A DNA stretch of 64,000 bases from Arthrobacter sp. ISL-48 (GTDB taxonomy: Bacteria > Actinomycetota > Actinomycetes > Actinomycetales > Micrococcaceae), in contig NZ_JAGGPL010000003.1 in assembly GCF_018613805.1 (NCBI RefSeq), forward strand, positions 124,001 through 188,000, read 5' to 3'. Below the pieces are notes generated by a model. It saw nothing but the letters and a program-made list of their open reading frames with translations. It searched no databases and was not told the DNA's origin. The position numbers and the translations under genes are program-made. Positions 1-64,000 of this stretch are shown in pieces (the first letter of the stretch is position 1; every line of letters begins with the position of its first letter).

Positions 1-752
1 CCGTTCCGGAATTCCCAGACCGTGGAAGGCCCGGTGGTGGTCAATTCGTCCAGGCCATCGTCGCCGCGGAATACGACGCCGCGGCTCCCTCGCCGTGCCA
101 GGACACCTGCCACCAGAGGTGCCATCCTGGCATTGGCCACGCCCACAGCGGAGGCCTGCACCTGGGCCGGGTTGGTCAGAGGGCCCAGGAAGTTGAAGGC
201 CGTGGGGATGGCCAGTTCCCGGCGGGGCACTGCCGTGTGGCGAAAAGACGGGTGGAAAACCTGCGCGAAGCAGAACGTGATGCCGGCTTCCTCGGCGTTG
301 CGGGCAACCTGCGCAATGGGCAGGTCCAGCCTGACTCCGAGTGCCTCCAGGACGTCCGCGGATCCGGAGGACGACGACGATGCACGGTTGCCGTGCTTGA
401 CCACTTTGGCACCGGCCCCCGCCGCGACAAGTGCCGCCATGGTGGAAATGTTGACCGTATTCAGCTGATCACCGCCAGTGCCGACGATGTCCAGCTTCTC
501 GCCCGAGATGGTCACGGGATTGGCATGGGCGAGCATGGCGTCCGCGAGGCCCGAGAGCTCCTCAACCGTTTCCCCCTTGGAGCTGAGGGCCACCAGGAAC
601 CCGGCTATCTGGGCTGGCGTCGCCTCCCCGGACATGATGGTGTCCATGGCCCAAGCGGTGTTGTCCGCGGTCAGGTCCGCACCCTTGATGAGCGCCGAAA
701 TGAGGCGCGGCCAGGTATTGCCTGCCGCCTGTGCGGATGCCTGTGAAGTCAC
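1..752 (-). CDS. trpD: Anthranilate phosphoribosyltransferase, 3' end cut by window edge
   Basis: The enzyme transfers phosphoribose from PRPP to anthranilate, the second step of cytosolic tryptophan synthesis. About 250 N-terminal residues of a family usually near 340-350 are present; the rest lies beyond position 1. Visible landmarks are the N-terminal helical domain, the PRPP/Mg loop [17 protein letters not shown] and the [21 protein letters not shown] segment, followed by [15 protein letters not shown]. The GTG start at 752 gives a protein beginning [11 protein letters not shown]. There is no Shine-Dalgarno sequence, but a TAGCAT -10 lies exactly six bases upstream (764-759), so the mRNA is probably leaderless. 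The gene stands alone and is divergent from ctaE. Identification is by clear motif match. Confidence 0.95.
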
Positions 753-863
753 CCCCTGATGCTATCCAGCGAGCGACGGCCCTGACTAATGTGACCCCAC
801 CGGGAACTTTTCGCGGCAATTTCGCGTCTTTGTAGAAAAAGTCCCCCCAAAAGGCGGTTCGCG

Positions 864-899
864 TTGGGAACTCCGGACTTTTATAGACATAATGTCTAT
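864..899 (+). promoter_or_regulatory. ctaE promoter overlapped by a 17-bp palindrome; leaderless start
   Basis: TTGGGA at 864-869 and CATAAT at 888-893 are spaced 18 bp apart. Six bases later comes the GTG start of ctaE at 900, with no ribosome binding site, so a leaderless transcript is inferred. ATAGACATAATGTCTAT at 883-899 is a perfect dyad around the central A at 891. It covers the -10 element and abuts the start codon, a position where a bound protein would block transcription. Confidence 0.6.
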
Positions 900-1538
900 G
901 TGACATCTGCGACCCATGCCCCCAGTACCCCGGCGCACCCCACGCTGAACCGCCCCAATATGGTCTCCGTCGGAACCGTAGTGTGGCTCTCCAGTGAGTT
1001 GATGTTCTTCGCCGGTCTCTTCGCCATGTACTTCACACTGCGCTCCACGAGCGGACAGATGTGGGCGGAAGAGACAGCCAAGCTCAACTTCCCCTTTGCG
1101 CTCGTCAACACCATCGTCCTCGTGGCCAGTTCCTTCACTTGCCAGATGGGTGTCTTCGCCGCCGAGCGGCTGCAGCCCCGCAAGACGGGGGGCCCGTTCC
1201 AGTTCTCCCGCTGGGGAATGAACGAATGGTTCACCTTGACCTTCCTCATGGGCGGGTTCTTCGTAGCAGGCCAGGCCACCGAATACGCCATGCTGGTTTC
1301 AGAGCATGTTTCGCTCTCATCCAACGCGTACGGCTCGGCCTTCTACATCACCACCGGGTTCCACGGCCTGCACGTTATCGGCGGGCTCATTGCCTTCCTC
1401 TTCATCATCGGCCGCTCCTTCATCGCGAAGAAGTTCGGCCACTTCGAGGCAACGTCTGCGATTGTCACCTCGTACTACTGGCACTTTGTGGATGTCGTGT
1501 GGATCGGCCTCTTCCTGGTCATCTACGTGCTCAAGTAG
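900..1538 (+). CDS. ctaE: Cytochrome c oxidase subunit III
   Basis: Subunit III of the aa3-type cytochrome c oxidase, an integral membrane protein of the III2-IV2 supercomplex. The 212-residue product has five or more hydrophobic helices, beginning with the conserved [20 protein letters not shown], then [16 protein letters not shown], the [10 protein letters not shown] helix and the C-terminal [15 protein letters not shown], all typical of COX3. An in-frame ATG exists at 864, but the GTG at 900 matches the conserved N-terminus ([21 protein letters not shown]) and sits at leaderless distance from a -10 hexamer. The qcrCAB genes follow in the same direction, and the ctaC-ctaD-ctaF genes of the same enzyme are about 12-15 kb away on the other strand. 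Confidence 0.95.
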
Positions 1539-1625
1539 TCAAGCTTTGATTCATTTTCTACAAGAGGCAGAATTTCAAGTAGCGGCTCCCGGAGCCGGCG
1601 CAGCATCGAATAAAGGAACCACCAC

Positions 1626-2414
1626 GTGAAGGCACTCTCGCAAAAGCGGCGTCACCCCCTCGCAGCCATAGCGCTGCTCCTGCTGGGACTCCTCGTCACA
1701 GGTGGGCTGTACGCCGTTGCCACCACTGTCAACCAGGCCAAGGCATCAACCACGAGCTTCAGCTCAAGTGATGTCGAGGAGGGCGGGAAGCTCTTCGCCG
1801 CCAACTGCGCGACGTGCCACGGAATGGGCGCCAGCGGATCCAAGGACGCTCCGTCCCTCGTGGGTGTCGGCGCAGCCGCTGTCGACTTCCAGGTCGGCAC
1901 CGGCCGCATGCCCATGCAGATGAACGGTCCGCAGGCCTACCAGAAGCCGGCCCAGTTCAATGACGAACAAACACATCAGCTTGCAGCCTACGTGGCTTCC
2001 CTGGGAGCCGGCCCCGCGATTCCTGAAGAAAGCCTCTTGGACGAAAAGGGCGACGCCGCTGCTGGCGGTGAGCTGTTCCGGACCAACTGCGCCATGTGCC
2101 ACAATGCCGCTGCAGCAGGCGGTGCCCTGACCCGTGGCAAGTTTGCACCGGCCCTGGCCGGCGTCTCTGGTAAGCACATCTACGAGGCCATGGTTTCCGG
2201 ACCGCAGAACATGCCGGTCTTCAGTGACGCCAACGTCTCCCCCGAGGGCAAGCGCGACATCATCACCTTCCTGAAGCAGATTGAGACCAACGGGTCCCCC
2301 GGTGGAGCCGATCTCGGTGCCTTGGGTCCAGTCTCCGAGGGACTATTTGTCTGGATCGCCGGACTGGGCGTCATTATCGCCTTCACCATCTGGCTGACCT
2401 CGCGGACGTCCTAG
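1626..2414 (+). CDS. qcrC: Cytochrome bc1 complex dihaem cytochrome c subunit
   Basis: This subunit carries electrons from the Rieske protein directly to cytochrome oxidase in actinobacteria, replacing soluble cytochrome c. The 262-residue protein has an N-terminal membrane anchor (about residues 10-33) and two haem c sites: CATCH at residues 61-65 and CAMCH at 155-159. A C-terminal transmembrane helix (LFVWIAGLGVIIAFTIWLT) follows. Haem groups should face the outside of the membrane. The GTG start at 1626 follows AAGGAACC. The gene is 87 bases after ctaE and 102 bases before qcrA, so it is probably part of the ctaE-qcrCAB operon. Confidence 0.96.
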   Translation: MKALSQKRRHPLAAIALLLLGLLVTGGLYAVATTVNQAKASTTSFSSSDVEEGGKLFAANCATCHGMGASGSKDAPSLVGVGAAAVDFQVGTGRMPMQMNGPQAYQKPAQFNDEQTHQLAAYVASLGAGPAIPEESLLDEKGDAAAGGELFRTNCAMCHNAAAAGGALTRGKFAPALAGVSGKHIYEAMVSGPQNMPVFSDANVSPEGKRDIITFLKQIETNGSPGGADLGALGPVSEGLFVWIAGLGVIIAFTIWLTSRTS

Positions 2415-2516
2415 GCGCACCGCTAAGACCGTAAGAACTTCTGCTGATCAGTCAGCAGTTTGAAATTGAAAAACTAACTCGGCGGAAGCCGGGACGAGAG
2501 AAGGATGAGGCGAATT

Positions 2517-3587
2517 ATGGGCAACCATAGTGACGGCAGTCCGAACCACTCGGGCACCGTAGCTACGGCTGGTCAGAATGAGGTGGAGAAGTTCCAGGAT
2601 CCTGGAATTCCCCCGCACCGTTTGCGCCTGGCTGACACGGACCCGAAGGCCGCAAAGCGTGCAGAACGGCAGGTCGCCCTACTTTTTGGCGCCTCAGTTG
2701 TCGGCACCCTGATCTTCCTGGTGGCGTACTTCGCCATCGATCTGGGCGACGACTCCAGCATCGCCACCATCCGACTGCAGAACGCCCTGTTGGGTGTCGG
2801 CACGGCGTTTGCGATGCTTGGCATCGGTACCGGCATTGTCCACTGGGCCAAGGCCCTGATGCCAGACCATGAGGTCTCGGAGGAGCGGCACGCAGTCCGC
2901 ATCGAAGAGGACCGCGTGGCCGCCGTCAGGATCGTTGACGACATCGTGGAGGAGACGGGCATCAAGCGTCGCCCGCTGATCCGCAACACCCTGCTCGGCG
3001 CCGTTGCGCTGGCCCCACTTCCGGCCCTGGCAGTATTCGGCGACTTGGGCCCGCGCCCAGACAACACACTCTCGCACACCATGTGGGCACCGCAGGAAGG
3101 CAAGCTCAAGCGCCTCACGCGGGACCCCGACGGTACCCCGATCAAGGCGTCTGACGTCACGCTCGGGTCCGCCTTCCACGTCATCCCGGAAGGCCTCAAC
3201 GAACTGCATGAAGGCAAGCTCAACGAAAAGGCCAAGGCCGTTGTGCTCCTCATGCGCCTGGATCCCTCGTCCCTTAACCCTTCCAAGGGCCGCGAGGACT
3301 GGAGCTACAACGGAATCGTTGCATACTCCAAAATCTGCACCCACGTCGGTTGCCCGGTTGCTCTCTATGAGCAGCAGACGCACCACCTGCTGTGCCCGTG
3401 CCACCAGTCCACCTTTGACCTCACGAACGAGTGCAAGGTGATCTTCGGCCCCGCCAGCCGCCCCCTCCCCCAGCTGCCCATCGCAGTGGATGACGAGGGC
3501 TACCTGGTCGCAACCAGCGACTTCAAAGAACCTGTTGGACCTAGTTACTGGGAGCGTGATGAGCATGAGCGCAGCATCAACAGCTGA
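2517..3587 (+). CDS. qcrA: Cytochrome bc1 complex Rieske iron-sulfur subunit
   Basis: The protein accepts electrons from menaquinol through a [2Fe-2S] cluster and passes them to QcrC. Of 356 residues, the C-terminal Rieske domain holds CTHVGC (Cys274, His276, Cys279) and CPCHQS (Cys293, Cys295, His296): two Cys and two His ligands plus the disulfide pair. Hydrophobic helices near residues 50-115 and one near 160-180 match the three-helix anchor of actinobacterial QcrA. I chose ATG 2517 because AAGGA at 2501-2505 lies 11 bases upstream; ATG 2505, four codons earlier, has no spaced ribosome binding site. The end overlaps qcrB, suggesting translational coupling. Confidence 0.95.
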   Translation: MGNHSDGSPNHSGTVATAGQNEVEKFQDPGIPPHRLRLADTDPKAAKRAERQVALLFGASVVGTLIFLVAYFAIDLGDDSSIATIRLQNALLGVGTAFAMLGIGTGIVHWAKALMPDHEVSEERHAVRIEEDRVAAVRIVDDIVEETGIKRRPLIRNTLLGAVALAPLPALAVFGDLGPRPDNTLSHTMWAPQEGKLKRLTRDPDGTPIKASDVTLGSAFHVIPEGLNELHEGKLNEKAKAVVLLMRLDPSSLNPSKGREDWSYNGIVAYSKICTHVGCPVALYEQQTHHLLCPCHQSTFDLTNECKVIFGPASRPLPQLPIAVDDEGYLVATSDFKEPVGPSYWERDEHERSINS

Positions 3588-5241
3588 AGCCCCCGCCTTC
3601 GTCGCCAAGACCAAAACCGGACGCATCACCGATTTCGTTGATCAGCGCGTTGGCGGTTCCGGCATTCTGCGTGAGTTCGGCCGCAAAGTCTTCCCCGACC
3701 ACTGGTCGTTCATGTTCGGTGAGGTGGCGCTGTACTCATTCGTCATCCTGCTGCTGTCAGGAACCTTCCTGACGTTCTTCTTTGACCCGTCAATGGCCGA
3801 GACCCACTACGACGGTTCTTACCTGCCGCTGAAGAATGTTGAAATGTCGGTGGCCTACAGCTCGTCGCTCAACATCTCCTTCGACGTCCGCGGCGGCTTG
3901 TTCATGCGCCAGGTGCATCACTGGGCAGCCCTGCTGTTCGTGGCATCCATCGGTGTGCACATGCTGCGCGTCTTCTTCACGGGCGCCTTCCGCAAGCCGC
4001 GTGAAATGAACTGGGTTGTCGGCGGAGTGCTGCTCATCCTGGCAATGGCCGCCGGTTTCACCGGCTACTCCCTCCCCGATGACCTGCTGTCCGGCAACGG
4101 CCTGCGCATCATCGACGGCGTTATCAAAGCCATCCCGGTGGTGGGAACGTACATCTCGTTCTTCCTCTTTGGCGGCGAGTTCCCGGGCACGGCCATTATC
4201 GGTCGTCTCTACATGCTCCACATCCTGCTTGTCCCCGCGCTGATCCTCCTGATGATCGTGCTGCACCTCTTCATGGTGGTTGTGCACAAGCACACGCAGT
4301 ATCCCGGCCCCGGCCGCAACGACGGGAACGTCGTGGGGTACCCGCTGGGGCCCGTCTACGCAGCTAAGGCAGGCGGCTTCTTCTTCATCGTGTTCGGCGT
4401 GCTGGCCCTGATGGCAGGCTTCTTCACCATCAACCCGATCTGGAACTACGGTCCGTACGACCCGTCTCCTGTTTCTGCCGGTACTCAGCCTGACTGGTAC
4501 ATCGGCTTCGTTGACGGTGCCCTCCGCCTGATGCCAGGCGTCATCGGTGACTTCCACTTCGAGTACATCATCTTCGGGCACGTCCTGACCCTGAACGTCT
4601 TGCTTCCTGCCCTGGTTCCTGCCGGCATCATCTTCACGGTGCTGTTCATGTACCCCTGGATCGAGCGCTGGATCACGAAGGACGACCGCGAACACCACGT
4701 CCTGGACCGTCCGCGGAACGCGCCGACCCGTACTGCAATCGGTGTGGCCGGGTTTACCTGGTACTGCGTGATGTGGGCAGCGGCAGGTTCCGACCTGATC
4801 GCAACTCACTTCCATGTGTCACTGAACGATGTGACGTACTGGCTCCGGACCTTGTTCTTCATCGGACCCGTCATTGCGTTCACCGTCACCAAGCGGGTGG
4901 CCCTTGCGCTCCAGCGCAAGGACCGCGAGATCGCGCTGCACGGCCGGGAGACTGGCCGCATCGTCCGACTGCCCCATGGCGAGTTCATCGAGGTGCACGC
5001 ACCGCTCGATGAGTACAAGCACTACAAGCTGGTGGGCTTTGAGTCGCCGGTACCGCTTCCGGCGGTCCCCAACGATCACGGAATTGTCACCCGCAAGGAA
5101 AAGCGCCGCGCGTGGCTGTCCCGCTGGTTCTTCGAGGACCGGGTTGCTCCGGCCACGCCAGCTGAACTTGAGGCAGCGCATGGCCACCACGCCCAGCCGG
5201 CAGTGGAAGCCCGCGAGGAAAGCAAGAGCCTCAGCCACTAA
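3565..5241 (+). CDS. qcrB: Cytochrome bc1 complex cytochrome b subunit
   Basis: The membrane-embedded dihaem b subunit oxidises menaquinol and pumps charge through the Q cycle. The roughly 558-residue protein shows the haem-ligand helix pairs (FMRQVHHWAALLFVASIGVHMLRVF and LLMIVLHLFMVVVHKH), the quinone-site YDPSPVSAGTQPDWYIGF region and a hydrophilic C-terminal tail after about residue 430, longer than in mitochondria as usual in actinobacteria. It starts inside the end of qcrA. ATG 3565 lies ten bases after GGGAG; ATG 3559 is an alternative. A strong palindromic terminator follows the stop codon. Confidence 0.95.
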   Translation: MSAASTAEAPAFVAKTKTGRITDFVDQRVGGSGILREFGRKVFPDHWSFMFGEVALYSFVILLLSGTFLTFFFDPSMAETHYDGSYLPLKNVEMSVAYSSSLNISFDVRGGLFMRQVHHWAALLFVASIGVHMLRVFFTGAFRKPREMNWVVGGVLLILAMAAGFTGYSLPDDLLSGNGLRIIDGVIKAIPVVGTYISFFLFGGEFPGTAIIGRLYMLHILLVPALILLMIVLHLFMVVVHKHTQYPGPGRNDGNVVGYPLGPVYAAKAGGFFFIVFGVLALMAGFFTINPIWNYGPYDPSPVSAGTQPDWYIGFVDGALRLMPGVIGDFHFEYIIFGHVLTLNVLLPALVPAGIIFTVLFMYPWIERWITKDDREHHVLDRPRNAPTRTAIGVAGFTWYCVMWAAAGSDLIATHFHVSLNDVTYWLRTLFFIGPVIAFTVTKRVALALQRKDREIALHGRETGRIVRLPHGEFIEVHAPLDEYKHYKLVGFESPVPLPAVPNDHGIVTRKEKRRAWLSRWFFEDRVAPATPAELEAAHGHHAQPAVEAREESKSLSH

Positions 5242-5260
5242 GGCACCCACACGGTAGCGC

Positions 5261-5302
5261 AACGGGAAAGGCCCGGTCCATCTGGACCGGGCCTTTCCCG
5301 TT
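5261..5302. terminator. 42-base perfect palindromic terminator between qcrB and gntR
   Basis: A 20-base arm at 5261-5280 (AACGGGAAAGGCCCGGTCCA) is exactly complementary to 5283-5302, with two bases between. The stem is GC-rich with T/A-rich ends on both sides. It sits between two convergent genes, so it probably stops transcription from both directions. Confidence 0.85.
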
Positions 5303-5326
5303 TACGCGGCACTTAGCTGTTCGAGG

Positions 5327-6118
5327 CTAGTGGTTCCGGTAGCCGGACGATTGGTTGCGTGCAGACCGGGCCCCGGGCCGCTGCAGGGGAACCCACAGCT
5401 TATAGCGGTCCGCGCGGTAGTACGAGACGGAGTAGTCCACCATAGCCCGGGCAACGAATGCGTGCCGCTGGATCTTAAGCAGTGGCGAACCCACATCGAC
5501 ATTCAACAGACGTGCTGTGGAAGGCGACGCTGCTGTCGCTTCAATCATGTCCTCCCCCCATTCCATGACAAGCCCGAACTGCTCGCTAAGGACGTTGTAC
5601 AGGGAGGTAGGCGGTTCGCCGTCCAGCAGCCCCGGCACCTTGTGCGCCGGGATGAAGTTCTCATCCACGCTCATGGGTTCCCCGTCGGCCAGCAGGAGAC
5701 GACGGAAGCGGACCAACGGCGTTCCCTCTTCCAGTTGGAGCTCGCGTGCCAGGAAGGCACTCGCGGCGATCTGCTCGAAGCTGAGGACTTTGGCCGCTGG
5801 CACCATACCGCGTCGCTGCATTTCCTCACTGTAGGAGGTCAGCTTTACCTGTAGATCGAGTTTCGGCTTGCGGACGAACGTGCCGAGGCCAACCACGCGC
5901 TCGATGACCTCTTCGCCGACAAGGGCGTCAATGGCCTGGCGTACCGTCATCCGGGCGAGGCCGAACCGCTCTGCGAGGTCGCGTTCTGACGGCAGCGCTG
6001 ATCCCGGCGGACAGGAATTGGCGATGTAACCGCGAAGGATCTCCCGTAGCTGGATGTAGATGGCCGTCCCATTGCTGCGGTCTATCTCGCCTGCGACGCC
6101 GGCAGCGTTAGCAGCCAT
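5327..6118 (-). CDS. GntR/HutC-family regulator, DasR-like
   Basis: The 263-residue protein has an N-terminal winged helix of the GntR type (about residues 17-85, with ALPSERDLAERFGLARMTVRQAIDAL as the recognition region) and a C-terminal UTRA effector domain (about 95-250; LTSYSEEMQRRG, SLYNVL and YYRADRYKLWV motifs). This is the HutC/DasR subfamily, whose members often sense sugar phosphates such as glucosamine-6-phosphate. A dre-type operator lies about 50 bases upstream of its start, so autoregulation is likely. The gene is convergent with qcrB and divergent from the LacI gene. Whether the ligand is an amino-sugar phosphate is inference from the operator. Confidence 0.85.
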   Translation of the reverse strand: MAANAAGVAGEIDRSNGTAIYIQLREILRGYIANSCPPGSALPSERDLAERFGLARMTVRQAIDALVGEEVIERVVGLGTFVRKPKLDLQVKLTSYSEEMQRRGMVPAAKVLSFEQIAASAFLARELQLEEGTPLVRFRRLLLADGEPMSVDENFIPAHKVPGLLDGEPPTSLYNVLSEQFGLVMEWGEDMIEATAASPSTARLLNVDVGSPLLKIQRHAFVARAMVDYSVSYYRADRYKLWVPLQRPGARSARNQSSGYRNH

Positions 6119-6170
6119 AACCGGGTGCCCCTGCTTCTATGTTCACCCTCCAATCTTAAGGCAACTGCGC

Positions 6171-6186
6171 AGAGGTCTAGACCAGT
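6171..6186. promoter_or_regulatory. dre-like operator (DasR/NagR type)
   Basis: AGAGGTCTAGACCAGT centres on the palindrome GGTCTAGACC. It differs at two positions from the DasR-responsive element ACTGGTCTAGACCA(C/G)T known in streptomycetes. It lies in the upstream region of the DasR-like gntR gene. A possible half-site, CTGGTCACT, follows at about 6194. Confidence 0.65.
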
Positions 6187-6492
6187 ACGTTCTCTGGTCA
6201 CTGCACTTCCGTCATCGCGGTTTCCCTGCCGCATCAGCCGACCCCGCACTCCCCCGAATACGTACTTCACGGCATCCTGCCCGCCATCGGGGCCAACGCT
6301 ACCCTGTGCTTTTGCTGCTGCGCTGGTGCCCGTGTTTGCGCTGCCCCACAGGGCGTTGGCTTCTGAGTGTCCGGCAAGTCCTCACCTTATAGATCCCGGA
6401 ACTGCGTTACTGTCTCACATAGGATTCGTTACCTAGACCTTGCCAACGCAGCTGCTGCCGACACCAAAAACCCTCGGCCGGTCTAAGTGGCA

Positions 6493-6507
6493 TATGCTAA
6501 GCGCATA
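6493..6507 (+). promoter_or_regulatory. Candidate LacI-type operator/-10 of the regulator gene
   Basis: TATGCTAAGCGCATA has 5-base inverted arms (TATGC/GCATA). TATGCT can serve as -10. The core TAAGCGCATA recurs in the promoter of the sugar ABC operon at about 7796-7805, pointing to one regulator acting on both. Confidence 0.45.
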
Positions 6508-6533
6508 ACAATCAGCGCGAAGGGGGAGAGCCG

Positions 6534-7634
6534 ATGGTCCGGCGACCAACTGTCTATGATGTGGCGGAGCGCGCGGGTGTTTCGATCGCGACTGTATCGT
6601 TCACCTTCCGGCAGCCGCACCGCGTCAAGCGGTCAACAAAGGAAAACGTGCTCGCGGCGGCCAAGGAACTGGGCTACGTTCCCAGCGGTAATGCACGCGG
6701 ACTGGCACGTGGCAGGACCGGCGCGCTGGGAATTTATTCGTTCGACTACTACTCCCTAGGGCCCGGTCAGGATCCAGACTCTGCAGCAGGATCCGACGGG
6801 GCCAAAGCTCCAGCCTTCGATGATTCAAACCCAGACCTTCGGTCTTTCCCCGTGTATGTTGACGAGGTGCAGCGCGGCGTGGCCTTGGAGTGCCGACGGC
6901 GGGGATACACGCTGATCGTTAGCGGTGGCAACCAGGCTGGCAGCGAGACGGCTTTTGCCGATATTGCGGGCCAGGTGGATGGGCTGGCTGTCTTTCCGCG
7001 GTCTGTGTCCGACGATGTCCTGGAAAGCATCTCCAGGATGATCCCCGTTGTCGAATTTTCAGAGCGGTCACACACGGACACGCTCAGCGGCGTCACCTGC
7101 GACAACGCGGGCGGAATGCGACTCTTGACCGAGCACCTGATTTCCACCCATGGGTTTAAGGACCTGCAGTTCGTTGGGCCGTCCCGCATATTCCCGGACT
7201 CCCTGGCGCGGTACGAGGGCTTCCAGACGCAACTTCGATCCTCTGGTTTCGCGGAACTGCACGATCCTCTGGTGGCAGAGGAAGGCGCGCCGGGCTGGCC
7301 AGAGAAACTCATGGAGAACCTCCTGGCCCAGGAATCCTTACCCGAAGTGCTGGTATGCGCCCAGGATGAAATCGCCTTGGGCCTGATGGGCGAACTCTCC
7401 GCCCATGGCATCAGTGTCCCCGATCAAATCGCCGTTACCGGCTTCGACGGAATCGCAGCAGGCCTCGTTTCCAGCCCCCAGCTGACCACTATTAAGCAGC
7501 CAATGGAGCTGATGGGCAGGACCGCCGTCGGAATTCTGCTTGATAGATTCGAACATCCCGAAACTGCCGCGCAGAGCTTGGAGTTGCCGGTTCAACTGGT
7601 GGTTCGCCAGAGCTGCGGCTGCCTGCCCCTCTGA
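6534..7634 (+). CDS. LacI-family transcriptional regulator
   Basis: The 366-residue protein opens with a LacI helix-turn-helix (residues 3-50: PTVYDVAERAGVSIATVS, then the hinge-region GYVPSGNARGLA). A periplasmic-binding-protein-like effector domain follows (about 62-366), including CAQDEIALGLMGELSAHGISVPDQIAVTGFD and TTIKQPMELMG. ATG 6534 follows AAGGGGGAG. It probably represses the adjacent sugar uptake/GH30 operon in the absence of an inducing sugar; position and shared operator-like sequences support this. A Gly/Ser/Ala-rich segment at residues 80-100 is longer than in most relatives. The effector is not known. Confidence 0.9.
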   Translation: MVRRPTVYDVAERAGVSIATVSFTFRQPHRVKRSTKENVLAAAKELGYVPSGNARGLARGRTGALGIYSFDYYSLGPGQDPDSAAGSDGAKAPAFDDSNPDLRSFPVYVDEVQRGVALECRRRGYTLIVSGGNQAGSETAFADIAGQVDGLAVFPRSVSDDVLESISRMIPVVEFSERSHTDTLSGVTCDNAGGMRLLTEHLISTHGFKDLQFVGPSRIFPDSLARYEGFQTQLRSSGFAELHDPLVAEEGAPGWPEKLMENLLAQESLPEVLVCAQDEIALGLMGELSAHGISVPDQIAVTGFDGIAAGLVSSPQLTTIKQPMELMGRTAVGILLDRFEHPETAAQSLELPVQLVVRQSCGCLPL

Positions 7635-7763
7635 TGTGGGCAACCAAACTTTTCTTCCCTGAGCATCCTTCAACGTCGCGAGAGCGACTGGTGCGGGCAG
7701 GACAACGTCTTCCTCGCCAGGATCCCTAAGAAATATTCGGAAAAGTCTTGTACTCCGACATCA

Positions 7764-7810
7764 ATGCGCATAGATTCTTTACACCGCAGGATGTTTAAGC
7801 GCATAGATTC
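7764..7810 (+). promoter_or_regulatory. Sugar operon promoter with two direct-repeat operators
   Basis: GCGCATAGATTC occurs at 7766-7777 and again at 7799-7810, 33 bp apart (three helical turns). The first copy extends to the perfect palindrome ATGCGCAT (7764-7771); the second reads TAAGCGCATA, as in the LacI gene promoter. TTTACA at 7778-7783 and CATAGA at 7802-7807 make a plausible promoter with 18-bp spacing, so the second repeat overlaps the -10. Confidence 0.5.
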
Positions 7811-7893
7811 GGTTTGCAAGGAGGCCTCCGAACAGGCGACTGGATCCGCAAAGCGCGCACCATCCCGCACTATGAAGATCTCCGAAAGGATCA

Positions 7894-9180
7894 ATGATGC
7901 TCTCTCACAATGCCCGACAAATGGCAGTTCTTGGCGTGGCGGCCGCGCTTCTAATGACCGGTTGTGGACGTGATTCCGGAGCTCCAGCGGGAGCGAACGC
8001 TCCGGCTGCAGCACCGATTTCCTCAGGCCCGGCTACTGGAACCATCAACGTTTGGGCGCAGGCCGACGAAGGTGCGGCCCTGCCCACCCTGGCCAAGGAC
8101 TTTGAGGCCGCCAACCCGGGCGTAAAGGTCAACGTGACAGCAGTGCCCTGGGACGCCGCCCACAACAAGTACCAGACCGCCATTGCCGGCGGTACCACCC
8201 CGGACGTGGCCCAGATGGGCACCACGTGGATGAGCGACTTCAGTGACGCCTTTGAGACGGTCCCCGCCCAGGTGGACACCTCAGGAATCTTTCCCGGGGC
8301 CCTGAAGGCAACGGAAGTCTCCGGCACCAATGTCGGCGTTCCGTGGTACGTGGACACGCGGGTGGTTTACTACCGCAGTGACCTGGCGGCCCAGGCCGGC
8401 TACGACAGCTTCCCGACCACTTGGGATGGTTTCAAATCCCTGGCCAAGGATCTGCAGACCAAGGCCGGCGCCAAGTACGGAGTGGCCCTGCCGACCGGTG
8501 TCGCGGACGACTTCCAGTCCATGCTGCCTTTCCCCTGGTCCAACGGAGCCCAGCTGGTGAACGCCGACAGCACCAAATGGACGTTGGACACCCCCGAAAT
8601 GGTGGGTGCCCTGAAGTACTTCAACAGCTTCTTTGAAGATGGCATCGCCAATAAGACGCCGGCAACCGGCGCCGGCGCGGCCGAGGCGGCCTTCGTCAAC
8701 GGCTCGGTGCCCATGCTGATCGCCGGCCCGTCCGAAATCGGCCAGTTGGATAAGGCAGGCGGCCCGGGTTTCGCGGACAAATACAAGGTAGGGATGATCC
8801 CGAAGGAAAAGTCCTCTACCTCCTTCGTTGGTGGGTCCGACCTGGTGGTCTTCAAAAAGACCCAGAACCGGGACACCGCGTGGAAGTTCATCCAGTACCT
8901 CTCCCAGCCCGAGGTTCAGCTCAAGTTCCACAAGCTCACCGGCGACCTGCCGGCCAAGCAGGCTGCCTGGACCGACTCGTCACTGTCCGGCGATGCCAAG
9001 CTCACCGTCTTCGGAAACCAGCTGAAGGACACAAACTCCCCTCCGGCGGTCACCACCTGGACCCAGGTTTCCGCAGCCGCTGACAAGCAGCTGGAGCAGA
9101 TCGTCAAGGCCGGCAAGGACCCGGCCGCTGCGTTGAAGGAACTGCAGGCCACGGCTGATTCAGCAGGAACGGGCCACTAA
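7894..9180 (+). CDS. Sugar ABC transporter substrate-binding lipoprotein
   Basis: This is the extracellular binding protein of a CUT1-type sugar importer. The 428-residue precursor has a signal peptide and lipobox (LLMTGC, Cys about residue 24), a low-complexity Ala/Pro/Ser linker, then a bacterial extracellular solute-binding family 1 fold beginning GTINVWAQADEGAALPTLAKDF. FVNGSVPMLIAGP and SFVGGSDLVVFKKTQNRDTAWKFIQYLS are typical of this family. Two adjacent ATGs (7894, 7897) follow GAAAGGA. The two permeases follow immediately. No ATPase gene is present, so a shared MsmK/UgpC-like ATPase elsewhere is assumed, as is common for CUT1 systems. The substrate is unknown; the GH30 enzyme points to a glucan oligosaccharide. 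Confidence 0.92.
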   Translation: MMLSHNARQMAVLGVAAALLMTGCGRDSGAPAGANAPAAAPISSGPATGTINVWAQADEGAALPTLAKDFEAANPGVKVNVTAVPWDAAHNKYQTAIAGGTTPDVAQMGTTWMSDFSDAFETVPAQVDTSGIFPGALKATEVSGTNVGVPWYVDTRVVYYRSDLAAQAGYDSFPTTWDGFKSLAKDLQTKAGAKYGVALPTGVADDFQSMLPFPWSNGAQLVNADSTKWTLDTPEMVGALKYFNSFFEDGIANKTPATGAGAAEAAFVNGSVPMLIAGPSEIGQLDKAGGPGFADKYKVGMIPKEKSSTSFVGGSDLVVFKKTQNRDTAWKFIQYLSQPEVQLKFHKLTGDLPAKQAAWTDSSLSGDAKLTVFGNQLKDTNSPPAVTTWTQVSAAADKQLEQIVKAGKDPAAALKELQATADSAGTGH

Positions 9181-9181
9181 G

Positions 9182-10129
9182 GTGACGGCGACTTCCAGCC
9201 GTCCACGTAGTGCAGCAACCAGCCGGGCCGGCGGACAGAGGACTGGATCCTCCTCCCGCCGGCGCCGGCAGGCTTTCATCGCCTGGGGCTTCGCCCTCCC
9301 GTTCGTGGCTCTCTTCGGCGTATTCATGCTTGTTCCGCTGATTTCATCCTTCGCGATGTCATTCACGGACTTCACCAGCCGGGACGTCCAGAATCCATTT
9401 TCGGTAGGCTTCGTCGGGCTGGAGCAATACAGCCGCTTGTTCGCCAACCCACAGTTCCTGCATTCGATGCTGAACACCGGCTATTTCGTTGTTGTCGGGA
9501 TCCCGCTGACCATGGCGGTGGCCCTGGGCCTGGCGGTAGCACTGAACAGTGGAATCAAGCGCTTCCGGACGTTCTTCCGGGTGGGCTTCTACACTCCTGT
9601 CGTCACCAGCATCGTGGCCATCGCCGTCGTCTGGCGCTTCATCCTGCAGCCCGATGGCCTCATGAACACCGTCCTCGGTGCAGTCGGAATCCAGGGACCC
9701 GACTGGCTCAACAGCACCACGTGGGCCATGCCCGCAATGATCCTCATGGCTGTATGGCGCAACATGGGCACTTTGATGATCATCTTCCTGGCCGGCCTGC
9801 AGAATGTATCGGCCGAGATGCTGGAAGCAGCGGAGGTGGACGGTGCCAATGCCTGGCAGCGGTTCATCAGAATCACCCTCCCCACCCTCCGTCCGACACT
9901 ACTGTTGGGAGCGGTCCTGCTCTCGGTGGGCTACCTGCAGTTCTTCGAGGAGCCCTTCGTGATGACCAAGGGCGGCCCGCTCGATTCGACGCTGTCCATC
10001 AGCTACTTCACGTTCAACCAGTTCGGGTTCGGACAGTACGGCCTGGCCTCCGCTGCCAGCTACGTCCTTTTTGTAGCCATCGCGCTGTTGAGCCTCATCC
10101 AGTTCCGTGCCCTCCGGTCGAAGGACTAA
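9182..10129 (+). CDS. Sugar ABC transporter permease (MalF-like)
   Basis: A 315-residue inner-membrane permease with about six transmembrane helices after a basic N-terminus. The cytoplasmic EAA loop, EAAEVDGANAWQRFIRITLP, contacts the ATPase. The GTG start lies one base after the stop of the binding-protein gene, so translation is coupled. It pairs with the next gene to form the channel of the importer. Confidence 0.93.
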   Translation: MTATSSRPRSAATSRAGGQRTGSSSRRRRQAFIAWGFALPFVALFGVFMLVPLISSFAMSFTDFTSRDVQNPFSVGFVGLEQYSRLFANPQFLHSMLNTGYFVVVGIPLTMAVALGLAVALNSGIKRFRTFFRVGFYTPVVTSIVAIAVVWRFILQPDGLMNTVLGAVGIQGPDWLNSTTWAMPAMILMAVWRNMGTLMIIFLAGLQNVSAEMLEAAEVDGANAWQRFIRITLPTLRPTLLLGAVLLSVGYLQFFEEPFVMTKGGPLDSTLSISYFTFNQFGFGQYGLASAASYVLFVAIALLSLIQFRALRSKD

Positions 10130-10137
10130 GGATCGCC

Positions 10138-11046
10138 ATGACAACTCCCACCGAAACTCTGAAACCCGAATCATCGAGAACAGCAATTGGCAGCCTTCCC
10201 GGACGGAGCCGCCCGGGCAAGCGCCGCCGTCGGGTCCGTCCCAAAAACCTGACGTATGTGCTGCTCGTGCTCGGGGTCGTCGCCACCCTCTTGCCGTTCG
10301 TGTGGATGCTGCTGGGCTCGTTCAAAACCCAGGGCGAACTCCTGCGCCGGCCGATCACCTGGTGGCCGGAGGCACCCACCCTGGAGAACTACAACCAATG
10401 GTTCACCAACCTGCACATCGACACCTTTTTCATCAACAGCCTGCTCGTTGCCGTCGTCACGGTGCTGGGTAACCTGGTGTTCTGTTCAATGGTGGGCTAT
10501 GCCCTGGCCAAGATGGACTTCCCGGGTAAGCAATTCCTGTTCCTGATCGTCATGGTGACCCTGATGGTTCCTGGCGTGGTTACCTTCGTGCCGCTCTTCG
10601 TGATGGTCAGCAAGCTTGGCCTGGTCAACACCTACCCGGCCCTGTTCCTGCCATTCCTTGCCGGGCCCCTTGGTGTCTTCCTCATGCGCCAGTTCATGAT
10701 GGGTATTCCGGATTCAATCATTGAAGCCGCGCGAATCGACGGGGCCAGCGAACTCCGGATCTTCACTCGGGTGGTCATGCCGCTGTGCGGCCCGCCACTT
10801 GCAACCCTCGGGATTCTCACGTTCCTGACTTCCTGGAACAACTTCCTGTGGCCCCTGGTCGCGGCCCAGAGCCAAGAAAAGTACACCCTCCCGGTAGCGC
10901 TGTCCCTGTTTTCCCAGGGGCAGAACGCCACCAACTATGGATTGCTGCTGGCCGGATCGGTCCTGGTCATCGCGCCCATCATCCTGCTCTTCATCATGCT
11001 GCAGCGCTACTTCATCCAAAGCGTCGCAGCCACCGGCATCAAATAG
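10138..11046 (+). CDS. Sugar ABC transporter permease (MalG-like)
   Basis: The 302-residue second permease has a basic N-terminus, six predicted helices and the EAA loop EAARIDGASELRIFTRVVMP. The same frame stays open upstream to 9721, but ATG 10138 follows TAAGGA, begins eight bases after the preceding stop and yields the normal MalG-type N-terminus, so the longer version is rejected. It ends with the typical YFIQSVAATGIK. Confidence 0.94.
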   Translation: MTTPTETLKPESSRTAIGSLPGRSRPGKRRRRVRPKNLTYVLLVLGVVATLLPFVWMLLGSFKTQGELLRRPITWWPEAPTLENYNQWFTNLHIDTFFINSLLVAVVTVLGNLVFCSMVGYALAKMDFPGKQFLFLIVMVTLMVPGVVTFVPLFVMVSKLGLVNTYPALFLPFLAGPLGVFLMRQFMMGIPDSIIEAARIDGASELRIFTRVVMPLCGPPLATLGILTFLTSWNNFLWPLVAAQSQEKYTLPVALSLFSQGQNATNYGLLLAGSVLVIAPIILLFIMLQRYFIQSVAATGIK

Positions 11047-11089
11047 ATGCTGCCCAGTTCCATCCCCATCACACTTGTGAGGTAAACAC

Positions 11090-11854
11090 ATGCCCTATTC
11101 AGTCCAGCTGTACACCGTCCGCGATGCCGTGGAGGAAGACCTTCCGGGCGCCATCAAGCGCCTGGCGGAGATTGGCTTCACCCAGGTGGAACCGTACAAC
11201 TTCGCCGCCCGCGCCGTGGAGTTCGCCTCTGCCTTCACCGAGAACGGAATCACTGCTCCTACAGGCCACGCCCCGCTGCTGCTGACGGAGGACAAGGACG
11301 AGATCTTCGCCGCGGCCAACCGGCTGGGCATCGGCACGGTGATCGACCCCTATGTCCCGGCCGAACATTGGCAGGACGCTGACTCCATCCGCTCCATCGC
11401 CGAGCAGCTCAACGCGGCTGCCAGGAAGGGCGCGGAGTACGGGATCCGCGTGGGCTACCACAACCACCAGTGGGAGTTGGAGTCCATGATCGACGGCCGC
11501 ACGGCCCTGGAATATTTCGCGGACCTGCTGGACCCTGAACTGGTCCTGGAAGTGGACACGTACTGGGTTGCCGTCGGCGGCCAGGACCCCGTGGACATCC
11601 TCACCAAGCTCGGAGACCGGGTCGTGGCAATCCACATCAAAGACGGCCCGGTGGACATGGACACCAAGGCCCAGCTCCCGGCAGGGCAGGGAAAGATTCC
11701 AGTGGCTGAGGTCATAGCGGCCGCTAAGAGCCTCGAGGTGGGGGTGGTGGAATTCGACGACTACGCAGGTGACGTGTTCGACGGCGTCGCCCAGTCCCTC
11801 GCATTCCTGAACTCCCTCGAGCCCGCCTCCCAGGCGGCTGGAGCCAAGGCATGA
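11090..11854 (+). CDS. Sugar phosphate isomerase/epimerase-family TIM barrel
   Basis: The 254-residue protein belongs to the AP-endonuclease-2/IolE-like superfamily of metal-dependent TIM barrels. Likely metal ligands occur in VEPYNF, VGYHNHQWE, LEVDTYW, AIHIKDG and VVEFDDY, spread over successive beta strands as in the family. GAGGTAAAC precedes ATG 11090. Its stop overlaps the start of the oxidoreductase gene (ATGA), implying coupled synthesis. Such isomerase/oxidoreductase pairs act on keto or deoxy sugars; some take part in glycoside cleavage through 3-keto intermediates. The exact reaction cannot be read from the sequence. Confidence 0.8.
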   Translation: MPYSVQLYTVRDAVEEDLPGAIKRLAEIGFTQVEPYNFAARAVEFASAFTENGITAPTGHAPLLLTEDKDEIFAAANRLGIGTVIDPYVPAEHWQDADSIRSIAEQLNAAARKGAEYGIRVGYHNHQWELESMIDGRTALEYFADLLDPELVLEVDTYWVAVGGQDPVDILTKLGDRVVAIHIKDGPVDMDTKAQLPAGQGKIPVAEVIAAAKSLEVGVVEFDDYAGDVFDGVAQSLAFLNSLEPASQAAGAKA

Positions 11855-13011
11855 GCGCCACGCCAGGTGACGCCGACAAGGGTTCCGCATTCTCCGCGTC
11901 GTCCCGCCGGGGGCCGGTCGGCGTCGCCGTCATCGGCGCCGGAAACATCAGCAAGCAGTACCTGGATAACCTGACCGTCTTCCCCGACGTCAGGGTGCAC
12001 GTGATCGCGGATCTGTTTGAGGAGGCCGCGGAAGCGCGCGCCAAGGAGTACGGCGTTCCGGAGTGGGGCGGGGTGGGCGCCGCGTTGAACCACCCCGACG
12101 TCGAGATCATCGTCAACCTGACCATCCCGGCAGCGCACGTGGAGGTAGCCACCGCTGCAGTCAACGCCGGCAAGCACGTCTGGACCGAGAAGCCGTTCTC
12201 CCTGGACCGCGAATCCGGGATCGGGCTGCTCAAGGCTGCCGACGCCGCCGGGATCCGGCTGGGCTGCGCCCCTGACACCTTCCTCGGTGCCGGGCTGCAG
12301 ACAGCCCGCAGGCTGATCGAACGCGGCGACATCGGCACCCCCCTGACCGCCCTGACTGCCTTCCAGACACCCGGCCCGGAATCCTGGCACCCGAACCCGG
12401 CCTTCCTCTTCCAGCACGGCGCCGGGCCCCTGTTCGACATGGGACCGTACTATCTCACCGCCCTGGTCCAGACCTTCGGCTCCGTACGGCGCGTGGCCGC
12501 CGTCGGCTCTGCCTCCAAGACAACCCGCATGATCGGTTCCGGACCCAAGGCCGGCGAAGAATTCGCCGTCGAAGTCCCCACCCACGTCTCCGCCATGGCG
12601 GAGTTCGACGGCGGCGCCTCCTCGCACAGTGTATTCAGCTTCGAGTCACCACGCGACCGCGCCGGCTTCGTGGAGATCACCGGCACGGAGGCCACCATTT
12701 CCCTGCCTGACCCGAACAATTTCGACGGCGACATCAAGCTGTGGCGCGACGGCGACGAGGACTGGACCACCATTCCGGCTACCGGCCCGGCCGAGGGCCG
12801 TGGCCTGGGTGTGCTGGACATCGCCCGCTCCATTCGCGCCGGATTACCACACCGGGCCACGGGTGACCTCGCCTATCACGTGCTGGACACCATGGTTTCG
12901 ATCACCGAATCCACAGAATCCGGCACGTTTATCGACGTCGAAAGCACCGCCATCATCTCCCCAGCCCTCCCTGAGGACTGGAACCCCACGACAGCCACCC
13001 TCGACAACTAA
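11851..13011 (+). CDS. Gfo/Idh/MocA-family NAD(P)-dependent oxidoreductase
   Basis: The 386-residue cytosolic dehydrogenase has an N-terminal Rossmann fold with VAVIGAGNISKQYLDNL (about residues 25-45) and the family's conserved WTEKPFSL motif near residue 112. The C-terminal alpha/beta substrate domain includes DMGPYYLTALVQTFG, which carries the lysine/aspartate/histidine-region equivalents of the family. An N-terminal extension of about 23 polar residues precedes the fold. It overlaps the isomerase by four bases. It probably oxidises a sugar or glycoside delivered by the transporter. Confidence 0.88.
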   Translation: MSATPGDADKGSAFSASSRRGPVGVAVIGAGNISKQYLDNLTVFPDVRVHVIADLFEEAAEARAKEYGVPEWGGVGAALNHPDVEIIVNLTIPAAHVEVATAAVNAGKHVWTEKPFSLDRESGIGLLKAADAAGIRLGCAPDTFLGAGLQTARRLIERGDIGTPLTALTAFQTPGPESWHPNPAFLFQHGAGPLFDMGPYYLTALVQTFGSVRRVAAVGSASKTTRMIGSGPKAGEEFAVEVPTHVSAMAEFDGGASSHSVFSFESPRDRAGFVEITGTEATISLPDPNNFDGDIKLWRDGDEDWTTIPATGPAEGRGLGVLDIARSIRAGLPHRATGDLAYHVLDTMVSITESTESGTFIDVESTAIISPALPEDWNPTTATLDN

Positions 13012-13057
13012 CCCGTGCCCGCCCCCAAACGGCGAGCCCAACGCAAAGGAGCGCTCC

Positions 13058-15460
13058 ATGTCCACCTCCCCCTCCACTCCCGCACAACCGTCTCCACAAG
13101 GCTTCGGCCGGTTCAGCCGCCGGAGCTTCATGACCACAGCAGCCGTCGCGGCTGCAGCGGCAGGTTCAGTGTTCGCCCAGCCCGGCGTGGCGAACGCCGC
13201 CCCGAAGCCTCCCCGCGCCTCCGGCTCGGCCAAAGTGACCTGGAGCTCTGAGTCCACAGCCGCAGGCTACGCGCCAAAGAGCAGCGCCTGGTTCGCTGAT
13301 CCGGCGGTCGGCCTGGCCTCAGTCCCCTACAAGCTCAGCCAGCGCAGCGACATCGCCCTGGCCGCCTCAGGCAGAAACTCCGGAACGATAATCACGGTCG
13401 ACGCGGCGAAGTCGTACCAGAGCATGCTCGGCATCGGCTGCTCGATGGAGGACACGACCATCCACAACCTGGCGCTGATGAGCAAGAAGACGCGGTCCCA
13501 GGTCCTCCAATCGCTCTTCGACCCCGCCAGTGGCGCCGGGTTCGACCTTGTCCGCATCTGTTTCGGCTCCTCCGACTTCAGCCATTCGGAGTTTTACACG
13601 TACGACGACGGCGCGGCCGATCCGACCCTGTCGCGGTTCTCCATCCAGAAGGACGTGGACAACAACATCATTTCCACCCTTCAGGACGCGCTCAAGATCA
13701 ACCCGAACCTTGCCATCTGCGGCACCGCGTGGAGCGCCCCTGCCTGGATGAAGGACAACAACAGCCTCATCGACGGCCACCTGCTCGACGAGCACGTTCC
13801 CACCCTCGCCCGCTACTACCGGATGATCATGCAGGCCTACGCCCAGCAGGGGATCACCATCCACGCCGTGACGCCGCAGAACGAACCCGGCTGGCCTGCC
13901 GGCCACTACCCGAGCATGCTGGTATCGGGGCAGCAGCAGAAACAGCTCATCAACGCCATGCGCGCCGAGTTCGACGCGCATGGCATCACCACGCAGATCT
14001 GGGCCTGGGACTGGAATTTCGGCGACACCGGGAGCTACATCACCGACGCGCTCGGCAACAGCAAGTCCGGATACACCGACGCATACCACAACACCAAAGG
14101 CATCGCCTGGCACGACTACTCAGGTGACCCCAGCACGATGTCCCTGGCGAAGACCGACTACCCCGACCTCGACATGGTCATGACCGAGCGGATGTGGTGG
14201 GGCACGGCGGGCGCGGACCGGATCGCACGCTACATGCGCTGCTGGTCGACGGGCTACATCTCATGGGTCACGATGCTCGACCAGAACAGGGACACCCAAC
14301 AGTATGGTGCGCCGGACCCCTCGCCTCTCATCCAGAACCCCGACGACCGCAACACCTACTGGGCCCTGCCGGAGTACTACCTGTTCGCCCAGTTCTCGAA
14401 GTTCGTCCAGCGCGGCGCCAAGCGGATTTGGAGCGATTACGGCAGCACCGACACCGTCACCACTGTGGCCTTCCTCAACCCTGACGGCACGGTGGCGACC
14501 ATCGTTGTGAACGGAACCTCCACGCCCCAGGACTTTACTCTCCGTGGTGGGCAGCAGCAGCTCATTGACACCCTCCCGGCGAAGACGGTCGGAACCTATG
14601 TCTGGACACCCTCGGCAGCGCCCGCCGGTATAACCGACGCGTACAGCCCGATCCAGGCGGAGGCATACAGCACTGCCGCTGGCGTCGGCGTTGAGGCCAC
14701 CGGTGACAGCAGCGGCGGCGAGGACATCAACTATGTTGGCAACGGAGACTGGGTCGAATACGCCAACGTGGCTTTTGGTGCCCAGACCCCGACCCAGTTC
14801 CTGGCCCGGGTCGCATCCGGCGCCGCCAGCGGTGTCAGCGGCCGGATCGAAGTCCGGGTCGACTCGCCCACCAGTAACCCGATCGGCAGCATCGCGATAG
14901 AGAACACCGGCGGCTGGCAGACCTGGACCACGAAAATTGCCAACGTCTCCGGCGTCACCGGCACCCACAATGTCTACCTGACCTTCGCCAGCGACGGAGC
15001 GGACGACTTCGTCAACCTCAATTGGTTCACGTTCACCCATGACACCGGCACCGATGCGTACGGCCCGATCCAGGCCGAGAAGTACCTCAACGCTTCCGGC
15101 GTCGTCATCGAGGGCACCGGCGACACCGGCGGCGGGCAGGACATCGCCTGGGTCTCCCCCGGTGACTGGGCCGAGTACCCCAACGTCGTGTTTGGTGCCC
15201 AGGCTGCCACCCAGTTCCAGGCCCGGGTGGCATCCGGCGCCGGCGCAGGCGTCACCGGCCTGATAGAAGTCCGGCTCGACTCACCCTCAAGTACCCCTGT
15301 AGGCAGCATCCAGGTATCCAACACCGGCGGCTGGCAGACCTGGACCACCAAGTCCACTGCCATCACCGGCATCACCGGCACCCACACCGTCTACATAACC
15401 TTCAAGAGCGACCAAACCTCCGACTTCACCAACCTCAACTGGTTCACCTTCACCCACTGA
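13058..15460 (+). CDS. Exported GH30 glycosidase with two CBM6 modules
   Basis: The 800-residue enzyme has a twin-arginine signal (RRSFMTT followed by an Ala-rich core and ANAAP). A GH30 (glucosylceramidase/endo-beta-1,6-glucanase clan) catalytic domain spans about residues 60-520, and two CBM6-like modules start near residues 527 and 666. The likely acid/base is Glu276 in TPQNEPGW; the likely nucleophile is Glu377 in VMTERMWWG. ATG 13058 follows AAAGGAGCG; the same frame is open far upstream inside the oxidoreductase gene, but that part is a shadow. CBM6 modules bind beta-glucans or xylan, so extracellular attack on a polysaccharide feeding the importer is likely. No sortase signal is seen, so the enzyme is probably secreted. 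Confidence 0.92.
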   Translation: MSTSPSTPAQPSPQGFGRFSRRSFMTTAAVAAAAAGSVFAQPGVANAAPKPPRASGSAKVTWSSESTAAGYAPKSSAWFADPAVGLASVPYKLSQRSDIALAASGRNSGTIITVDAAKSYQSMLGIGCSMEDTTIHNLALMSKKTRSQVLQSLFDPASGAGFDLVRICFGSSDFSHSEFYTYDDGAADPTLSRFSIQKDVDNNIISTLQDALKINPNLAICGTAWSAPAWMKDNNSLIDGHLLDEHVPTLARYYRMIMQAYAQQGITIHAVTPQNEPGWPAGHYPSMLVSGQQQKQLINAMRAEFDAHGITTQIWAWDWNFGDTGSYITDALGNSKSGYTDAYHNTKGIAWHDYSGDPSTMSLAKTDYPDLDMVMTERMWWGTAGADRIARYMRCWSTGYISWVTMLDQNRDTQQYGAPDPSPLIQNPDDRNTYWALPEYYLFAQFSKFVQRGAKRIWSDYGSTDTVTTVAFLNPDGTVATIVVNGTSTPQDFTLRGGQQQLIDTLPAKTVGTYVWTPSAAPAGITDAYSPIQAEAYSTAAGVGVEATGDSSGGEDINYVGNGDWVEYANVAFGAQTPTQFLARVASGAASGVSGRIEVRVDSPTSNPIGSIAIENTGGWQTWTTKIANVSGVTGTHNVYLTFASDGADDFVNLNWFTFTHDTGTDAYGPIQAEKYLNASGVVIEGTGDTGGGQDIAWVSPGDWAEYPNVVFGAQAATQFQARVASGAGAGVTGLIEVRLDSPSSTPVGSIQVSNTGGWQTWTTKSTAITGITGTHTVYITFKSDQTSDFTNLNWFTFTH
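14636..15457 (+). repeat. Tandem CBM6 coding repeat, 417-bp period
   Basis: The segments starting at 14636 and 15053 encode two similar CBM6 modules in register (DAYSPIQAEAYS and DAYGPIQAEKYL at the starts; NLNWFTFTH at both ends). The 417-base period equals 139 codons. The copies have diverged at many positions, so this is an old module duplication. Confidence 0.8.
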
Positions 15461-15522
15461 CCCTTTCTCGGGGCGGACGCCAAGGTATGTGAGAATCTTG
15501 GCGACCGGCCCGGGCAGGCAGA

Positions 15523-15568
15523 ACTCCGGGGTCGCCCTCGAGCACATGCTCGAAGGCGGCCCCGGAGT
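15523..15568 (+). terminator. Long hairpin after the GH30 gene
   Basis: Arms at 15523-15544 and 15547-15568 are complementary over 22 bases with two mismatches that can form G-U pairs. A smaller inverted repeat (CGCCAAG/CTTGGCG, 15478-15503) precedes it. There is no long T tract, so termination is likely but not certain. It closes the sugar operon. Confidence 0.6.
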
Positions 15569-15641
15569 CGCTTTGGCAACGATCCGGGGACAACTTTCCC
15601 GCCTCAGCAGCCGCCCATACGCACGCCACCATAATGGGAAG

Positions 15642-16139
15642 ATGGCACACCACCCCAGGTATCCTGCTCCAAAACGCAGTGGGGTATTCTCATCGTTCTC
15701 TGCCGTCAGTGTCGCCCTGATGGTTGCCTTTTCGGCGGGTTGTGCTGCTTCCTCCGGCGGAGAACCGCCCTGTTTACCGCCCCCGTATTCGGTGGACCCG
15801 CAGACGGCGAAAGCGGGCGAGACGGTGACGGTCCGGGCACAGGACGCGGACTGTAATCCCCGGTATGGCGCGAACGCGCTCATCCAGGTGACGGTCACTG
15901 ACGCGACTGGCACGCAGGTCATCAACACAACCGCGCCGATGAATGATGCCGGCGGCTTCGTCTATGCCTTTGACGTCCCACCGCAAACGGCCGTCGGCGA
16001 CGCAACAGTGGAAGCAATACCGCACAACGTCGATTGGTGCGACGACACTGGCAGGAACAACCGCGTCCAAGGGGCACCAGTTGCTCTGGAACGGACATCA
16101 TGTGTTGCACGAACAGAGACCCTAAGCATCACCCGCTAG
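15642..16139 (+). CDS. Small lipoprotein of unknown function
   Basis: I do not recognise this 165-residue protein. It has a basic N-terminus, a hydrophobic signal segment and a lipobox (AFSAGC). A Cys-containing proline-rich stretch (EPPCLPPPYSVDP) and a small beta-rich domain follow, with GETVTVRAQDADCNPRYG and FVYAFDVPPQTAVGDATVEA, which resembles an immunoglobulin-like or transthyretin-like fold. Four further cysteines could form disulfides. ATG 15642 follows GGGAAG; the frame is open to 15489 but that extension encodes the hairpin region. It follows the GH30 operon after a terminator-like hairpin, so it may be separately expressed. Confidence 0.65.
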   Translation: MAHHPRYPAPKRSGVFSSFSAVSVALMVAFSAGCAASSGGEPPCLPPPYSVDPQTAKAGETVTVRAQDADCNPRYGANALIQVTVTDATGTQVINTTAPMNDAGGFVYAFDVPPQTAVGDATVEAIPHNVDWCDDTGRNNRVQGAPVALERTSCVARTETLSITR

Positions 16140-16191
16140 ACGCGGTCAATCCCCGGAAGATGCCGAAGCTCACGGGGCGCCTAGATTCGCG

Positions 16192-16494
16192 TCAGTCGCG
16201 AAGCGGCGACCCGACAACATTGAATCTAAACCCTCCGAACGTACCGGACAGCAGCGGACGCGCGGCCGCTATGGATGCCTGGACCTCGGGCAACGCAAGG
16301 GAAGACCGGTGGGCCTCCGCACTGTCCCACAGCTCCACCACGAACACGGTGTCCGGGTCGTCGTCGTTAACTCCAACCTCGTAAGCAAGGCAGCCGATCT
16401 GCCGGAGTGTCTCGCTGCGCTGAGTCAGGTGTTCCACCAACTCGTCGCGCTTGCCTGAAACAGCGCCCAGGGTTCCTACATTCGCAAAGGTCAT
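16192..16494 (-). CDS. Antibiotic biosynthesis monooxygenase (ABM) domain protein
   Basis: A 100-residue single-domain ferredoxin-like alpha+beta protein. MTFANVGTLGAVSGKRDELVEHL, GCLAYEVGVNDDDPDTVFVVELWDSAEAH and the C-terminal GGFRF are typical of the ABM/YgiN superfamily, which includes quinol monooxygenases and haem-degrading enzymes. ATG 16494 is chosen over longer in-frame starts because AGGGC lies just upstream and the product then begins at the domain edge. It is convergent with the lipoprotein and divergent from HPr. Substrate unknown. Confidence 0.82.
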   Translation of the reverse strand: MTFANVGTLGAVSGKRDELVEHLTQRSETLRQIGCLAYEVGVNDDDPDTVFVVELWDSAEAHRSSLALPEVQASIAAARPLLSGTFGGFRFNVVGSPLRD

Positions 16495-16637
16495 AGCCCT
16501 ACCGTAGTAGGACAATGCGACATTCACTGTGCTGGCAAGCCGAAGACTGCAGGTTCGGTATCCGTGCCCCACGCCCGATATATTTGGACAGGAAAATCAG
16601 ACTGACGGTGGGGGCCGTTGAGACAAAAGGAGTCCCG

Positions 16638-16931
16638 TTGCCAGTTCGCAAGGCCGTGGTGTCAGCCTCGATAGGCCTGCATGCGCGCCCCGCCGCTCTG
16701 TTCGTCAGAGCCGTGACCGACACGGGGCTGCCTGTCATTATTCGAAAGGCCGGAATCCAGGGCGTCGACGCCCGATCCCTGCTTGAAGTGATGACGGCCG
16801 ATTTCCACCATGGCTGCGAGGTTGAACTCTCCATTGCGGACTCCGCCACCAGTGGCGCCTCAAACCATCAGTCAGCTGGGGAGGCGCTGCGGATGCTGGC
16901 GGAGCTGCTGGAGTCGCAGGCGGCCCGTTAG
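16638..16931 (+). CDS. HPr-family phosphocarrier protein
   Basis: HPr relays phosphate from enzyme I to the sugar-specific IIA proteins of the PTS. The 97-residue product has the active-site motif SIGLHARPAALFV with the phosphorylatable histidine at residue 15, and the DARSLLEVM segment corresponding to the regulatory serine region. The start is TTG 16638, five bases after AAAGGAG; upstream in-frame codons would add about 40 unrelated residues. A strong terminator follows. No other PTS gene is nearby. Confidence 0.9.
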   Translation: MPVRKAVVSASIGLHARPAALFVRAVTDTGLPVIIRKAGIQGVDARSLLEVMTADFHHGCEVELSIADSATSGASNHQSAGEALRMLAELLESQAAR

Positions 16932-16981
16932 AACCTGCTGCAGGCCGCTCTGGTCTTCCGGGGCAGAACCCGTACTGAGAC

Positions 16982-17028
16982 AAACGACGTCGGGCCCCAC
17001 CGTTTGGTGGGGCCCGACGTCGTTTTTT
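16982..17028. terminator. Rho-independent terminator after HPr, also facing ctaF
   Basis: A 20-bp perfect stem (16982-17001 with 17006-17025), loop GTTT, ends in a run of six T. The A-rich left end lets it work on the minus strand too, so it can serve both HPr and the convergent ctaD-ctaF transcript. Confidence 0.92.
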
Positions 17029-17055
17029 CCGGTCAAAGAAGGCGGTTGCCGGTGC

Positions 17056-17457
17056 CTAGTGGGCGTGGTCCCCACGGCTGTATTCATAGACCCAGCCGAC
17101 GAGGGCGACGACTGCGAGTCCGGCGCTGATGAAGAGAATCCAGAAGCCGACGGCCAGGCCCAGGAATCCGCCCGCGCAGGCGAGCCCCAGGACCAGCGGC
17201 CACCAGCTCCAAGGGCTGAAATGCCCCTGCTCGCCGGCACCCTCGTGGACCTCTGCGTCGCTGCGGTCCTCAGGACGGAGGCCTACGCGCTTTCCGGTGA
17301 AGCCCAGGTAGCCGCCAATCATTCCGGCCAGTCCGCCGACGAGGAGAATCCCCAGCGTGCCGACCCATTCATGCCAGTTGGTCAGGAACCCGTAAACCAG
17401 GGAGACCGGCACGAAGAAGAAGACTCCGGCTCCAAAAATCCATGATTCGATCTTCAC
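17056..17457 (-). CDS. ctaF: Cytochrome c oxidase subunit IV (actinobacterial)
   Basis: A 133-residue membrane protein with four predicted helices: [24 protein letters not shown], the [23 protein letters not shown] pair and two C-terminal helices. This matches the actinobacterial subunit IV of aa3 oxidase. Its GTG start overlaps the TGA stop of ctaD by one base pair step (GTGA), so the two are coupled. It stabilises the oxidase; no cofactor site is expected. Confidence 0.92.
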
Positions 17458-19175
17458 TTGGCGGTGTCCTTCTGATCGGCGTTACCTAGCACTGCAGCAG
17501 CCGGAGCTGGTTCCTCAACCGTGTGCACCTGCGACAGCTCCGGGTGGTGCAGGTCCAAGGCGGGCCGCTCGGAACGGATCCGGGGCAGCGACGTGAAGTT
17601 GTGCCGCGGCGGCGGGCAGGACGTGGCCCACTCCAGCGATGCACCAAAGCCCCAAGGGTCGTCCACCTCTACCCGTTCCGCGCTGCGCCAGGTGATGTAG
17701 ACGTTCCAGAAGAACGGAATCAGGGACGCTCCGAGTACGAACGAGGAGATCGTGGAGAACTGGTTCATCCACGTGAAGCCATCCTGCGGCATGTAGTCCG
17801 CGTACCGGCGGGGCATGCCCTCCACTCCCAGCCAGTGCTGGATCAGGAAGGTGCCGTGGAAGCCCAGGAACAGCATCCAGAAGTGGATCTTGCCCAGGCG
17901 TTCGTTGAGCATCTTGCCGGTGAATTTCGGCCACCAGAAGTAGAAGCCGGCGAACATCGCGAACACCACGGTGCCGAACACCACGTAGTGGAAGTGCGCC
18001 ACTACGAAGTAGGAGTCAGAGACGTGGAAGTCCAGCGGCGGCGACGCCAGGATGATGCCGGTCAGGCCGCCGAAGAGGAACGTCACCAGGAAGCCAAGGC
18101 TCCACAGCATCGGGGTCTCGAACGTCAGGGACCCCCGCCACATGGTGCCGATCCAGTTGAAGAACTTCACCCCGGTGGGTACCGCGATCAGCATGGTCAT
18201 GAAGGCGAAGAACGGTAGCAGCACCGAGCCGGTCACGTACATGTGGTGTGCCCACACGGTGACGGAGAGGGCGGCGATCGCGATCGTTGCGTAGACCAGG
18301 CCCTTGTAGCCGAAGATCGGCTTGCGGCTGAAGACCGGGAAGATCTCGGACACGATGCCGAAGAACGGCAGCGCGATGATGTAGACCTCCGGGTGGCCGA
18401 AGAACCAGAACAGGTGCTGCCACAGGACCGCTCCGCCGTTTTCCGGGTCGAAAATGTGGGCACCGAAACGCCGGTCAGCGCCGAGGGCGAAGAGGGCTGC
18501 GGCAAACGGCGGGAACGCCATGAGGACCAGGATGGCCGTTACGAGGGTGTTCCAGGTGAAGATCGGCATGCGCCACATCGTCATGCCGGGTGCGCGCATG
18601 CAGATGATGGTGGTGATGAAGTTGACGGCGCCAAGGATGGTGCCGAAACCCGAGAGCGCCAGGCCGAAGGTCCACAGGTCCCCGCCGATGCCGGGGCTGA
18701 AGGTGGTGTTGTTCAGCGGCGCGTAGGCGAACCAGCCGAAGGACGCAGCGCCCTGTGGGGTGATGAAACCCGAGACGGCAATGGTTGAACCGAAGAGGAA
18801 GAACCAGAAGGCCAGCGCGTTCAGCCGCGGGAAGGCGACGTCAGGTGCGCCGATCTGCAGCGGCATGATGACGTTCGCGAAGCCGGCGAAGAGCGGGGTG
18901 GCGAACATCAGCAGCATCACGGTGCCGTGCATGGTGAACAGCTGGTTGTACTGTTCCTTGGTCTGCAGGATCTGCATGCCTGGTTCGAACAGTTCAGCCC
19001 GGATCAGCAGCGCCATCACGCCGCCGAGGCAGAAGAATATAAACGACGCGATCAGGTACATGTACCCGATGGTCTTGTGGTCTGTGGAGGTGATCCAGTT
19101 GACGACGATGCGCCCCTTGGACCTAGGAACTACGGGAGCCTCAAGGATCCCGGCGGATTGAGTGTAAGTAGCCAC
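17454..19175 (-). CDS. ctaD: Cytochrome c oxidase subunit I
   Basis: The catalytic subunit reduces oxygen at the haem a3-CuB centre and pumps protons. The 573-residue protein has about 12 helices with [12 protein letters not shown] near the start, the haem a ligand region [12 protein letters not shown], the CuB His-Tyr motif [19 protein letters not shown], and [17 protein letters not shown] with the haem a/a3 ligands. A hydrophilic C-terminal tail rich in Pro, Glu and Ala follows. It starts ten bases after ctaC and overlaps ctaF. Confidence 0.97.
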
Positions 19176-19185
19176 GTCGCTCCCC

Positions 19186-20058
19186 TTACTTTATTTCGTT
19201 CAGGTTCGGGTTGCGGTCATACTCTTCGCCGAGGAGCCCCGTGTTGCCAGAGTCCTTCAGTTCAGTGATGTGGGCCTGGAATTCAGACTCCGACACTACC
19301 TTGACGCGGAACAGCATTTCGGAGTGGTACTCGCCGCAGAGCTCGGCGCACTTGCCGTCGTACGTGCCCTCTTTAGTGGGGGTGAACCTGATGTAGTTGG
19401 TCTTGCCCGGAATCATGTCGCGCTTCTGCAGGAAGGCCGGAACCCAGAACGAGTGGATCACGTCGCGTGAGTTCAGCTCCAGGTCAACGGACTTTCCAAC
19501 GGGCAGGTAAAGGGTGGGCAGCTTCTCCTTGTCCACGGCATTGCCTGTCAGGTGCGCCTGGACTCCTGCTTCATGGACGTCTTCGGAGATCACGTCGCCG
19601 GACTTGTAGTTGAAGTCCCAGGCCCACTGCTTGCCGCGGACGTCAACGACGACGTCGGCCGGCTGCGAGCGGTCGTCGATCGCCTGCTGGTCACGGTCGG
19701 TGAAGTAGAAGAACACCAGGACCATGAACAGCGGAATGGTCAGGTAAAAAACCTCAAGCGGAAGGTTGAAGCTCGTCTGCTTCGGAAAACCTATGGTTCC
19801 CTTGCGCCGACGGTAGGCAACCAGGCACCAGACGATCAAACCCCAGGTAATGATGCCCACCACAAGGGCGGCAATCCATGAGTTGACCCAGAGGTCCATG
19901 ATGCGGTCGGTGTTACTGGTGGTGCCCCGCTCGGTGGGGAGCCACCCCTTCTCTACCTCTGGCGAACATCCAGTCAAAACCAACGCGCCGGCAACTGCCA
20001 AGCCTGAGATCGATGTGATCGTTTTGCGTCGGCTGCCGGTTCGGTTCTGCGAACTCAC
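19186..20058 (-). CDS. ctaC: Cytochrome c oxidase subunit II
   Basis: The subunit carries the CuA site that receives electrons from QcrC. The 290-residue precursor has a lipoprotein signal (LVLTGCS), two transmembrane helices and a cupredoxin domain. CuA ligands are seen in DVIHSFWVP and [12 protein letters not shown]. The GTG start at 20058 follows GGAAGGG. It is the first gene of the ctaC-ctaD-ctaF operon. A TAGTGT hexamer about 75 bases upstream could be its -10. Confidence 0.96.
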
Positions 20059-20244
20059 AGACGGCCCTTCCTACTTGTTGCTGTTGCCCGGGCAGCCGTC
20101 GGCTACCGCGGGCACACTAAAAGTTTTACTACTCGGTGTAGAGCTTACCGCTCTGCCGGGCGTTTCGCCCACATGTCGGCGCCGTCGTGCCGTGCCGTTC
20201 TGGCACACGGACTGGAGGCGCCGGCATCGGGCGAAAAGACCGGG

Positions 20245-20634
20245 TCAGTGGAACGAATCTCCACAGGCGCAGGAACCGCCGGCGTTCGGGTTGTCGATGG
20301 TGAAGCCCTGCTTCGAGATGGTGTCCTCGAAGTCGATGCTCGCGCCGCTGAGATAGGGCACGCTCATCTTGTCCACTACAACTTCAACGCCGTCATAGTC
20401 ACGGACAGCGTCGCCATCAAGGAGGCGCTCGTCGAAGTAGAGCTGGTAGATAAGGCCGGAGCAGCCGCCGGGCTGTACGGCGACGCGCAGGCGCAGATCA
20501 GTCCGGCCTTCCTGCTCGAGGAGGCTGCGTACCTTGCCTGCGGCGACGTCGGTCAGCTTGACCTCGTGGGCAGCCAGTTCGTCGCTGGCAGCGCTGGTGG
20601 TTTCGGTGCTGTTCTCATTGGTTGCGGTGCTCAT
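20245..20634 (-). CDS. erpA: Iron-sulfur cluster insertion protein (HesB/IscA/ErpA family)
   Basis: The A-type carrier delivers Fe-S clusters to apoproteins. The 129-residue protein has the family core from VKLTDVAAGKVRSLLEQEG and the three conserved cysteines, in QPGGCSG and near the C-terminus in GSCACGDSF. A polar N-terminal tail of about 20 residues is typical in actinobacteria. Its position next to the oxidase operon is conserved in relatives, and it may help mature QcrA or other respiratory Fe-S proteins (inference). Confidence 0.9.
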   Translation of the reverse strand: MSTATNENSTETTSAASDELAAHEVKLTDVAAGKVRSLLEQEGRTDLRLRVAVQPGGCSGLIYQLYFDERLLDGDAVRDYDGVEVVVDKMSVPYLSGASIDFEDTISKQGFTIDNPNAGGSCACGDSFH

Positions 20635-20820
20635 TTGGCCTACCTTCTTAGGATGGTCCTGGCGGCGCCGCGCGAGCGGTGCCTACCCCTACGGAAACGG
20701 TGTGGGCTATAGCTACATGCTACGTCGGTCAGACGTATAGCTCTAACTTCAAACGTAACCATGCGTGCTCCCTCCTTGTTCCCCGCGCCTATGTGCTGGA
20801 CGTCGTGCAGCCGACAGGCT

Positions 20821-22266
20821 TCAGGCGAGGCCGTCAGCGTTCAGCCTGGCCAACAGCAGGGCTTCGGCCACCACGGCGTTCCGGAAGTCTTCGATGTGCA
20901 GGGACTCGTTGGCGCTGTGCGCGCGGGAATCCGGATCCTCAACGCCGGTCACGAGGATCTGCACGTCGGGATAGACCTCGGTGAGGTCGGCAATGAACGG
21001 AATTGAGCCGCCGATGCCCATTTCCACCGCGGGCACGCCCCAGGCCTCCCCAAGGGCCCATAGCGCCAGCGAAGCGGCCTGGGAGGACGTGTCTGTGAGG
21101 AATGAGCTTCCGCTTTCACCTGGCGTGAACACCACGGCCGCACCAAACGGCGCGTGGGCTTCAACGTGCAGGCGCACAGCCTCCATGGCGTCGGAGGGCA
21201 CCTGCCCCGGCGCCAGGCGAAGGCTGAACTTTGCCCGTGCCCGCGGCAACAGGGTATTCGATGCCACATCCACTGCCGGCGCGTCGATGCCAATGATGGA
21301 CAGGGCGGGTTTGGTCCAGAGGCGCGAGGCGATGCTGCCCGATCCTGCCAGCCGGACGCCGTCGAGCACTGAAGCGTCGGCCCGGTATTCGGTTTCGGAA
21401 AGATCCACGGTGACGTTGTCGCTGGACACGAGGCCCTCGATGGCCACGTTGCCGTCGGCATCGTGCAGGGTAGCGATCAGCCGCGACAACAGTGTCGGGG
21501 CGTCCAGCACCGGACCGCCGTACATGCCCGAGTGGACTGCATGCTCCAGTACCTGCACCTCAATGGTTCCGTCCACAAGTCCGCGGAGGCTCGTAGTCAG
21601 GGCCGGAACGCCCACCTTCCAGTTGCTGGAGTCCGCCACCACGATCACGTCTGCACGGAGAAGCTCACGGTGGGCTTCAAGGAAGGAGCGGAACGTCGGA
21701 GATCCCGCTTCCTCCTCCCCCTCAAAGAAGAAGGTCACGCCAAGGCCCAGTTCCGACCCCAGGACCTCCGCGACGGCAGAGTAGGCCGCCACGTGGGCCA
21801 TGATTCCGGCCTTGTCGTCGGCGGCGCCGCGCCCATACAGCCTGCCGTCTTTTTCGACGGCGGCGAACGGCTCGGTCTGCCAGAGGGCAGGATCGCCGGG
21901 CGGCTGGACGTCGTGGTGCGCGTAGAGCAGGATGGTCGGCTTCCCCTCGGCCGCTTTCCGGCGGGCGACGACGGCGGGGCCGCCGGGGGTGCCGTCCTCC
22001 TTGTCACACCGCAGAACCTGGACATCCTCCAGGCCGGCAGCGCGAAGGAGGTCCGCCACAGCATGGGCGCTACGCTCCAGTGGGGCAGGATCGAAACTCG
22101 TCCAGGCGATGCCAGGGATAGCCACCAGTTCCGCGAGCTGTACAAGCGTGCCGCCGAAGGACCGGTCGATTGCGCTCCGGAGTCCCTGCGCGTCGATGGC
22201 ACCGGGCGGGCTGCTGGCCTGACGGCTGCCGGAATCGTCTGGGGTTGCCGCTGGAGTTGACGTCAT
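20821..22266 (-). CDS. M20 family dipeptidase
   Basis: A 481-residue metallopeptidase of the ArgE/DapE/CNDP group. Metal-site motifs are YAHHDVQPPGD, GRGAADDKAG and FEGEEEAGSP; AVHSGMYGG lies in the dimerisation/lid domain and the C-terminal RAHSANESL carries the last ligand. It removes N-terminal residues from dipeptides in the cytosol. The frame is open upstream, but ATG 22266 gives the usual N-terminus and is seven bases from a TATTGT -10 (22279-22274), consistent with a leaderless mRNA. Divergent from the DUF3043 gene. Confidence 0.88.
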   Translation of the reverse strand: MTSTPAATPDDSGSRQASSPPGAIDAQGLRSAIDRSFGGTLVQLAELVAIPGIAWTSFDPAPLERSAHAVADLLRAAGLEDVQVLRCDKEDGTPGGPAVVARRKAAEGKPTILLYAHHDVQPPGDPALWQTEPFAAVEKDGRLYGRGAADDKAGIMAHVAAYSAVAEVLGSELGLGVTFFFEGEEEAGSPTFRSFLEAHRELLRADVIVVADSSNWKVGVPALTTSLRGLVDGTIEVQVLEHAVHSGMYGGPVLDAPTLLSRLIATLHDADGNVAIEGLVSSDNVTVDLSETEYRADASVLDGVRLAGSGSIASRLWTKPALSIIGIDAPAVDVASNTLLPRARAKFSLRLAPGQVPSDAMEAVRLHVEAHAPFGAAVVFTPGESGSSFLTDTSSQAASLALWALGEAWGVPAVEMGIGGSIPFIADLTEVYPDVQILVTGVEDPDSRAHSANESLHIEDFRNAVVAEALLLARLNADGLA

Positions 22267-22416
22267 GGCGAAAACAATACCGGCGCTGCCTTGCTGTGGC
22301 ATCCGCCAAGACCTGACGGGGCTGGCGCGGCTGGCGTCAAATCCAGGCGTCCCCGGCAGGCGGCGGCGCAGGTGCCGCCGGGCAGCCACGGGGCTAGGGC
22401 CCGCTCCGCCGCAAGG

Positions 22417-22422
22417 TATTCT
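22417..22422 (+). promoter_or_regulatory. -10 element of a leaderless promoter
   Basis: TATTCT lies six bases before the GTG start at 22429, with no ribosome binding site in between. The same geometry occurs for trpD, ctaE, hipB, leuS leader and others in this window. Confidence 0.5.
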
Positions 22423-22428
22423 GTTCAG

Positions 22429-23031
22429 GTGTTCGGACGTAAAAAGGAAGCGCCATCGGCGCAGGAATCAATAGACCAGCAGGCCGCTGAAGCGGCCGCC
22501 CGGCAGGATGTCGCAGCCGGCAAGGGCGTACCCACACCCAAACGCAAAGCCCAGGAGGCGGCCCGCAAGCGCCCCCTGGTGCCGGAGGACCGCAAGGCTT
22601 CCAAGGTGGCGGAACGCCAGGCAATCCAGGACCAGCGGCTGAAAATGCGCCAGGCGTTGGATACCGGCGACGAAAAGTTCCTGCCGCTCCGGGACAAGGG
22701 CCCCCAGAAGCGCTTCGCGCGCGACTACGTGGATGCCCGCTTCAGCCTTGGCGAGTACCTGATGTTCGGTGCGCTCGTCTTCGTGATCATTTCCCTCCTG
22801 GTGCCGGCTTCCAGCGAACAAATGATTTACGTCCTGGGCGGGTTCTGGGTGATGTTCCTCGCCGTTTTCGTGGATGTGTTCATTCTGTCCCGCAAACTCC
22901 GCAAGAGGCTGACGGAGAAGTTCGGCGAAGTTGAGCGGGGCACCGTTTGGTATGGCTCCATGCGGTCGCTTCAGTTCCGCAAGCTGCGGCTCCCCAAGCC
23001 GCTCGTCAAGCGCGGCGACTACCCCGCCTGA
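22429..23031 (+). CDS. DUF3043 membrane protein
   Basis: A 200-residue actinobacterial protein of unknown function. The first 100 residues are highly charged and Ala/Lys/Arg-rich (KKEAPSAQESIDQQAAEAAA and KRKAQEAARKRPLVPEDRKA), then LPLRDKGPQKRFARDYVDAR, two close transmembrane helices (about 105-150) and a basic C-terminal tail. This is the DUF3043 pattern. GTG 22429 is chosen because of the -10 six bases upstream and the conserved VFGRKK start; the frame is open to 22291. It ends before a terminator shared with pyrD. Confidence 0.85.
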   Translation: MFGRKKEAPSAQESIDQQAAEAAARQDVAAGKGVPTPKRKAQEAARKRPLVPEDRKASKVAERQAIQDQRLKMRQALDTGDEKFLPLRDKGPQKRFARDYVDARFSLGEYLMFGALVFVIISLLVPASSEQMIYVLGGFWVMFLAVFVDVFILSRKLRKRLTEKFGEVERGTVWYGSMRSLQFRKLRLPKPLVKRGDYPA

Positions 23032-23075
23032 CTGGTCCGCCGCTGCACCTGCACAGCGGATGACTTTCCTACAGC

Positions 23076-23105
23076 AAACCCCGGCGGTCCTACCGCCGGG
23101 GTTTT
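23076..23105. terminator. Bidirectional terminator between DUF3043 gene and pyrD
   Basis: AAACCCCGGCGGT pairs perfectly with ACCGCCGGGGTTT (13 bp) around a 3-base loop, followed by TTTT. The A-rich 5' end gives a T tract on the minus strand as well, suiting the convergent genes on both sides. Confidence 0.92.
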
Positions 23106-23133
23106 GTGTTCTGCCTCTGTATACCGCGGAGGG

Positions 23134-24204
23134 TCAGCCGCGGCGGTTCTCCGCCAATTGGCGGTTGATCCGGGCTGCCCAGAAGGGACCCTCATAGAGG
23201 AAAGCCGTATACCCCTGGACCAGAGCGGCTCCGGCATCCAGCCGGTCCTGGACGTCCTGGGCGTTCTCCACGCCGCCGACAGACACCAGGGCGAGGGCGT
23301 CCCCGGTTGCAGCCTTGAGCCGGCGGAGGACTTCCAGGGACCGCTGCTTCAGGGGCGCCCCCGACAAGCCGCCTGCTCCGCACTTTTCGACGGCTTCGGC
23401 CGCTGAGCTGAGCCCGGTCCGGCCAATAGTGGTGTTGGTGGCAATGATGCCGTCCAGGTTAAGGTCCAGCGCCAGCCGCGCGACGTCGTCGATGTCTTCG
23501 TCGCTCAGGTCCGGGGCGATCTTGACCAGCAAGGGAACGTGCCGGCCTGCAGACCTGTCAGCCTCCTCCCCCACCGCCGTCAGCAACGGGCGGAGGGTCT
23601 CAACGTCCTGCAGGAGGCGGAGACCTGGAGTATTGGGTGAGCTCACGTTGACCACCACGTAGTCCGCGGCCGGCGCGAGGCTTCGTGCGCTGGTCAGGTA
23701 GTCGCCCGCAGCGTCTTCCAGTTCAACCACTTTGCTCTTCCCGATGTTCACGCCGATGACGGGACGCACACCGGGGTGCCGGCGCTGGAGGGCGGCACGC
23801 GCCGCCTTTAGCCTGGGCTCGACTGCCGCCGCCCCGTCATTGTTGAAGCCCATCCGGTTGATCACGGCACGGTCCTTGACCAGCCTGAAGAGGCGCGGCT
23901 TCTCATTCCCCGGCTGGGGCTGGCCGGTGATGGTCCCCACTTCTACATGGCCGAAGCCCAGTTCAGTAAGAGCCTCGATGCCGTGGCCTTCCTTGTCAAA
24001 GCCCGCAGCGAGGCCGAAAGGAGACGGGAACGTCACTCCGAAGGCCGTGGTCTGCAGGGATGGGGCAGGCGCCGTGAACTTCTGCAGCAGCCGGGTAGCG
24101 CCAGTGGCATGCGCGAGCCTGATCCCCTTGAATCCGATCTTGTGGGCGCACTCGGCGTCCATCCATGAAAAGGCCAGCCTGAAGAATGTGGGATATACGC
24201 GCAT
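23134..24204 (-). CDS. pyrD: Dihydroorotate dehydrogenase (quinone), class 2
   Basis: This FMN enzyme oxidises dihydroorotate to orotate in pyrimidine synthesis, passing electrons to the quinone pool. The 356-residue protein has an N-terminal membrane-associating helix region (class 2), then FGLAAGFDKEGHG, NRMGFNNDGA, VNVSSPNTPGLR with the catalytic serine, NTTIGR and a C-terminal GGVENAQDVQDRLDAGA. All fit PyrD2. ATG 24204 gives the normal N-terminus. Confidence 0.96.
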   Translation of the reverse strand: MRVYPTFFRLAFSWMDAECAHKIGFKGIRLAHATGATRLLQKFTAPAPSLQTTAFGVTFPSPFGLAAGFDKEGHGIEALTELGFGHVEVGTITGQPQPGNEKPRLFRLVKDRAVINRMGFNNDGAAAVEPRLKAARAALQRRHPGVRPVIGVNIGKSKVVELEDAAGDYLTSARSLAPAADYVVVNVSSPNTPGLRLLQDVETLRPLLTAVGEEADRSAGRHVPLLVKIAPDLSDEDIDDVARLALDLNLDGIIATNTTIGRTGLSSAAEAVEKCGAGGLSGAPLKQRSLEVLRRLKAATGDALALVSVGGVENAQDVQDRLDAGAALVQGYTAFLYEGPFWAARINRQLAENRRG

Positions 24205-24309
24205 GCCCCTAGTTTTCCGTCTCGCGCAGCACAGACCAAACCCGGGCCCGCAATAAGCCGTGGGAGAGCATCCTACTCAGGCGTAGATCGGCCGGACTAG
24301 CATGAACCC

Positions 24310-25371
24310 ATGAAGTGGGAGCCGGACATCCTCGGTGAGGGGTTTGATGCGTGCGCGTTCCAGGCGTCAGGTGCCGACGGAGTGCAACGCACCGCCACGC
24401 TGGTACGGTTCCGGCCGCCCGGCGAGGAGCCTCCGCCACCTGCCGGCCGCTGCAGGACGGTCCTGTTCCTTCACGGCTGGAGCGACTACTTCTTCAACGT
24501 GGATTTGGCACAGTTCTGGACACGCAGCGGCTACGAGTTCTACGCACTGGACATGCATAACCATGGACGGAGCCTCCGCACTGATTCGCCCGGCGGCTAT
24601 GTGGCCGACCTGGCTGACTACGACGCCGAGATCAGCGAGGCAATCGGCCTGATGGGACTGGACCGCATCCCCGCAAAGAACGTGTCCCCGGGCGTGCCGG
24701 CCGACACGGCGCAGCAGGACGACCTGCCCCTGCTCCTCCTGATGGGCCACTCGACCGGTGGCCTGGTGGCGGCCCTGTGGGCAGACCGGCACCCGGGCGG
24801 CGCCTCGCAGCTGGTGCTGAACAGCCCCTGGCTCGAAATGCATGGCAGTTCGCTGGTGCGGCGGGCAGCATCCACGATGGTGGGTCCCGTGGCCCGCTTC
24901 CGTCCGGAGGCCGTCCTCCGCCTTCCAGAGCGGGGCTTCTACTGGCGAACCATCAGCAGTTCTGCCGAAGGCGAATGGGCCCTGGACGACCGCTTCAGGC
25001 CGCCCATGGCCTTCCCGATGCGGGCCGGCTGGCTAAGCGCCGTGCTCTCCGGCCAAACCAAAGTGGCCCGCGGGCTGCGCATCGAGATCCCTATCCTGGT
25101 CCTGCTGTCGCGGGGCAGCGCCAACGGCCCCTTCTGGACAGAGGAAATGCGACGGACAGACGCGGTGCTGGACGTCAACATCATCGCGCTCCGGGCCCTG
25201 GCCCTTGGCCGTACGGTGACGGTGGAACGGATCGACGGCGCATTGCACGACGTCTTCCTCTCGCCCTCGAAGGTACGGGCCGATGCCTATGCCCGGTTGT
25301 CACGGTGGCTGCGCGGTTACGCGGATCCCGGGGCCGACGAAACCGGGGCCGCATCCACCGCTCCACCGTAG
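24310..25371 (+). CDS. Alpha/beta hydrolase (lysophospholipase-like)
   Basis: A 353-residue hydrolase with [10 protein letters not shown] (oxyanion region), [10 protein letters not shown], the nucleophile elbow MGHSTGG (Ser about residue 150) and a C-terminal His in [10 protein letters not shown]. This is the serine aminopeptidase/monoglyceride-lipase type. ATG 24310 is six bases after TAGCAT (24298-24303), so it looks leaderless. The last 55 bases overlap the end of uppS on the other strand. Substrate unknown. Confidence 0.85.
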
Positions 25372-26153
25372 CGCCGGTCCCGCTGGGCATAAATTTCCAC
25401 TGCCTCCCACAGAGTCCTGCGATCCACGTCCGGCCACAGCGTGTCCATGAAGACAAACTCAGCGTACGCAGACTGCCAGAGCAGGAAGTTCGACAGCCGC
25501 TGCTCGCCTGAGCTGCGCAGGAAGAGGTCCACATCCGGCAGGTCCGGCTCGTCGAGGTACTTCTGGATGGTCTTCTCCGTGATCGCCCCTGGCTTGAGCC
25601 GGCCTGCCGCCACCTCCACCGCGATAGCGGAAACAGCGTCTGTAATTTCGGCGCGGCCACCATAGTTGACACACATGGTCAACGTGCAGGTGCTGTTGGC
25701 GGCGGTGTACTCCTCTGCCTCTTCAAGTTCCCGGATCACCGAGCCCCACAGCCTGGGCCGGCGCCCGGACCACCGCACCCGCACCCCCCACTCGTCCAGC
25801 TGGTTCCGCTGGCGCCGTAGCACATTCTTGTTAAATCCCATCAGAAAGCGCACTTCCTCCGGTGAGCGGCGCCAGTTCTCGGTGGAAAACGCGTAGACGC
25901 TGACGTATTCGATGCCGAGCTCAATGGCTCCGGCCACCACGTCCAGCAGCGCGGGTTCACCGGCCTTGTGGCCTTCTATTCTCGGCAGCCCGCGCTGGTT
26001 GGCCCAGCGTCCGTTGCCGTCCATCACGATGGCGACGTGCCGTGGTATGAATTCGGCGGGGATGTCCGGTGCTGCGGCGCCGGAAGGATGGGGATACGGG
26101 GCAACCACGGGGGCGGTCCGCCGCGAAGAGTTGTTCTTTTTTCCCAAGGCCAC
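25317..26153 (-). CDS. uppS: Isoprenyl transferase (undecaprenyl diphosphate synthase type)
   Basis: The enzyme adds isopentenyl units in cis to make the lipid carrier for cell-wall synthesis. The 278-residue protein shows [16 protein letters not shown] with the catalytic Asp, [37 protein letters not shown] and [11 protein letters not shown] start it at GTG 26153 ([11 protein letters not shown] follows), two bases after the recO stop; an ATG at 26207 inside recO is possible but adds unrelated residues. Translationally coupled to recO. Confidence 0.93.
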
Positions 26154-26155
26154 TG

Positions 26156-26923
26156 TCAGGTACGCTCCACATGTTTGAGTGATTTCAGGACACGCTCCAG
26201 GTGCCACTGCAGGTAAGCGGCGACGAGCCCAGCGGCCTCCCGCTGGTGGACGGGCAACGATGCGTCCGCCGTCGGCCAGTCTCCCATCAGCAGCGCACCC
26301 AGCAGAATCACGGTCTCCGCAGCCGGAGCAGGCGAGCCGGGCGGCCGGCAGTCACCGCAGACCATGCCGCCCAGCGGGGCCGAGAACGCCGTATGCGGAC
26401 CGGGCCTGCCGCAGCGCGCGCAGTCCGTGAAGCTCGGGGCCCAGCCACCGGTGGCCAGGGCGCGCAGGAGATATGAATCCAGGATCAGACCAGGAGCGTG
26501 TTCGTCCCGGCTCAGGGATGCCAGGGCACCAACCAGCAGGTTGTATTGGGCGGTCCCGGCTTCGCCGTCGACGTCCGTGAGCTTCTCGGCGGTCTCCGTC
26601 ATGGCCGCGGCCACCGTGTACCGGCCGTAGTCGGCGGCGATGTTGCCGCCATAGGCGCCCTTGGCGACAGCCTGCGTGACGATGTCCAGGGTTCGCCCGG
26701 ACACCAGCTGGAGATCGGCGACCATGAAGGGCTCCAGCCGGGCGCCGAAACGGCTGGTGGTCCGCCGGACCCCCTTGGCTACCGCCCGGATCTGCCCGTG
26801 GTGCTTGGTGAGCAGCGTGATGATGCGGTCTGCCTCGCCCAGTTTATGCGTGCGCAGCACGACGGCGTCATCCCGGTACGCGCGGGCGGCAAATGATTGT
26901 TGGACCACACTTAATCTTCGCAC
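26156..26923 (-). CDS. recO: DNA repair protein RecO
   Basis: RecO anneals single strands and helps load RecA in the RecF pathway. The 255-residue protein has an OB fold at the N-terminus ([39 protein letters not shown]) and a helical C-terminal part with a zinc-binding set (CARCGRPG and MVCGDC). GTG 26923 is used; GTG 26908 is an alternative. It lies between leuA and uppS, a conserved actinobacterial order. Confidence 0.93.
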
Positions 26924-26959
26924 TGTCTTCCGGAAAGCTGATCATCCGTCCGGGCGGGC

Positions 26960-26989
26960 GTTGCGCGCCGGCAAAGCCCGGCGCGCAAC
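26960..26989 (-). terminator. Hairpin after leuA
   Basis: GTTGCGCGCCGG (26960-26971) pairs with CCGGCGCGCAAC (26978-26989), a 12-bp perfect GC-rich stem with a six-base loop, ten bases after the leuA stop. There is no T tract, so efficiency is uncertain. Confidence 0.65.
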
Positions 26990-26998
26990 ACTCCAGGA

Positions 26999-28847
<1,849 letters not shown>

Positions 28848-28850
28848 CAG

Positions 28851-28892
28851 CTAAGAAGAAGGAGCTCTGCGCGCACCTTTTGAGAGTAACAC
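28851..28892 (-). CDS. Short upstream ORF in the leuA leader
   Basis: A GTG-initiated 13-codon ORF encodes MLLSKGARRAPSS and stops at TAG just before the first arm of the LEU-like helix. It has two leucines at positions 2-3, one encoded by TTA, a rare codon in this GC-rich genome. No ribosome binding site is visible; a leaderless transcript is possible, with a poor -10 (CATCTT). A regulatory leader peptide is inferred. Confidence 0.5.
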   Translation of the reverse strand: MLLSKGARRAPSS

Positions 28893-28993
28893 GGGTGCGT
28901 AAGATGAAGGAGCAACACCTGCCGTAACGTCCACCATGCAGACGCCGCACCGGTTCCAGCGCCGGCCACGGCACCTCATACGAAGGAGTTTCC

Positions 28994-30946
28994 GTGCCCA
29001 TTTCGGGGATCGACCTGTCCAACATAGATCACACCGTCCGGCCGCAGGATGACCTGTACCAGCACGTGAACGGAGCATGGCTCAAGGCCACGGAAATCCC
29101 CGACGACCGGCCGCTTGAGGGAACTTTCACAGCCCTGCGCGACGGCGCCGAAATAGCGGTTCGGGACATCATCGAGGAAGCCGCCGGCAAGGGCGCCGCG
29201 GCCAGCGGGATTGAACGGAAGGTCGGCGAACTCTACAACAGCTTCATGGATGAAGCCGCCGTTGAGGCCAAGGGCATGGAGCCCATCCGGGACCGGCTCA
29301 CAGAGGTCTTTGCCACGGAATCCGTTCGAGAACTGATGTCGCTGGCCGGCCGGCTGTTCCGTTCGGATGTGGGCGGCCTCTTCTACATCTACCCGGCACC
29401 CGATGCTGGGAACCCGGACCGGATACTCCTCTACACCGGCCAGGGCGGGCTGGGATTGCCCGACGAGTCGTACTACCGCGAAGAGAAATTTGCTCCGATG
29501 GTCAAGGCCTACGGCAACCACGTGCAGACCATGTTCGCCCTCGCCGGCCTGGACGACGTGGAGGCCGCAGCCGGGCGGGTAGTCGCCCTCGAGACCAGCC
29601 TGGCATCCCACCACTGGGACAACGTCACCTTGCGGGATCCACAGAAGACTTACAACCTCAAGACGGCGGACGAAGCCCTTTCGCTGTTCCCCTTGCTGGG
29701 CACATGGTTCGAGGCCGCAGGCATTGTCGAGGACAAGCGCCGGGAAATCGTCGTGAGTACCCCTGACTTCTTCAGCGGGGCGGCCGCGCTGCTTGAGTCG
29801 GAACCGCTGGCGATCTGGCAGGAATGGCTGGCCATGAGGGTTATCAGCGCCGCCGCCCCGTATCTTTCCTCCGCGTTCGTGGACGCCAATTTTGCCTTCT
29901 ACGGCACCACCATCAGCGGCACGCCCCGGAACAAGGACCGCTGGAAGCGGGCCGTCGGCGTCGTCGAAGCGGCACTGGGCGAAGCCGTGGGGCAGATCTA
30001 CGTCTCACGGCACTTTCCTGAATCCCATAAAGCACGCATGCAGACCCTCGTGGACAACCTGATTGAGGCGTACCGCCAGAGCATCACGGGCCTCGAATGG
30101 ATGGGTGAAGCGACGAAAGCCGAGGCGCTCCGGAAGCTGGGGGCATTCCGCGGCAAGATCGGCTACCCGGACAAGTGGATTGATTACTCCGCGGTGGAGA
30201 TCGACCCTGCCGACCTGCTGGGGAACATCGAGCGGGCCCACAATGCCGACGTCGACCGCCACCTCGATGAGGTGGGCAAACCGGTGGACCTCAACAAGTG
30301 GCTGATGACGCCGCAGACGGTGAACGCCTACTACCACCCCATGCTGAACGAGATCGTCTTCCCGGCAGCGATCCTGCAGCCGCCGTTCTTTACCGCCGAC
30401 GCCGACGACGCCGTCAACTACGGCGGTATCGGCGCTGTCATCGGCCACGAGATCGGCCACGGTTTTGACGACCAGGGCTCACAGTTCGATGGCGGCGGCG
30501 CCCTCCGGAACTGGTGGACCGAGGAGGACCGTAAGGCGTTTGAAGCACTAACGGCCAAGCTGATTGCCCAGTTCGATGTCCTTTCCCCGTATGCGGCTCC
30601 CGGGCACAATGTCAACGGCAAGCTCACGCTGGGGGAGAACATCGGCGACCTGGGCGGCCTGACCATCGCTTACAAGGCCTACCTCCTCAGCCTGGACGGC
30701 AAGGAGCCGGAGGTGCTGGACGGACTCACGGGCCAACAGCGCTTCTTCGCCTCCTGGGCCGCCGGCTGGCGCCAGGTGATCCGGACAGAGGAAGCCATCC
30801 GCCGGTTGGCCACCGATCCGCACTCCCCCAACGAGTTCAGGACCAATGCCATCGCCAGGAACCTCGACCCATTCCACGAGGCCTTTGGCGTGACTGAACA
30901 GGACGGCATGTGGATGCCGCCGGAGGAGCGCGTCAGTATCTGGTAG
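28994..30946 (+). CDS. M13 family zinc metallopeptidase (neprilysin-like)
   Basis: A 650-residue peptidase of the PepO/neprilysin family. Zinc site HEIGH in VIGHEIGHGFDDQGSQFD (about residue 485) and third ligand in ENIGDLGG (about 550); NAYYHPMLNEIVFPA and the C-terminal PDPHSPNEFR-like region are family signatures. No signal peptide is seen, so it is probably cytosolic, as for bacterial PepO. GTG 28994 follows GAAGGAG. It stands between the leuA leader and hipBA. Confidence 0.93.
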   Translation: MPISGIDLSNIDHTVRPQDDLYQHVNGAWLKATEIPDDRPLEGTFTALRDGAEIAVRDIIEEAAGKGAAASGIERKVGELYNSFMDEAAVEAKGMEPIRDRLTEVFATESVRELMSLAGRLFRSDVGGLFYIYPAPDAGNPDRILLYTGQGGLGLPDESYYREEKFAPMVKAYGNHVQTMFALAGLDDVEAAAGRVVALETSLASHHWDNVTLRDPQKTYNLKTADEALSLFPLLGTWFEAAGIVEDKRREIVVSTPDFFSGAAALLESEPLAIWQEWLAMRVISAAAPYLSSAFVDANFAFYGTTISGTPRNKDRWKRAVGVVEAALGEAVGQIYVSRHFPESHKARMQTLVDNLIEAYRQSITGLEWMGEATKAEALRKLGAFRGKIGYPDKWIDYSAVEIDPADLLGNIERAHNADVDRHLDEVGKPVDLNKWLMTPQTVNAYYHPMLNEIVFPAAILQPPFFTADADDAVNYGGIGAVIGHEIGHGFDDQGSQFDGGGALRNWWTEEDRKAFEALTAKLIAQFDVLSPYAAPGHNVNGKLTLGENIGDLGGLTIAYKAYLLSLDGKEPEVLDGLTGQQRFFASWAAGWRQVIRTEEAIRRLATDPHSPNEFRTNAIARNLDPFHEAFGVTEQDGMWMPPEERVSIW

Positions 30947-30969
30947 CGGCGAGGAATGGCCGGACGGGG

Positions 30970-31063
30970 ATGTTCCATATATCCAACAACGCGTACTCTC
31001 CTCGGAATGTTCGACATCTTGAACATTTGGAATTACTACCCGTATGATCAATATATGGAACAT
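30970..31063 (+). promoter_or_regulatory. hipBA promoter with four symmetric operator half-sites
   Basis: ATGTTC occurs at 30970-30975 and 31007-31012; its complement GAACAT at 31021-31026 and 31058-31063. The four form an exact two-fold arrangement about position 31016.5, with 37-bp steps on each side. The outer pair extends to ATGTTCCATATA/TATATGGAACAT. TTGAAC (31019-31024) and TATGAT (31043-31048), 18 bp apart, form the promoter. ATG follows six bases later, so the mRNA is probably leaderless and the outer right half-site covers the start codon. Confidence 0.7.
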
Positions 31064-31312
31064 CCTTCGGCCACTCCCTTTTACCGCGCTGTCGATGCCG
31101 CATCGCTCGGGCGGTCAATTGCGGATGCCCGCAAAGAAGCAGGCCTGACCCAGCAGCAATTGGCTGAAACGCTGGGAGTTACACGGGGCAGCATCGTCAG
31201 GCTGGAACACGGCCAGCCCGTGTCGACCGTTGTAGCCATGAAAGCCATCCGGGCAATTGGCCGCGACGTCGCGCTGGTCCCCCGATTCGCCAAGCTTCAG
31301 GTCAAGCAGTGA
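31055..31312 (+). CDS. hipB: HipB-like XRE antitoxin/regulator
   Basis: An 85-residue protein with one XRE/HTH_3 domain: LGRSIADARKEAGLTQQQLAETLGVTRGSIVRLEHGQPVSTVVAMKAIRAIGRDV. It would neutralise HipA and repress the operon through the four half-sites. The frame is open to 30956, but ATG 31055 sits six bases after a good -10 and gives the normal HipB length. Its TGA overlaps the HipA GTG. Confidence 0.88.
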   Translation: MEHPSATPFYRAVDAASLGRSIADARKEAGLTQQQLAETLGVTRGSIVRLEHGQPVSTVVAMKAIRAIGRDVALVPRFAKLQVKQ

Positions 31313-32577
31313 GACGCCAAACCCTCGAAGTGTTCCTGCACGGGCGCCACATCGGCGTGCTTTCCGGGACGTCGCTGCGTCTGTCCTTCCAATACGACCG
31401 TGAAGTCGTCGCGGAATACGGCGTGTCCTCCATCCTGCTGTCGTTGGCGCTGCCCGTGGACCGAAGAAAGATCGCCGACACGCCGGTGTTCAATTACTTT
31501 GACGGGTTGCTTCCGGAGGGACAGGTCCGCTCCCACCTGGCCTCCCAGAACGGGCTTGCCACACCTGATGCCATCGGCTTGCTCCGGGTACTCGGCGCCG
31601 ACTGCGCCGGCGCCGTCCAGGCACTGCCGGAAGGAACGTCACCCGACGTGCAGGGGGAAGCAATCCCCATGACCGAAGAGGACGTCGCGAATGTCGTGGA
31701 AGCATTGCCCACCTGGGACCTGCCCGACGACTTCGCGGTCACTGCCTCCTTGGGCGGGATACAGTCGAAGGTCCTGCTGAGCCGGCACGGCGACCGTTGG
31801 ACGTGGCCAGGCCGCGGAGCCGTGTCAACCCACATCATCAAACCCGAACCCCTTGATTCGCCCATCCCCCATCTGCTGCCAGCGGAGGACTGGGCGCTGA
31901 AGGTTGCCGCTGCGGCCGGACTGCCCGCCGCAGAGGCCCGGCTTGAAACGTTCGGCGCCCGCCAGGCGATCGTCGTGACCCGCTACGATCGAACACCGGA
32001 CGGCGGCCGGCTGCACCAGGAGGACTTCACCCAGGCGCTGGCCCTGGGCAGTGAGGCCAAATACGAAGGCACGACGGCGCCCCCGTCCAGGCTGACCCGG
32101 CTGGTCTTTACCGCGGCGCCGCACACCCGTGACGACAACGAATTCCGGCGTGACCTGCTGCGGGCCGTCACCTTCAATCTCGTCATCGGAAACGGCGACG
32201 CACACTCGAAGAACTACTCGCTGCTCATCCGCGATGGCGGTGAGGTGCTGCTCGCACCGCTGTACGACGCGGCTCCTACGCTGCTTCTCTACGCGCCAAG
32301 CAAAAACGCCGGCCATACACTCGGCGGGCAGGCTGGGTTGAACCACCTGACGCTGGAGCACGTGATCAAGGAAGCCACAGCTTGGGGCCTGGACCCGGAC
32401 GACGCGCGGGCGACCGCTGCTGCCGTCCTGGAAGCAGTGGCCGGCGCAGCCACAGCCACACCGGCGCAGGACGTTATCGCGTTCCTGAACCAGCTGGTTC
32501 CCGCACGCGCCGAAGACCTCCTGAACGGCCAGACAGCCCGTCGCACCCTTGGTAATCAGGCCGCCTCACGAACCTGA
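31309..32577 (+). CDS. hipA: HipA-like serine/threonine kinase toxin
   Basis: HipA kinases phosphorylate a translation component (glutamyl-tRNA synthetase in E. coli) and cause dormancy; the target here is unknown. The 422-residue protein has the N-terminal subdomain (LEVFLHGRHIGVLSG, FNYFDGLLPEG), an ATP-binding lysine in ASLGGIQSKVLL (Lys154), the catalytic loop NGDAHSKNYS (Asp297) and LAPLYDAAPT. All kinase motifs look intact. GTG 31309 overlaps the hipB stop. Confidence 0.9.
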   Translation: MRRQTLEVFLHGRHIGVLSGTSLRLSFQYDREVVAEYGVSSILLSLALPVDRRKIADTPVFNYFDGLLPEGQVRSHLASQNGLATPDAIGLLRVLGADCAGAVQALPEGTSPDVQGEAIPMTEEDVANVVEALPTWDLPDDFAVTASLGGIQSKVLLSRHGDRWTWPGRGAVSTHIIKPEPLDSPIPHLLPAEDWALKVAAAAGLPAAEARLETFGARQAIVVTRYDRTPDGGRLHQEDFTQALALGSEAKYEGTTAPPSRLTRLVFTAAPHTRDDNEFRRDLLRAVTFNLVIGNGDAHSKNYSLLIRDGGEVLLAPLYDAAPTLLLYAPSKNAGHTLGGQAGLNHLTLEHVIKEATAWGLDPDDARATAAAVLEAVAGAATATPAQDVIAFLNQLVPARAEDLLNGQTARRTLGNQAASRT

Positions 32578-32598
32578 CAGTACAGGCACCCGCTCCGG

Positions 32599-34182
32599 TT
32601 AACCCCGGACGATCAGCAATGGATTGGCCTGCTGGCAGACAGTGTCCCCGGCCGTCTGATTAACGATGTCGTTCGGCAGCGTAGCGGCTCCATAGGTGGT
32701 GCCCTTGGAAAAGTCCTCACCAAGGTAGACCTGGACCCCGGGGAAGGCAGGAGCCGGAAGCACCTGGGCGGCCGGGATCCCCAGCATCGCCGCCACGTCT
32801 GCGCCAACGTTGGCGAACTGCGTTCCGTAGTACACCACGGACTGCGCAACGGGTTGGGCCTCCAGCTGGCCCAGCTGCGTAAAGCCACCCGCCTTCAACA
32901 CCTGGGCGATCTCCTGGGAACGCCCCGCCACACCCGATCCGTTGGCCACGGAGATGGGCTGCGCCGCCTTGTCATAGGGTGGCACCGCGGGCGCTGTCGT
33001 AGTCGGGGCGGGAGCGGGAGACGCCGTCGTACCGTCAGTCGGCGACGGCGACGGCGTGGGTGCTGTGGGATCGGTCAGGTCCACGTCCTTGCGGAGCGCC
33101 GAAAACAATTGTGATCCGGCAGGCTCGGCGACCTGGAGGCGGTTAGCGTCGCTGACCGCGGTGGTGGTGGGGACGGCGACGAACGCCACCTTGCTAATGT
33201 CGATGGTTTTCAGCCGGTTCCCGATGGTAAGGAGTGACGGAACTGACGCCAGGCCATCATCGACCGTGAGGTTCTGGGTGACGACATCGGCGATCTTCAG
33301 CATCTTGGCGGGATCCGACAGCGTGCCGTCGTCCTTGATCTTACGGGTGAGCGAGGAGAGGAAACCCTGCTGGGCCTTGATGCGGCCCAGGTCCCCGCCG
33401 TCGGCGAATGCATGCCGCGTCCGCAGGAAGGCCAATGCCATCTCGCCTTCCACGGCAGACGTTCCCTTGGGCAGGCGGAGGCGTGAATCGGGATCATAAA
33501 CGGCGTCGCTGATGCAGACATCCACGCCGCCCACGGTATTGGAGAGCTCCTTGACGGCGTTGAAGTCCGCCATCATGAAGTGGTCGACCTGCAGCCCGGT
33601 GAGCTTGTTGACGGTGTCCACGGCGCAGCCAATGCCGGCCTGCGCCATGGCCTCATTGATCATGACCCCGCTGCGGGCCGGAAATACCTGCTTGGTTTTC
33701 GGGTCCTTGCACTCGGGGATGTCAACGAGGAGGTCGCGCGGGAAGCTGATGACGTTGACGCGCTTGTTGTCCGCCGAAATGTCCATCAGCATCATCACGT
33801 CCGATTGCCCGTAGCCGCTGGATTCTGCTGCGGTGCCGTATTCGGAATTCTTGCCATCCCGCGTGTCCGAGCCAAGGATGAGGATCTGCATCCTGTCAGT
33901 CGAGTCGTTCACTGCGCTCTGGGTGGAGCCGTTGCCAGCGCTCAGCGGCGCCCGGGAGATGTTCGACTGCAGCCGGAAGTACCAGAAGCCGGCAAAGGCA
34001 AGGCCCCCTACCACCAGGATGGAGACAATGGCAGTGGTCACTTTCACCCATTGCGGCATCCGGCGCTGTAAGCCCAGATGGCGGGCGGATCCGACGGCCG
34101 CATCTTCCGCGTGACGGGAAACTGGCCCCGAACCGGCTGACAGGTCAGCTCCATACTCGCGCTTATCGCGGCCTCGCACCAC
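32599..34182 (-). CDS. LytR-CpsA-Psr (LCP) ligase with LytR_C domain
   Basis: LCP enzymes attach teichoic-acid or polysaccharide precursors to peptidoglycan. The 527-residue protein has a cytoplasmic N-terminus, one transmembrane helix (about 45-70), the LCP domain (about 95-290: ILILGSDTRDG, DVMMLMDI, VISFPRDLLVDIP, GGVDVCI, FLRTRHAFADGGDLGRIKAQQ) and, after a Thr/Pro/Ala-rich linker, a LytR_C domain (IQVANGSGVAG type; here SVANGSGVAGRSQEIAQVL). Starts at either of two adjacent GTGs after AAGGAAGG. Convergent with hipA. Confidence 0.93.
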   Translation of the reverse strand: MVRGRDKREYGADLSAGSGPVSRHAEDAAVGSARHLGLQRRMPQWVKVTTAIVSILVVGGLAFAGFWYFRLQSNISRAPLSAGNGSTQSAVNDSTDRMQILILGSDTRDGKNSEYGTAAESSGYGQSDVMMLMDISADNKRVNVISFPRDLLVDIPECKDPKTKQVFPARSGVMINEAMAQAGIGCAVDTVNKLTGLQVDHFMMADFNAVKELSNTVGGVDVCISDAVYDPDSRLRLPKGTSAVEGEMALAFLRTRHAFADGGDLGRIKAQQGFLSSLTRKIKDDGTLSDPAKMLKIADVVTQNLTVDDGLASVPSLLTIGNRLKTIDISKVAFVAVPTTTAVSDANRLQVAEPAGSQLFSALRKDVDLTDPTAPTPSPSPTDGTTASPAPAPTTTAPAVPPYDKAAQPISVANGSGVAGRSQEIAQVLKAGGFTQLGQLEAQPVAQSVVYYGTQFANVGADVAAMLGIPAAQVLPAPAFPGVQVYLGEDFSKGTTYGAATLPNDIVNQTAGDTVCQQANPLLIVRG

Positions 34183-34279
34183 TGGGTGTACCTTCCTTTG
34201 AAATCCGAACCCGGCTCATTTTAGTAGTCCAGGCTGGGAAAATGCCGATTGGAGTGCCCGGGCCTGCGGTGCGGGGGCG

Positions 34280-35254
34280 TCAGAAGCCGAGCTTTACCAG
34301 CTGTTTGGGGTCCCGTTGCCAGTCCTTGGCCACCTTCACGTGGAGGTCAAGATAGATGCGCGTGCCCAGCAGTGCTTCGATGCCCTTCCGGGCGTTGGTG
34401 CCCACTTCGCGCAGCCGGCTGCCACCCTTGCCGATGATAATGGCCTTCTGGGAGGGGCGTTCCACGTAGAGGTTGACCCGCACATCCAGGAGCTGGTTGT
34501 CTTCGGCGCGGCCTTCGCGGGCCACGATTTCATCAACAACCACCGCCAGCGAATGGGGCAGTTCGTCGCGGACCCCCTCCAAAGCAGCTTCCCTGATCAG
34601 TTCGGCCACCATCACGGCTTCGGGCTCGTCCGTCAGCTCACCGTCCGGGTACAGCGGCGGCGACGGCGGCATGTGGCTGATAAGAACGTCGGCCAGCGTT
34701 CCCACCTGGAAACCGTCGGCTGCCGATACCGGGACGATATCCTTCCAGCCATCCTCCCCGAGTACTTCACGGCCAAGGGCAGCAACCGCAAGGAGCTGTT
34801 CCGTCAAGGCCTGGCGGTCCACCAGGTCAGCCTTTGTGACGATCGCGATGACTGGCTTTCGCCCGACGGCGGCCAACTGTGCGGCAATGTATTTGTCACC
34901 GGGGCCGATTTTTTCGTTGGCGGGCAGGCAGAAACCAATCGCATCAACCTCGGCGAGGGTGTCTGCGACGAGGTCATTGAGCCGTTTGCCCAGGAGCGTA
35001 CGGGGACGGTGCAGGCCCGGGGTGTCCACCAGGATCAGCTGGGCGTCGTCGCGGTGGACAATTCCACGGATAGTGTGGCGGGTGGTCTGCGGCTTGGCGG
35101 ACGTGATGGCCACCTTCTTGCCCACCAACGCATTGGTGAGGGTGGATTTGCCGGCATTGGGGCGTCCCACCAGGACCGAGAAGCCTGCACGGAAGCCGCC
35201 AAAGTCCTCGGTGCCGGAATCCAGGTGGACTTGGGGCCTATTTTTCTTGCTCAC
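34280..35254 (-). CDS. era: GTPase Era
   Basis: Era binds 16S rRNA and assists 30S assembly. The 324-residue protein has G1 GRPNAGKST, G2 region PQTTRHTIRG, G3 DTPGLHRP, G4 TKAD and a C-terminal KH domain (IIIGKGGSRLREVGTNARKGIEAL). GTG 35254 follows GGAG and overlaps the end of the upstream CNNM gene by 17 bases; the ORF is open 16 codons further upstream but those residues have no family match. Last gene of the phoH-ybeY-CNNM-era set. Confidence 0.95.
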   Translation of the reverse strand: MSKKNRPQVHLDSGTEDFGGFRAGFSVLVGRPNAGKSTLTNALVGKKVAITSAKPQTTRHTIRGIVHRDDAQLILVDTPGLHRPRTLLGKRLNDLVADTLAEVDAIGFCLPANEKIGPGDKYIAAQLAAVGRKPVIAIVTKADLVDRQALTEQLLAVAALGREVLGEDGWKDIVPVSAADGFQVGTLADVLISHMPPSPPLYPDGELTDEPEAVMVAELIREAALEGVRDELPHSLAVVVDEIVAREGRAEDNQLLDVRVNLYVERPSQKAIIIGKGGSRLREVGTNARKGIEALLGTRIYLDLHVKVAKDWQRDPKQLVKLGF

Positions 35255-36569
35255 GTGGAACTCCCTGCTGGGTTGTTTCCGCCTCATGGAGGAGGTCTTC
35301 AAGGTCAGTGTCTACTTTTGGTGGGTGCGCCGCAATGATGTGGCTGACCCGGTTCCGGCGGCCTTCGAGCCGCTCGGCCCGCAACGAAACACCGTCCACT
35401 ATCACGGTGCTCCCCACGATGGGGACGCGGCCGAGCGCCTTGGCCATCAGCCCGCCCACGGTGTCTACCTCGTCGTCGTCGAGCTCGATGTCGAACAGTT
35501 GCCCGAGGTCGTCGATGCTCATCCGCGCGCTCACCCGGAAGGACCCGGCCCCGAGTGCCACCGCCTCTGCGCTTTCGGTGTCATATTCGTCCACGATCTC
35601 GCCGACAATCTCTTCAATGAGGTCCTCCAGCGTGACGAGGCCCGCCGTACCGCCATATTCGTCGATGACGATGGCCACGTGGGTGGATTCCTTCTGCAGT
35701 TCCTTCAACAGATCGCTGACAGGCTTGGATTCGGGGACATAGCGGACTTCACGGGCAATGGATTCGACGAGGGGCGGGGCTTCGTCCGGGCTTAGTTCGT
35801 GAAGGGCCGCGGCGACGTCCTTGAGATACACGATCCCGAGGATTTGGTCCGTGCTGTCTCCGATCACGGGAATCCGTGAGTAGCCGGACCGCAGGAAAAG
35901 TGACATAGCCCGCCTGAGGCTCGAACCGGCATCGATGCTGACGATGTCCGTCCGGGGAACCATGACGGCGCGCACCAGCGTGTCGCCGAAATCAAAGACG
36001 GACTGGATCATCTCAGCCTCAGTATCCTCGATCACGTCCGATTCGCTGGCCCGGTCAACGAGTTCGCGGAACTCCTGTTCGCTGACGAAGGCCTCGTCGC
36101 CTCCGGGAGCCCCTGGGGCTGCCGCGCTCCCGAGCGCCACTAGCCAGGCCGGGATAGGCCCGAGGAGCCGCGTCAGGAACCCGATCAGCGGTGCCGTGAA
36201 CCGTACGACGTCCGCAGAATGGAGCCTGCCGAGCTGCCGCGGGGAGACTCCCACGATCACGAATCCGAGGAGGGCCATGATGCCGGTGGCCGCGAGGCCG
36301 GCGAGCCATACGTTCGCCAGCAGGCTGTGCAGCAGGACTGCCACTGCCACCGCCGAGGCCATCTCGAACCAGATCCGCCAGAACCTGAGCGCCCGGATGT
36401 GCGCCACCGGTTCCGCAAGGATGCTTTTCATGGCGTTTCCACGGCTGGTGAGAAGCGCTTCCTCGGCGTCGTGGCGGGGAAGGAACGTGAACGCCGCCTC
36501 GGCGGCTGTCAGGAGCGCCGCAATGCTGAGGAAGGCCAGGGCCATGAAAACAAGAAGCAGGGGCGTCAC
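35238..36569 (-). CDS. CNNM/HlyC-CorC family membrane protein with CBS domains
   Basis: A 443-residue protein with an N-terminal DUF21 membrane domain (four helices, about 1-160), a CBS pair (about 205-330: MVPRTDIVSIDAGSSLRRAMSLFLRSGYSRIPVIGD and STHVAIVIDEYGGTAGLVTLEDLIEEIVGEI) and a CorC_HlyC transporter-associated domain (SFRVSARMSIDDLGQLF). Members handle magnesium or cobalt. It overlaps ybeY by four bases and is translationally coupled to it. Named hemolysin in some databases, which is misleading. Confidence 0.92.
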   Translation of the reverse strand: MTPLLLVFMALAFLSIAALLTAAEAAFTFLPRHDAEEALLTSRGNAMKSILAEPVAHIRALRFWRIWFEMASAVAVAVLLHSLLANVWLAGLAATGIMALLGFVIVGVSPRQLGRLHSADVVRFTAPLIGFLTRLLGPIPAWLVALGSAAAPGAPGGDEAFVSEQEFRELVDRASESDVIEDTEAEMIQSVFDFGDTLVRAVMVPRTDIVSIDAGSSLRRAMSLFLRSGYSRIPVIGDSTDQILGIVYLKDVAAALHELSPDEAPPLVESIAREVRYVPESKPVSDLLKELQKESTHVAIVIDEYGGTAGLVTLEDLIEEIVGEIVDEYDTESAEAVALGAGSFRVSARMSIDDLGQLFDIELDDDEVDTVGGLMAKALGRVPIVGSTVIVDGVSLRAERLEGRRNRVSHIIAAHPPKVDTDLEDLLHEAETTQQGVPREQEK

Positions 36570-37039
36570 TGCGTGGTCTCGGCGGGTGCTTCTTTGCCGG
36601 TGAAGCCGGATAGCAGTTCGCGCTGAAGGCCGAACATCTCGGCCTTTTCCTCCGGCTCGGCGTGGTCATAGCCCAGGAGATGGAGTATGCCGTGGGTGGT
36701 CAGGAGCAGCATCTCATCCTGCAGGGAATGGCCGGCATTCCTGGCCTGGACCTGCGCAACCTGTGGGCACACGGCGATGTCCCCCAGCATCCCCTGCGGA
36801 GTTGGCCGGTCCGGCGTACCCGGAGTCAGTTCATCCATCGGCACGGACAGCACGTCGGTGGAGCCGGGCTCGTCCATGAGCTCAATGTGGAGCTTCTCCA
36901 TGGCGGGCTCGTCCACGAGGAGAATGGACAGTTCCGCCTGGGGGTGGATGTAAAGCTGTTCAAAAACGTACCTGGACAGCGCCACAAGCTCCGCCTCGTC
37001 CACCTGGATCCCGGATTCGTTGTTGACCTCGATGCTCAC
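36566..37039 (-). CDS. ybeY: rRNA maturation endoribonuclease YbeY
   Basis: YbeY processes 16S rRNA ends and takes part in ribosome quality control. The 157-residue protein has the zinc motif HGILHLLGYDH (H-x3-H-x5-H) and the upstream DEPAMEKLHIELMDEPGSTDVLSVPMDE region. It overlaps phoH and CNNM by four bases each, giving a tightly coupled operon. Confidence 0.95.
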   Translation of the reverse strand: MSIEVNNESGIQVDEAELVALSRYVFEQLYIHPQAELSILLVDEPAMEKLHIELMDEPGSTDVLSVPMDELTPGTPDRPTPQGMLGDIAVCPQVAQVQARNAGHSLQDEMLLLTTHGILHLLGYDHAEPEEKAEMFGLQRELLSGFTGKEAPAETTQ

Positions 37040-38124
37040 GCGTGCTCCGCCCGCTTTTCCCGGCCCACTGAATGCTTGACCCGGTTCCGCTGGACGTCGT
37101 CCCAGAGGCTGTACGCCCGAACGATGTCACCGACCAGGCGGTGCCGGACCACGTCGGTGGAATCCAGGACGGTGAAATTCACATCTTCGATTCCCTGCAG
37201 GATCTCCTCCACAATGCGCAGCCCGGACCTTGTGCCAAACGGAAGGTCAACCTGCGTGACGTCTCCAGTGACCACCATCTTGGAACCGAAGCCCAGGCGG
37301 GTCAGGAACATCTTCATCTGCTCGGGCGTCGTGTTCTGGGCCTCGTCAAGGATGATGAAAGCGTCGTTGAGGGTCCGGCCGCGCATGTAGGCGAGGGGCG
37401 CCACCTCAATGGTTCCTGCGGCCATCAGGCGCGGGATGGATTCGGGGTCCATCATGTCGTGCAGGGCATCGTAGAGCGGGCGCAGGTAGGGATCGATTTT
37501 GTCGCTCAGCGTGCCAGGCAGGAATCCCAGCCGTTCGCCGGCTTCGACGGCGGGCCTGGTCAGGATGATCCGGCTGACTTCCTTCTGCTGCAGGGCCTGG
37601 ACTGCCTTGGCCATGGCGAGGTAGGTCTTGCCGGTTCCCGCGGGGCCGATACCGAAGATCACGGTGTTGGCGTCGATCGCGTCAACATAGTTTTTCTGGT
37701 TCAGGGTCTTGGGCCTGATGGTTTTGCCGCGGCTCGAGAGGATGTCATGCGTCAGGACGTCCACCGGGTTCTGCAGCGACTGGCTGCGGAGCAGGGCTAC
37801 AAGCTGTTGCAGGACGGCAGGGCTGATGACGGTGCCCCGGGCCACCAGACCGCGGACTTCGTGGAGTAGCCGCATGATCCTGGGAACGTCGCTGGCGGGT
37901 CCACTGATGGAAAGCTCGTTTCCGCGGACATGGAAGTTGACCGCCGGGAACTGTTCCTCAATGAAACGCAGGGCCTCATCATGGCTGCCGAGCGATTGGA
38001 CCATCTGATCGGAGTTGTCAAAGAGAACCACCTCCGTCCGAATGCCGGGAAGGGTGTGGGGGAATTCTCCTGCGGTGCGCTCCCCGGTATTCAGCCGGCG
38101 CTTTCCGTTCGTTGATTCAGTCAT
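37036..38124 (-). CDS. PhoH-like ATPase
   Basis: A 362-residue PhoH-family protein: an N-terminal region with a KH-like part ([24 protein letters not shown]), then the ATPase core with Walker [32 protein letters not shown], Walker [24 protein letters not shown] and [11 protein letters not shown]. Associated with RNA metabolism next to YbeY. ATG 38124; no strong ribosome binding site visible. First gene of the operon ending in era. Confidence 0.93.
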
Positions 38125-38550
38125 GGTGCTGGCCCGCGGGCCTGGGGTCCCCCTTCAGTTCCAATCAACAGCGCGGTTGACGCTGCTGGTGACGCTGGTG
38201 ACACCGGAGCGGCCCGGCAGTTGCCGAGCCCGCCGATACTCACCGGATTCCTTCCATCTTACGCCAGCACGCTGCCGCAGCAGGCCCGCGGGGGCCCTCT
38301 ATGAACCTCCGCGTTCATAACGCAAGCCCGCCCACTCACGACAGAAAGGCCTCCCTCGGAAAGGGTTTCCCGTCTTTTGGTATCAACTTCATATCGGCCT
38401 CATATCGTTCCCGTTGCAGTTGCCCGCGAACTCGGAATTGGGGTCCGCCGGCCAACTGCCCTGTGTAATGCTGGAAAGCCAGCAAAAGCTGGAGATCCAG
38501 GCCGTCCGGGGACCGGCCCATCACGCTGCAGGAAGGACAGGGCCATCACA
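38125..38550. other. 426-base gap between phoH and the GerMN lipoprotein gene
   Basis: No gene is supported here. The left part is the divergent phoH upstream region. The right part holds the 11-bp phased TATC repeats (38381-38413) and an inverted repeat GCAGTTG/CAACTGC (38416-38422, 38453-38459) that could fold the leader of the lipoprotein mRNA. An ORF frame is open through it from 38377 but lacks family similarity before the GTG at 38551. Confidence 0.5.
38381..38413 (+). promoter_or_regulatory. Three 11-bp phased TATC repeats
   Basis: TATCAACTTCA, TATCGGCCTCA and TATCGTTCCCG follow each other without gaps, so TATC recurs at 38381, 38392 and 38403, once per helical turn. TCATATCG is fully conserved at two junctions. 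Tandem sites of this period are typical of OmpR/PhoB-family response regulators. The site is about 140 bp upstream of the lipoprotein start. Confidence 0.45.
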
Positions 38551-39504
38551 GTGCCGGGAAGAGCAACGCCCCCCGCCGCGGGCCGTGCCTTGGGACACGT
38601 CCGTACCAAGTGCCTCTTTGGCCTCCTGCCTGTAGTCCTGGTCCTCTCCGGCTGCATCGCGGACCCGGGACCCGGTCCGACAGTAGCCTTGAGCACAGCC
38701 GCACCCAGCCGCTCCCCCTCAGCCCCCAGCACGAGCGCACCGCTGGAGACCACCCAGTCGACCAACAAGGCACCCGTCTATTGGATCGGCCGTAGCAACG
38801 GCAACGTCTTCCTGTACAGGGAGTTCAGGGACGTACCGGAACAGGAAAACCCGGTCACCCGTGCGCTGCACGCCATGATGTCGGACAAGCCCCTTGATCC
38901 GGATTTCTTCACCCCCTGGCAGAACCCCAAGAAACTGGCAACCTCGATCTCCGGCAAGAACGTCATCACCGTGGATGTTTCGGAGGATGCCTTCAACAGC
39001 AATCTCGACGGCGATATGGCCACCCGCGCCATCCAGCAACTCGTGTACACGGCCACCGCCGCCGCTGCCAGTTCGGGCCTTATCGATTCCGGCCAGCAGA
39101 TCCAGGTGGTGGTTCTGGTTGACAGCCACACCGATTACCTCGCGTTCGGCCATGTGCGGCTCGGGGCGCCGATGTCCCGGGCTGCGGGTATGGTCGCACC
39201 GGTCTGGATTATCGATCCCCAGGAAGGTGTGGACGTGCCCGGCGGCAGCGTCAAGATCACCGGCCGCAGCACACTTCCAGGCGGCAAGCTGCACTGGCAG
39301 ATCCTGCAGGCGGAAGCCAACGGCGACAAGAAGCCGTTCCTGACCGGTGAAACCACGGCCGCGGCGGACGCGGCGCAGTCCGGGGTGTTCACTTTGAACC
39401 TGACCCTCACGCCTGGCAATTACGAACTGCGGGTTTCCCAAGAAGACGCGTCCGGTGACCAGCAGGACCTGAACGTGGACACCCGCGGCTTCAGCGTCCG
39501 GTAG
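38551..39504 (+). CDS. GerMN/Gmad2-domain lipoprotein
   Basis: The 317-residue lipoprotein has a signal peptide (RTKCLFGLLPVVLVLSGC), a Pro/Ser/Thr-rich linker, a GerMN domain (about 70-200: VYWIGRSNGNVFLYREFRDVP, VITVDVSEDAFN, AIQQLVYTATAA, VVVLVDS) and a C-terminal Gmad2 immunoglobulin-like domain (VWIIDPQEGVDVPGGSVKITGRSTLPGG to the end). GerMN is named after spore germination proteins, but such lipoproteins are common in non-sporulating actinobacteria. GTG 38551 follows GGAAGGACAGGG. Function at the cell envelope is inferred. Confidence 0.85.
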   Translation: MPGRATPPAAGRALGHVRTKCLFGLLPVVLVLSGCIADPGPGPTVALSTAAPSRSPSAPSTSAPLETTQSTNKAPVYWIGRSNGNVFLYREFRDVPEQENPVTRALHAMMSDKPLDPDFFTPWQNPKKLATSISGKNVITVDVSEDAFNSNLDGDMATRAIQQLVYTATAAAASSGLIDSGQQIQVVVLVDSHTDYLAFGHVRLGAPMSRAAGMVAPVWIIDPQEGVDVPGGSVKITGRSTLPGGKLHWQILQAEANGDKKPFLTGETTAAADAAQSGVFTLNLTLTPGNYELRVSQEDASGDQQDLNVDTRGFSVR

Positions 39505-39509
39505 CGCCC

Positions 39510-40292
39510 CTAACCGGAAGCTGGGGTCCAGCGGCCCAGCACGTCGCTCGCCAGCACCACGGCTGCCGGCCCCGCGGTGGAAGACCGGAGAACGTGGTGG
39601 CCCAGGATCGCCGTCACGGCCCCTGCGCCGCAAAGCCGGGTGACTTCGCGCGGGCTGATGCCACCCTCGGGTCCAACAATAAGCAGGACTTCACGGGCAC
39701 CTGTTGCGGCCCCGGAAATACGCCAGGATTCCAGGACGGAACGCAGCGGCCGCACAGCATCCTCGTGGAGGATGATGGCAAGGTCAGCTGCGGCAACGGC
39801 AGCGGCCAGGCTGGCCGTGTCGACGGCGGCCCGCACTTCCGGGATCCAGGCGCGGCGGGCCTGTTTGGCGGCGGCCGTGACCACGGACTGCCACTTGGCG
39901 TGCGCCTTCGCCGCGCGCTCTCCCTTCCACCGCACGATGGACCGTTCGGACTGCCACGGTATGACGGCGTCAATGCCCAGTTCAGTGGCCGTTTCGGCCG
40001 CCAGTTCATCGCGGTCGCCCTTAGCCAGTGACTGGACGAGGACCAGCCGGATATCGGGCCTCGCCTCCTCTTCCAGCGAGGCGCACTCCACCGTCAGTTC
40101 GGCAGGCGACGAAGAAACAACCGTCCCGGTGAGCCTCTTTCCAGCACCGTCCGCGATGTCCACGGATTCACCGGGGCCCAGCCGCTTGACAGTGACCGCG
40201 TGCCGGGCCTCCGGCCCGTCCAACACAAACCGGCCGCCGGGGACAACATGGTCCAGGGACCCGGCGGGGCTGAAGAAGACCGGATTGCTCAC
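39510..40292 (-). CDS. rsmE: 16S rRNA (uracil-1498-N3)-methyltransferase
   Basis: A SPOUT-class methyltransferase modifying helix 44 of 16S rRNA with S-adenosylmethionine. The 260-residue protein has an N-terminal PUA-like part (DGPEARHAVTVKRLGPGESVDIADGAGKRL) and the knotted C-terminal domain with LLIVGPEGGISPREV and ILGHHVLRSSTAGPAA. GTG 40292 is two bases after the dnaJ stop. Third gene of hrcA-dnaJ-rsmE. Confidence 0.94.
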   Translation of the reverse strand: MSNPVFFSPAGSLDHVVPGGRFVLDGPEARHAVTVKRLGPGESVDIADGAGKRLTGTVVSSSPAELTVECASLEEEARPDIRLVLVQSLAKGDRDELAAETATELGIDAVIPWQSERSIVRWKGERAAKAHAKWQSVVTAAAKQARRAWIPEVRAAVDTASLAAAVAAADLAIILHEDAVRPLRSVLESWRISGAATGAREVLLIVGPEGGISPREVTRLCGAGAVTAILGHHVLRSSTAGPAAVVLASDVLGRWTPASG

Positions 40293-40294
40293 TG

Positions 40295-41422
40295 CTAGAG
40301 GTTACCGAGCCGGTCCCGGAGCTTGGCGAAGACACCGCCGCTGGCAGCCAGCTTCCCCTCGGTGAACTGTTCGCCGCGCAGCTTCGCCAGCTGCCGCAGG
40401 AGGTCCTCTTGTGCTGAATCCAGTTTTGAAGGCGTTTCGACCTGAAGATGGACTTTCAGGTCGCCGCGGCCGTAGCCGCGCAAGTGGGTCACGCCCAGGC
40501 CCCTGAGGGTAATGATCTCTCCGGACTGGGTACCCGACTTCACGTCGATCTCCTGCATCCCGTCGAAGGTATCCAGCGTGAGCTCTGTTCCCAGGGCAGC
40601 CGCGGTCATTGGAATATTGAGGGTGGCGTGGAGGTCGTCACCGTCGCGGACGTAGGTGGCGTCGTTGTTGACCCGGATTTCGACATAGAGGTCACCGGAG
40701 GGGCCTCCTGCCGGACCTGCTTCGCCCTGGCCGGAAAGCTGGATGCGCGTGCCCGTGGCTACACCGGCGGGAACCTTGATGGTCAGGGAACGCCTGCTGC
40801 GGATCCGGCCCTGCCCGCTGCATTCGTTGCACGGGTCCTTGATGACCGTTCCGAATCCTTCGCAGGTACCACACGGAGCAGCTGTCATGACCTGGCCCAG
40901 GATGGAGCGCACCGCGCGCTGGACCTGTCCGCTTCCGCCGCAGATGTCGCAGCGTTCCGGGTGGGTCCCCTCGCGGCAGCAGGAACCGTTGCAGGTAGGG
41001 CAGGTGACGGCCGTATCTACCTCGAGCTTTTTGTTGACGCCGAACACGGCATCCCGGAGCTCGATCCGGACGCTGATGAGCGCGTCCTGTCCACGCCGGA
41101 CACGCGACGCGGGGCCGGACGATCCACCGGCACCGAAGAAGGTGTCGAAAATATCCTGGAAGGCGAAGCCCTGGCCTGAGTACGCTCCCCCGCCAAAGCC
41201 ATTGTCCGTACCGTTCTCATTGCCCGTGGTGTCATAGACCCGACGCTTCTGCGGGTCGGAGAGCACCTCGTAGGCGTGGGTCACGGCCTTGAAGCGGTCC
41301 GATGCATCATCTCCGGGGTTGACGTCCGGATGAAGAGTGCGGGCCAGCTTGCGGTAGGCCTTCTTGATCTCTTCTCCGGTGGCTTCCGGCGAGACGCCAA
41401 GGACGTCGTAGTGGCTGCTCAA
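40295..41422 (-). CDS. dnaJ: Chaperone DnaJ (second copy type, hrcA-linked)
   Basis: A 375-residue type I DnaJ: J domain with HPD (YDVLGVSPEATGEEIKKAYRKLARTLHPDVNPGD), Gly/Phe-rich linker, four CxxCxGxG-like zinc repeats (CPTCNGSC, CDICGGSG, CGTCEGFG, CNECSGQG; the first is irregular) and the C-terminal substrate domain. It works with DnaK. TTG 41422 is the start that fits the conserved SSHYDVLG N-terminus. Actinobacteria usually have another dnaJ in the dnaK operon. Confidence 0.94.
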   Translation of the reverse strand: MSSHYDVLGVSPEATGEEIKKAYRKLARTLHPDVNPGDDASDRFKAVTHAYEVLSDPQKRRVYDTTGNENGTDNGFGGGAYSGQGFAFQDIFDTFFGAGGSSGPASRVRRGQDALISVRIELRDAVFGVNKKLEVDTAVTCPTCNGSCCREGTHPERCDICGGSGQVQRAVRSILGQVMTAAPCGTCEGFGTVIKDPCNECSGQGRIRSRRSLTIKVPAGVATGTRIQLSGQGEAGPAGGPSGDLYVEIRVNNDATYVRDGDDLHATLNIPMTAAALGTELTLDTFDGMQEIDVKSGTQSGEIITLRGLGVTHLRGYGRGDLKVHLQVETPSKLDSAQEDLLRQLAKLRGEQFTEGKLAASGGVFAKLRDRLGNL

Positions 41423-41519
41423 AGTTCGTTTCTCTTCCTAGTCGTAGTGCTTGCAGTTGTACTGCCCGCACTGCTCTTCGTGTCTGGATCCTGAATCAGT
41501 ACCGTCACGGCGTGTGCTG

Positions 41520-42533
41520 TCACGGACCCAGGATCCTGGAAAGGTAGCGGGCTACTGCCCGGACGGCAGCCATGGTGGTGGGATAGTCCATCCGGGTGGG
41601 ACCCAGCACGCCGATCTTGGCGGTACTGTCAGGTCCGTAGCCGGTGGCCACAACCGACGCTTCTGCCAGGCCGTCGTAGGGATTTTCACGGCCGATGCTG
41701 ACGGTCACACCCCTCGGATCCTGCGCCATGTCGCTCAGCAGGCGCAGCATCACCACTTGTTCCTCAAGTGCTTCGAGCACCGGACCGATACTGAGCGGGA
41801 AATCCACGTTGGACCTGGCAAGGTTGGCCGTCCCTGCCATGACCATCCGTTCCTCGCGACTGCTGTGGGCCAGGGTTTCAAGCCCGTGCGACAGGGCCTG
41901 CGCTGCTTGCCGCTGGCCGGAGCCGACGGCGGACACCACGCCCGGAAGGGACCGCGTGAGCTGGCTCAACGGTGTCCCGGAAAGCGAACCAAGGAACCTG
42001 GCGCGCAAGCCCGCGAGGGCTTCGTCGCTGAGTTCCTGGCCGACGTCGATTACCCGCTGTTCCACCTTACCGGTGGTGGCAATAAGAACCACGAGGACCT
42101 GCCGCGGCGCCAGGAGCACGAATTCGATGTGCCGGATGGTGGCGCGGCTCAGGTGGGGGTACTGCACAACGGCCACCTGGTTGGTCAGTTGGGATAACAA
42201 CCTGACTGTACGGTCCAGGACGTCGTCCAGGTCGTCGGACCCCTCCAGCAATGACTGGATGGCCCTCCGTTCCGCCGGCGAGAGCGGTTTTACTGCGGAG
42301 ATCTGGTCGACAAACAGCCGGTAACCCTTGTCGGTAGGGATGCGTCCTGCGCTCGTGTGGGGCGCAGTGATCAGCCCTTCGTCTTCGAGTGCTGCCATGT
42401 CGTTCCGGATGGTGGCGCTGGACACGCCCAGATGGTGGCGTTCGACCAGGGCCTTTGAACCGACAGGCTCACGGGAGTGCACATAGTCCTCCACAATGGC
42501 ACGCAGTACTTCCAGCTTGCGCGGTTCGCTCAC
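41520..42533 (-). CDS. hrcA: Heat-inducible transcription repressor HrcA
   Basis: HrcA binds CIRCE and represses chaperone genes until heat stress. The 337-residue protein has an N-terminal winged helix ([51 protein letters not shown], then [18 protein letters not shown]) and a GAF-like domain ([21 protein letters not shown]). GTG 42533 gives the conserved SEPRKLEVL start; 33 upstream codons in frame are not conserved. A CIRCE-like element lies about 90 bp upstream. Confidence 0.95.
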
Positions 42534-42618
42534 ACTCCACCTCCATCTGCGGTCACAGGCCGTCCGCCCACACGGGCGGGAATTCCCTCTTGGCGCACCG
42601 CGCTCGTTCCAACACGGC

Positions 42619-42645
42619 TTAGCACTCGACATGCCTAAGTGCTAA
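42619..42645. promoter_or_regulatory. CIRCE element
   Basis: TTAGCACTC, nine bases, AAGTGCTAA. It matches the CIRCE consensus TTAGCACTC-N9-GAGTGCTAA at 17 of 18 positions. It lies between hrcA and the divergent DUF3097 gene and close to a TAATAT -10 (42651-42656) that points toward DUF3097. Confidence 0.9.
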
Positions 42646-42735
42646 CAGTCTAATATGTCTGACCGCGTTGTTAGCATTGGTACCGCTCCGGGCGAACATT
42701 CCGGGTCACGATCTAGCGCAAGGCGGAGTCAATCC

Positions 42736-43590
42736 ATGCAGTACCAGAACTGGGGCCCGCAGGAAATTTCCGCCCCCGCCCGAAGCGAACTGCCTGAAGT
42801 TCCGGTGGAACGCGGGATGGTGCTGGAGGACGTCCAGTCGGGCTGGGTGGGCGCCGTGACGCGCGTGGAGAAGTCCGGCGGCATGCATGTCGTTGCCCTG
42901 GAGGACCGGCGAGGCAAGTCGCGGTCCTTCCGGCTGGGGTTCGGTTTCCTCCTTGAAGGCAGGCCCATCCGGCTCATGCCGCCCGCTCCCCGGCAGGCCG
43001 CCGCGGCCGCCTCTACACCAGGGCGGACAGCTTCCGGCTCCGTCCGGGTGGCCGGTCAACGCGCCCAAATCGCCAAAGCGAGCCGAATCTGGGTGGAGGG
43101 AAAGCACGACGCCGAACTCGTGGAAAAGGTCTGGGGCGACGACCTCCGGGTGGAAGGCATCGTCGTCGAACCTTTGCATGGAATTGATGACCTGGCGTCC
43201 GCTGTCGCCGATTTCGGCCCCGGACCAGGCCGCCGGTTGGGTGTCCTGGTTGACCACCTTGTGCCGGACTCCAAGGAGTCCCGGATTGCCGACACCGTCA
43301 TGGCCTCCCCCGGCGCTGCCGGGAACGTCCTCATCGTTGGCCACCCCTACGTGGACGTGTGGCAGGCCATTCGCCCGGCGGTGCTTGGCATCGATCAGTG
43401 GCCCGTGGTTCCCCGCGGGCAGGACTGGAAGACCGGCATCCTGGCCGCGTTCGGCTGGCCGCACGCCACCAAGGAGGACATTGGTCTGGGCTGGCAGAAA
43501 CTGCTGGGAGCAGTCCGCAGCTACGCGGATCTGGAGGCATCGCTGCTCGGCAGGGTGGAGGAGGTCATCGACTTCCTGACAGTGCCGTAA
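42736..43590 (+). CDS. DUF3097 protein with Toprim-like segment
   Basis: An actinobacterial protein of unknown function, 284 residues. N-terminus QNWGPQEISAPARSELPEVPVERGMVLED is the DUF3097 signature; IWVEGKHDAELVEKVWGDDL and LGVLVDHLVPDSKE look like the Glu and Asp elements of a Toprim fold, which suggests nucleic-acid or nucleotide chemistry (inference). ATG 42736 follows GGAG; the frame opens 27 codons earlier at ATG 42655, but that lies on the promoter -10. Divergent from hrcA across the CIRCE site. Confidence 0.85.
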   Translation: MQYQNWGPQEISAPARSELPEVPVERGMVLEDVQSGWVGAVTRVEKSGGMHVVALEDRRGKSRSFRLGFGFLLEGRPIRLMPPAPRQAAAAASTPGRTASGSVRVAGQRAQIAKASRIWVEGKHDAELVEKVWGDDLRVEGIVVEPLHGIDDLASAVADFGPGPGRRLGVLVDHLVPDSKESRIADTVMASPGAAGNVLIVGHPYVDVWQAIRPAVLGIDQWPVVPRGQDWKTGILAAFGWPHATKEDIGLGWQKLLGAVRSYADLEASLLGRVEEVIDFLTVP

Positions 43591-43742
43591 CCACCCGCGG
43601 CAGCGGCTCTTGCAGCTCCTGCTCTGGAACGGTCAAGGCTGCATTCCGGCGCTGAACCAGTATTCTTGGTACTGCGGAGCCTGTTTCACTTCAGTTCGGC
43701 ACCTCCATTACCAGCACCATTGCACTTTCGAAGGAAGACACC

Positions 43743-44162
43743 GTGGCAGATAACGCACGTGAACACACGGACAACCAGGGCGGCCCAGGCCGTTCCGAGT
43801 ACCATGGCGTTCCGGCAAATGCACTGCCACTGACGGCGAGCGAGGACCGCCAGTGGGCCACGCTGGCCCACTTCGGGGGGATCTTGGGCTGCGTCCCGTC
43901 CCTGCTGATCTACCTCATCTTCCGCGACCGCGGGCCGTTCACGGCGCAGGAGTCCAAGGAAGCGCTTAATTTCAGCCTGCCGCCCACCATCGCCGCGGTA
44001 GTGGCAAACATTCTGGTTTTCATCCCCGTGGTGGGCAACATGTTTGCCGTCATCGCCACTCTGATCTGGATCGCGCTGACCTGCTACTCGGTTGCGGCGG
44101 GCATCCACGTGAACCGGGGCCAGCCGCACCGGTATCAGTACAACCTCCGCTGGATTAAGTAG
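43743..44162 (+). CDS. DUF4870 membrane protein
   Basis: A 139-residue protein: a polar 35-residue N-terminus, then ASEDRQWATLAHFGGILGCVPSLLIYLIFRDRGPFTAQESKEALNFSL and two further helices, the DUF4870 (Tic20-like) pattern of about three membrane segments. GTG 43743 follows CGAAGGAAG. Function unknown. It lies convergent with hemW. Confidence 0.85.
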   Translation: MADNAREHTDNQGGPGRSEYHGVPANALPLTASEDRQWATLAHFGGILGCVPSLLIYLIFRDRGPFTAQESKEALNFSLPPTIAAVVANILVFIPVVGNMFAVIATLIWIALTCYSVAAGIHVNRGQPHRYQYNLRWIK

Positions 44163-44231
44163 CGGCAGCAAGATGGGCCCCGCCCACAGGGCTCCCTGGC
44201 CGAGCTTGCGGGGTTAGGGTGCGGGTGGGGA

Positions 44232-45461
44232 CTAGTCCGGCAGGATCCTGCGGACTACTGCGTCGGCCAGCAGACGGCCCTTGAGGGTCAGATGCAGGCG
44301 GCCGTGGAACGCAGCGGGCGCGTCCACCAGACCGTCGGCGATCAGCCCGGCAACAGCATGCCGGCCCTGCTCCCCGAGTGATTCGATGCCAAGGCCAGAA
44401 ACAAGCCTGGCCTCCAACATGATGCGTTCCACGTTGCGTGTTTCGGCGTCCAGGGTCTCCCTGCCCGCAGCCGGAGACACGGCTTGGGCCAGCCGCCCGG
44501 CATACGCTGTCGGATGTTTGACGTTCCACCAGCGCACTCCGCCGACATGGGAATGGGCGCCGGGACCGATGCCCCACCAGTCGTCGCCGCGCCAGTACGC
44601 CAGGTTGTGCCTGCACGCCTGCTCCGGTGTCCGCGCCCAGTTGCTGACCTCGTACCAGTCCAGTCCGGCGGCAGAGATGAGCTGGTCCGCGAGTTCGTAC
44701 TTGGCCGCGTGGTCGTCATCGTCAATGCCTGGCACGTCGCCGCGGCGGATCTGAGCGGCAAGTTTGGTGCCGTCCTCCACGATCAGCGCGTAGGCGCTGA
44801 TGTGGTCCGGCTCATAGGACAGGGCCGTCTCCAGCGAATACCGCCAGTCGTCCAGCGATTCCCCGGGCGTGCCATAGATGAGGTCCAGGCTCACGGCCAG
44901 GCCGGCGTCCCGTGCCCATTGCACCACCTGAGGTACCCGGCTGGGGGTATGGGTACGGTCCAGGACCTTCAGGACATGCGGAACGGCTGACTGCATGCCA
45001 AAGGACACCCTGGTGAAACCAGCGTCCTTGAGCAGCGCGAGGGATTCGGGGGTTACGGAATCCGGGTTGGCCTCGGTGGTCACTTCGGCCCCCGGCTCAA
45101 TCCCCCACTCGTCGATGGCAGCGCCGAGAATACGCGCCAGGTCCTCCGCCGGAAGAAGCGTCGGCGTGCCGCCGCCGAAGAACACCGTGCGCAGCGGGCG
45201 GGGCGGCAGGCCGGATGCCTTAAGCGCCCGCGCGGCCAGCTTCACTTCGGAGACGGCGGTGCTGGCATAGGCGTCCTGAGAAGCTCCGCCGCCCAGTTCC
45301 GTGGCGGTGTACGTGTTGAAATCGCAGTAACCGCACCGGACCGCACAGAACGGAATATGAACGTACAGACCAAAGGCCCGGTCCGCCGCACCGTCTACTA
45401 CCTGCGGAGGCAGCAGACCGTTCGACGGCGCCGGGTCGCCGAGGGGAAGAACGCTAGGCAC
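44232..45461 (-). CDS. hemW: Radical SAM haem chaperone HemW
   Basis: HemW binds haem and an Fe4S4 cluster and hands haem to target proteins such as respiratory enzymes; it was long annotated as an oxygen-independent coproporphyrinogen oxidase. The 409-residue protein has the cluster motif HIPFCAVRCGYCDFNTY, FFGGGTPTLLPAEDL, EANPDSVTPESLALLKDAGFTRVSFGMQS, and the HemN C-terminal domain. GTG 45461 follows GGAGG. The gene is 36 bases after lepA, a common pairing. Confidence 0.92.
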   Translation of the reverse strand: MPSVLPLGDPAPSNGLLPPQVVDGAADRAFGLYVHIPFCAVRCGYCDFNTYTATELGGGASQDAYASTAVSEVKLAARALKASGLPPRPLRTVFFGGGTPTLLPAEDLARILGAAIDEWGIEPGAEVTTEANPDSVTPESLALLKDAGFTRVSFGMQSAVPHVLKVLDRTHTPSRVPQVVQWARDAGLAVSLDLIYGTPGESLDDWRYSLETALSYEPDHISAYALIVEDGTKLAAQIRRGDVPGIDDDDHAAKYELADQLISAAGLDWYEVSNWARTPEQACRHNLAYWRGDDWWGIGPGAHSHVGGVRWWNVKHPTAYAGRLAQAVSPAAGRETLDAETRNVERIMLEARLVSGLGIESLGEQGRHAVAGLIADGLVDAPAAFHGRLHLTLKGRLLADAVVRRILPD

Positions 45462-45497
45462 TGGTGCGGCCTCCGGTGGTTCCGGCCACGGTCATCA

Positions 45498-47351
45498 CTA
45501 CTTCTTGGCCTTGTCCTTGGACTCGTCCGTGGTCAGGGCGGCAATGAAGGCCTCCTGCGGAACCTCCACGCGGCCCACCATCTTCATGCGCTTCTTGCCT
45601 TCCTTCTGCTTTTCCAGAAGTTTGCGCTTACGGGTGATGTCACCGCCGTAGCACTTGGCCAGCACATCCTTGCGGATGGCCCTGATGCTTTCGCGGGCGA
45701 TAATCCTGGAGCCGATGGCTGCCTGGATCGGGACTTCGAACTGCTGCCTCGGGATGAGTTCACGCAGCTTGCCGGTCATCATGACGCCGTACGCATACGC
45801 CTTGTCGCGGTGCGTGATGGCAGAGAAGGCATCAACCTGCTCGCCTTGAAGCATGATGTCCACCTTGACGAGGTCCGCAACCTGGTCGCCGTCGGCCTTC
45901 CAGTCCAGCGAGCCATAGCCGCGTGTCTTGGACTTGAGGATGTCAAAGAAGTCGAAAACGATTTCGGCCAACGGCAGGCGGTACCGAATTTCCACCCGGT
46001 CCTCGGAGAGGTAATCCATGCCGCCCATCACGCCGCGCCGGCTCTGGCACAGCTCCATGATTGCCCCGACGAACTCGTTGGGCGCGAGGATGGTGGCGGA
46101 AACCATGGGTTCCCGGACCTCTGCAACTTTGCCCGTGGGGTATTCGCTGGGGTTGGTGACGTGGACGACCTTCTTGTCCTCCAGGGTCACCTCGTATTCC
46201 ACGTTGGGGGCCGTGGAAATCAAGTCCAGGTTGTATTCGCGTTCCAGTCGCTCGCGGGTGATTTCCAGGTGCAGCAGGCCCAGGAAGCCGACGCGGAATC
46301 CGAAGCCCAGCGCCGCCGATGTCTCGGGCTCGTACACCAGCGCCGCATCGTTGAGCATGAGTTTCTCCAGCGCATCACGGAGTACCGGGTAGTCCGTGCC
46401 GTCCAAGGGATAAAGGCCGGAGAAGACCATGGGCTTGGCGTCCGCGTAGCCACTCAATGACTGTGCGGCAGGCTTGGCCAGATTCGTCACCGTGTCGCCG
46501 ACCTTGGACTGGCGGACGTCCTTCACGCCGGTAATGAGGTAGCCGACCTCGCCGACGCCCAGTCCCTTGGATGGGGTTGGCTCCGGTGAGCTGACACCGA
46601 TTTCCAGGAGCTCGTGCGTGGCACGGGTGGACATCATCTGGATTTTCTCGCGGGGGTGCAGCATGCCGTCGACCACCCGGACGTAGGTGACCACGCCACG
46701 GTAGGTGTCGTAGACGGAGTCAAAGATCATGGCGCGGGCCGGAGCATCAGGGTTGCCCACGGGCGCTGGAAGGTCGCGCACGATCTTGTCGAGCAGGACC
46801 TCGACGCCGGCCCCTGTCTTGCCGGAGACGCGAAGCACGTCGTCGGGATCTCCGCCGATCAGGTTGGCAAGTTCAGCCGCGTACTTTTCGGGCTGGGCGG
46901 CCGGGAGGTCGATTTTATTGAGGACCGGGATGATGGTGAGGTTGTTTTCCATCGCCAGGTAGAGGTTGGCCAGCGTCTGGGCCTCGATGCCCTGGGCAGC
47001 GTCTACCAGCAGCACGGCGCCTTCACAGGCTGCCAGCGAACGGGAGACTTCGTAGGTGAAGTCAACGTGCCCAGGGGTGTCGATCATGTTCAGTGCGTAG
47101 CTGGTGCCGTCCAGTTCCCAGGGCATACGGACAGCCTGGGACTTGATGGTGATGCCGCGTTCGCGCTCAATGTCCATGCGGTCCAGGTACTGGGCCTTCA
47201 TGTCGCGGGACTGAACGACCCCGGTGAACTGCAGCATCCTGTCGGCCAGGGTGGACTTACCGTGGTCAATGTGCGCGATGATGCAGAAATTCCGGATGAT
47301 GGCCGGATCTGTCGCGGCGGGCACCGGGGCGGTGCGGGCCATGGGAGACAC
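45498..47351 (-). CDS. lepA: Elongation factor 4
   Basis: A ribosome-associated GTPase that back-translocates or helps initiation under stress. The 617-residue protein has G1 [14 protein letters not shown]2/G3 [13 protein letters not shown] and [32 protein letters not shown]4 NKIDLP, EF-G-like domains and the LepA C-terminal domain ([25 protein letters not shown]). GTG 47351 follows AAGGA; ATG 47342 is a possible alternative. Confidence 0.97.
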
Positions 47352-47611
47352 GCAGGGTCCTTACTGTTGGCATTCACTGATGGCTTCATGCAGCCGGGCA
47401 GGACACAGCGAAGGCACCCTGCGGAACGACCGCACATGTGGAACCTCCAGTGTCCCACGTCCGGGCGGATCGCACTGCATTCGGCGGGCAACTCACTGCG
47501 CCGTTGCCACCGCACCGTTTTCGCTCCCCATCACAGGAGCGTCCGCCTTGCGTGGGCCGCAGGCCGGGGCTGACGACCGGAGCCGGACGGGGCCGGCGAT
47601 AGGGTTGCCCC

Positions 47612-48214
47612 ATGTCAATAAACTTCCGCTCACTGGCCAGCGCAGTCCGGACGTCCCTTCGGGTCCTGCAAGGGTTCTGGTCGGGCACTTCCCGTTCTCC
47701 GGGAACCGCAGAAAAAGGCGGCGCACGGGCCGGAACCAAAGTGCCTCAGCGTCCTGCCCCGCAGCAGCGGGCTCCCGGCGCTTCTTCCCGGCCTTCAGCG
47801 CGGACCGACCCTGCCGCGTATCCCGGAGACTTCACAGGCGTCGCGACTGTCCGCTACGCGCCCCAGCCCGACGGCGAGCCGGACCCCGGCGAGGTGGTGT
47901 GGACGTGGGTGCCGTACGAGGAAGACCCTGCGCTCGGAAAGGACCGTCCGGTCCTGGTGATCGGACACAACGGGCCTTACCTGCTGGGGCTGATGCTCAC
48001 GAGCAAGGACCACAACCAGGACCGCAACGGACGCAGTGACTATGTGGATATCGGAACGGGAGGCTGGGACCGCCAATTACGGCCGAGTGAAGCAAAGCTC
48101 GGAAGGATCCTTCAGGTAAACCCCGACAATATCCGGCGCGAGGGCGCAGTGCTGGACCGGGCCCATTTTGACCTGGTCGCCGAGGGACTCCGCCGCCGAC
48201 ACGGCTGGAAGTAG
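47612..48214 (+). CDS. PemK/MazF-like toxin-fold protein
   Basis: A 200-residue protein whose C-terminal half (about 75-190: VATVRYAPQPDGEPDPGEVVWTWVPYEED, KDRPVLVIGHNGPYLLGLMLTSKD, VDIGTGGWDRQLRPSEAKLGRILQV) fits the PemK/MazF beta-barrel, often an mRNA interferase. The first 75 residues are basic and low-complexity. ATG 47612 is six bases after TAGGGT (47600-47605), so leaderless. No antitoxin gene is adjacent. The R and S/T residues used for catalysis cannot be assigned by eye. Confidence 0.75.
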   Translation: MSINFRSLASAVRTSLRVLQGFWSGTSRSPGTAEKGGARAGTKVPQRPAPQQRAPGASSRPSARTDPAAYPGDFTGVATVRYAPQPDGEPDPGEVVWTWVPYEEDPALGKDRPVLVIGHNGPYLLGLMLTSKDHNQDRNGRSDYVDIGTGGWDRQLRPSEAKLGRILQVNPDNIRREGAVLDRAHFDLVAEGLRRRHGWK

Positions 48215-48383
48215 CCTGCCAAATGGCCAGCCTGTGGACCAATCTGCTATTCTTTATAGCTGTGTGTCCGTGCAGGTCGACGGCCACTGATGGTTGGCCG
48301 CCATAGGTATCCCCACGCCGCTCAGTCAATGGCCAATCTGAAAGCCCTCTAGACCATTTCCGCATTAAAAAGAGAGTTCACAC

Positions 48384-48644
48384 GTGGCGAATATCAAGTC
48401 CCAGAAGAAGCGCATCCTCACCAACGAGAAGGCACGCCTGCGCAACAACGCAGTCAAGTCTGAGCTGAAGACGGCCATCCGCGCCGTCAACACCGCCGTT
48501 GAGTCCACCGACAAGGATGCAGCTGCTGTTGCCCTGGTTGCTGCCAGCCGCAAGCTGGACAAGGCTGTCAGCAAGGGTGTTCTGCACAAGAACAACGCAG
48601 CGAACCGCAAGTCGGCGATCTCCAAGAAGGTCAACGCACTGTAA
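48384..48644 (+). CDS. rpsT: 30S ribosomal protein S20
   Basis: S20 binds 16S rRNA early in 30S assembly. The 86-residue basic protein ([21 protein letters not shown], then a helical Lys/Ala-rich core) is a clear match. GTG 48384 is preceded by AAAGAGAG. About 130 bases upstream a TATAGC hexamer (48255-48260) may be its -10; the leader can form a hairpin CGGCCA/TGGCCG (48281-48300). A palindromic terminator follows. Confidence 0.97.
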
Positions 48645-48671
48645 GGTTTCCAGTTCGCTTGAACTGATGGT

Positions 48672-48701
48672 TGTGGCCGGCACCCCGGGGTGCCGGCCAC
48701 A
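48672..48701. terminator. Palindromic terminator after rpsT
   Basis: TGTGGCCGGCACCCC is followed directly by its exact complement, a 30-base perfect palindrome, then CATCTTT. It lies between convergent rpsT and holA. Confidence 0.8.
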
Positions 48702-48739
48702 CATCTTTAAACCGGCGGGTAGCCGGTGGCTTGCAGGGG

Positions 48740-49765
48740 TCAGCGTCCCTGGACGGACATGGCAATAACCGTCACAGCATGCTCCACGGCGTAGACCGGA
48801 TCCCGGGAGAGGCCCTTGACCTGGGCGTCAGCTTCGGCGGTGGCCTGAATCGAGCGGACCAGCCCGTCCGGCGTCCACCTGCGGACGTCACGCTGGGCCT
48901 GTTCAACGAGCCAGGGCTGCATTCCCAGGTCCCGGGCAATCTGGGCCGGGGAGCCCTTGGCGCCGGCCACTTTGGCCACCGTCCGTAGCTTTGCTGCCAG
49001 AGCTGCCACGAGCGGAACGGGATCGGCTCCGGTTGCCAGGGCATGGCGAAGCATGGAGAGCGCGGCAGGCCCGTTTCCCGCCATCGCTGCATCCGCGACC
49101 TTGAACGCCGTGGCTTCGATCCGGCCACCGTAATAGCTGTCCACCAGCTCCGGCGTCACGGGTCCGCTGGCATCTGCGATCAGCTGGCTGCAGGCCGCCG
49201 CAAGTTCCGAAAGGTTGGCGCCGACGGCGTTGACCAGCGACTGCACTGCATCGGAATTGATCTTCCGGCCGGCAGCCCTGAATTCGGCAGCGACGAAGGC
49301 CGCCTTGTCGGCGTCCTTTTTCAATGGCTGGCAGTCAACCAGGGGCCAGCCGCCGGCCTTGACCGCGTCGAGGAGTTTTTTGCCGCGGACTCCCCCGGCG
49401 TGGCGGAGGACCAGGACGGCGTCCGGCTCCGGCCGCTCCAGGTAGGCGAGGGCATCAGCCAGGAAGGCGTCATTCATGGTTTCAAGGCCTTCGACCTCGA
49501 TCAGCTTGCTCTCGCCGAACAGGGAGGGGCTGATGTTCATGGCGAGTGTCCCGGCCTCGTAGCTGCCGGCGTTCAACCGGGTGACCTCGACGTCGGGGGA
49601 AGCCGCACGCACCAGCGACCTGACACGGTCCATGGTCCTGATGCCGAGGTATTCCTCCGGCCCGCTGACCAGGACAACGCCGGCAGGGGCTACGTCCCGC
49701 CAGGTGGCGGTGTTGGCAGTGTTGGACGCAGATGTCCGGTTTCGCGTGGTTGGCGCAGCGGCCAT
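48740..49765 (-). CDS. holA: DNA polymerase III subunit delta
   Basis: Delta opens the sliding clamp in the clamp loader. The 341-residue protein has VVLVSGPEEYLGIRTMDRVRSLVRAA at the N-terminus, EVEGLETMNDAFLADALAYLERPEPDAVLVLRHAGGVRGKKLLDAVKA in domain II and LLRHALATGADPVPLVAALAAKLRTVAKVAGAKG in the collar domain. ATG 49765 follows AGGAGG. The start overlaps the end of comEC by 76 bases. Confidence 0.94.
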   Translation of the reverse strand: MAAAPTTRNRTSASNTANTATWRDVAPAGVVLVSGPEEYLGIRTMDRVRSLVRAASPDVEVTRLNAGSYEAGTLAMNISPSLFGESKLIEVEGLETMNDAFLADALAYLERPEPDAVLVLRHAGGVRGKKLLDAVKAGGWPLVDCQPLKKDADKAAFVAAEFRAAGRKINSDAVQSLVNAVGANLSELAAACSQLIADASGPVTPELVDSYYGGRIEATAFKVADAAMAGNGPAALSMLRHALATGADPVPLVAALAAKLRTVAKVAGAKGSPAQIARDLGMQPWLVEQAQRDVRRWTPDGLVRSIQATAEADAQVKGLSRDPVYAVEHAVTVIAMSVQGR

Positions 49766-51624
49766 TCTGCATTCCTCCTGGAAGTGTTGGTGCGGTATCC
49801 AAGCCTGCCACGGCCGACCCGTGGCACAAAGCCGTGCCGGGCGCGCGGCCTGCGCCCTGCCCGGTATCCCAGTATGTGCCGTTCCGCCAGCATAAGGAAT
49901 TCCTCGATGCGGCGGTGCAGCCCTTGAGCCAGGTCAAGGCTCTGCCGCGGCCGGAGAGCCATCCGGACGACAACCAAAGTAAGCGCGGACAACAGCACCA
50001 TGGTGAGAAGTCCGTAGACCCCCTCAGTCCAGGGCAGCGAGGCCCCCGGGAGGGCGGCCATGAACCTGGCGACCCCGGCTACCCCCGCGCTGAAGGTGCC
50101 TGCCACGGCGATCAGAACGACGGCGGCCCAGGGCGCAAGGACCACCAGTGGCACCGCTGCCGTGCCGAGCAGCGTAACGGGTGCAACCAGCGGTGCGGCC
50201 ACCACATTCGCCAGCAGGGAATAGGCCGAAAATTGTGGCTGCAGAAGCACAATGACCGGGCCGCACAGCAGTTGGGCGGACAACGGCACGGCGAAAGCGG
50301 CCGCCACCCAGCGCGGAACGACGGCCGGGGTCCAGTCGACCATCCGTTGTCCGAGGACGATGATTCCGAGGGTTGCCAGCACTGACAGCAGGAACCCGAA
50401 GCTGGTCCCCAGCCCGGGATCATAGAGGAGCAGGCCGATCACAGCCAGGCAGAGGAAGCTGAGGCCGCGGCCGGACCGGCCGCCCGCCAGCGACCCGAGG
50501 GCGATCGAGCCCATCAGGGCCGCACGCAGGACGCTGGCATCCGGCCCGACCATGAGCACAAACAACCCCAGACCGCCCAGCGCCAGCGCGGCTGCCGGCA
50601 CTCTCGGCAACCGCAGGCTGCGGGCCGCCAACAGCAGGGCGCCCAGTACAAGGCTGCAGTTTGCCCCGCTCACCGCAGTCAAGTGGGTCATCCCAACACT
50701 TTTCATTGCCGCGTTCAATCCCTCGTCCAGGGCGCTCGTGTCGCCCGTGACCATGCCGGGCAGCAGGCCGCGGGCGTCAGGTGCGAGGAAGGAGGAAGCG
50801 GCCACGTAGCCACCGCGAAGGTCCTTGGCGCCAGCCTGCCAGCCGGAGGCGCCCGAAAGGATCATAGGGGCTGATGCCGCCAGAACCCCGGCCTCGGTCT
50901 GCCCTGCGTCCGAGGGCTTCAGCTTGCCCGTGGCCCGGACCACCTGGCCCGGCACCAGCTCCCCCCAGGCGCCCCCGCCCATCACCAGCAACTGCGCGCC
51001 GGCATGGATGACGTTCCCGTCCGCTATGACCTCCACGGTGACGACAGTCGCCGACCAACGATCCGGCATCCCTGCGTGCCCGGATGGTGAAACGGAGCGG
51101 GGAGATCCGGCAACTTCAAGGACGGCGACGACTGACTTTCCCGACGAGACAGCCTCCGCGAAAGGACCATCGTGCCGCTGGGACGACGAAACGGCTGAGT
51201 GTGCTGCGGCAGCCACGGCCAGCATCAAAGCGACGGAGCTGGTCATCAGCAGGCTTCGCCGGCCACGGGCGCCACTGGCCACAAGCAGAACGGCGACAAG
51301 TGCGAGGCCGCAGCACAACGCCACCAGCGCAGCCGGCGTCAGCCACACTCCCGCAATAGCTGCGCTCCACACCAGCAGCGCAGGGAGGGCCAGCCTCACA
51401 TCTGTCCGGCGTTGCGGGGCATTAACCCGCGCTGCCTTGGGCTCCTGGCTGCGCAGCATCTTCCCGAAACGTTCGCGCACCATTACCCCGGCCTGATACG
51501 TCGAGCCGGGCAGGCCAGCGTCGTCCGGCCCGTCCGCTTTGAGGCCGTCACTGCCGGAGCCGGATCCGTCATGCTTCCGTACCGCCGACTCCACATAGCG
51601 GCTCCAGGGACTGTGGCTGCTCAA
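49690..51624 (-). CDS. comEC: ComEC/Rec2-type DNA uptake channel lacking the metallo-beta-lactamase domain
   Basis: ComEC forms the membrane pore for DNA entry in natural transformation. The 644-residue protein has two N-terminal helices, an extracellular OB/DUF4131 part (about 150-265) and the Competence domain (HLTAVSGANCSLVLGALLLAARSL, VGPDASVLRAALMGSIALGSLAGGRSGRGLSFLCLAVIGLLLYDPGLGTSFGFLLSVLATLGI). It ends after the last helix with a basic tail and has no HxHxDH domain, unlike the longer B. subtilis type. The TTG at 51624 is tentative; ATG 51483 is a possible start. Confidence 0.88.
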   Translation of the reverse strand: MSSHSPWSRYVESAVRKHDGSGSGSDGLKADGPDDAGLPGSTYQAGVMVRERFGKMLRSQEPKAARVNAPQRRTDVRLALPALLVWSAAIAGVWLTPAALVALCCGLALVAVLLVASGARGRRSLLMTSSVALMLAVAAAAHSAVSSSQRHDGPFAEAVSSGKSVVAVLEVAGSPRSVSPSGHAGMPDRWSATVVTVEVIADGNVIHAGAQLLVMGGGAWGELVPGQVVRATGKLKPSDAGQTEAGVLAASAPMILSGASGWQAGAKDLRGGYVAASSFLAPDARGLLPGMVTGDTSALDEGLNAAMKSVGMTHLTAVSGANCSLVLGALLLAARSLRLPRVPAAALALGGLGLFVLMVGPDASVLRAALMGSIALGSLAGGRSGRGLSFLCLAVIGLLLYDPGLGTSFGFLLSVLATLGIIVLGQRMVDWTPAVVPRWVAAAFAVPLSAQLLCGPVIVLLQPQFSAYSLLANVVAAPLVAPVTLLGTAAVPLVVLAPWAAVVLIAVAGTFSAGVAGVARFMAALPGASLPWTEGVYGLLTMVLLSALTLVVVRMALRPRQSLDLAQGLHRRIEEFLMLAERHILGYRAGRRPRARHGFVPRVGRGRLGYRTNTSRRNAEWPLRQPRETGHLRPTLPTPPPGGT

Positions 51625-51669
51625 TTCTCCACCTGCCCGCTGGCTTCTGCCTTCACTGGGGACCTCACG

Positions 51670-52584
51670 TCAGACCCCCAGCAAGGGAAGCAGCGTCTCG
51701 AGCATCTTCGGCCCGACACCGTCCACCGCATCAAGCTCCTCCACTGTTTTGAACGGCCCGTGTTCCTTCCGCCAGTCCACGATGCGCTGGGCCAGGACCG
51801 GACCCACCTTGGGCAGCGCGTCAAGTTCTTCCATGCTGGCAGTGTTGAGATTGGTCTTGCCGCCGGCAGCCGCGGCAGAACCCCCCAGGCCCTCGCCACT
51901 CCCGGATGCGCCTGATGACGCTCCTGAGGAATCGGGCGGCAGGAACTCACCCGGCAGCGGGACATAGACCTTCTGGCCATCCAGCACCACCGCTGCAAGG
52001 TTGAGGCGGTTCAGATCCGCCGTCGGAGTGCTCCCGCCGGCAGCTGCGACGGCCTCGTGCACCCGGCTCCCGGAGGGCAATTGCACGACGCCTGGCCTGG
52101 CCACTGCACCTGCGACATGGACAACAATGCCGGCCGCCACACCCGGTGATCCTTCGGATTGACCTGGATCTGCGGGCTCCGGCCCCGCGGGCTCCCCGGC
52201 CGCCGACGGGGCGCCGGACGACGTGACATCGCTCAGCGGAACCACCTCCGGCCGGCCCGCGGAGACCTGCCACCAGAACCAGGCGCCAGCCGCGACTGCA
52301 ACGATGCCTATGAGAACGGCAACCCGACGACCAAGACGCCATCTCAGGGCTGGCCCAACGCGGCCCGCGCCAGGAAGCGGCGGCCCGGGGTTGCCGTCAG
52401 CGCGATCCTTCCCGCCCAGGCCTTCGCTCCCACCAACCTGGTCTCCGCCGTCGTACTGGAAAGCCTCCCCGCCCCTGTCCGAAAGAAGTGCCGTTCGGGG
52501 CCCGTCCCCCAGAGTGGCCTGAAGCCGGTCCCTGGCATGGCGCGCCCCGTGACGTGTAGCTGTTCCAGCGTCCAGACGTGACAT
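51670..52584 (-). CDS. comEA: ComEA-like helix-hairpin-helix DNA-binding protein
   Basis: ComEA captures incoming DNA at the membrane. The 304-residue protein has a polar cytoplasmic N-terminus (about 85 residues, longer than usual), one transmembrane helix (VAVLIGIVAVAAGAWFWW), a Pro/Gly/Ser linker, an SLBB domain (IVVHVAGAVARPGVVQLPSGSRVHEAVAAAGG) and a C-terminal helix-hairpin-helix pair (NLNTASMEELDALPKVGPVLAQRIVDWR, VEELDAVDGVGPKMLETL). Upstream of comEC in the same operon. Confidence 0.93.
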   Translation of the reverse strand: MSRLDAGTATRHGARHARDRLQATLGDGPRTALLSDRGGEAFQYDGGDQVGGSEGLGGKDRADGNPGPPLPGAGRVGPALRWRLGRRVAVLIGIVAVAAGAWFWWQVSAGRPEVVPLSDVTSSGAPSAAGEPAGPEPADPGQSEGSPGVAAGIVVHVAGAVARPGVVQLPSGSRVHEAVAAAGGSTPTADLNRLNLAAVVLDGQKVYVPLPGEFLPPDSSGASSGASGSGEGLGGSAAAAGGKTNLNTASMEELDALPKVGPVLAQRIVDWRKEHGPFKTVEELDAVDGVGPKMLETLLPLLGV

Positions 52585-52632
52585 ATCCCCACGCTAGGCA
52601 GGCAGCGCCCGAAGTGGCAGGGCCGGCATTCG

Positions 52633-53658
52633 CTATGTGGAAAGCCCCGGCAGGTCCACCGCATCAGCGGGTGGAACGCTTTCCCCCAATATGCCGCTCT
52701 CGCCTACGATCACGGCCAGCACCCCCAGCCCGGCATGCGCGGCGAGGACGGCCGGCAACGAACTGATCTGGGCCGGCGGGCAATGGGGCATCGCAGCGGC
52801 CAGCCTTCCCGCGAGCCCTTCCGCCTCTGCAGGGTTGCCGAAGTGATGGACCGCAAGGAGGGCCTTGCCGTCCGGGCGGGAGGCTGCGTCGGCGGCCGCT
52901 ATTTCCTCCAGCCGGGCTACGGCCCTGGCTGCTGAGCGGACCTTTTCGAGCGGCACGATCTTGCCGCCGTCGACGGCCAGGATCGGCTTGATCGAGAACA
53001 TGGTTCCGAGCAGGGACGCAGCGGCCCCGACTCTTCCGCCGCGGCGGAGTTGTTCAAGGCTGGGAACATAGAAGTACACCTTGGTCCGTGCCAGCTGTTC
53101 CTCGGCGACGGCGCGGACGCCGGCTGCGTCCTGGCCGGCAGCGGCGGCCACGACGGCCGCCTGCACTCCCATCCCCTGGGCCATACCCACCGTCCCGGAA
53201 TCGACGACCTCAACACTGATGCCCACCTTGCCGGCGGCCAGCCTTGCCGCATCGGCGGTCCCGGACAGTCCGCCGGAGATATGGATGGACACCACAGCTT
53301 CGTAACCCCGGCGCTCGGCAGCCAGAAACGCCTGCTCAAACTGGCCCGGCGATGGCCGGGAGGTCTTGACCGGGGTGCCGGCCGCCAAGGCCAAAGCAAT
53401 GGTTTGGGTGATGTCGTCCTCACCCTCGCCGTAGATTTCCTCGCCCACCATCACGGGCATGGGAATCACGGTCAGCCGGCCATCGCCGGAGAATGCCCTC
53501 ACCCAGTCAGCCGGCAACGCGGCCGCGGAGTCGGTCACGACGGCCGCGCGGACGACCGGGGAAGGCACGCCAGCGGAGGTGCCTGGCCGCGGTGCCAGAC
53601 GGAGGGCAGCAAGACGGCCCCGAAGCCAGAGCCAGGCAGCGGCATCACGGTCGGGCAA
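52633..53658 (-). CDS. DegV family fatty-acid-binding protein
   Basis: DegV/FakB-type proteins present fatty acids to a kinase. The 341-residue protein has VVTDSAAALPADWV (usual TDSTxDLP), VKTSRPSPGQFEQAF, SIHISGGLSGTADAARLAA, VVDSGTVGMAQG, LRRGGRVGAAASLLGTMFSIKPIL and a C-terminal HAGLGVLAVIVG. An N-terminal extension of about 35 residues precedes the domain. TTG 53658 is supported by AGGAGG at good spacing. It is the gene between leuS and comEA. Confidence 0.9.
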   Translation of the reverse strand: MPDRDAAAWLWLRGRLAALRLAPRPGTSAGVPSPVVRAAVVTDSAAALPADWVRAFSGDGRLTVIPMPVMVGEEIYGEGEDDITQTIALALAAGTPVKTSRPSPGQFEQAFLAAERRGYEAVVSIHISGGLSGTADAARLAAGKVGISVEVVDSGTVGMAQGMGVQAAVVAAAAGQDAAGVRAVAEEQLARTKVYFYVPSLEQLRRGGRVGAAASLLGTMFSIKPILAVDGGKIVPLEKVRSAARAVARLEEIAAADAASRPDGKALLAVHHFGNPAEAEGLAGRLAAAMPHCPPAQISSLPAVLAAHAGLGVLAVIVGESGILGESVPPADAVDLPGLST

Positions 53659-53680
53659 GCGTGCCTCCTGGAATCATGGG

Positions 53681-53706
53681 GGGCCGCCGGAAAGGCCCGG
53701 CGGCCC
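53681..53706 (-). terminator. GC-rich hairpin after leuS
   Basis: GGGCCGCCGG (53681-53690) pairs with CCGGCGGCCC (53697-53706) around a six-base loop, eight bases after the leuS stop. No T tract follows, so it may only pause or protect the mRNA, and the DegV gene downstream could still be cotranscribed. Confidence 0.55.
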
Positions 53707-53713
53707 GAACCGG

Positions 53714-56263
53714 CTATGCCGGGACGATGTTCACCAGTTTAGGCACGCGGACGATCACCGTGCGGATGCCGCGGCCGTCAAGTGCACGCTGGACATTTTC
53801 CGAGCCCAGCGCAAGCTCGCGGAGCCGGTCCTCGCTGATGTCAGGCGCGACCTCCAGGCGGTCCCTGACTTTGCCCTGCACCTGAACGACAGCTGTGACG
53901 GTGGCCTGGACCAGCAGGGACTCGTCGTGCGCAGGCCAGCCCGCGTTGGCGACGGAGGCTTGATGGCCCAGGATATTCCACATGTCCTCCGCCGTGTAGG
54001 GCGCAAAGAGGCTGAGGATGACGGCGACCGCCTCCGCGGCCTCCCGTACGGCCGGGTCCGCAGCGCCCGCGCCGGAGTCAATGGCCTTGCGGGTTGCATT
54101 GACGAGTTCCATGAGCTTGGCCACCACAACGTTGAACTTGTTGTGGTTCAGCAGCTCCGCCGCATCCGCGATGGTCCGGTGCGTCACAGACCTCAGCGCG
54201 CGGTCACCGGCAGTGAAGTCGGCTCCGGGGAGGCTGGCCACGTCCTGGGCCAGGCGCCATGCCCGTGCCAGGAACTTCGCAGAGCCCGACGGCGAGACGT
54301 CCGCCCAGTCCACGTCATCCTCTGGCGGGGAGGCGAAGATCATAGTCAGGCGCACGGCGTCCACACCATACTTATCGAGCTGTTCGCCAAGGTCCACGCC
54401 GTTGCCCAGCGACTTGCTCATGGCTTTGCCGCCATTGAGGACCTGGCCCTGGTTCAGGAGTGCACTAAAAGGCTCATCAGTGTCGATCATGCCCAGGTCG
54501 TGGATGACCTTGGTAAAGAACCGTGCGTAGAGCAGGTGCAGGATGGCGTGCTCCACGCCGCCCACGTACTGCCCCACCGGCATCCAGTCGTTGATCTTCT
54601 CGGGATCGAAGGGACCTTCGGTGTACTGGGGCGAAACAAACCGCAGGAAGTACCAGGACGAGTCAACAAACGTATCCATTGTGTCGGTGTCGCGCTTGGC
54701 AGGACCGTGGCAGTTGGGGCACGCAACGTTGACCCAGGCTTCGGCAGCCGCCAGAGGCGACGTGCCTTTCGGAGACAGGTCTTCGCCGCGCAGGTCCGCC
54801 GGCAGGGTGACGGGCAGCTCGTCGTCAGGCACCGGCACTTCGCCGCAGTCAGGGCAGTGAATGATCGGGATGGGCGTCCCCCAGAACCGCTGGCGGCTCA
54901 GCAGCCAGTCCCGCAGGCGGAAGTTGACGAACTTTTCGCCCGTTCCCTGCTTTTCCAGGATGTCGATCGCCGCCGGAATGGCCTCCGCCTTGAGCAGGCC
55001 GTCCAGGACGCCGGAGTTGATCAGGGTACCCTCCCCTGCTGTGGCCGTGCCTGAGACGGCGGGGTCCTCCTCGCCGGTGTCCAGTACGGCTCGGACGGGC
55101 AGGTCGAAGGTCTTCGCGAAATCGAGGTCGCGCTGGTCGTGCGCCGGAACGGCCATGATGGCCCCGGTGCCGTAGTCGGCCAGCACGTAGTCGGCAGCCC
55201 ACACGGGCAGCTTCTCGCCGTTCAGCGGATTGACGGCGTACCTGCCGGTGAACACACCTGTCTTTTCGCGCTCAGTGGACTGGCGTTCGATTTCGGTCAG
55301 CGCCTTGACCTGTTCGCGGTAGGCATCCAGGGCAGCCCTGTGCTCGTCCGTGACCAGCTCAGCCGCCAGCGGCGCATCGGCGGCCACGACGAAGAATGTG
55401 GCGCCGTAGAGGGTGTCCGGGCGCGTGGTGAAGACGGTGACGTCCTTGGCGGGCCTGCCGCCGTCGGCCTCGATCACAAAGCTGACGTGCGCGCCTTCGG
55501 AGCGGCCGATCCAGTTCTTCTGCATGGCCAGGACACGTTCGGGCCAGTGTCCGCGCAGCTCGTCCATGTCATCCAGCAGCCTGTCGGCGTACTCGGTGAT
55601 CTTGAAATACCACTGGTTCAGTGACTTCTTGGTGACAGGGGTGCCGCAACGCTCGCAGGCGCCGTTGACCACTTGCTCGTTCGCCAGCACCGTCTGGTCC
55701 TTCGGGCACCAGTTGACCGGGGAATCCTTGCGGTAGGCCAGGCCGCGCTCGTAGAAACGCTTGAACAGCCACTGGGTCCAGCGGTAGTAGCCGGGGTCGG
55801 AGGTGTGGAGCCGGCGGGACCAGTCCGCCGAAATCGCGTACCGCTTGAAGGACGCGGCCTGCGTATCGATGTTGGCGTAGGTCCACTCGCTGGGGTGCGC
55901 ATTGCGTTTGATGGCGGCGTTCTCGGCAGGCAGGCCAAAGGAGTCCCAGCCAATCGGGTGCAGCACGTCATAGCCCTGCTGGCGCAGGTACCGCGCCACC
56001 ACATCACCCATGGCAAAAGCCTCGGCGTGGCCCATATGGAGGTCACCGGATGGGTACGGGAACATGTCCAGCACATAACGGCGCTCGCGGGACCCGTCAT
56101 CAACGGGGGTGAAGACCTTCAGGTCTTCCCATACCTGTGGCCATTTGGCCTCCATCGCGGCGAAGCTGTAGGTGCCTTCCTCAGGACCGCCCGCTGCCAC
56201 TGCTGATGTTCCGGTTTCTGTCTCCGGCTGAACGCTCACTGCTGCCCTCTTCTGTTCTGTCAT
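53714..56263 (-). CDS. leuS: Leucyl-tRNA synthetase
   Basis: LeuRS charges tRNA-Leu and edits errors. The 849-residue class I enzyme has the HIGH equivalent HMGH in [16 protein letters not shown], a zinc-type pair ([18 protein letters not shown]), the CP1 editing domain ([32 protein letters not shown]), and MSKS in [17 protein letters not shown] 56263 is chosen; the open frame continues to 56413, but that part is the attenuator leader. There is no ribosome binding site at this ATG. Instead AGGAGG serves a six-codon mini-ORF whose stop overlaps it, so translation is probably by reinitiation. Confidence 0.95.
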
Positions 56264-56280
56264 CGCATCGGTGCTGCCAT
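56260..56280 (-). CDS. Six-codon mini-ORF coupled to leuS
   Basis: ATG at 56280 encodes MAAPMR and stops at TGA overlapping the leuS start codon (ATGA). AGGAGG (56297-56292) lies 11 bases before its ATG and is the only good ribosome binding site in the leuS leader. The arrangement suggests translational coupling; expression is inferred. Confidence 0.45.
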
Positions 56281-56327
56281 GACGGTCTGATCCTCCTGCC
56301 GCTGGCCGTAAACAGGCCCGGACACAC

Positions 56328-56351
56328 AAAAGCCCCTCTCCATGGAGGGGC
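56328..56351 (-). terminator. Intrinsic terminator in the leuS leader (attenuator)
   Basis: On the transcript GCCCCTC (56351-56345) pairs with GAGGGGC (56338-56332) around a six-base loop and is followed directly by TTTT (56331-56328). It lies 40 bases after the stop codon of a leucine-rich leader peptide and 65 bases before the leuS start. A transcription attenuator is inferred. Confidence 0.7.
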
Positions 56352-56390
56352 GGCCGCACGGCGATCCGTTTGTTTCCGGATACCGGGCGG

Positions 56391-56417
56391 CTAGCTAAGC
56401 AGAAGGATCGCACGCAT
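56391..56417 (-). CDS. Leucine-rich leader peptide of leuS
   Basis: ATG at 56417 encodes MRAILLLS then TAG: Ile and three consecutive leucine codons (CTT CTG CTT) within eight codons. TAAAGT (56429-56424) lies six bases upstream, so the leader is probably translated from a leaderless mRNA. Ribosome stalling at the leucine codons when charged tRNA-Leu is scarce would favour transcription of leuS. Leucine attenuators before leuS are known from some streptomycetes. Confidence 0.7.
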
Positions 56418-56493
56418 AGGACTACTTTAGCGCACCGGTCCCTTCACATAAACGTAAGTCGCCACGAGCGGCTGGATAGGACGGGTATTCGAC

Positions 56494-56569
56494 GAGAGGG
56501 GCCGGTGACTCCCCGCCATGGTGTGGTGGGCACCGCGAAGCGGGCGGGCGGGAGTCACCGGCCCCTCTC
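56494..56569 (-). terminator. Long inverted repeat after glpK
   Basis: A 19-base arm at 56494-56512 is exactly complementary to 56551-56569, with a 38-base loop that contains GC-rich sub-hairpins. It begins 14 bases after the glpK stop and separates the glycerol operon from the leuS leader. No T tract is seen on the minus strand. Confidence 0.6.
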
Positions 56570-56582
56570 ATTCAACCCGGGA

Positions 56583-58097
56583 CTATTTCACGTCCTCGTC
56601 GACCCAATCCATGGACTTGGTGACTGCCTTCTTCCACAGCCGCATCTGGCGGTCCTGCTCTGCCTGGTCCATCTTTGGTTCCCACCGCTTGTCCTCGGAC
56701 CAGTTAGCGGAGAGTTCCCCCAGGTCCTTCCAGAAGCCGACGGCGAGACCCGCGGCGTAGGCCGCACCCAGTGAGGTGGTTTCCACAACCTTGGGCCGGA
56801 TCACCGGAACACCAAGGATGTCCGCCTGGAACTGCATCAGGGCATCGTTAGCGACCATGCCGCCGTCGACCTTCAACTCTGTCAGCGGAACGCCTGAGTC
56901 TGCGTTGACCGCATCCAGCACCTCCCGCGTCTGGAACGCCGTGGCCTCAAGTGCTGCGCGGGCGATGTGGTTCTTGTTGACGAACCGGGTGAGGCCGACG
57001 ATGGCCCCGCGGGCGTCCGAGCGCCAGTACGGCGCAAACAGGCCGGAGAACGCCGGAACAATATACACGCCGCCGTTGTCCTTGACTGAGGCCGCCAATG
57101 ATTCCACCTCGGGTGCGCTGCTGATCATGCCCAGGTTGTCGCGCAGCCACTGGATCAGGGAACCAGTGACCGCGATGGAGCCTTCCAGCGCGTAGTGCGG
57201 TGCTGCGTCGCCCAGTTTGTACCCCACTGTGGTCAGCAGGCCGTTCTTGGAGTGGACGATTTCCTCACCGGTGTTGAAGATCAGGAAGCAGCCTGTCCCG
57301 TACGTATTCTTCGCTTCGCCGGTCTCGAACGCAGCCTGGCCGAAGGTCGCGGCCTGCTGGTCACCGAGGATGCCCGCCACGGGAACCTCGCGCAGCAGCT
57401 GCGAGGTGTGGACGGTCCCATAGACCTCCGAAGAGGACTTGATTGCGGGCATCATGCTGAGCGGCACTCCGAAGATCCCCAGGATCTCCTCGTCCCAGCT
57501 CAGGGTCTCCAGGTCCATGAACAGGGTGCGGGAGGCGTTGGTGACGTCCGTGACGTGCACGCCGCCGTCAACACCGCCCGTCAGGTTCCAGAGAACCCAT
57601 GCATCGGTATTGCCGAACACCAGGTCACCGGCTTCCGCTTTTGCCCGGGCGCCCTCGACGTTGTCCAGGATCCATTTGATCTTGGTGCCCGAGAAGTACG
57701 TGGCTAGCGGAAGGCCCACCTTCTGCTTGAACCGCTCCGGGCCGCCGTCCCTGGACAGCTCATCCACGATGTCCTGCGTCCGGGTGTCCTGCCACACGAT
57801 CGCGTTGTAGACGGCTTCACCTGTGGTCTTGTCCCACACGACGGCCGTTTCGCGCTGGTTGGTGATGCCGACGGCGGCAATATCGTGCCGGGTCAGGTTC
57901 GCCTTGGACAGGGCTGAGGCGATGACCTCACGGGTGTTGTTCCAGATCTCGGCGGGGTCGTGCTCCACCCAGCCTGCCTGCGGAAAGATCTGCTCATGCT
58001 CCATCTGGCCGGAGGACACGATGTTGCCGCTGTGGTCAAAGATGATGGCCCTGGAACTGGTGGTGCCCTGATCGATGGCGATTACGTACTGGTTCAT
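56583..58097 (-). CDS. glpK: Glycerol kinase
   Basis: GlpK phosphorylates glycerol to glycerol-3-phosphate. The 504-residue FGGY kinase has [15 protein letters not shown] at the start, [52 protein letters not shown] and [25 protein letters not shown]. Family length is normal. Third gene of the glpD-glpF-glpK order on the minus strand. Confidence 0.97.
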
Positions 58098-58148
58098 GAT
58101 GATGACGTCCTTGTCTGTATGCAGGGATGGTTGTTCGAAGAGGATCGG

Positions 58149-58901
58149 TCAGGAGGCGGCAGCTGCGGCGATGATGGGAACGATCCTGGCGACAACCCCG
58201 CCCAGGGCGCCACCAACGAGCGGACCGACCACAGGGATCCAGGAATAGCCCCAGTCGCTCGATCCCTTTCCCCTGATGGGAAGCAGGGCATGCGCGATCC
58301 GGGGGCCCAGGTCACGGGCCGGGTTAATGGCGTAGCCGGTCGGCCCACCGAGGGACACGCCGATGCCAACCACCAGCAGGGCAACCGCCAGCGGGCCCAG
58401 GCCGGAGGGTGTTCCACCGAAGGTCAGGATGACGAACACAAGGACAAAGGTGCCGATAACCTCGGTGGCCACGTTCCAGGGTGCGGAACGGATGGCCGGA
58501 CCGGTGGAGAAGACAGCCAGCTTGCTGGCGACCTCAGGCTCGGCGTCGAAGTGCTGCTTGTAGGCAGCCCAGCAGACCACCGCACCAAGAAACGCGCCCA
58601 GCAACTCGCCACCGAAATAGGTCAGCGTGGAGACTGCGTCGACGGGGACGCCCGTGGCATACTCGGCCTTGCCGTTAACCAGCAGGCCCAGCGTGACGGC
58701 CGGATTCAGGTGTGCACCGGACTTGGCGGCCACGAAAACACCCGCGAAGACGGCGATGCCCCATCCCCAGGTGACCATCAGGAATCCGCCACTGTTGCCT
58801 TTCGTCCCCCTCAGCGCAACGTTGGCCACGACGCCGCAACCCAGGAGGGTGAGCATCGCTGTTCCGAACACTTCGGAAAGGAATACAATTCCAAGAGACA
58901 T
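58149..58901 (-). CDS. glpF: MIP-family glycerol facilitator
   Basis: A 250-residue aquaglyceroporin with six helices and the two half-helix motifs SGAHLNPAVTLG and GYAINPARDLGPR (both NPA boxes intact). The Asp after the second NPAR is the glycerol-channel marker. It lets glycerol enter for GlpK. It lies 51 bases before glpK and about 95 after glpD. Confidence 0.95.
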   Translation of the reverse strand: MSLGIVFLSEVFGTAMLTLLGCGVVANVALRGTKGNSGGFLMVTWGWGIAVFAGVFVAAKSGAHLNPAVTLGLLVNGKAEYATGVPVDAVSTLTYFGGELLGAFLGAVVCWAAYKQHFDAEPEVASKLAVFSTGPAIRSAPWNVATEVIGTFVLVFVILTFGGTPSGLGPLAVALLVVGIGVSLGGPTGYAINPARDLGPRIAHALLPIRGKGSSDWGYSWIPVVGPLVGGALGGVVARIVPIIAAAAAS

Positions 58902-58928
58902 CTTTGACTCCTCTATTTTCTGTTGTCA

Positions 58929-58949
58929 GTCCTTCGCGGGTTGAAGGAC
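58929..58949 (-). terminator. Hairpin between glpD and glpF
   Basis: GTCCTTC (58929-58935) and GAAGGAC (58943-58949) form a 7-bp stem with a seven-base loop. It could attenuate readthrough from glpD or stabilise a processed end. No T tract follows. Confidence 0.4.
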
Positions 58950-58996
58950 CGTTTGGCCGGAAGCGCGTTGACGCCCCCGGCCGCCAGCCTGGTCCG

Positions 58997-60814
58997 CTAA
59001 ACGACCAGACTGTGGATCTGTACGCGGTGGAAGCGCTCGAGCACTTCCTGCGCGCGGTGGATTTCCGCAGCCTTGGCGGCCGCATCCCAGCCCAGTGGTG
59101 CGGCCAATACATCGGAAATCTCGTGAAGCAGTTCGCCAGTCACCAGGCCCCTGAACGCGAGAGAGGTCCGGCGGACCAGGACATCGATCAGATGCCCGAT
59201 CTGCTCGTGCCCCGCCATGAATTCCAGCTCACGGACGCTGAGTTCGCGGGTGGAGCGCAGGAGCCGGTCCGGGCCCGCGTCGAGGTAACTGATGACCTCC
59301 TCCGCCCGGGTACCGTAGCGGGTCAGGAGGACAGCGGTCCGGTCAGCATCCCGTCCGGCCGACATATGCGCCTTGATCCACTTCTGGACACCGGCCTCGT
59401 CCGCCGGGAAGCCGGCACCGCCGCCGATGGCGAGCTTCGCCGTCGAGACCTTCCGGGGCGTGCCAAGTTCGGCGAGGACGTCGTTTGTCATGTGCTCTGC
59501 CAGCGCCCGGAAGGTGGTCCATTTGCCGCCGACCAGGCTGAGTACGACGGCGGCGCCCGCTCCGGGTGCCCCGGCCAGGGGTGTGTGGCGCTCGATCCGG
59601 TAGTCGCGGGAGACGAATCCGGGCTGAGTCGCGTCGTGCCTGGGCAGCGGACGCACGCCGGAGAAGGTGTAGACAATCTGGTCCCGCTGCACGGTGATGG
59701 CGGGGAACACATGGCCGATCAGGTCAAAGAAGTAGTCGATTTCCTCGTCCGTGCAGACGGCGTCCTTGGACATGTCCGCGTCAACGTCGGTGGTGCCCAC
59801 CAGGACCCGGTCCCCCATGGGGTAGATCAGGACGATCCGGCCGTCCGTGTGTTCGAAGAAGATTTCCCTGCCCTGGCATGCCTCAAGGAGCCCGGGGTGG
59901 TCCAGGACGATGTGGGAGCCCTTGGTTCCGCCCATGAACGCTGATGCGGTGCCTAAGGCCTGGTTGGTGAGATCCACCCAGGCACCCGTGGTGTTGACGA
60001 TGACATCGGCGGTGAAATCGAACAGCTCACCGGTCAGCTCGTCGCGGAGCTGGACGGTGCTGCCTGTTCCGGTATTGGAAACGCCAGTCACCGATTGGAC
60101 CGACAGGTAGTTGCTGGCGCGGGCGGTGCCGCTCCCCGGTCCGGTGCCGTTCGCCTTGCCGGCCCTTTCGCCGTCCTGGAGGACATCGAGGGTGAGCCTT
60201 TCAGGATTGTGCACGGAGGCGTCGAAGTAGGTGGCCGCGTATTTGATGCCGGGGTGGAGCATCGGAAGTTCCACGAGTGCCCGTTTGCGGCCGGCGAACT
60301 TGTGCCGCGGCACGCTGCCGCCGTCCCGGGAGAACGAGTCGTACATGCTTAGGCCCAGCTTGATGAGGAAGGCGCCCCGTTCCTTGGGCTTGCCCTGCTG
60401 CTTGTGGGTCAGGAACCGCAGGGGCGCGGAGAGCACGCCGGAGAAGGTGCTGAAAATGGGGATGGTGGTCTGGAGTGGCTTCACATAATGCGGCGCGATG
60501 CGCAGCAGGCGGTTCCGCTCGACGACCGACTCCTGGACCAGGCGGAACTCGCCGTTCTCCAGGTAGCGGATTCCGCCGTGGATCATGTGGGACGAAGCAC
60601 CGCTGGCGCCCTGGCAGTAGTCTCCCCGTTCTACGAGGGCCACGTCCACTCCCTGCAGTGCGAGGTCGCGAAAAGTCCCCACGCCGTTGATTCCGCCACC
60701 GATAACCAACACCTTGGCGTGGGGGCGCCGCCGCAGGCCCTGCACTGAAGTGCGGGCCAAAGGCATGTGTGCTGAAGTGGCCCGATTATGGCCGGATGAA
60801 TCCTTGAGTCCCAA
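58997..60814 (-). CDS. glpD: Glycerol-3-phosphate dehydrogenase (FAD)
   Basis: GlpD oxidises glycerol-3-phosphate to dihydroxyacetone phosphate and reduces the quinone pool. The 605-residue membrane-associated flavoprotein has the FAD motif VLVIGGGINGVGTFRDLALQGVDVALVERGD, GASGASSHMIHGGIRYLENGEF, and a C-terminal DAO_C domain. TTG 60814, with GGGAG at good spacing, is used; ATG 60766 is an alternative. It is divergent from the SorC-type regulator. Confidence 0.95.
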   Translation of the reverse strand: MGLKDSSGHNRATSAHMPLARTSVQGLRRRPHAKVLVIGGGINGVGTFRDLALQGVDVALVERGDYCQGASGASSHMIHGGIRYLENGEFRLVQESVVERNRLLRIAPHYVKPLQTTIPIFSTFSGVLSAPLRFLTHKQQGKPKERGAFLIKLGLSMYDSFSRDGGSVPRHKFAGRKRALVELPMLHPGIKYAATYFDASVHNPERLTLDVLQDGERAGKANGTGPGSGTARASNYLSVQSVTGVSNTGTGSTVQLRDELTGELFDFTADVIVNTTGAWVDLTNQALGTASAFMGGTKGSHIVLDHPGLLEACQGREIFFEHTDGRIVLIYPMGDRVLVGTTDVDADMSKDAVCTDEEIDYFFDLIGHVFPAITVQRDQIVYTFSGVRPLPRHDATQPGFVSRDYRIERHTPLAGAPGAGAAVVLSLVGGKWTTFRALAEHMTNDVLAELGTPRKVSTAKLAIGGGAGFPADEAGVQKWIKAHMSAGRDADRTAVLLTRYGTRAEEVISYLDAGPDRLLRSTRELSVRELEFMAGHEQIGHLIDVLVRRTSLAFRGLVTGELLHEISDVLAAPLGWDAAAKAAEIHRAQEVLERFHRVQIHSLVV

Positions 60815-60913
60815 AACAACTCCCTTGGGTTTGGTCCTTTGCAGCCACCATTGCAGGTCAACCGCGGTTCTTCAACTATTCTTTGGAGTAATGGAAAATG
60901 GAGTCAAGCACTA

Positions 60914-60927
60914 TGCACAAACGTGCA
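60914..60927. promoter_or_regulatory. Candidate operator of the glycerol regulator
   Basis: TGCACAAACGTGCA is a perfect inverted repeat (TGCAC/GTGCA, four-base spacer) 14 bases upstream of the regulator start and about 100 bases upstream of the glpD start. Its place between divergent regulator and glpD suggests control of both. Confidence 0.45.
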
Positions 60928-60940
60928 AAAAGGATTCGCG

Positions 60941-61903
60941 ATGACACGCACCCGCCATTCAGACGCCCTTCGCGCTGCGCAGATGTATTACCTCCAGGAC
61001 CTGACCATGGACGCGATCGCGCGGGAGCTCAGGACGTCCCGCTCCACGGTCTCCAGGCTCCTTTCCTCGGCGCGCGATTCGGGGCTGGTGCAGATCCAGA
61101 TCCGCAATCCGCTGGATACGGGACCGGAGCTGGAAGGAATGATCCGGAGCCACTACAACGTGGATGTGCACGTTGTCCCCGTGCTGGAAACCCTGAACGA
61201 GGCGGAAACACTGGACCGCGTAGCGATTCAGGCCGCCCGCACTATCGGCCCGCTGGTGGACTCCAATGCGATCATCGGGGTGGCCTGGGGCTCGACGCTC
61301 AGCGCTGTCAGCCGGCACCTCACCCGGAAAATCACCCACGACAGTGTGATCGTGCAGCTCAACGGTGCCGGAAACATGCACACGACCGGCATTACGTACG
61401 CCAGTGACATCATGCGCCGCTTCGGGAGTGCCTACGGTGCGCGTGTTGAGCAGTTCCCCGTTCCCGCCTTCTTTGACCACGCAGCTACCAAGACCGCCAT
61501 GTGGAATGAGCGCAGCGTGCAACGGATCCTTGACCTCCAGGCGCGGATGAGCATTGCCATCTTCGGCGTGGGATCAGTCGACGCTGATTACCCCAGCCAT
61601 GTGTACGCCGGCGGCTACCTCGATGAAAGCGACCTGAACATCCTGGCCAATTCCGATGTGGTGGGGGACGTTGCCACGGTCTTTTTCCGGGGCGACGGTT
61701 CATCGGACGGCATCGTCCTGAACGAAAGATCAACGGGACCTGCCTTCGCGCAGCTGCGGGAAGTGCGGCGGCGGATCTGCGTGGTATCCGGCGCCTCCAA
61801 GATCAACGGCCTGCGCGGCGCGCTCACGGCAGGACTGGCAACGGACCTGATTCTCGACGAAGCTACCGCGCGCCGCCTGGTGAGCTTCAACGGCCGCTCC
61901 TGA
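60941..61903 (+). CDS. SorC/DeoR-type sugar-binding transcriptional regulator
   Basis: The 320-residue protein has an N-terminal helix-turn-helix (DALRAAQMYYLQDLTMDAIARELRTSRSTVSRLLSSARDSGLV, about 5-52) and a SorC effector domain (about 60-315: IGVAWGSTLSAVSRHL, VQLNGAGNMHTTGITYASDIMRRFG, FGVGSVDADYPSHVYAGGYL, ICVVSGASKINGLRGAL). ATG 60941 follows AAAAGGA; the open frame upstream is not coding. It is divergent from glpD, so a phosphorylated glycerol derivative is a likely effector. Confidence 0.88.
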   Translation: MTRTRHSDALRAAQMYYLQDLTMDAIARELRTSRSTVSRLLSSARDSGLVQIQIRNPLDTGPELEGMIRSHYNVDVHVVPVLETLNEAETLDRVAIQAARTIGPLVDSNAIIGVAWGSTLSAVSRHLTRKITHDSVIVQLNGAGNMHTTGITYASDIMRRFGSAYGARVEQFPVPAFFDHAATKTAMWNERSVQRILDLQARMSIAIFGVGSVDADYPSHVYAGGYLDESDLNILANSDVVGDVATVFFRGDGSSDGIVLNERSTGPAFAQLREVRRRICVVSGASKINGLRGALTAGLATDLILDEATARRLVSFNGRS

Positions 61904-61925
61904 CTCAGTGGGTAGAGTCGTTGGT

Positions 61926-62795
61926 ATGAAACTTTCACCCCGGCTCAGCCTGAACAACGGCGTGCTGATCGACCAGTTGGGCCTGGGACTGTACAAGGTT
62001 CCGGCAACGGAAGCTGCCGGGCTGGTTGTCATGGCGCTGGCCGCAGGGTACCGGCACTTCGACACGGCAGCGATGTACGGCAATGAAACCGGGGTTGCAC
62101 GTGGCATCAGCTCACTTTCCGGTTCCGACGGCGGCAGCGGCGGCTCGGGGGAATCCTCACCCGGGATGTCACGCGAGAACGTTTTTATCACCACAAAGGT
62201 CTGGAACGAGGACCAGGGGTATGACAGAACCCTCAGGGCTTTCGATACCTCCATGATTAACCTTGGCCTGGACTACGTGGACATGTATCTGATCCATTGG
62301 CCTTGCGCCAGGCGGGGGTTGTTCCTCGAAACGTACCGTGCCCTCGAAACGCTGTACCGCGAAGGGAAAGTGCGTGCCATCGGAGTCTGCAACTTCCAGC
62401 CCACGCATCTGGACCAGTTGCTACAGAAGGCCGAAGTGGTCCCGGCGGTGAACCAGATCGAACTGCATCCCTGGCTCCAGCAGGCTGAACTCAGGGAGAA
62501 ACACAAGGAGCTCGGCATCCGGACCGAGGCCTGGAGTCCGCTGGGGCGGGGACAGGTCCTGGCCGATCCGGTTGTCCAGGCCTGCGCTGCCGAACACCAC
62601 AGGACTCCCGCCCAGGTCATCCTGCGATGGCACATCCAGCTCGGTCATATCACCATCCCGAAGGCAAGTTCGGAGGCCCGGATCAGGGAAAACCTGGACA
62701 TCTTCGGGTTTGAGCTCTCGGACCGGGATATGGCCGCCCTCGCGGAGTTGGACCGTGGCCACCGATCCGGTTCCCACCCCGACAACGTCAATTAG
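61926..62795 (+). CDS. Aldo/keto reductase
   Basis: A 289-residue NADPH-dependent TIM-barrel reductase of the AKR5-like group. Tetrad residues appear in HFDTAAMYGNE (Asp, Tyr), TTKVW (Lys) and YLIHWP (His); the cofactor motif is IPKASSEARIRENLDIF. A Gly/Ser-rich insertion (SLSGSDGGSGGSGESS) lengthens the loop after the Tyr. ATG 61926 lies seven bases after TAGAGT (61913-61918), so it looks leaderless. Substrate unknown. Confidence 0.9.
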   Translation: MKLSPRLSLNNGVLIDQLGLGLYKVPATEAAGLVVMALAAGYRHFDTAAMYGNETGVARGISSLSGSDGGSGGSGESSPGMSRENVFITTKVWNEDQGYDRTLRAFDTSMINLGLDYVDMYLIHWPCARRGLFLETYRALETLYREGKVRAIGVCNFQPTHLDQLLQKAEVVPAVNQIELHPWLQQAELREKHKELGIRTEAWSPLGRGQVLADPVVQACAAEHHRTPAQVILRWHIQLGHITIPKASSEARIRENLDIFGFELSDRDMAALAELDRGHRSGSHPDNVN

Positions 62796-62805
62796 GACCA
62801 GGGTA

Positions 62806-63735
62806 ATGAAAACAGCGGACCCCCGACCTTCCACCACGCCCTCCTACTTCAGCCCGGAGCTTGCCGCACGGACCACGGCATCAGGCATCGAGCTCGGCGA
62901 CGGCAATGTGGCCTACTGGACGTACGAACCAGTCCGGGTGGTGCCGGAGACCCGAACGATCCTGGTCATCCACGGCTTCCGCGGCGACCACCACGGCCTG
63001 CTCAGGGTGGCCGACCAGCTTCCGGAGATGCGAATCATCATGCCTGACCTCCCTGGTTTCGGCAGCTCCGGCGCCTTTGCCTCAGGTCAGCACACAGTGG
63101 AGAACTATGGCCGGTTCATCGCCGATTTCATGGCGGCCTTGGGCCTCGGCGCGGACACTGTGCTGCTGGGCCACTCCTTCGGTTCGATCATCGCTGCCCA
63201 TTTCGTAGCAGCCAACCCCGGCGCCGTTACCCCGCTGATCCTCATCAATCCCATTGCCGCGCCCGCCCTTGAGGGCCCCAAGGGCATCATGACCAAGCTG
63301 GCCGTCCTCTATTATCGGCTCGCCGCCCGGCTTCCCCGCCGCCTGGGGCTGGCCCTGCTCCGGAGTCCGCTGATTGTCCGGGTGATGAGCGAGGCCATGG
63401 CCAAGACTGACGACAAGGAACTGCGCCGCTTCATCCATGGCCAGCACCATGCCTACTTCAGTGCGTTCGCCAACAGGGAAAGCCTGCTCGAATCGTTCAC
63501 GGCATCAGTGAGCGGGCATGTCGCCGAGGTGGCCGGAAAGCTCACGCTGCCGGTCCTGCTGGTTGCCGGTGAAAAAGACGAGATCGCCACCTTGCCGGAC
63601 CAGCACCGCCTGGCCACGCTGTTGCCGGAGGGAATGCTCCAGGTAATTCCCGGCGTCGGACACCTGATCCACTACGAAACGCCGGAGCAGGCCGCCGGCT
63701 TCATCCGCAGCTTCCTTAAGGACCACCCCGCGTGA
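62806..63735 (+). CDS. Alpha/beta hydrolase
   Basis: A 309-residue hydrolase with ILVIHGFRGDHHGLL, MPDLPGFGSSG, the nucleophile elbow LGHSFGSI (Ser about residue 125), acid in VAGEKDEI and the catalytic His in GVGHLIHYETPEQAAG. ATG 62806 starts ten bases after the aldo/keto reductase stop; an open frame inside the reductase gene is a shadow. Its TGA overlaps the next GTG. Substrate unknown. Confidence 0.88.
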   Translation: MKTADPRPSTTPSYFSPELAARTTASGIELGDGNVAYWTYEPVRVVPETRTILVIHGFRGDHHGLLRVADQLPEMRIIMPDLPGFGSSGAFASGQHTVENYGRFIADFMAALGLGADTVLLGHSFGSIIAAHFVAANPGAVTPLILINPIAAPALEGPKGIMTKLAVLYYRLAARLPRRLGLALLRSPLIVRVMSEAMAKTDDKELRRFIHGQHHAYFSAFANRESLLESFTASVSGHVAEVAGKLTLPVLLVAGEKDEIATLPDQHRLATLLPEGMLQVIPGVGHLIHYETPEQAAGFIRSFLKDHPA

Positions 63736-64000
63736 AAATAGTCATCGATGCCCGATTCACCCGGACCGACCACCACGACGGCATCAGCCGTTACGGGGCC
63801 AGCCTCATCGCGGCAACCGCCAGGATCGCTGACGTCTCCATGCTCATCAGCGACCCCCGCCAGCTGGAACTGCTGCCGGACGTCCCCTATACGCTCATCA
63901 ACAGCCCGCTCTCCCCCATGGAGCTGTTCGTGGCCCGCAAGGTGAACCCGCTCGGCGCGGACGTGGTGGTCTGTCCCATGCAGACCATGGGCAGCTGGGG
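63732..64000 (+). CDS. Glycosyltransferase (family 4-like), 3' end cut by window edge
   Basis: About 89 N-terminal residues are present. VKIVIDARFTRTDHHDGISRYGASLI is the first strand and glycine loop of a GT-B glycosyltransferase, and ADVVVCPMQTMG fits the next Rossmann elements. The GTG start overlaps the stop of the hydrolase gene (GTGA), so the two are cotranslated. Donor and acceptor cannot be told from this part. Confidence 0.75.
   Translation, partial: MKIVIDARFTRTDHHDGISRYGASLIAATARIADVSMLISDPRQLELLPDVPYTLINSPLSPMELFVARKVNPLGADVVVCPMQTMGSW

Follow-up and report, generated by a model that had tools for sequence, protein, structure and literature searches.

A leucine leader peptide and two abutting hairpins upstream of leuS in Arthrobacter and other actinobacterial genera: a probable attenuator with a tentative contact mechanism

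The window, a stretch of 64,000 nucleotides from Arthrobacter sp. ISL-48, carries on its minus strand a gene which we take, from its sequence, to be leuS encoding leucyl-tRNA synthetase. Upstream of this gene lie in order the -10 hexamer TAAAGT of the leuS promoter (56424-56429), a gap of 6 nt, a leader open reading frame presumed to be leaderless (56391-56417), a hairpin termed B:C (56353-56391), a linker of one base (56352), the identity of which varies, and the hairpin of an intrinsic terminator (56322-56351), all on the minus strand. The leader codons ATG CGT GCG ATC CTT CTG CTT AGC TAG (56417-56391) encode MRAILLLS*, while the terminator consists of the stem-loop GCCCCTC-CATGGA-GAGGGGC at 56351-56332, 39 nt past the leader stop, and the tail TTTTGTGTGT at 56331-56322, and is the single terminator-like site detected by a terminator scan of 56200-56600, with 0.2 expected in shuffled sequences. 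An earlier note on this DNA had pointed to the hexamer, the ATG 6 nt further on, the peptide MRAILLLS and its three Leu codons, all of which can be read in the window sequence, and to a GC-rich 7-bp hairpin with a T-run after the leader stop and before leuS, which is confirmed by the sequence and the terminator scan. The hairpin B:C, identified by folding with its 5' arm B at 56391-56377 and its 3' arm C at 56368-56353, is absent from the earlier note; it sits between leader and terminator and starts on the final G of the TAG stop codon of the leader.

The longest leuS frame (open reading frame 53714-56413) opens at a GTG at 56413, inside the leader. The GTG at 56239, five bases past the likely Shine-Dalgarno sequence AGAGGG (56250-56245), is the likelier and most probable start, leaving leuS at 53714-56239, because of this Shine-Dalgarno sequence and its conservation, as AGAGG[GC]CAGCAGTG recurs in front of leuS in relatives; automatic annotation may thus start leuS too early. 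The upstream gene on the same strand, presumably a glycerol kinase gene (glpK), ends at 56583. Behind this gene, a perfect 20-bp inverted repeat is located at 56494-56569, after which no T-run can be seen by eye, and a near-identical inverted repeat occurs in the relative L043. The loop of the inverted repeat was considered as a repeat family, an idea dropped with its occurrence at two places in the genome, one with a mismatch.

Considered in isolation, the leader of the window folds moderately better than shuffled sequences (z -1.86; 7 of 200 shuffles as good), no sigma-70-type promoter was found by a scan of 56200-56600, and no Rfam family matched at gathering score in the window, with chance-level matches only at the locus. 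With the moderate fold score and the empty promoter scan, the case has to be built on relatives; equally, as the promoter scan is empty, the promoter call is based on the -10 hexamer and its conservation.

Within the genus of the window, the promoter-leader pattern TAnnnT, 3-9 nt, ATGCGNGCNATHCTNCTNCTN was found in 83 of 101 genomes, once in each, and a backwards control pattern in 0 of 101. Among the 18 genomes without the pattern, 15 show a strong LeuS match and three, with a completeness of 68, 82 and 90%, weak matches only; all 15 with leuS carry a variant leader with, for example, a GTG start, MHAILLLS or MRAILVLS. In the genus, each of the 65 loci checked has leader, terminator and leuS side by side; these loci comprise 50 of the 83 pattern matches (fetched as 30 and 20) and the 15 variant-leader loci. 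All 83 pattern matches have exactly 6 nt between TAnnnT and ATG, although 3-9 nt had been allowed, and this invariance in 83 of 101 genomes places the leader arrangement beyond chance. The earlier note had named a lack of conservation as evidence against its reading; in fact, the Leu leader and the hairpin are conserved in leuS upstream regions of the genus and of many genera of the class.

The fixed gap from the -10 hexamer fits a leaderless transcript. In 81 parsed leaders of the class and family the gap between -10 and start amounts to 6 nt in 57 and 7 nt in 23, with one, L170, misparsed, by a parser that prefers a 6-nt gap. The leader ATG is thus placed as in leaderless transcripts, from which arrangement a transcription start at the ATG, and hence a leaderless leader, is presumed.

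A covariance model built from 55 genus leaders with a 1-nt linker, the matches of which therefore lean towards short linkers, matches 96 of 197 family genomes (18 of 32 genera) and 100 of 394 class genomes (34 of 137 genera and, by our own count, 16 families); 101 family and 294 class genomes show no match. Reading of 86 family and class loci, out of 99 non-window rows in the class alignment with 13 relatives left out, located 82 before leuS, three before ilvB and one at a contig end. The leaders of class relatives are Leu-rich, as in VRTGLLLTEPR. In 26 genomes without a model match (15 family, 11 order), a search for LeuS matched 19, and in 16 of these no leader was detected by eye in the 500 nt inspected. 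The remaining three, L192, L193 and L195, possess a -10 hexamer, a short open reading frame and tandem hairpins with degenerate leaders of one to two Leu codons (read by eye as MVLRPVLR, MYSQRDLA and VNRHVLLP), which are perhaps decaying attenuators. The leuS leader element is not universal in the family or the class.

Independently of the structure of the 3' parts of the hairpins, which were not used in choosing loci, a search of named genomes required a match to CTBCTTASCKRGCCGC and retrieved at least 119 leader loci, with the 80 titles listed being mostly Streptomyces and including Arthrobacter, Paenarthrobacter, Nonomuraea, Thermoactinospora, Microlunatus, Nocardioides and others. Among the matches listed, leuS is within reach in 113 of 119 loci. 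Four of the remaining six run out less than 360 nt from the leader; in L317 an LLL leader is present but no leuS was recognised, and L313 is apparently a chance match. The leader pattern was also seen in L279, titled Sporosarcina beigongshangi and thus not an actinobacterium, which is probably a contaminated assembly.

The covariance model matches equally the ilvB leaders of L159, L169 and L170 (family f21), e.g. VRSILVVSEHVG, in which the stop codon lies in the first hairpin and about one base separates it from the terminator. In the genome of the window, the best IlvB match is found at G000:C32:478744-479202 with 76% identity; upstream of this ilvB (L189, near G000:C32:479300), a frame ends AVVLTKRVAQ* and is followed by two hairpins with 0 bases between them. 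As read from these sequences, the tandem-hairpin plan appears before ilvB also.

Support for the two hairpins comes from covariation in the class alignment, where 16 of 20 pairs of both hairpins have changed on both sides and double-sided change cells number 218 (shuffles, 43.9; slid controls, no more than 36), counts that lean towards the model as the class alignment was fitted to the structure of the covariance model. The five strongest mutual-information pairs all fall within the two hairpins, followed by weaker ones among promoter and start columns. Within the genus the outer hairpin arms are invariant, hence pairing is uninformative there.

Geometry was assessed, together with folding, pausing and the ribosome model, in 76 leaders, after parsing of 81 of 87 and removal of L170 and four leaders without a recognised terminator. 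In 74 of 76 sequences, hairpin B:C starts 4-6 nt past the last Leu codon. Relative to the first base of B, the leader stop occupies -2/-1 in 37 sequences and +6 to +8 in another 33. The linker between B:C and the terminator measures 0, 1, 2 and 3 nt in 27, 41, 7 and 1 sequences, respectively, that is 0-2 nt in 75 of 76. Among the matches listed of the pattern-found set, 109 of 112 distinct leuS leaders equally have a linker of 0-2 nt, the exceptions being linkers of 12 and 15 nt and one leader without a recognised terminator. The arm of B:C ranges from 6 to 29 nt in length, so that compactness cannot be the whole reason for the short linker. A covarying hairpin that overlaps the leader stop and abuts the terminator at 0-2 nt seems to be new, no such variant being described in the passages and abstracts of the literature considered here.

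CTT serves as the last Leu codon in 68 of 80 leaders, compared with a share of 11.6% among 1515 Leu codons in 36 long open reading frames, a baseline that comes from the window whereas the leaders span other genomes. This preference may reflect either codon choice for sensitivity or an RNA constraint.

A leader open reading frame with Leu codons in front of the cognate gene and an intrinsic terminator between leader and gene are features of a trp-type attenuator, in the textbook form of which an upstream segment pairs with a terminator arm upon stalling of the ribosome. In Streptomyces, leuS attenuators have been predicted in S. avermitilis and S. coelicolor and are described, in the part of this comparative study of 2005 considered here, as classical with antiterminator hairpins (PMC1262725), whereas in the present analysis none was found that pairs with the terminator. 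In a helix scan of 100 aligned sequences, which covered aligned columns with at most 30% gaps and allowed no mismatches, no 5-bp helix between the 5' arm of the terminator and an upstream partner was present in more than 2% of the sequences and no 4-bp helix in more than 6%, while the helix of the terminator itself was recovered in 99-100%. Mutual information in the class alignment gave no sign that the 5' arm covaries with any column upstream of it. Equally, folding of the 76 leaders in four ribosome states, as well as inspection by eye, gave no antiterminator. The mean probability of the terminator was 0.98 in ribosome-free leaders, 0.99 with a ribosome on the first Leu codon, 0.99 with one on the last and 0.98 with one on the stop codon, although single lower values exist (0.36 in L160 with the stop codon occupied). 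As long as the 3' arm has yet to be transcribed, the mean probability that the 5' arm is paired upstream was 0.24, 0.02, 0.18 and 0.27 in the same order of states, so that a ribosome on the first Leu codon would favour termination most, contrary to what the classical logic demands. All these values come from equilibrium folding, which takes account neither of RNA polymerase and kinetics nor of the stacking of one hairpin on another.

Two individual candidates for such pairing were rejected. A helix between C and the 5' arm of the terminator (C:T5; GAGCGG-CNG-CCCCUC), seen by eye in the genus alignment, is absent from the scan, its five-pair form having a mismatch, which the scan disallows. The pairing of GCGATCC in the leader of the window with GGATCGC has, by eye, no counterpart in relatives with short B:C loops.

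An antiterminator that shares an arm with the terminator was thus not found. The statement of the earlier note that the parts and order of a classical attenuator are present is therefore not supported, as covariation, the scan with the 5' arm and four-state folding all came out empty. The textbook arrangement, which is favoured by the 2005 description, by the ability of the Leu codon run to pair over 5 bp with the 3' arm of the terminator in up to 48% of the 100 sequences and by the omission of gap-rich columns from the scan, is nevertheless unlikely in view of the rarity of aligned helices with the 5' arm, its missing upstream covariation and the high terminator probability in all four states.

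The structure that is clearly controlled by the leader ribosome in the model is B:C. With the downstream edge of the ribosome assumed 12 nt past the first base of the A-site, the modelled median share of B:C energy kept in the 76 leaders is 100% when the A-site holds the first Leu codon, 41% when it holds the last and 17% when it holds the stop codon. In 74 of 76 leaders, B:C is predicted to lose more to a ribosome on the stop codon than to one on the last Leu codon. By these medians, more than half of the energy of B:C would already be gone when the ribosome stalls on that Leu codon. For the window, the modelled values for the first Leu codon, the last Leu codon and the stop codon are -24.5, -12.6 and -8.9 kcal/mol, and with -8.9 of -24.5 kcal/mol left at the stop, masking of B:C in the window would be incomplete.

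That the element is a leucine attenuator of leuS is held with high confidence. That the attenuator, in addition, works through control of B:C by the ribosome is considered probable, with distinctly less assurance. Since a synthetase gene should be ON when its tRNA is uncharged and the leader ribosome appears to control B:C, formed B:C would have to be the ON structure, an assignment for which the chances are about even. As B:C shares no base with the terminator, contact between the two hairpins, that is abutment, is proposed as the physical cause, a suggestion that is tentative. Since the predicted terminator persists whichever of the four ribosome states is modelled, base pairing does not explain a switch.

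The sequence of events would then be as follows. Transcription would begin at the leader ATG, with a ribosome following RNA polymerase and translating the leader. If Leu-tRNA is plentiful, this ribosome would get to the stop codon, at or inside the 5' arm of B:C, whereby B:C would be lost or weakened, the terminator would close and leuS would be cut off. Under a shortage of charged Leu-tRNA, it would be held at the Leu codons, B:C would be largely free and leuS would be read through. The base pairs of the terminator would close in the RNA exit channel, which a second stem 0-2 nt upstream would have to enter too, and the base of B:C touching the base of the terminator would hinder the last terminator pairs. 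A widespread attenuator in which a ribosome-gated hairpin with no nucleotide in common with the terminator blocks it by standing against its base, because two hairpins cannot both occupy the exit channel of RNA polymerase, is put forward as a possible reading of rather low probability.

The same hairpin can be assigned another task. The trp attenuator includes a pause hairpin, and B:C might likewise hold RNA polymerase for the ribosome, with the terminator set by coupling of ribosome and polymerase instead of B:C acting as the ON structure. A pyrimidine-G step about 10 nt past the hairpin in 43% of the 76 sequences agrees with such a role, but this signature is weak, as the step is not confined to one distance and is seen in 17-43% at 9-14 nt, and pausing by itself is silent on how leucine shortage gives read-through, which makes this explanation improbable. 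Even less probable is that the terminated leader serves mainly as a stable small RNA or a source of peptide with little regulation of leuS; while two strong hairpins would stabilise such an RNA and a terminator is predicted in every state, the Leu codons before leuS across the class and the fixed distances of the Leu codons and the stop codon to B would be left unexplained. The preferred reading thus remains a leucine attenuator with ribosome control of B:C.

The kind of element is already known, with the window holding the Streptomyces leuS kind in another family. In the part of the report on S. lividans TK24 considered here, the leuL2 leader of leuS encodes MRAVRLLLSEPR with three Leu codons, is leaderless and is followed by a hairpin and uridines (PMC8079986). 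Gene, three-Leu leader peptide and hairpin with a U-run before leuS are common to both, with the leaderless start reported there and presumed here. The placement of the ATG fits the suggestion of the earlier note of a leaderless leuS leader in a Micrococcaceae-like genome; the leaderless feature is not new, as leuL2 has been reported leaderless, according to the same passages (PMC8079986). The layout of the window was also found here in genomes with the MRAVRLLLSEPR peptide and in Streptomyces, with a difference in the stop codon, which is usually TAG at the first base of B:C in the genus of the window and TGA inside B:C in the Streptomyces type. What is added here are the spread, the geometric rules and the missing antiterminator.

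Related leaders precede other genes. The passages on the 'fast' attenuator of C. glutamicum ilvBNC describe hairpins base to base that have in common a GCC trinucleotide, which switches partners, and mutations at the base of the terminator that raise expression (PMC11857589). A near-leaderless leader open reading frame (presumed leaderless here) and adjacent hairpin bases (with a linker of 1 nt in the window) are the same, whereas the GCC shared there contrasts with no base shared here, as judged by fold and covariation, and gene and amino acids differ. In M. tuberculosis ilvB1NC, as far as the passages considered describe it, a short uORF with branched-chain codons precedes an intrinsic terminator and a ribosome at the stop masks the antiterminator (PMC13236596); the logic is similar, but terminator and antiterminator are mutually exclusive there, the leader has 166 nt and the gene is another. 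The LEU element of leuA in Actinobacteria, in the corresponding passages (PMC1262725), has a leucine leader peptide in common and shows a pseudoknot and no obvious terminator, while here two hairpins and a terminator are found before leuS. The passages of PMC10272879, PMC11109978, PMC8632094 and PMC4833913 contain no leuS leader. Equally, titles and abstracts revealed no leuS attenuator in Arthrobacter or its family, with a 2010 survey of aminoacyl-tRNA operon attenuation possibly listing more leuS cases. This comparative study reportedly treated the attenuation of such operons.

Attenuation of leuS would thereby extend from a prediction in two streptomycetes and one report of a leaderless leader to a device found in numerous genera of actinobacteria and following rules that can be measured: a start where the transcript should begin, CTT mostly as the last Leu codon, a hairpin 4-6 nt further on, the stop codon on this hairpin and the terminator 0-2 nt beyond. 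With competition of base pairs missing, it also raises the testable question of whether a hairpin can stop a terminator without overlapping it.
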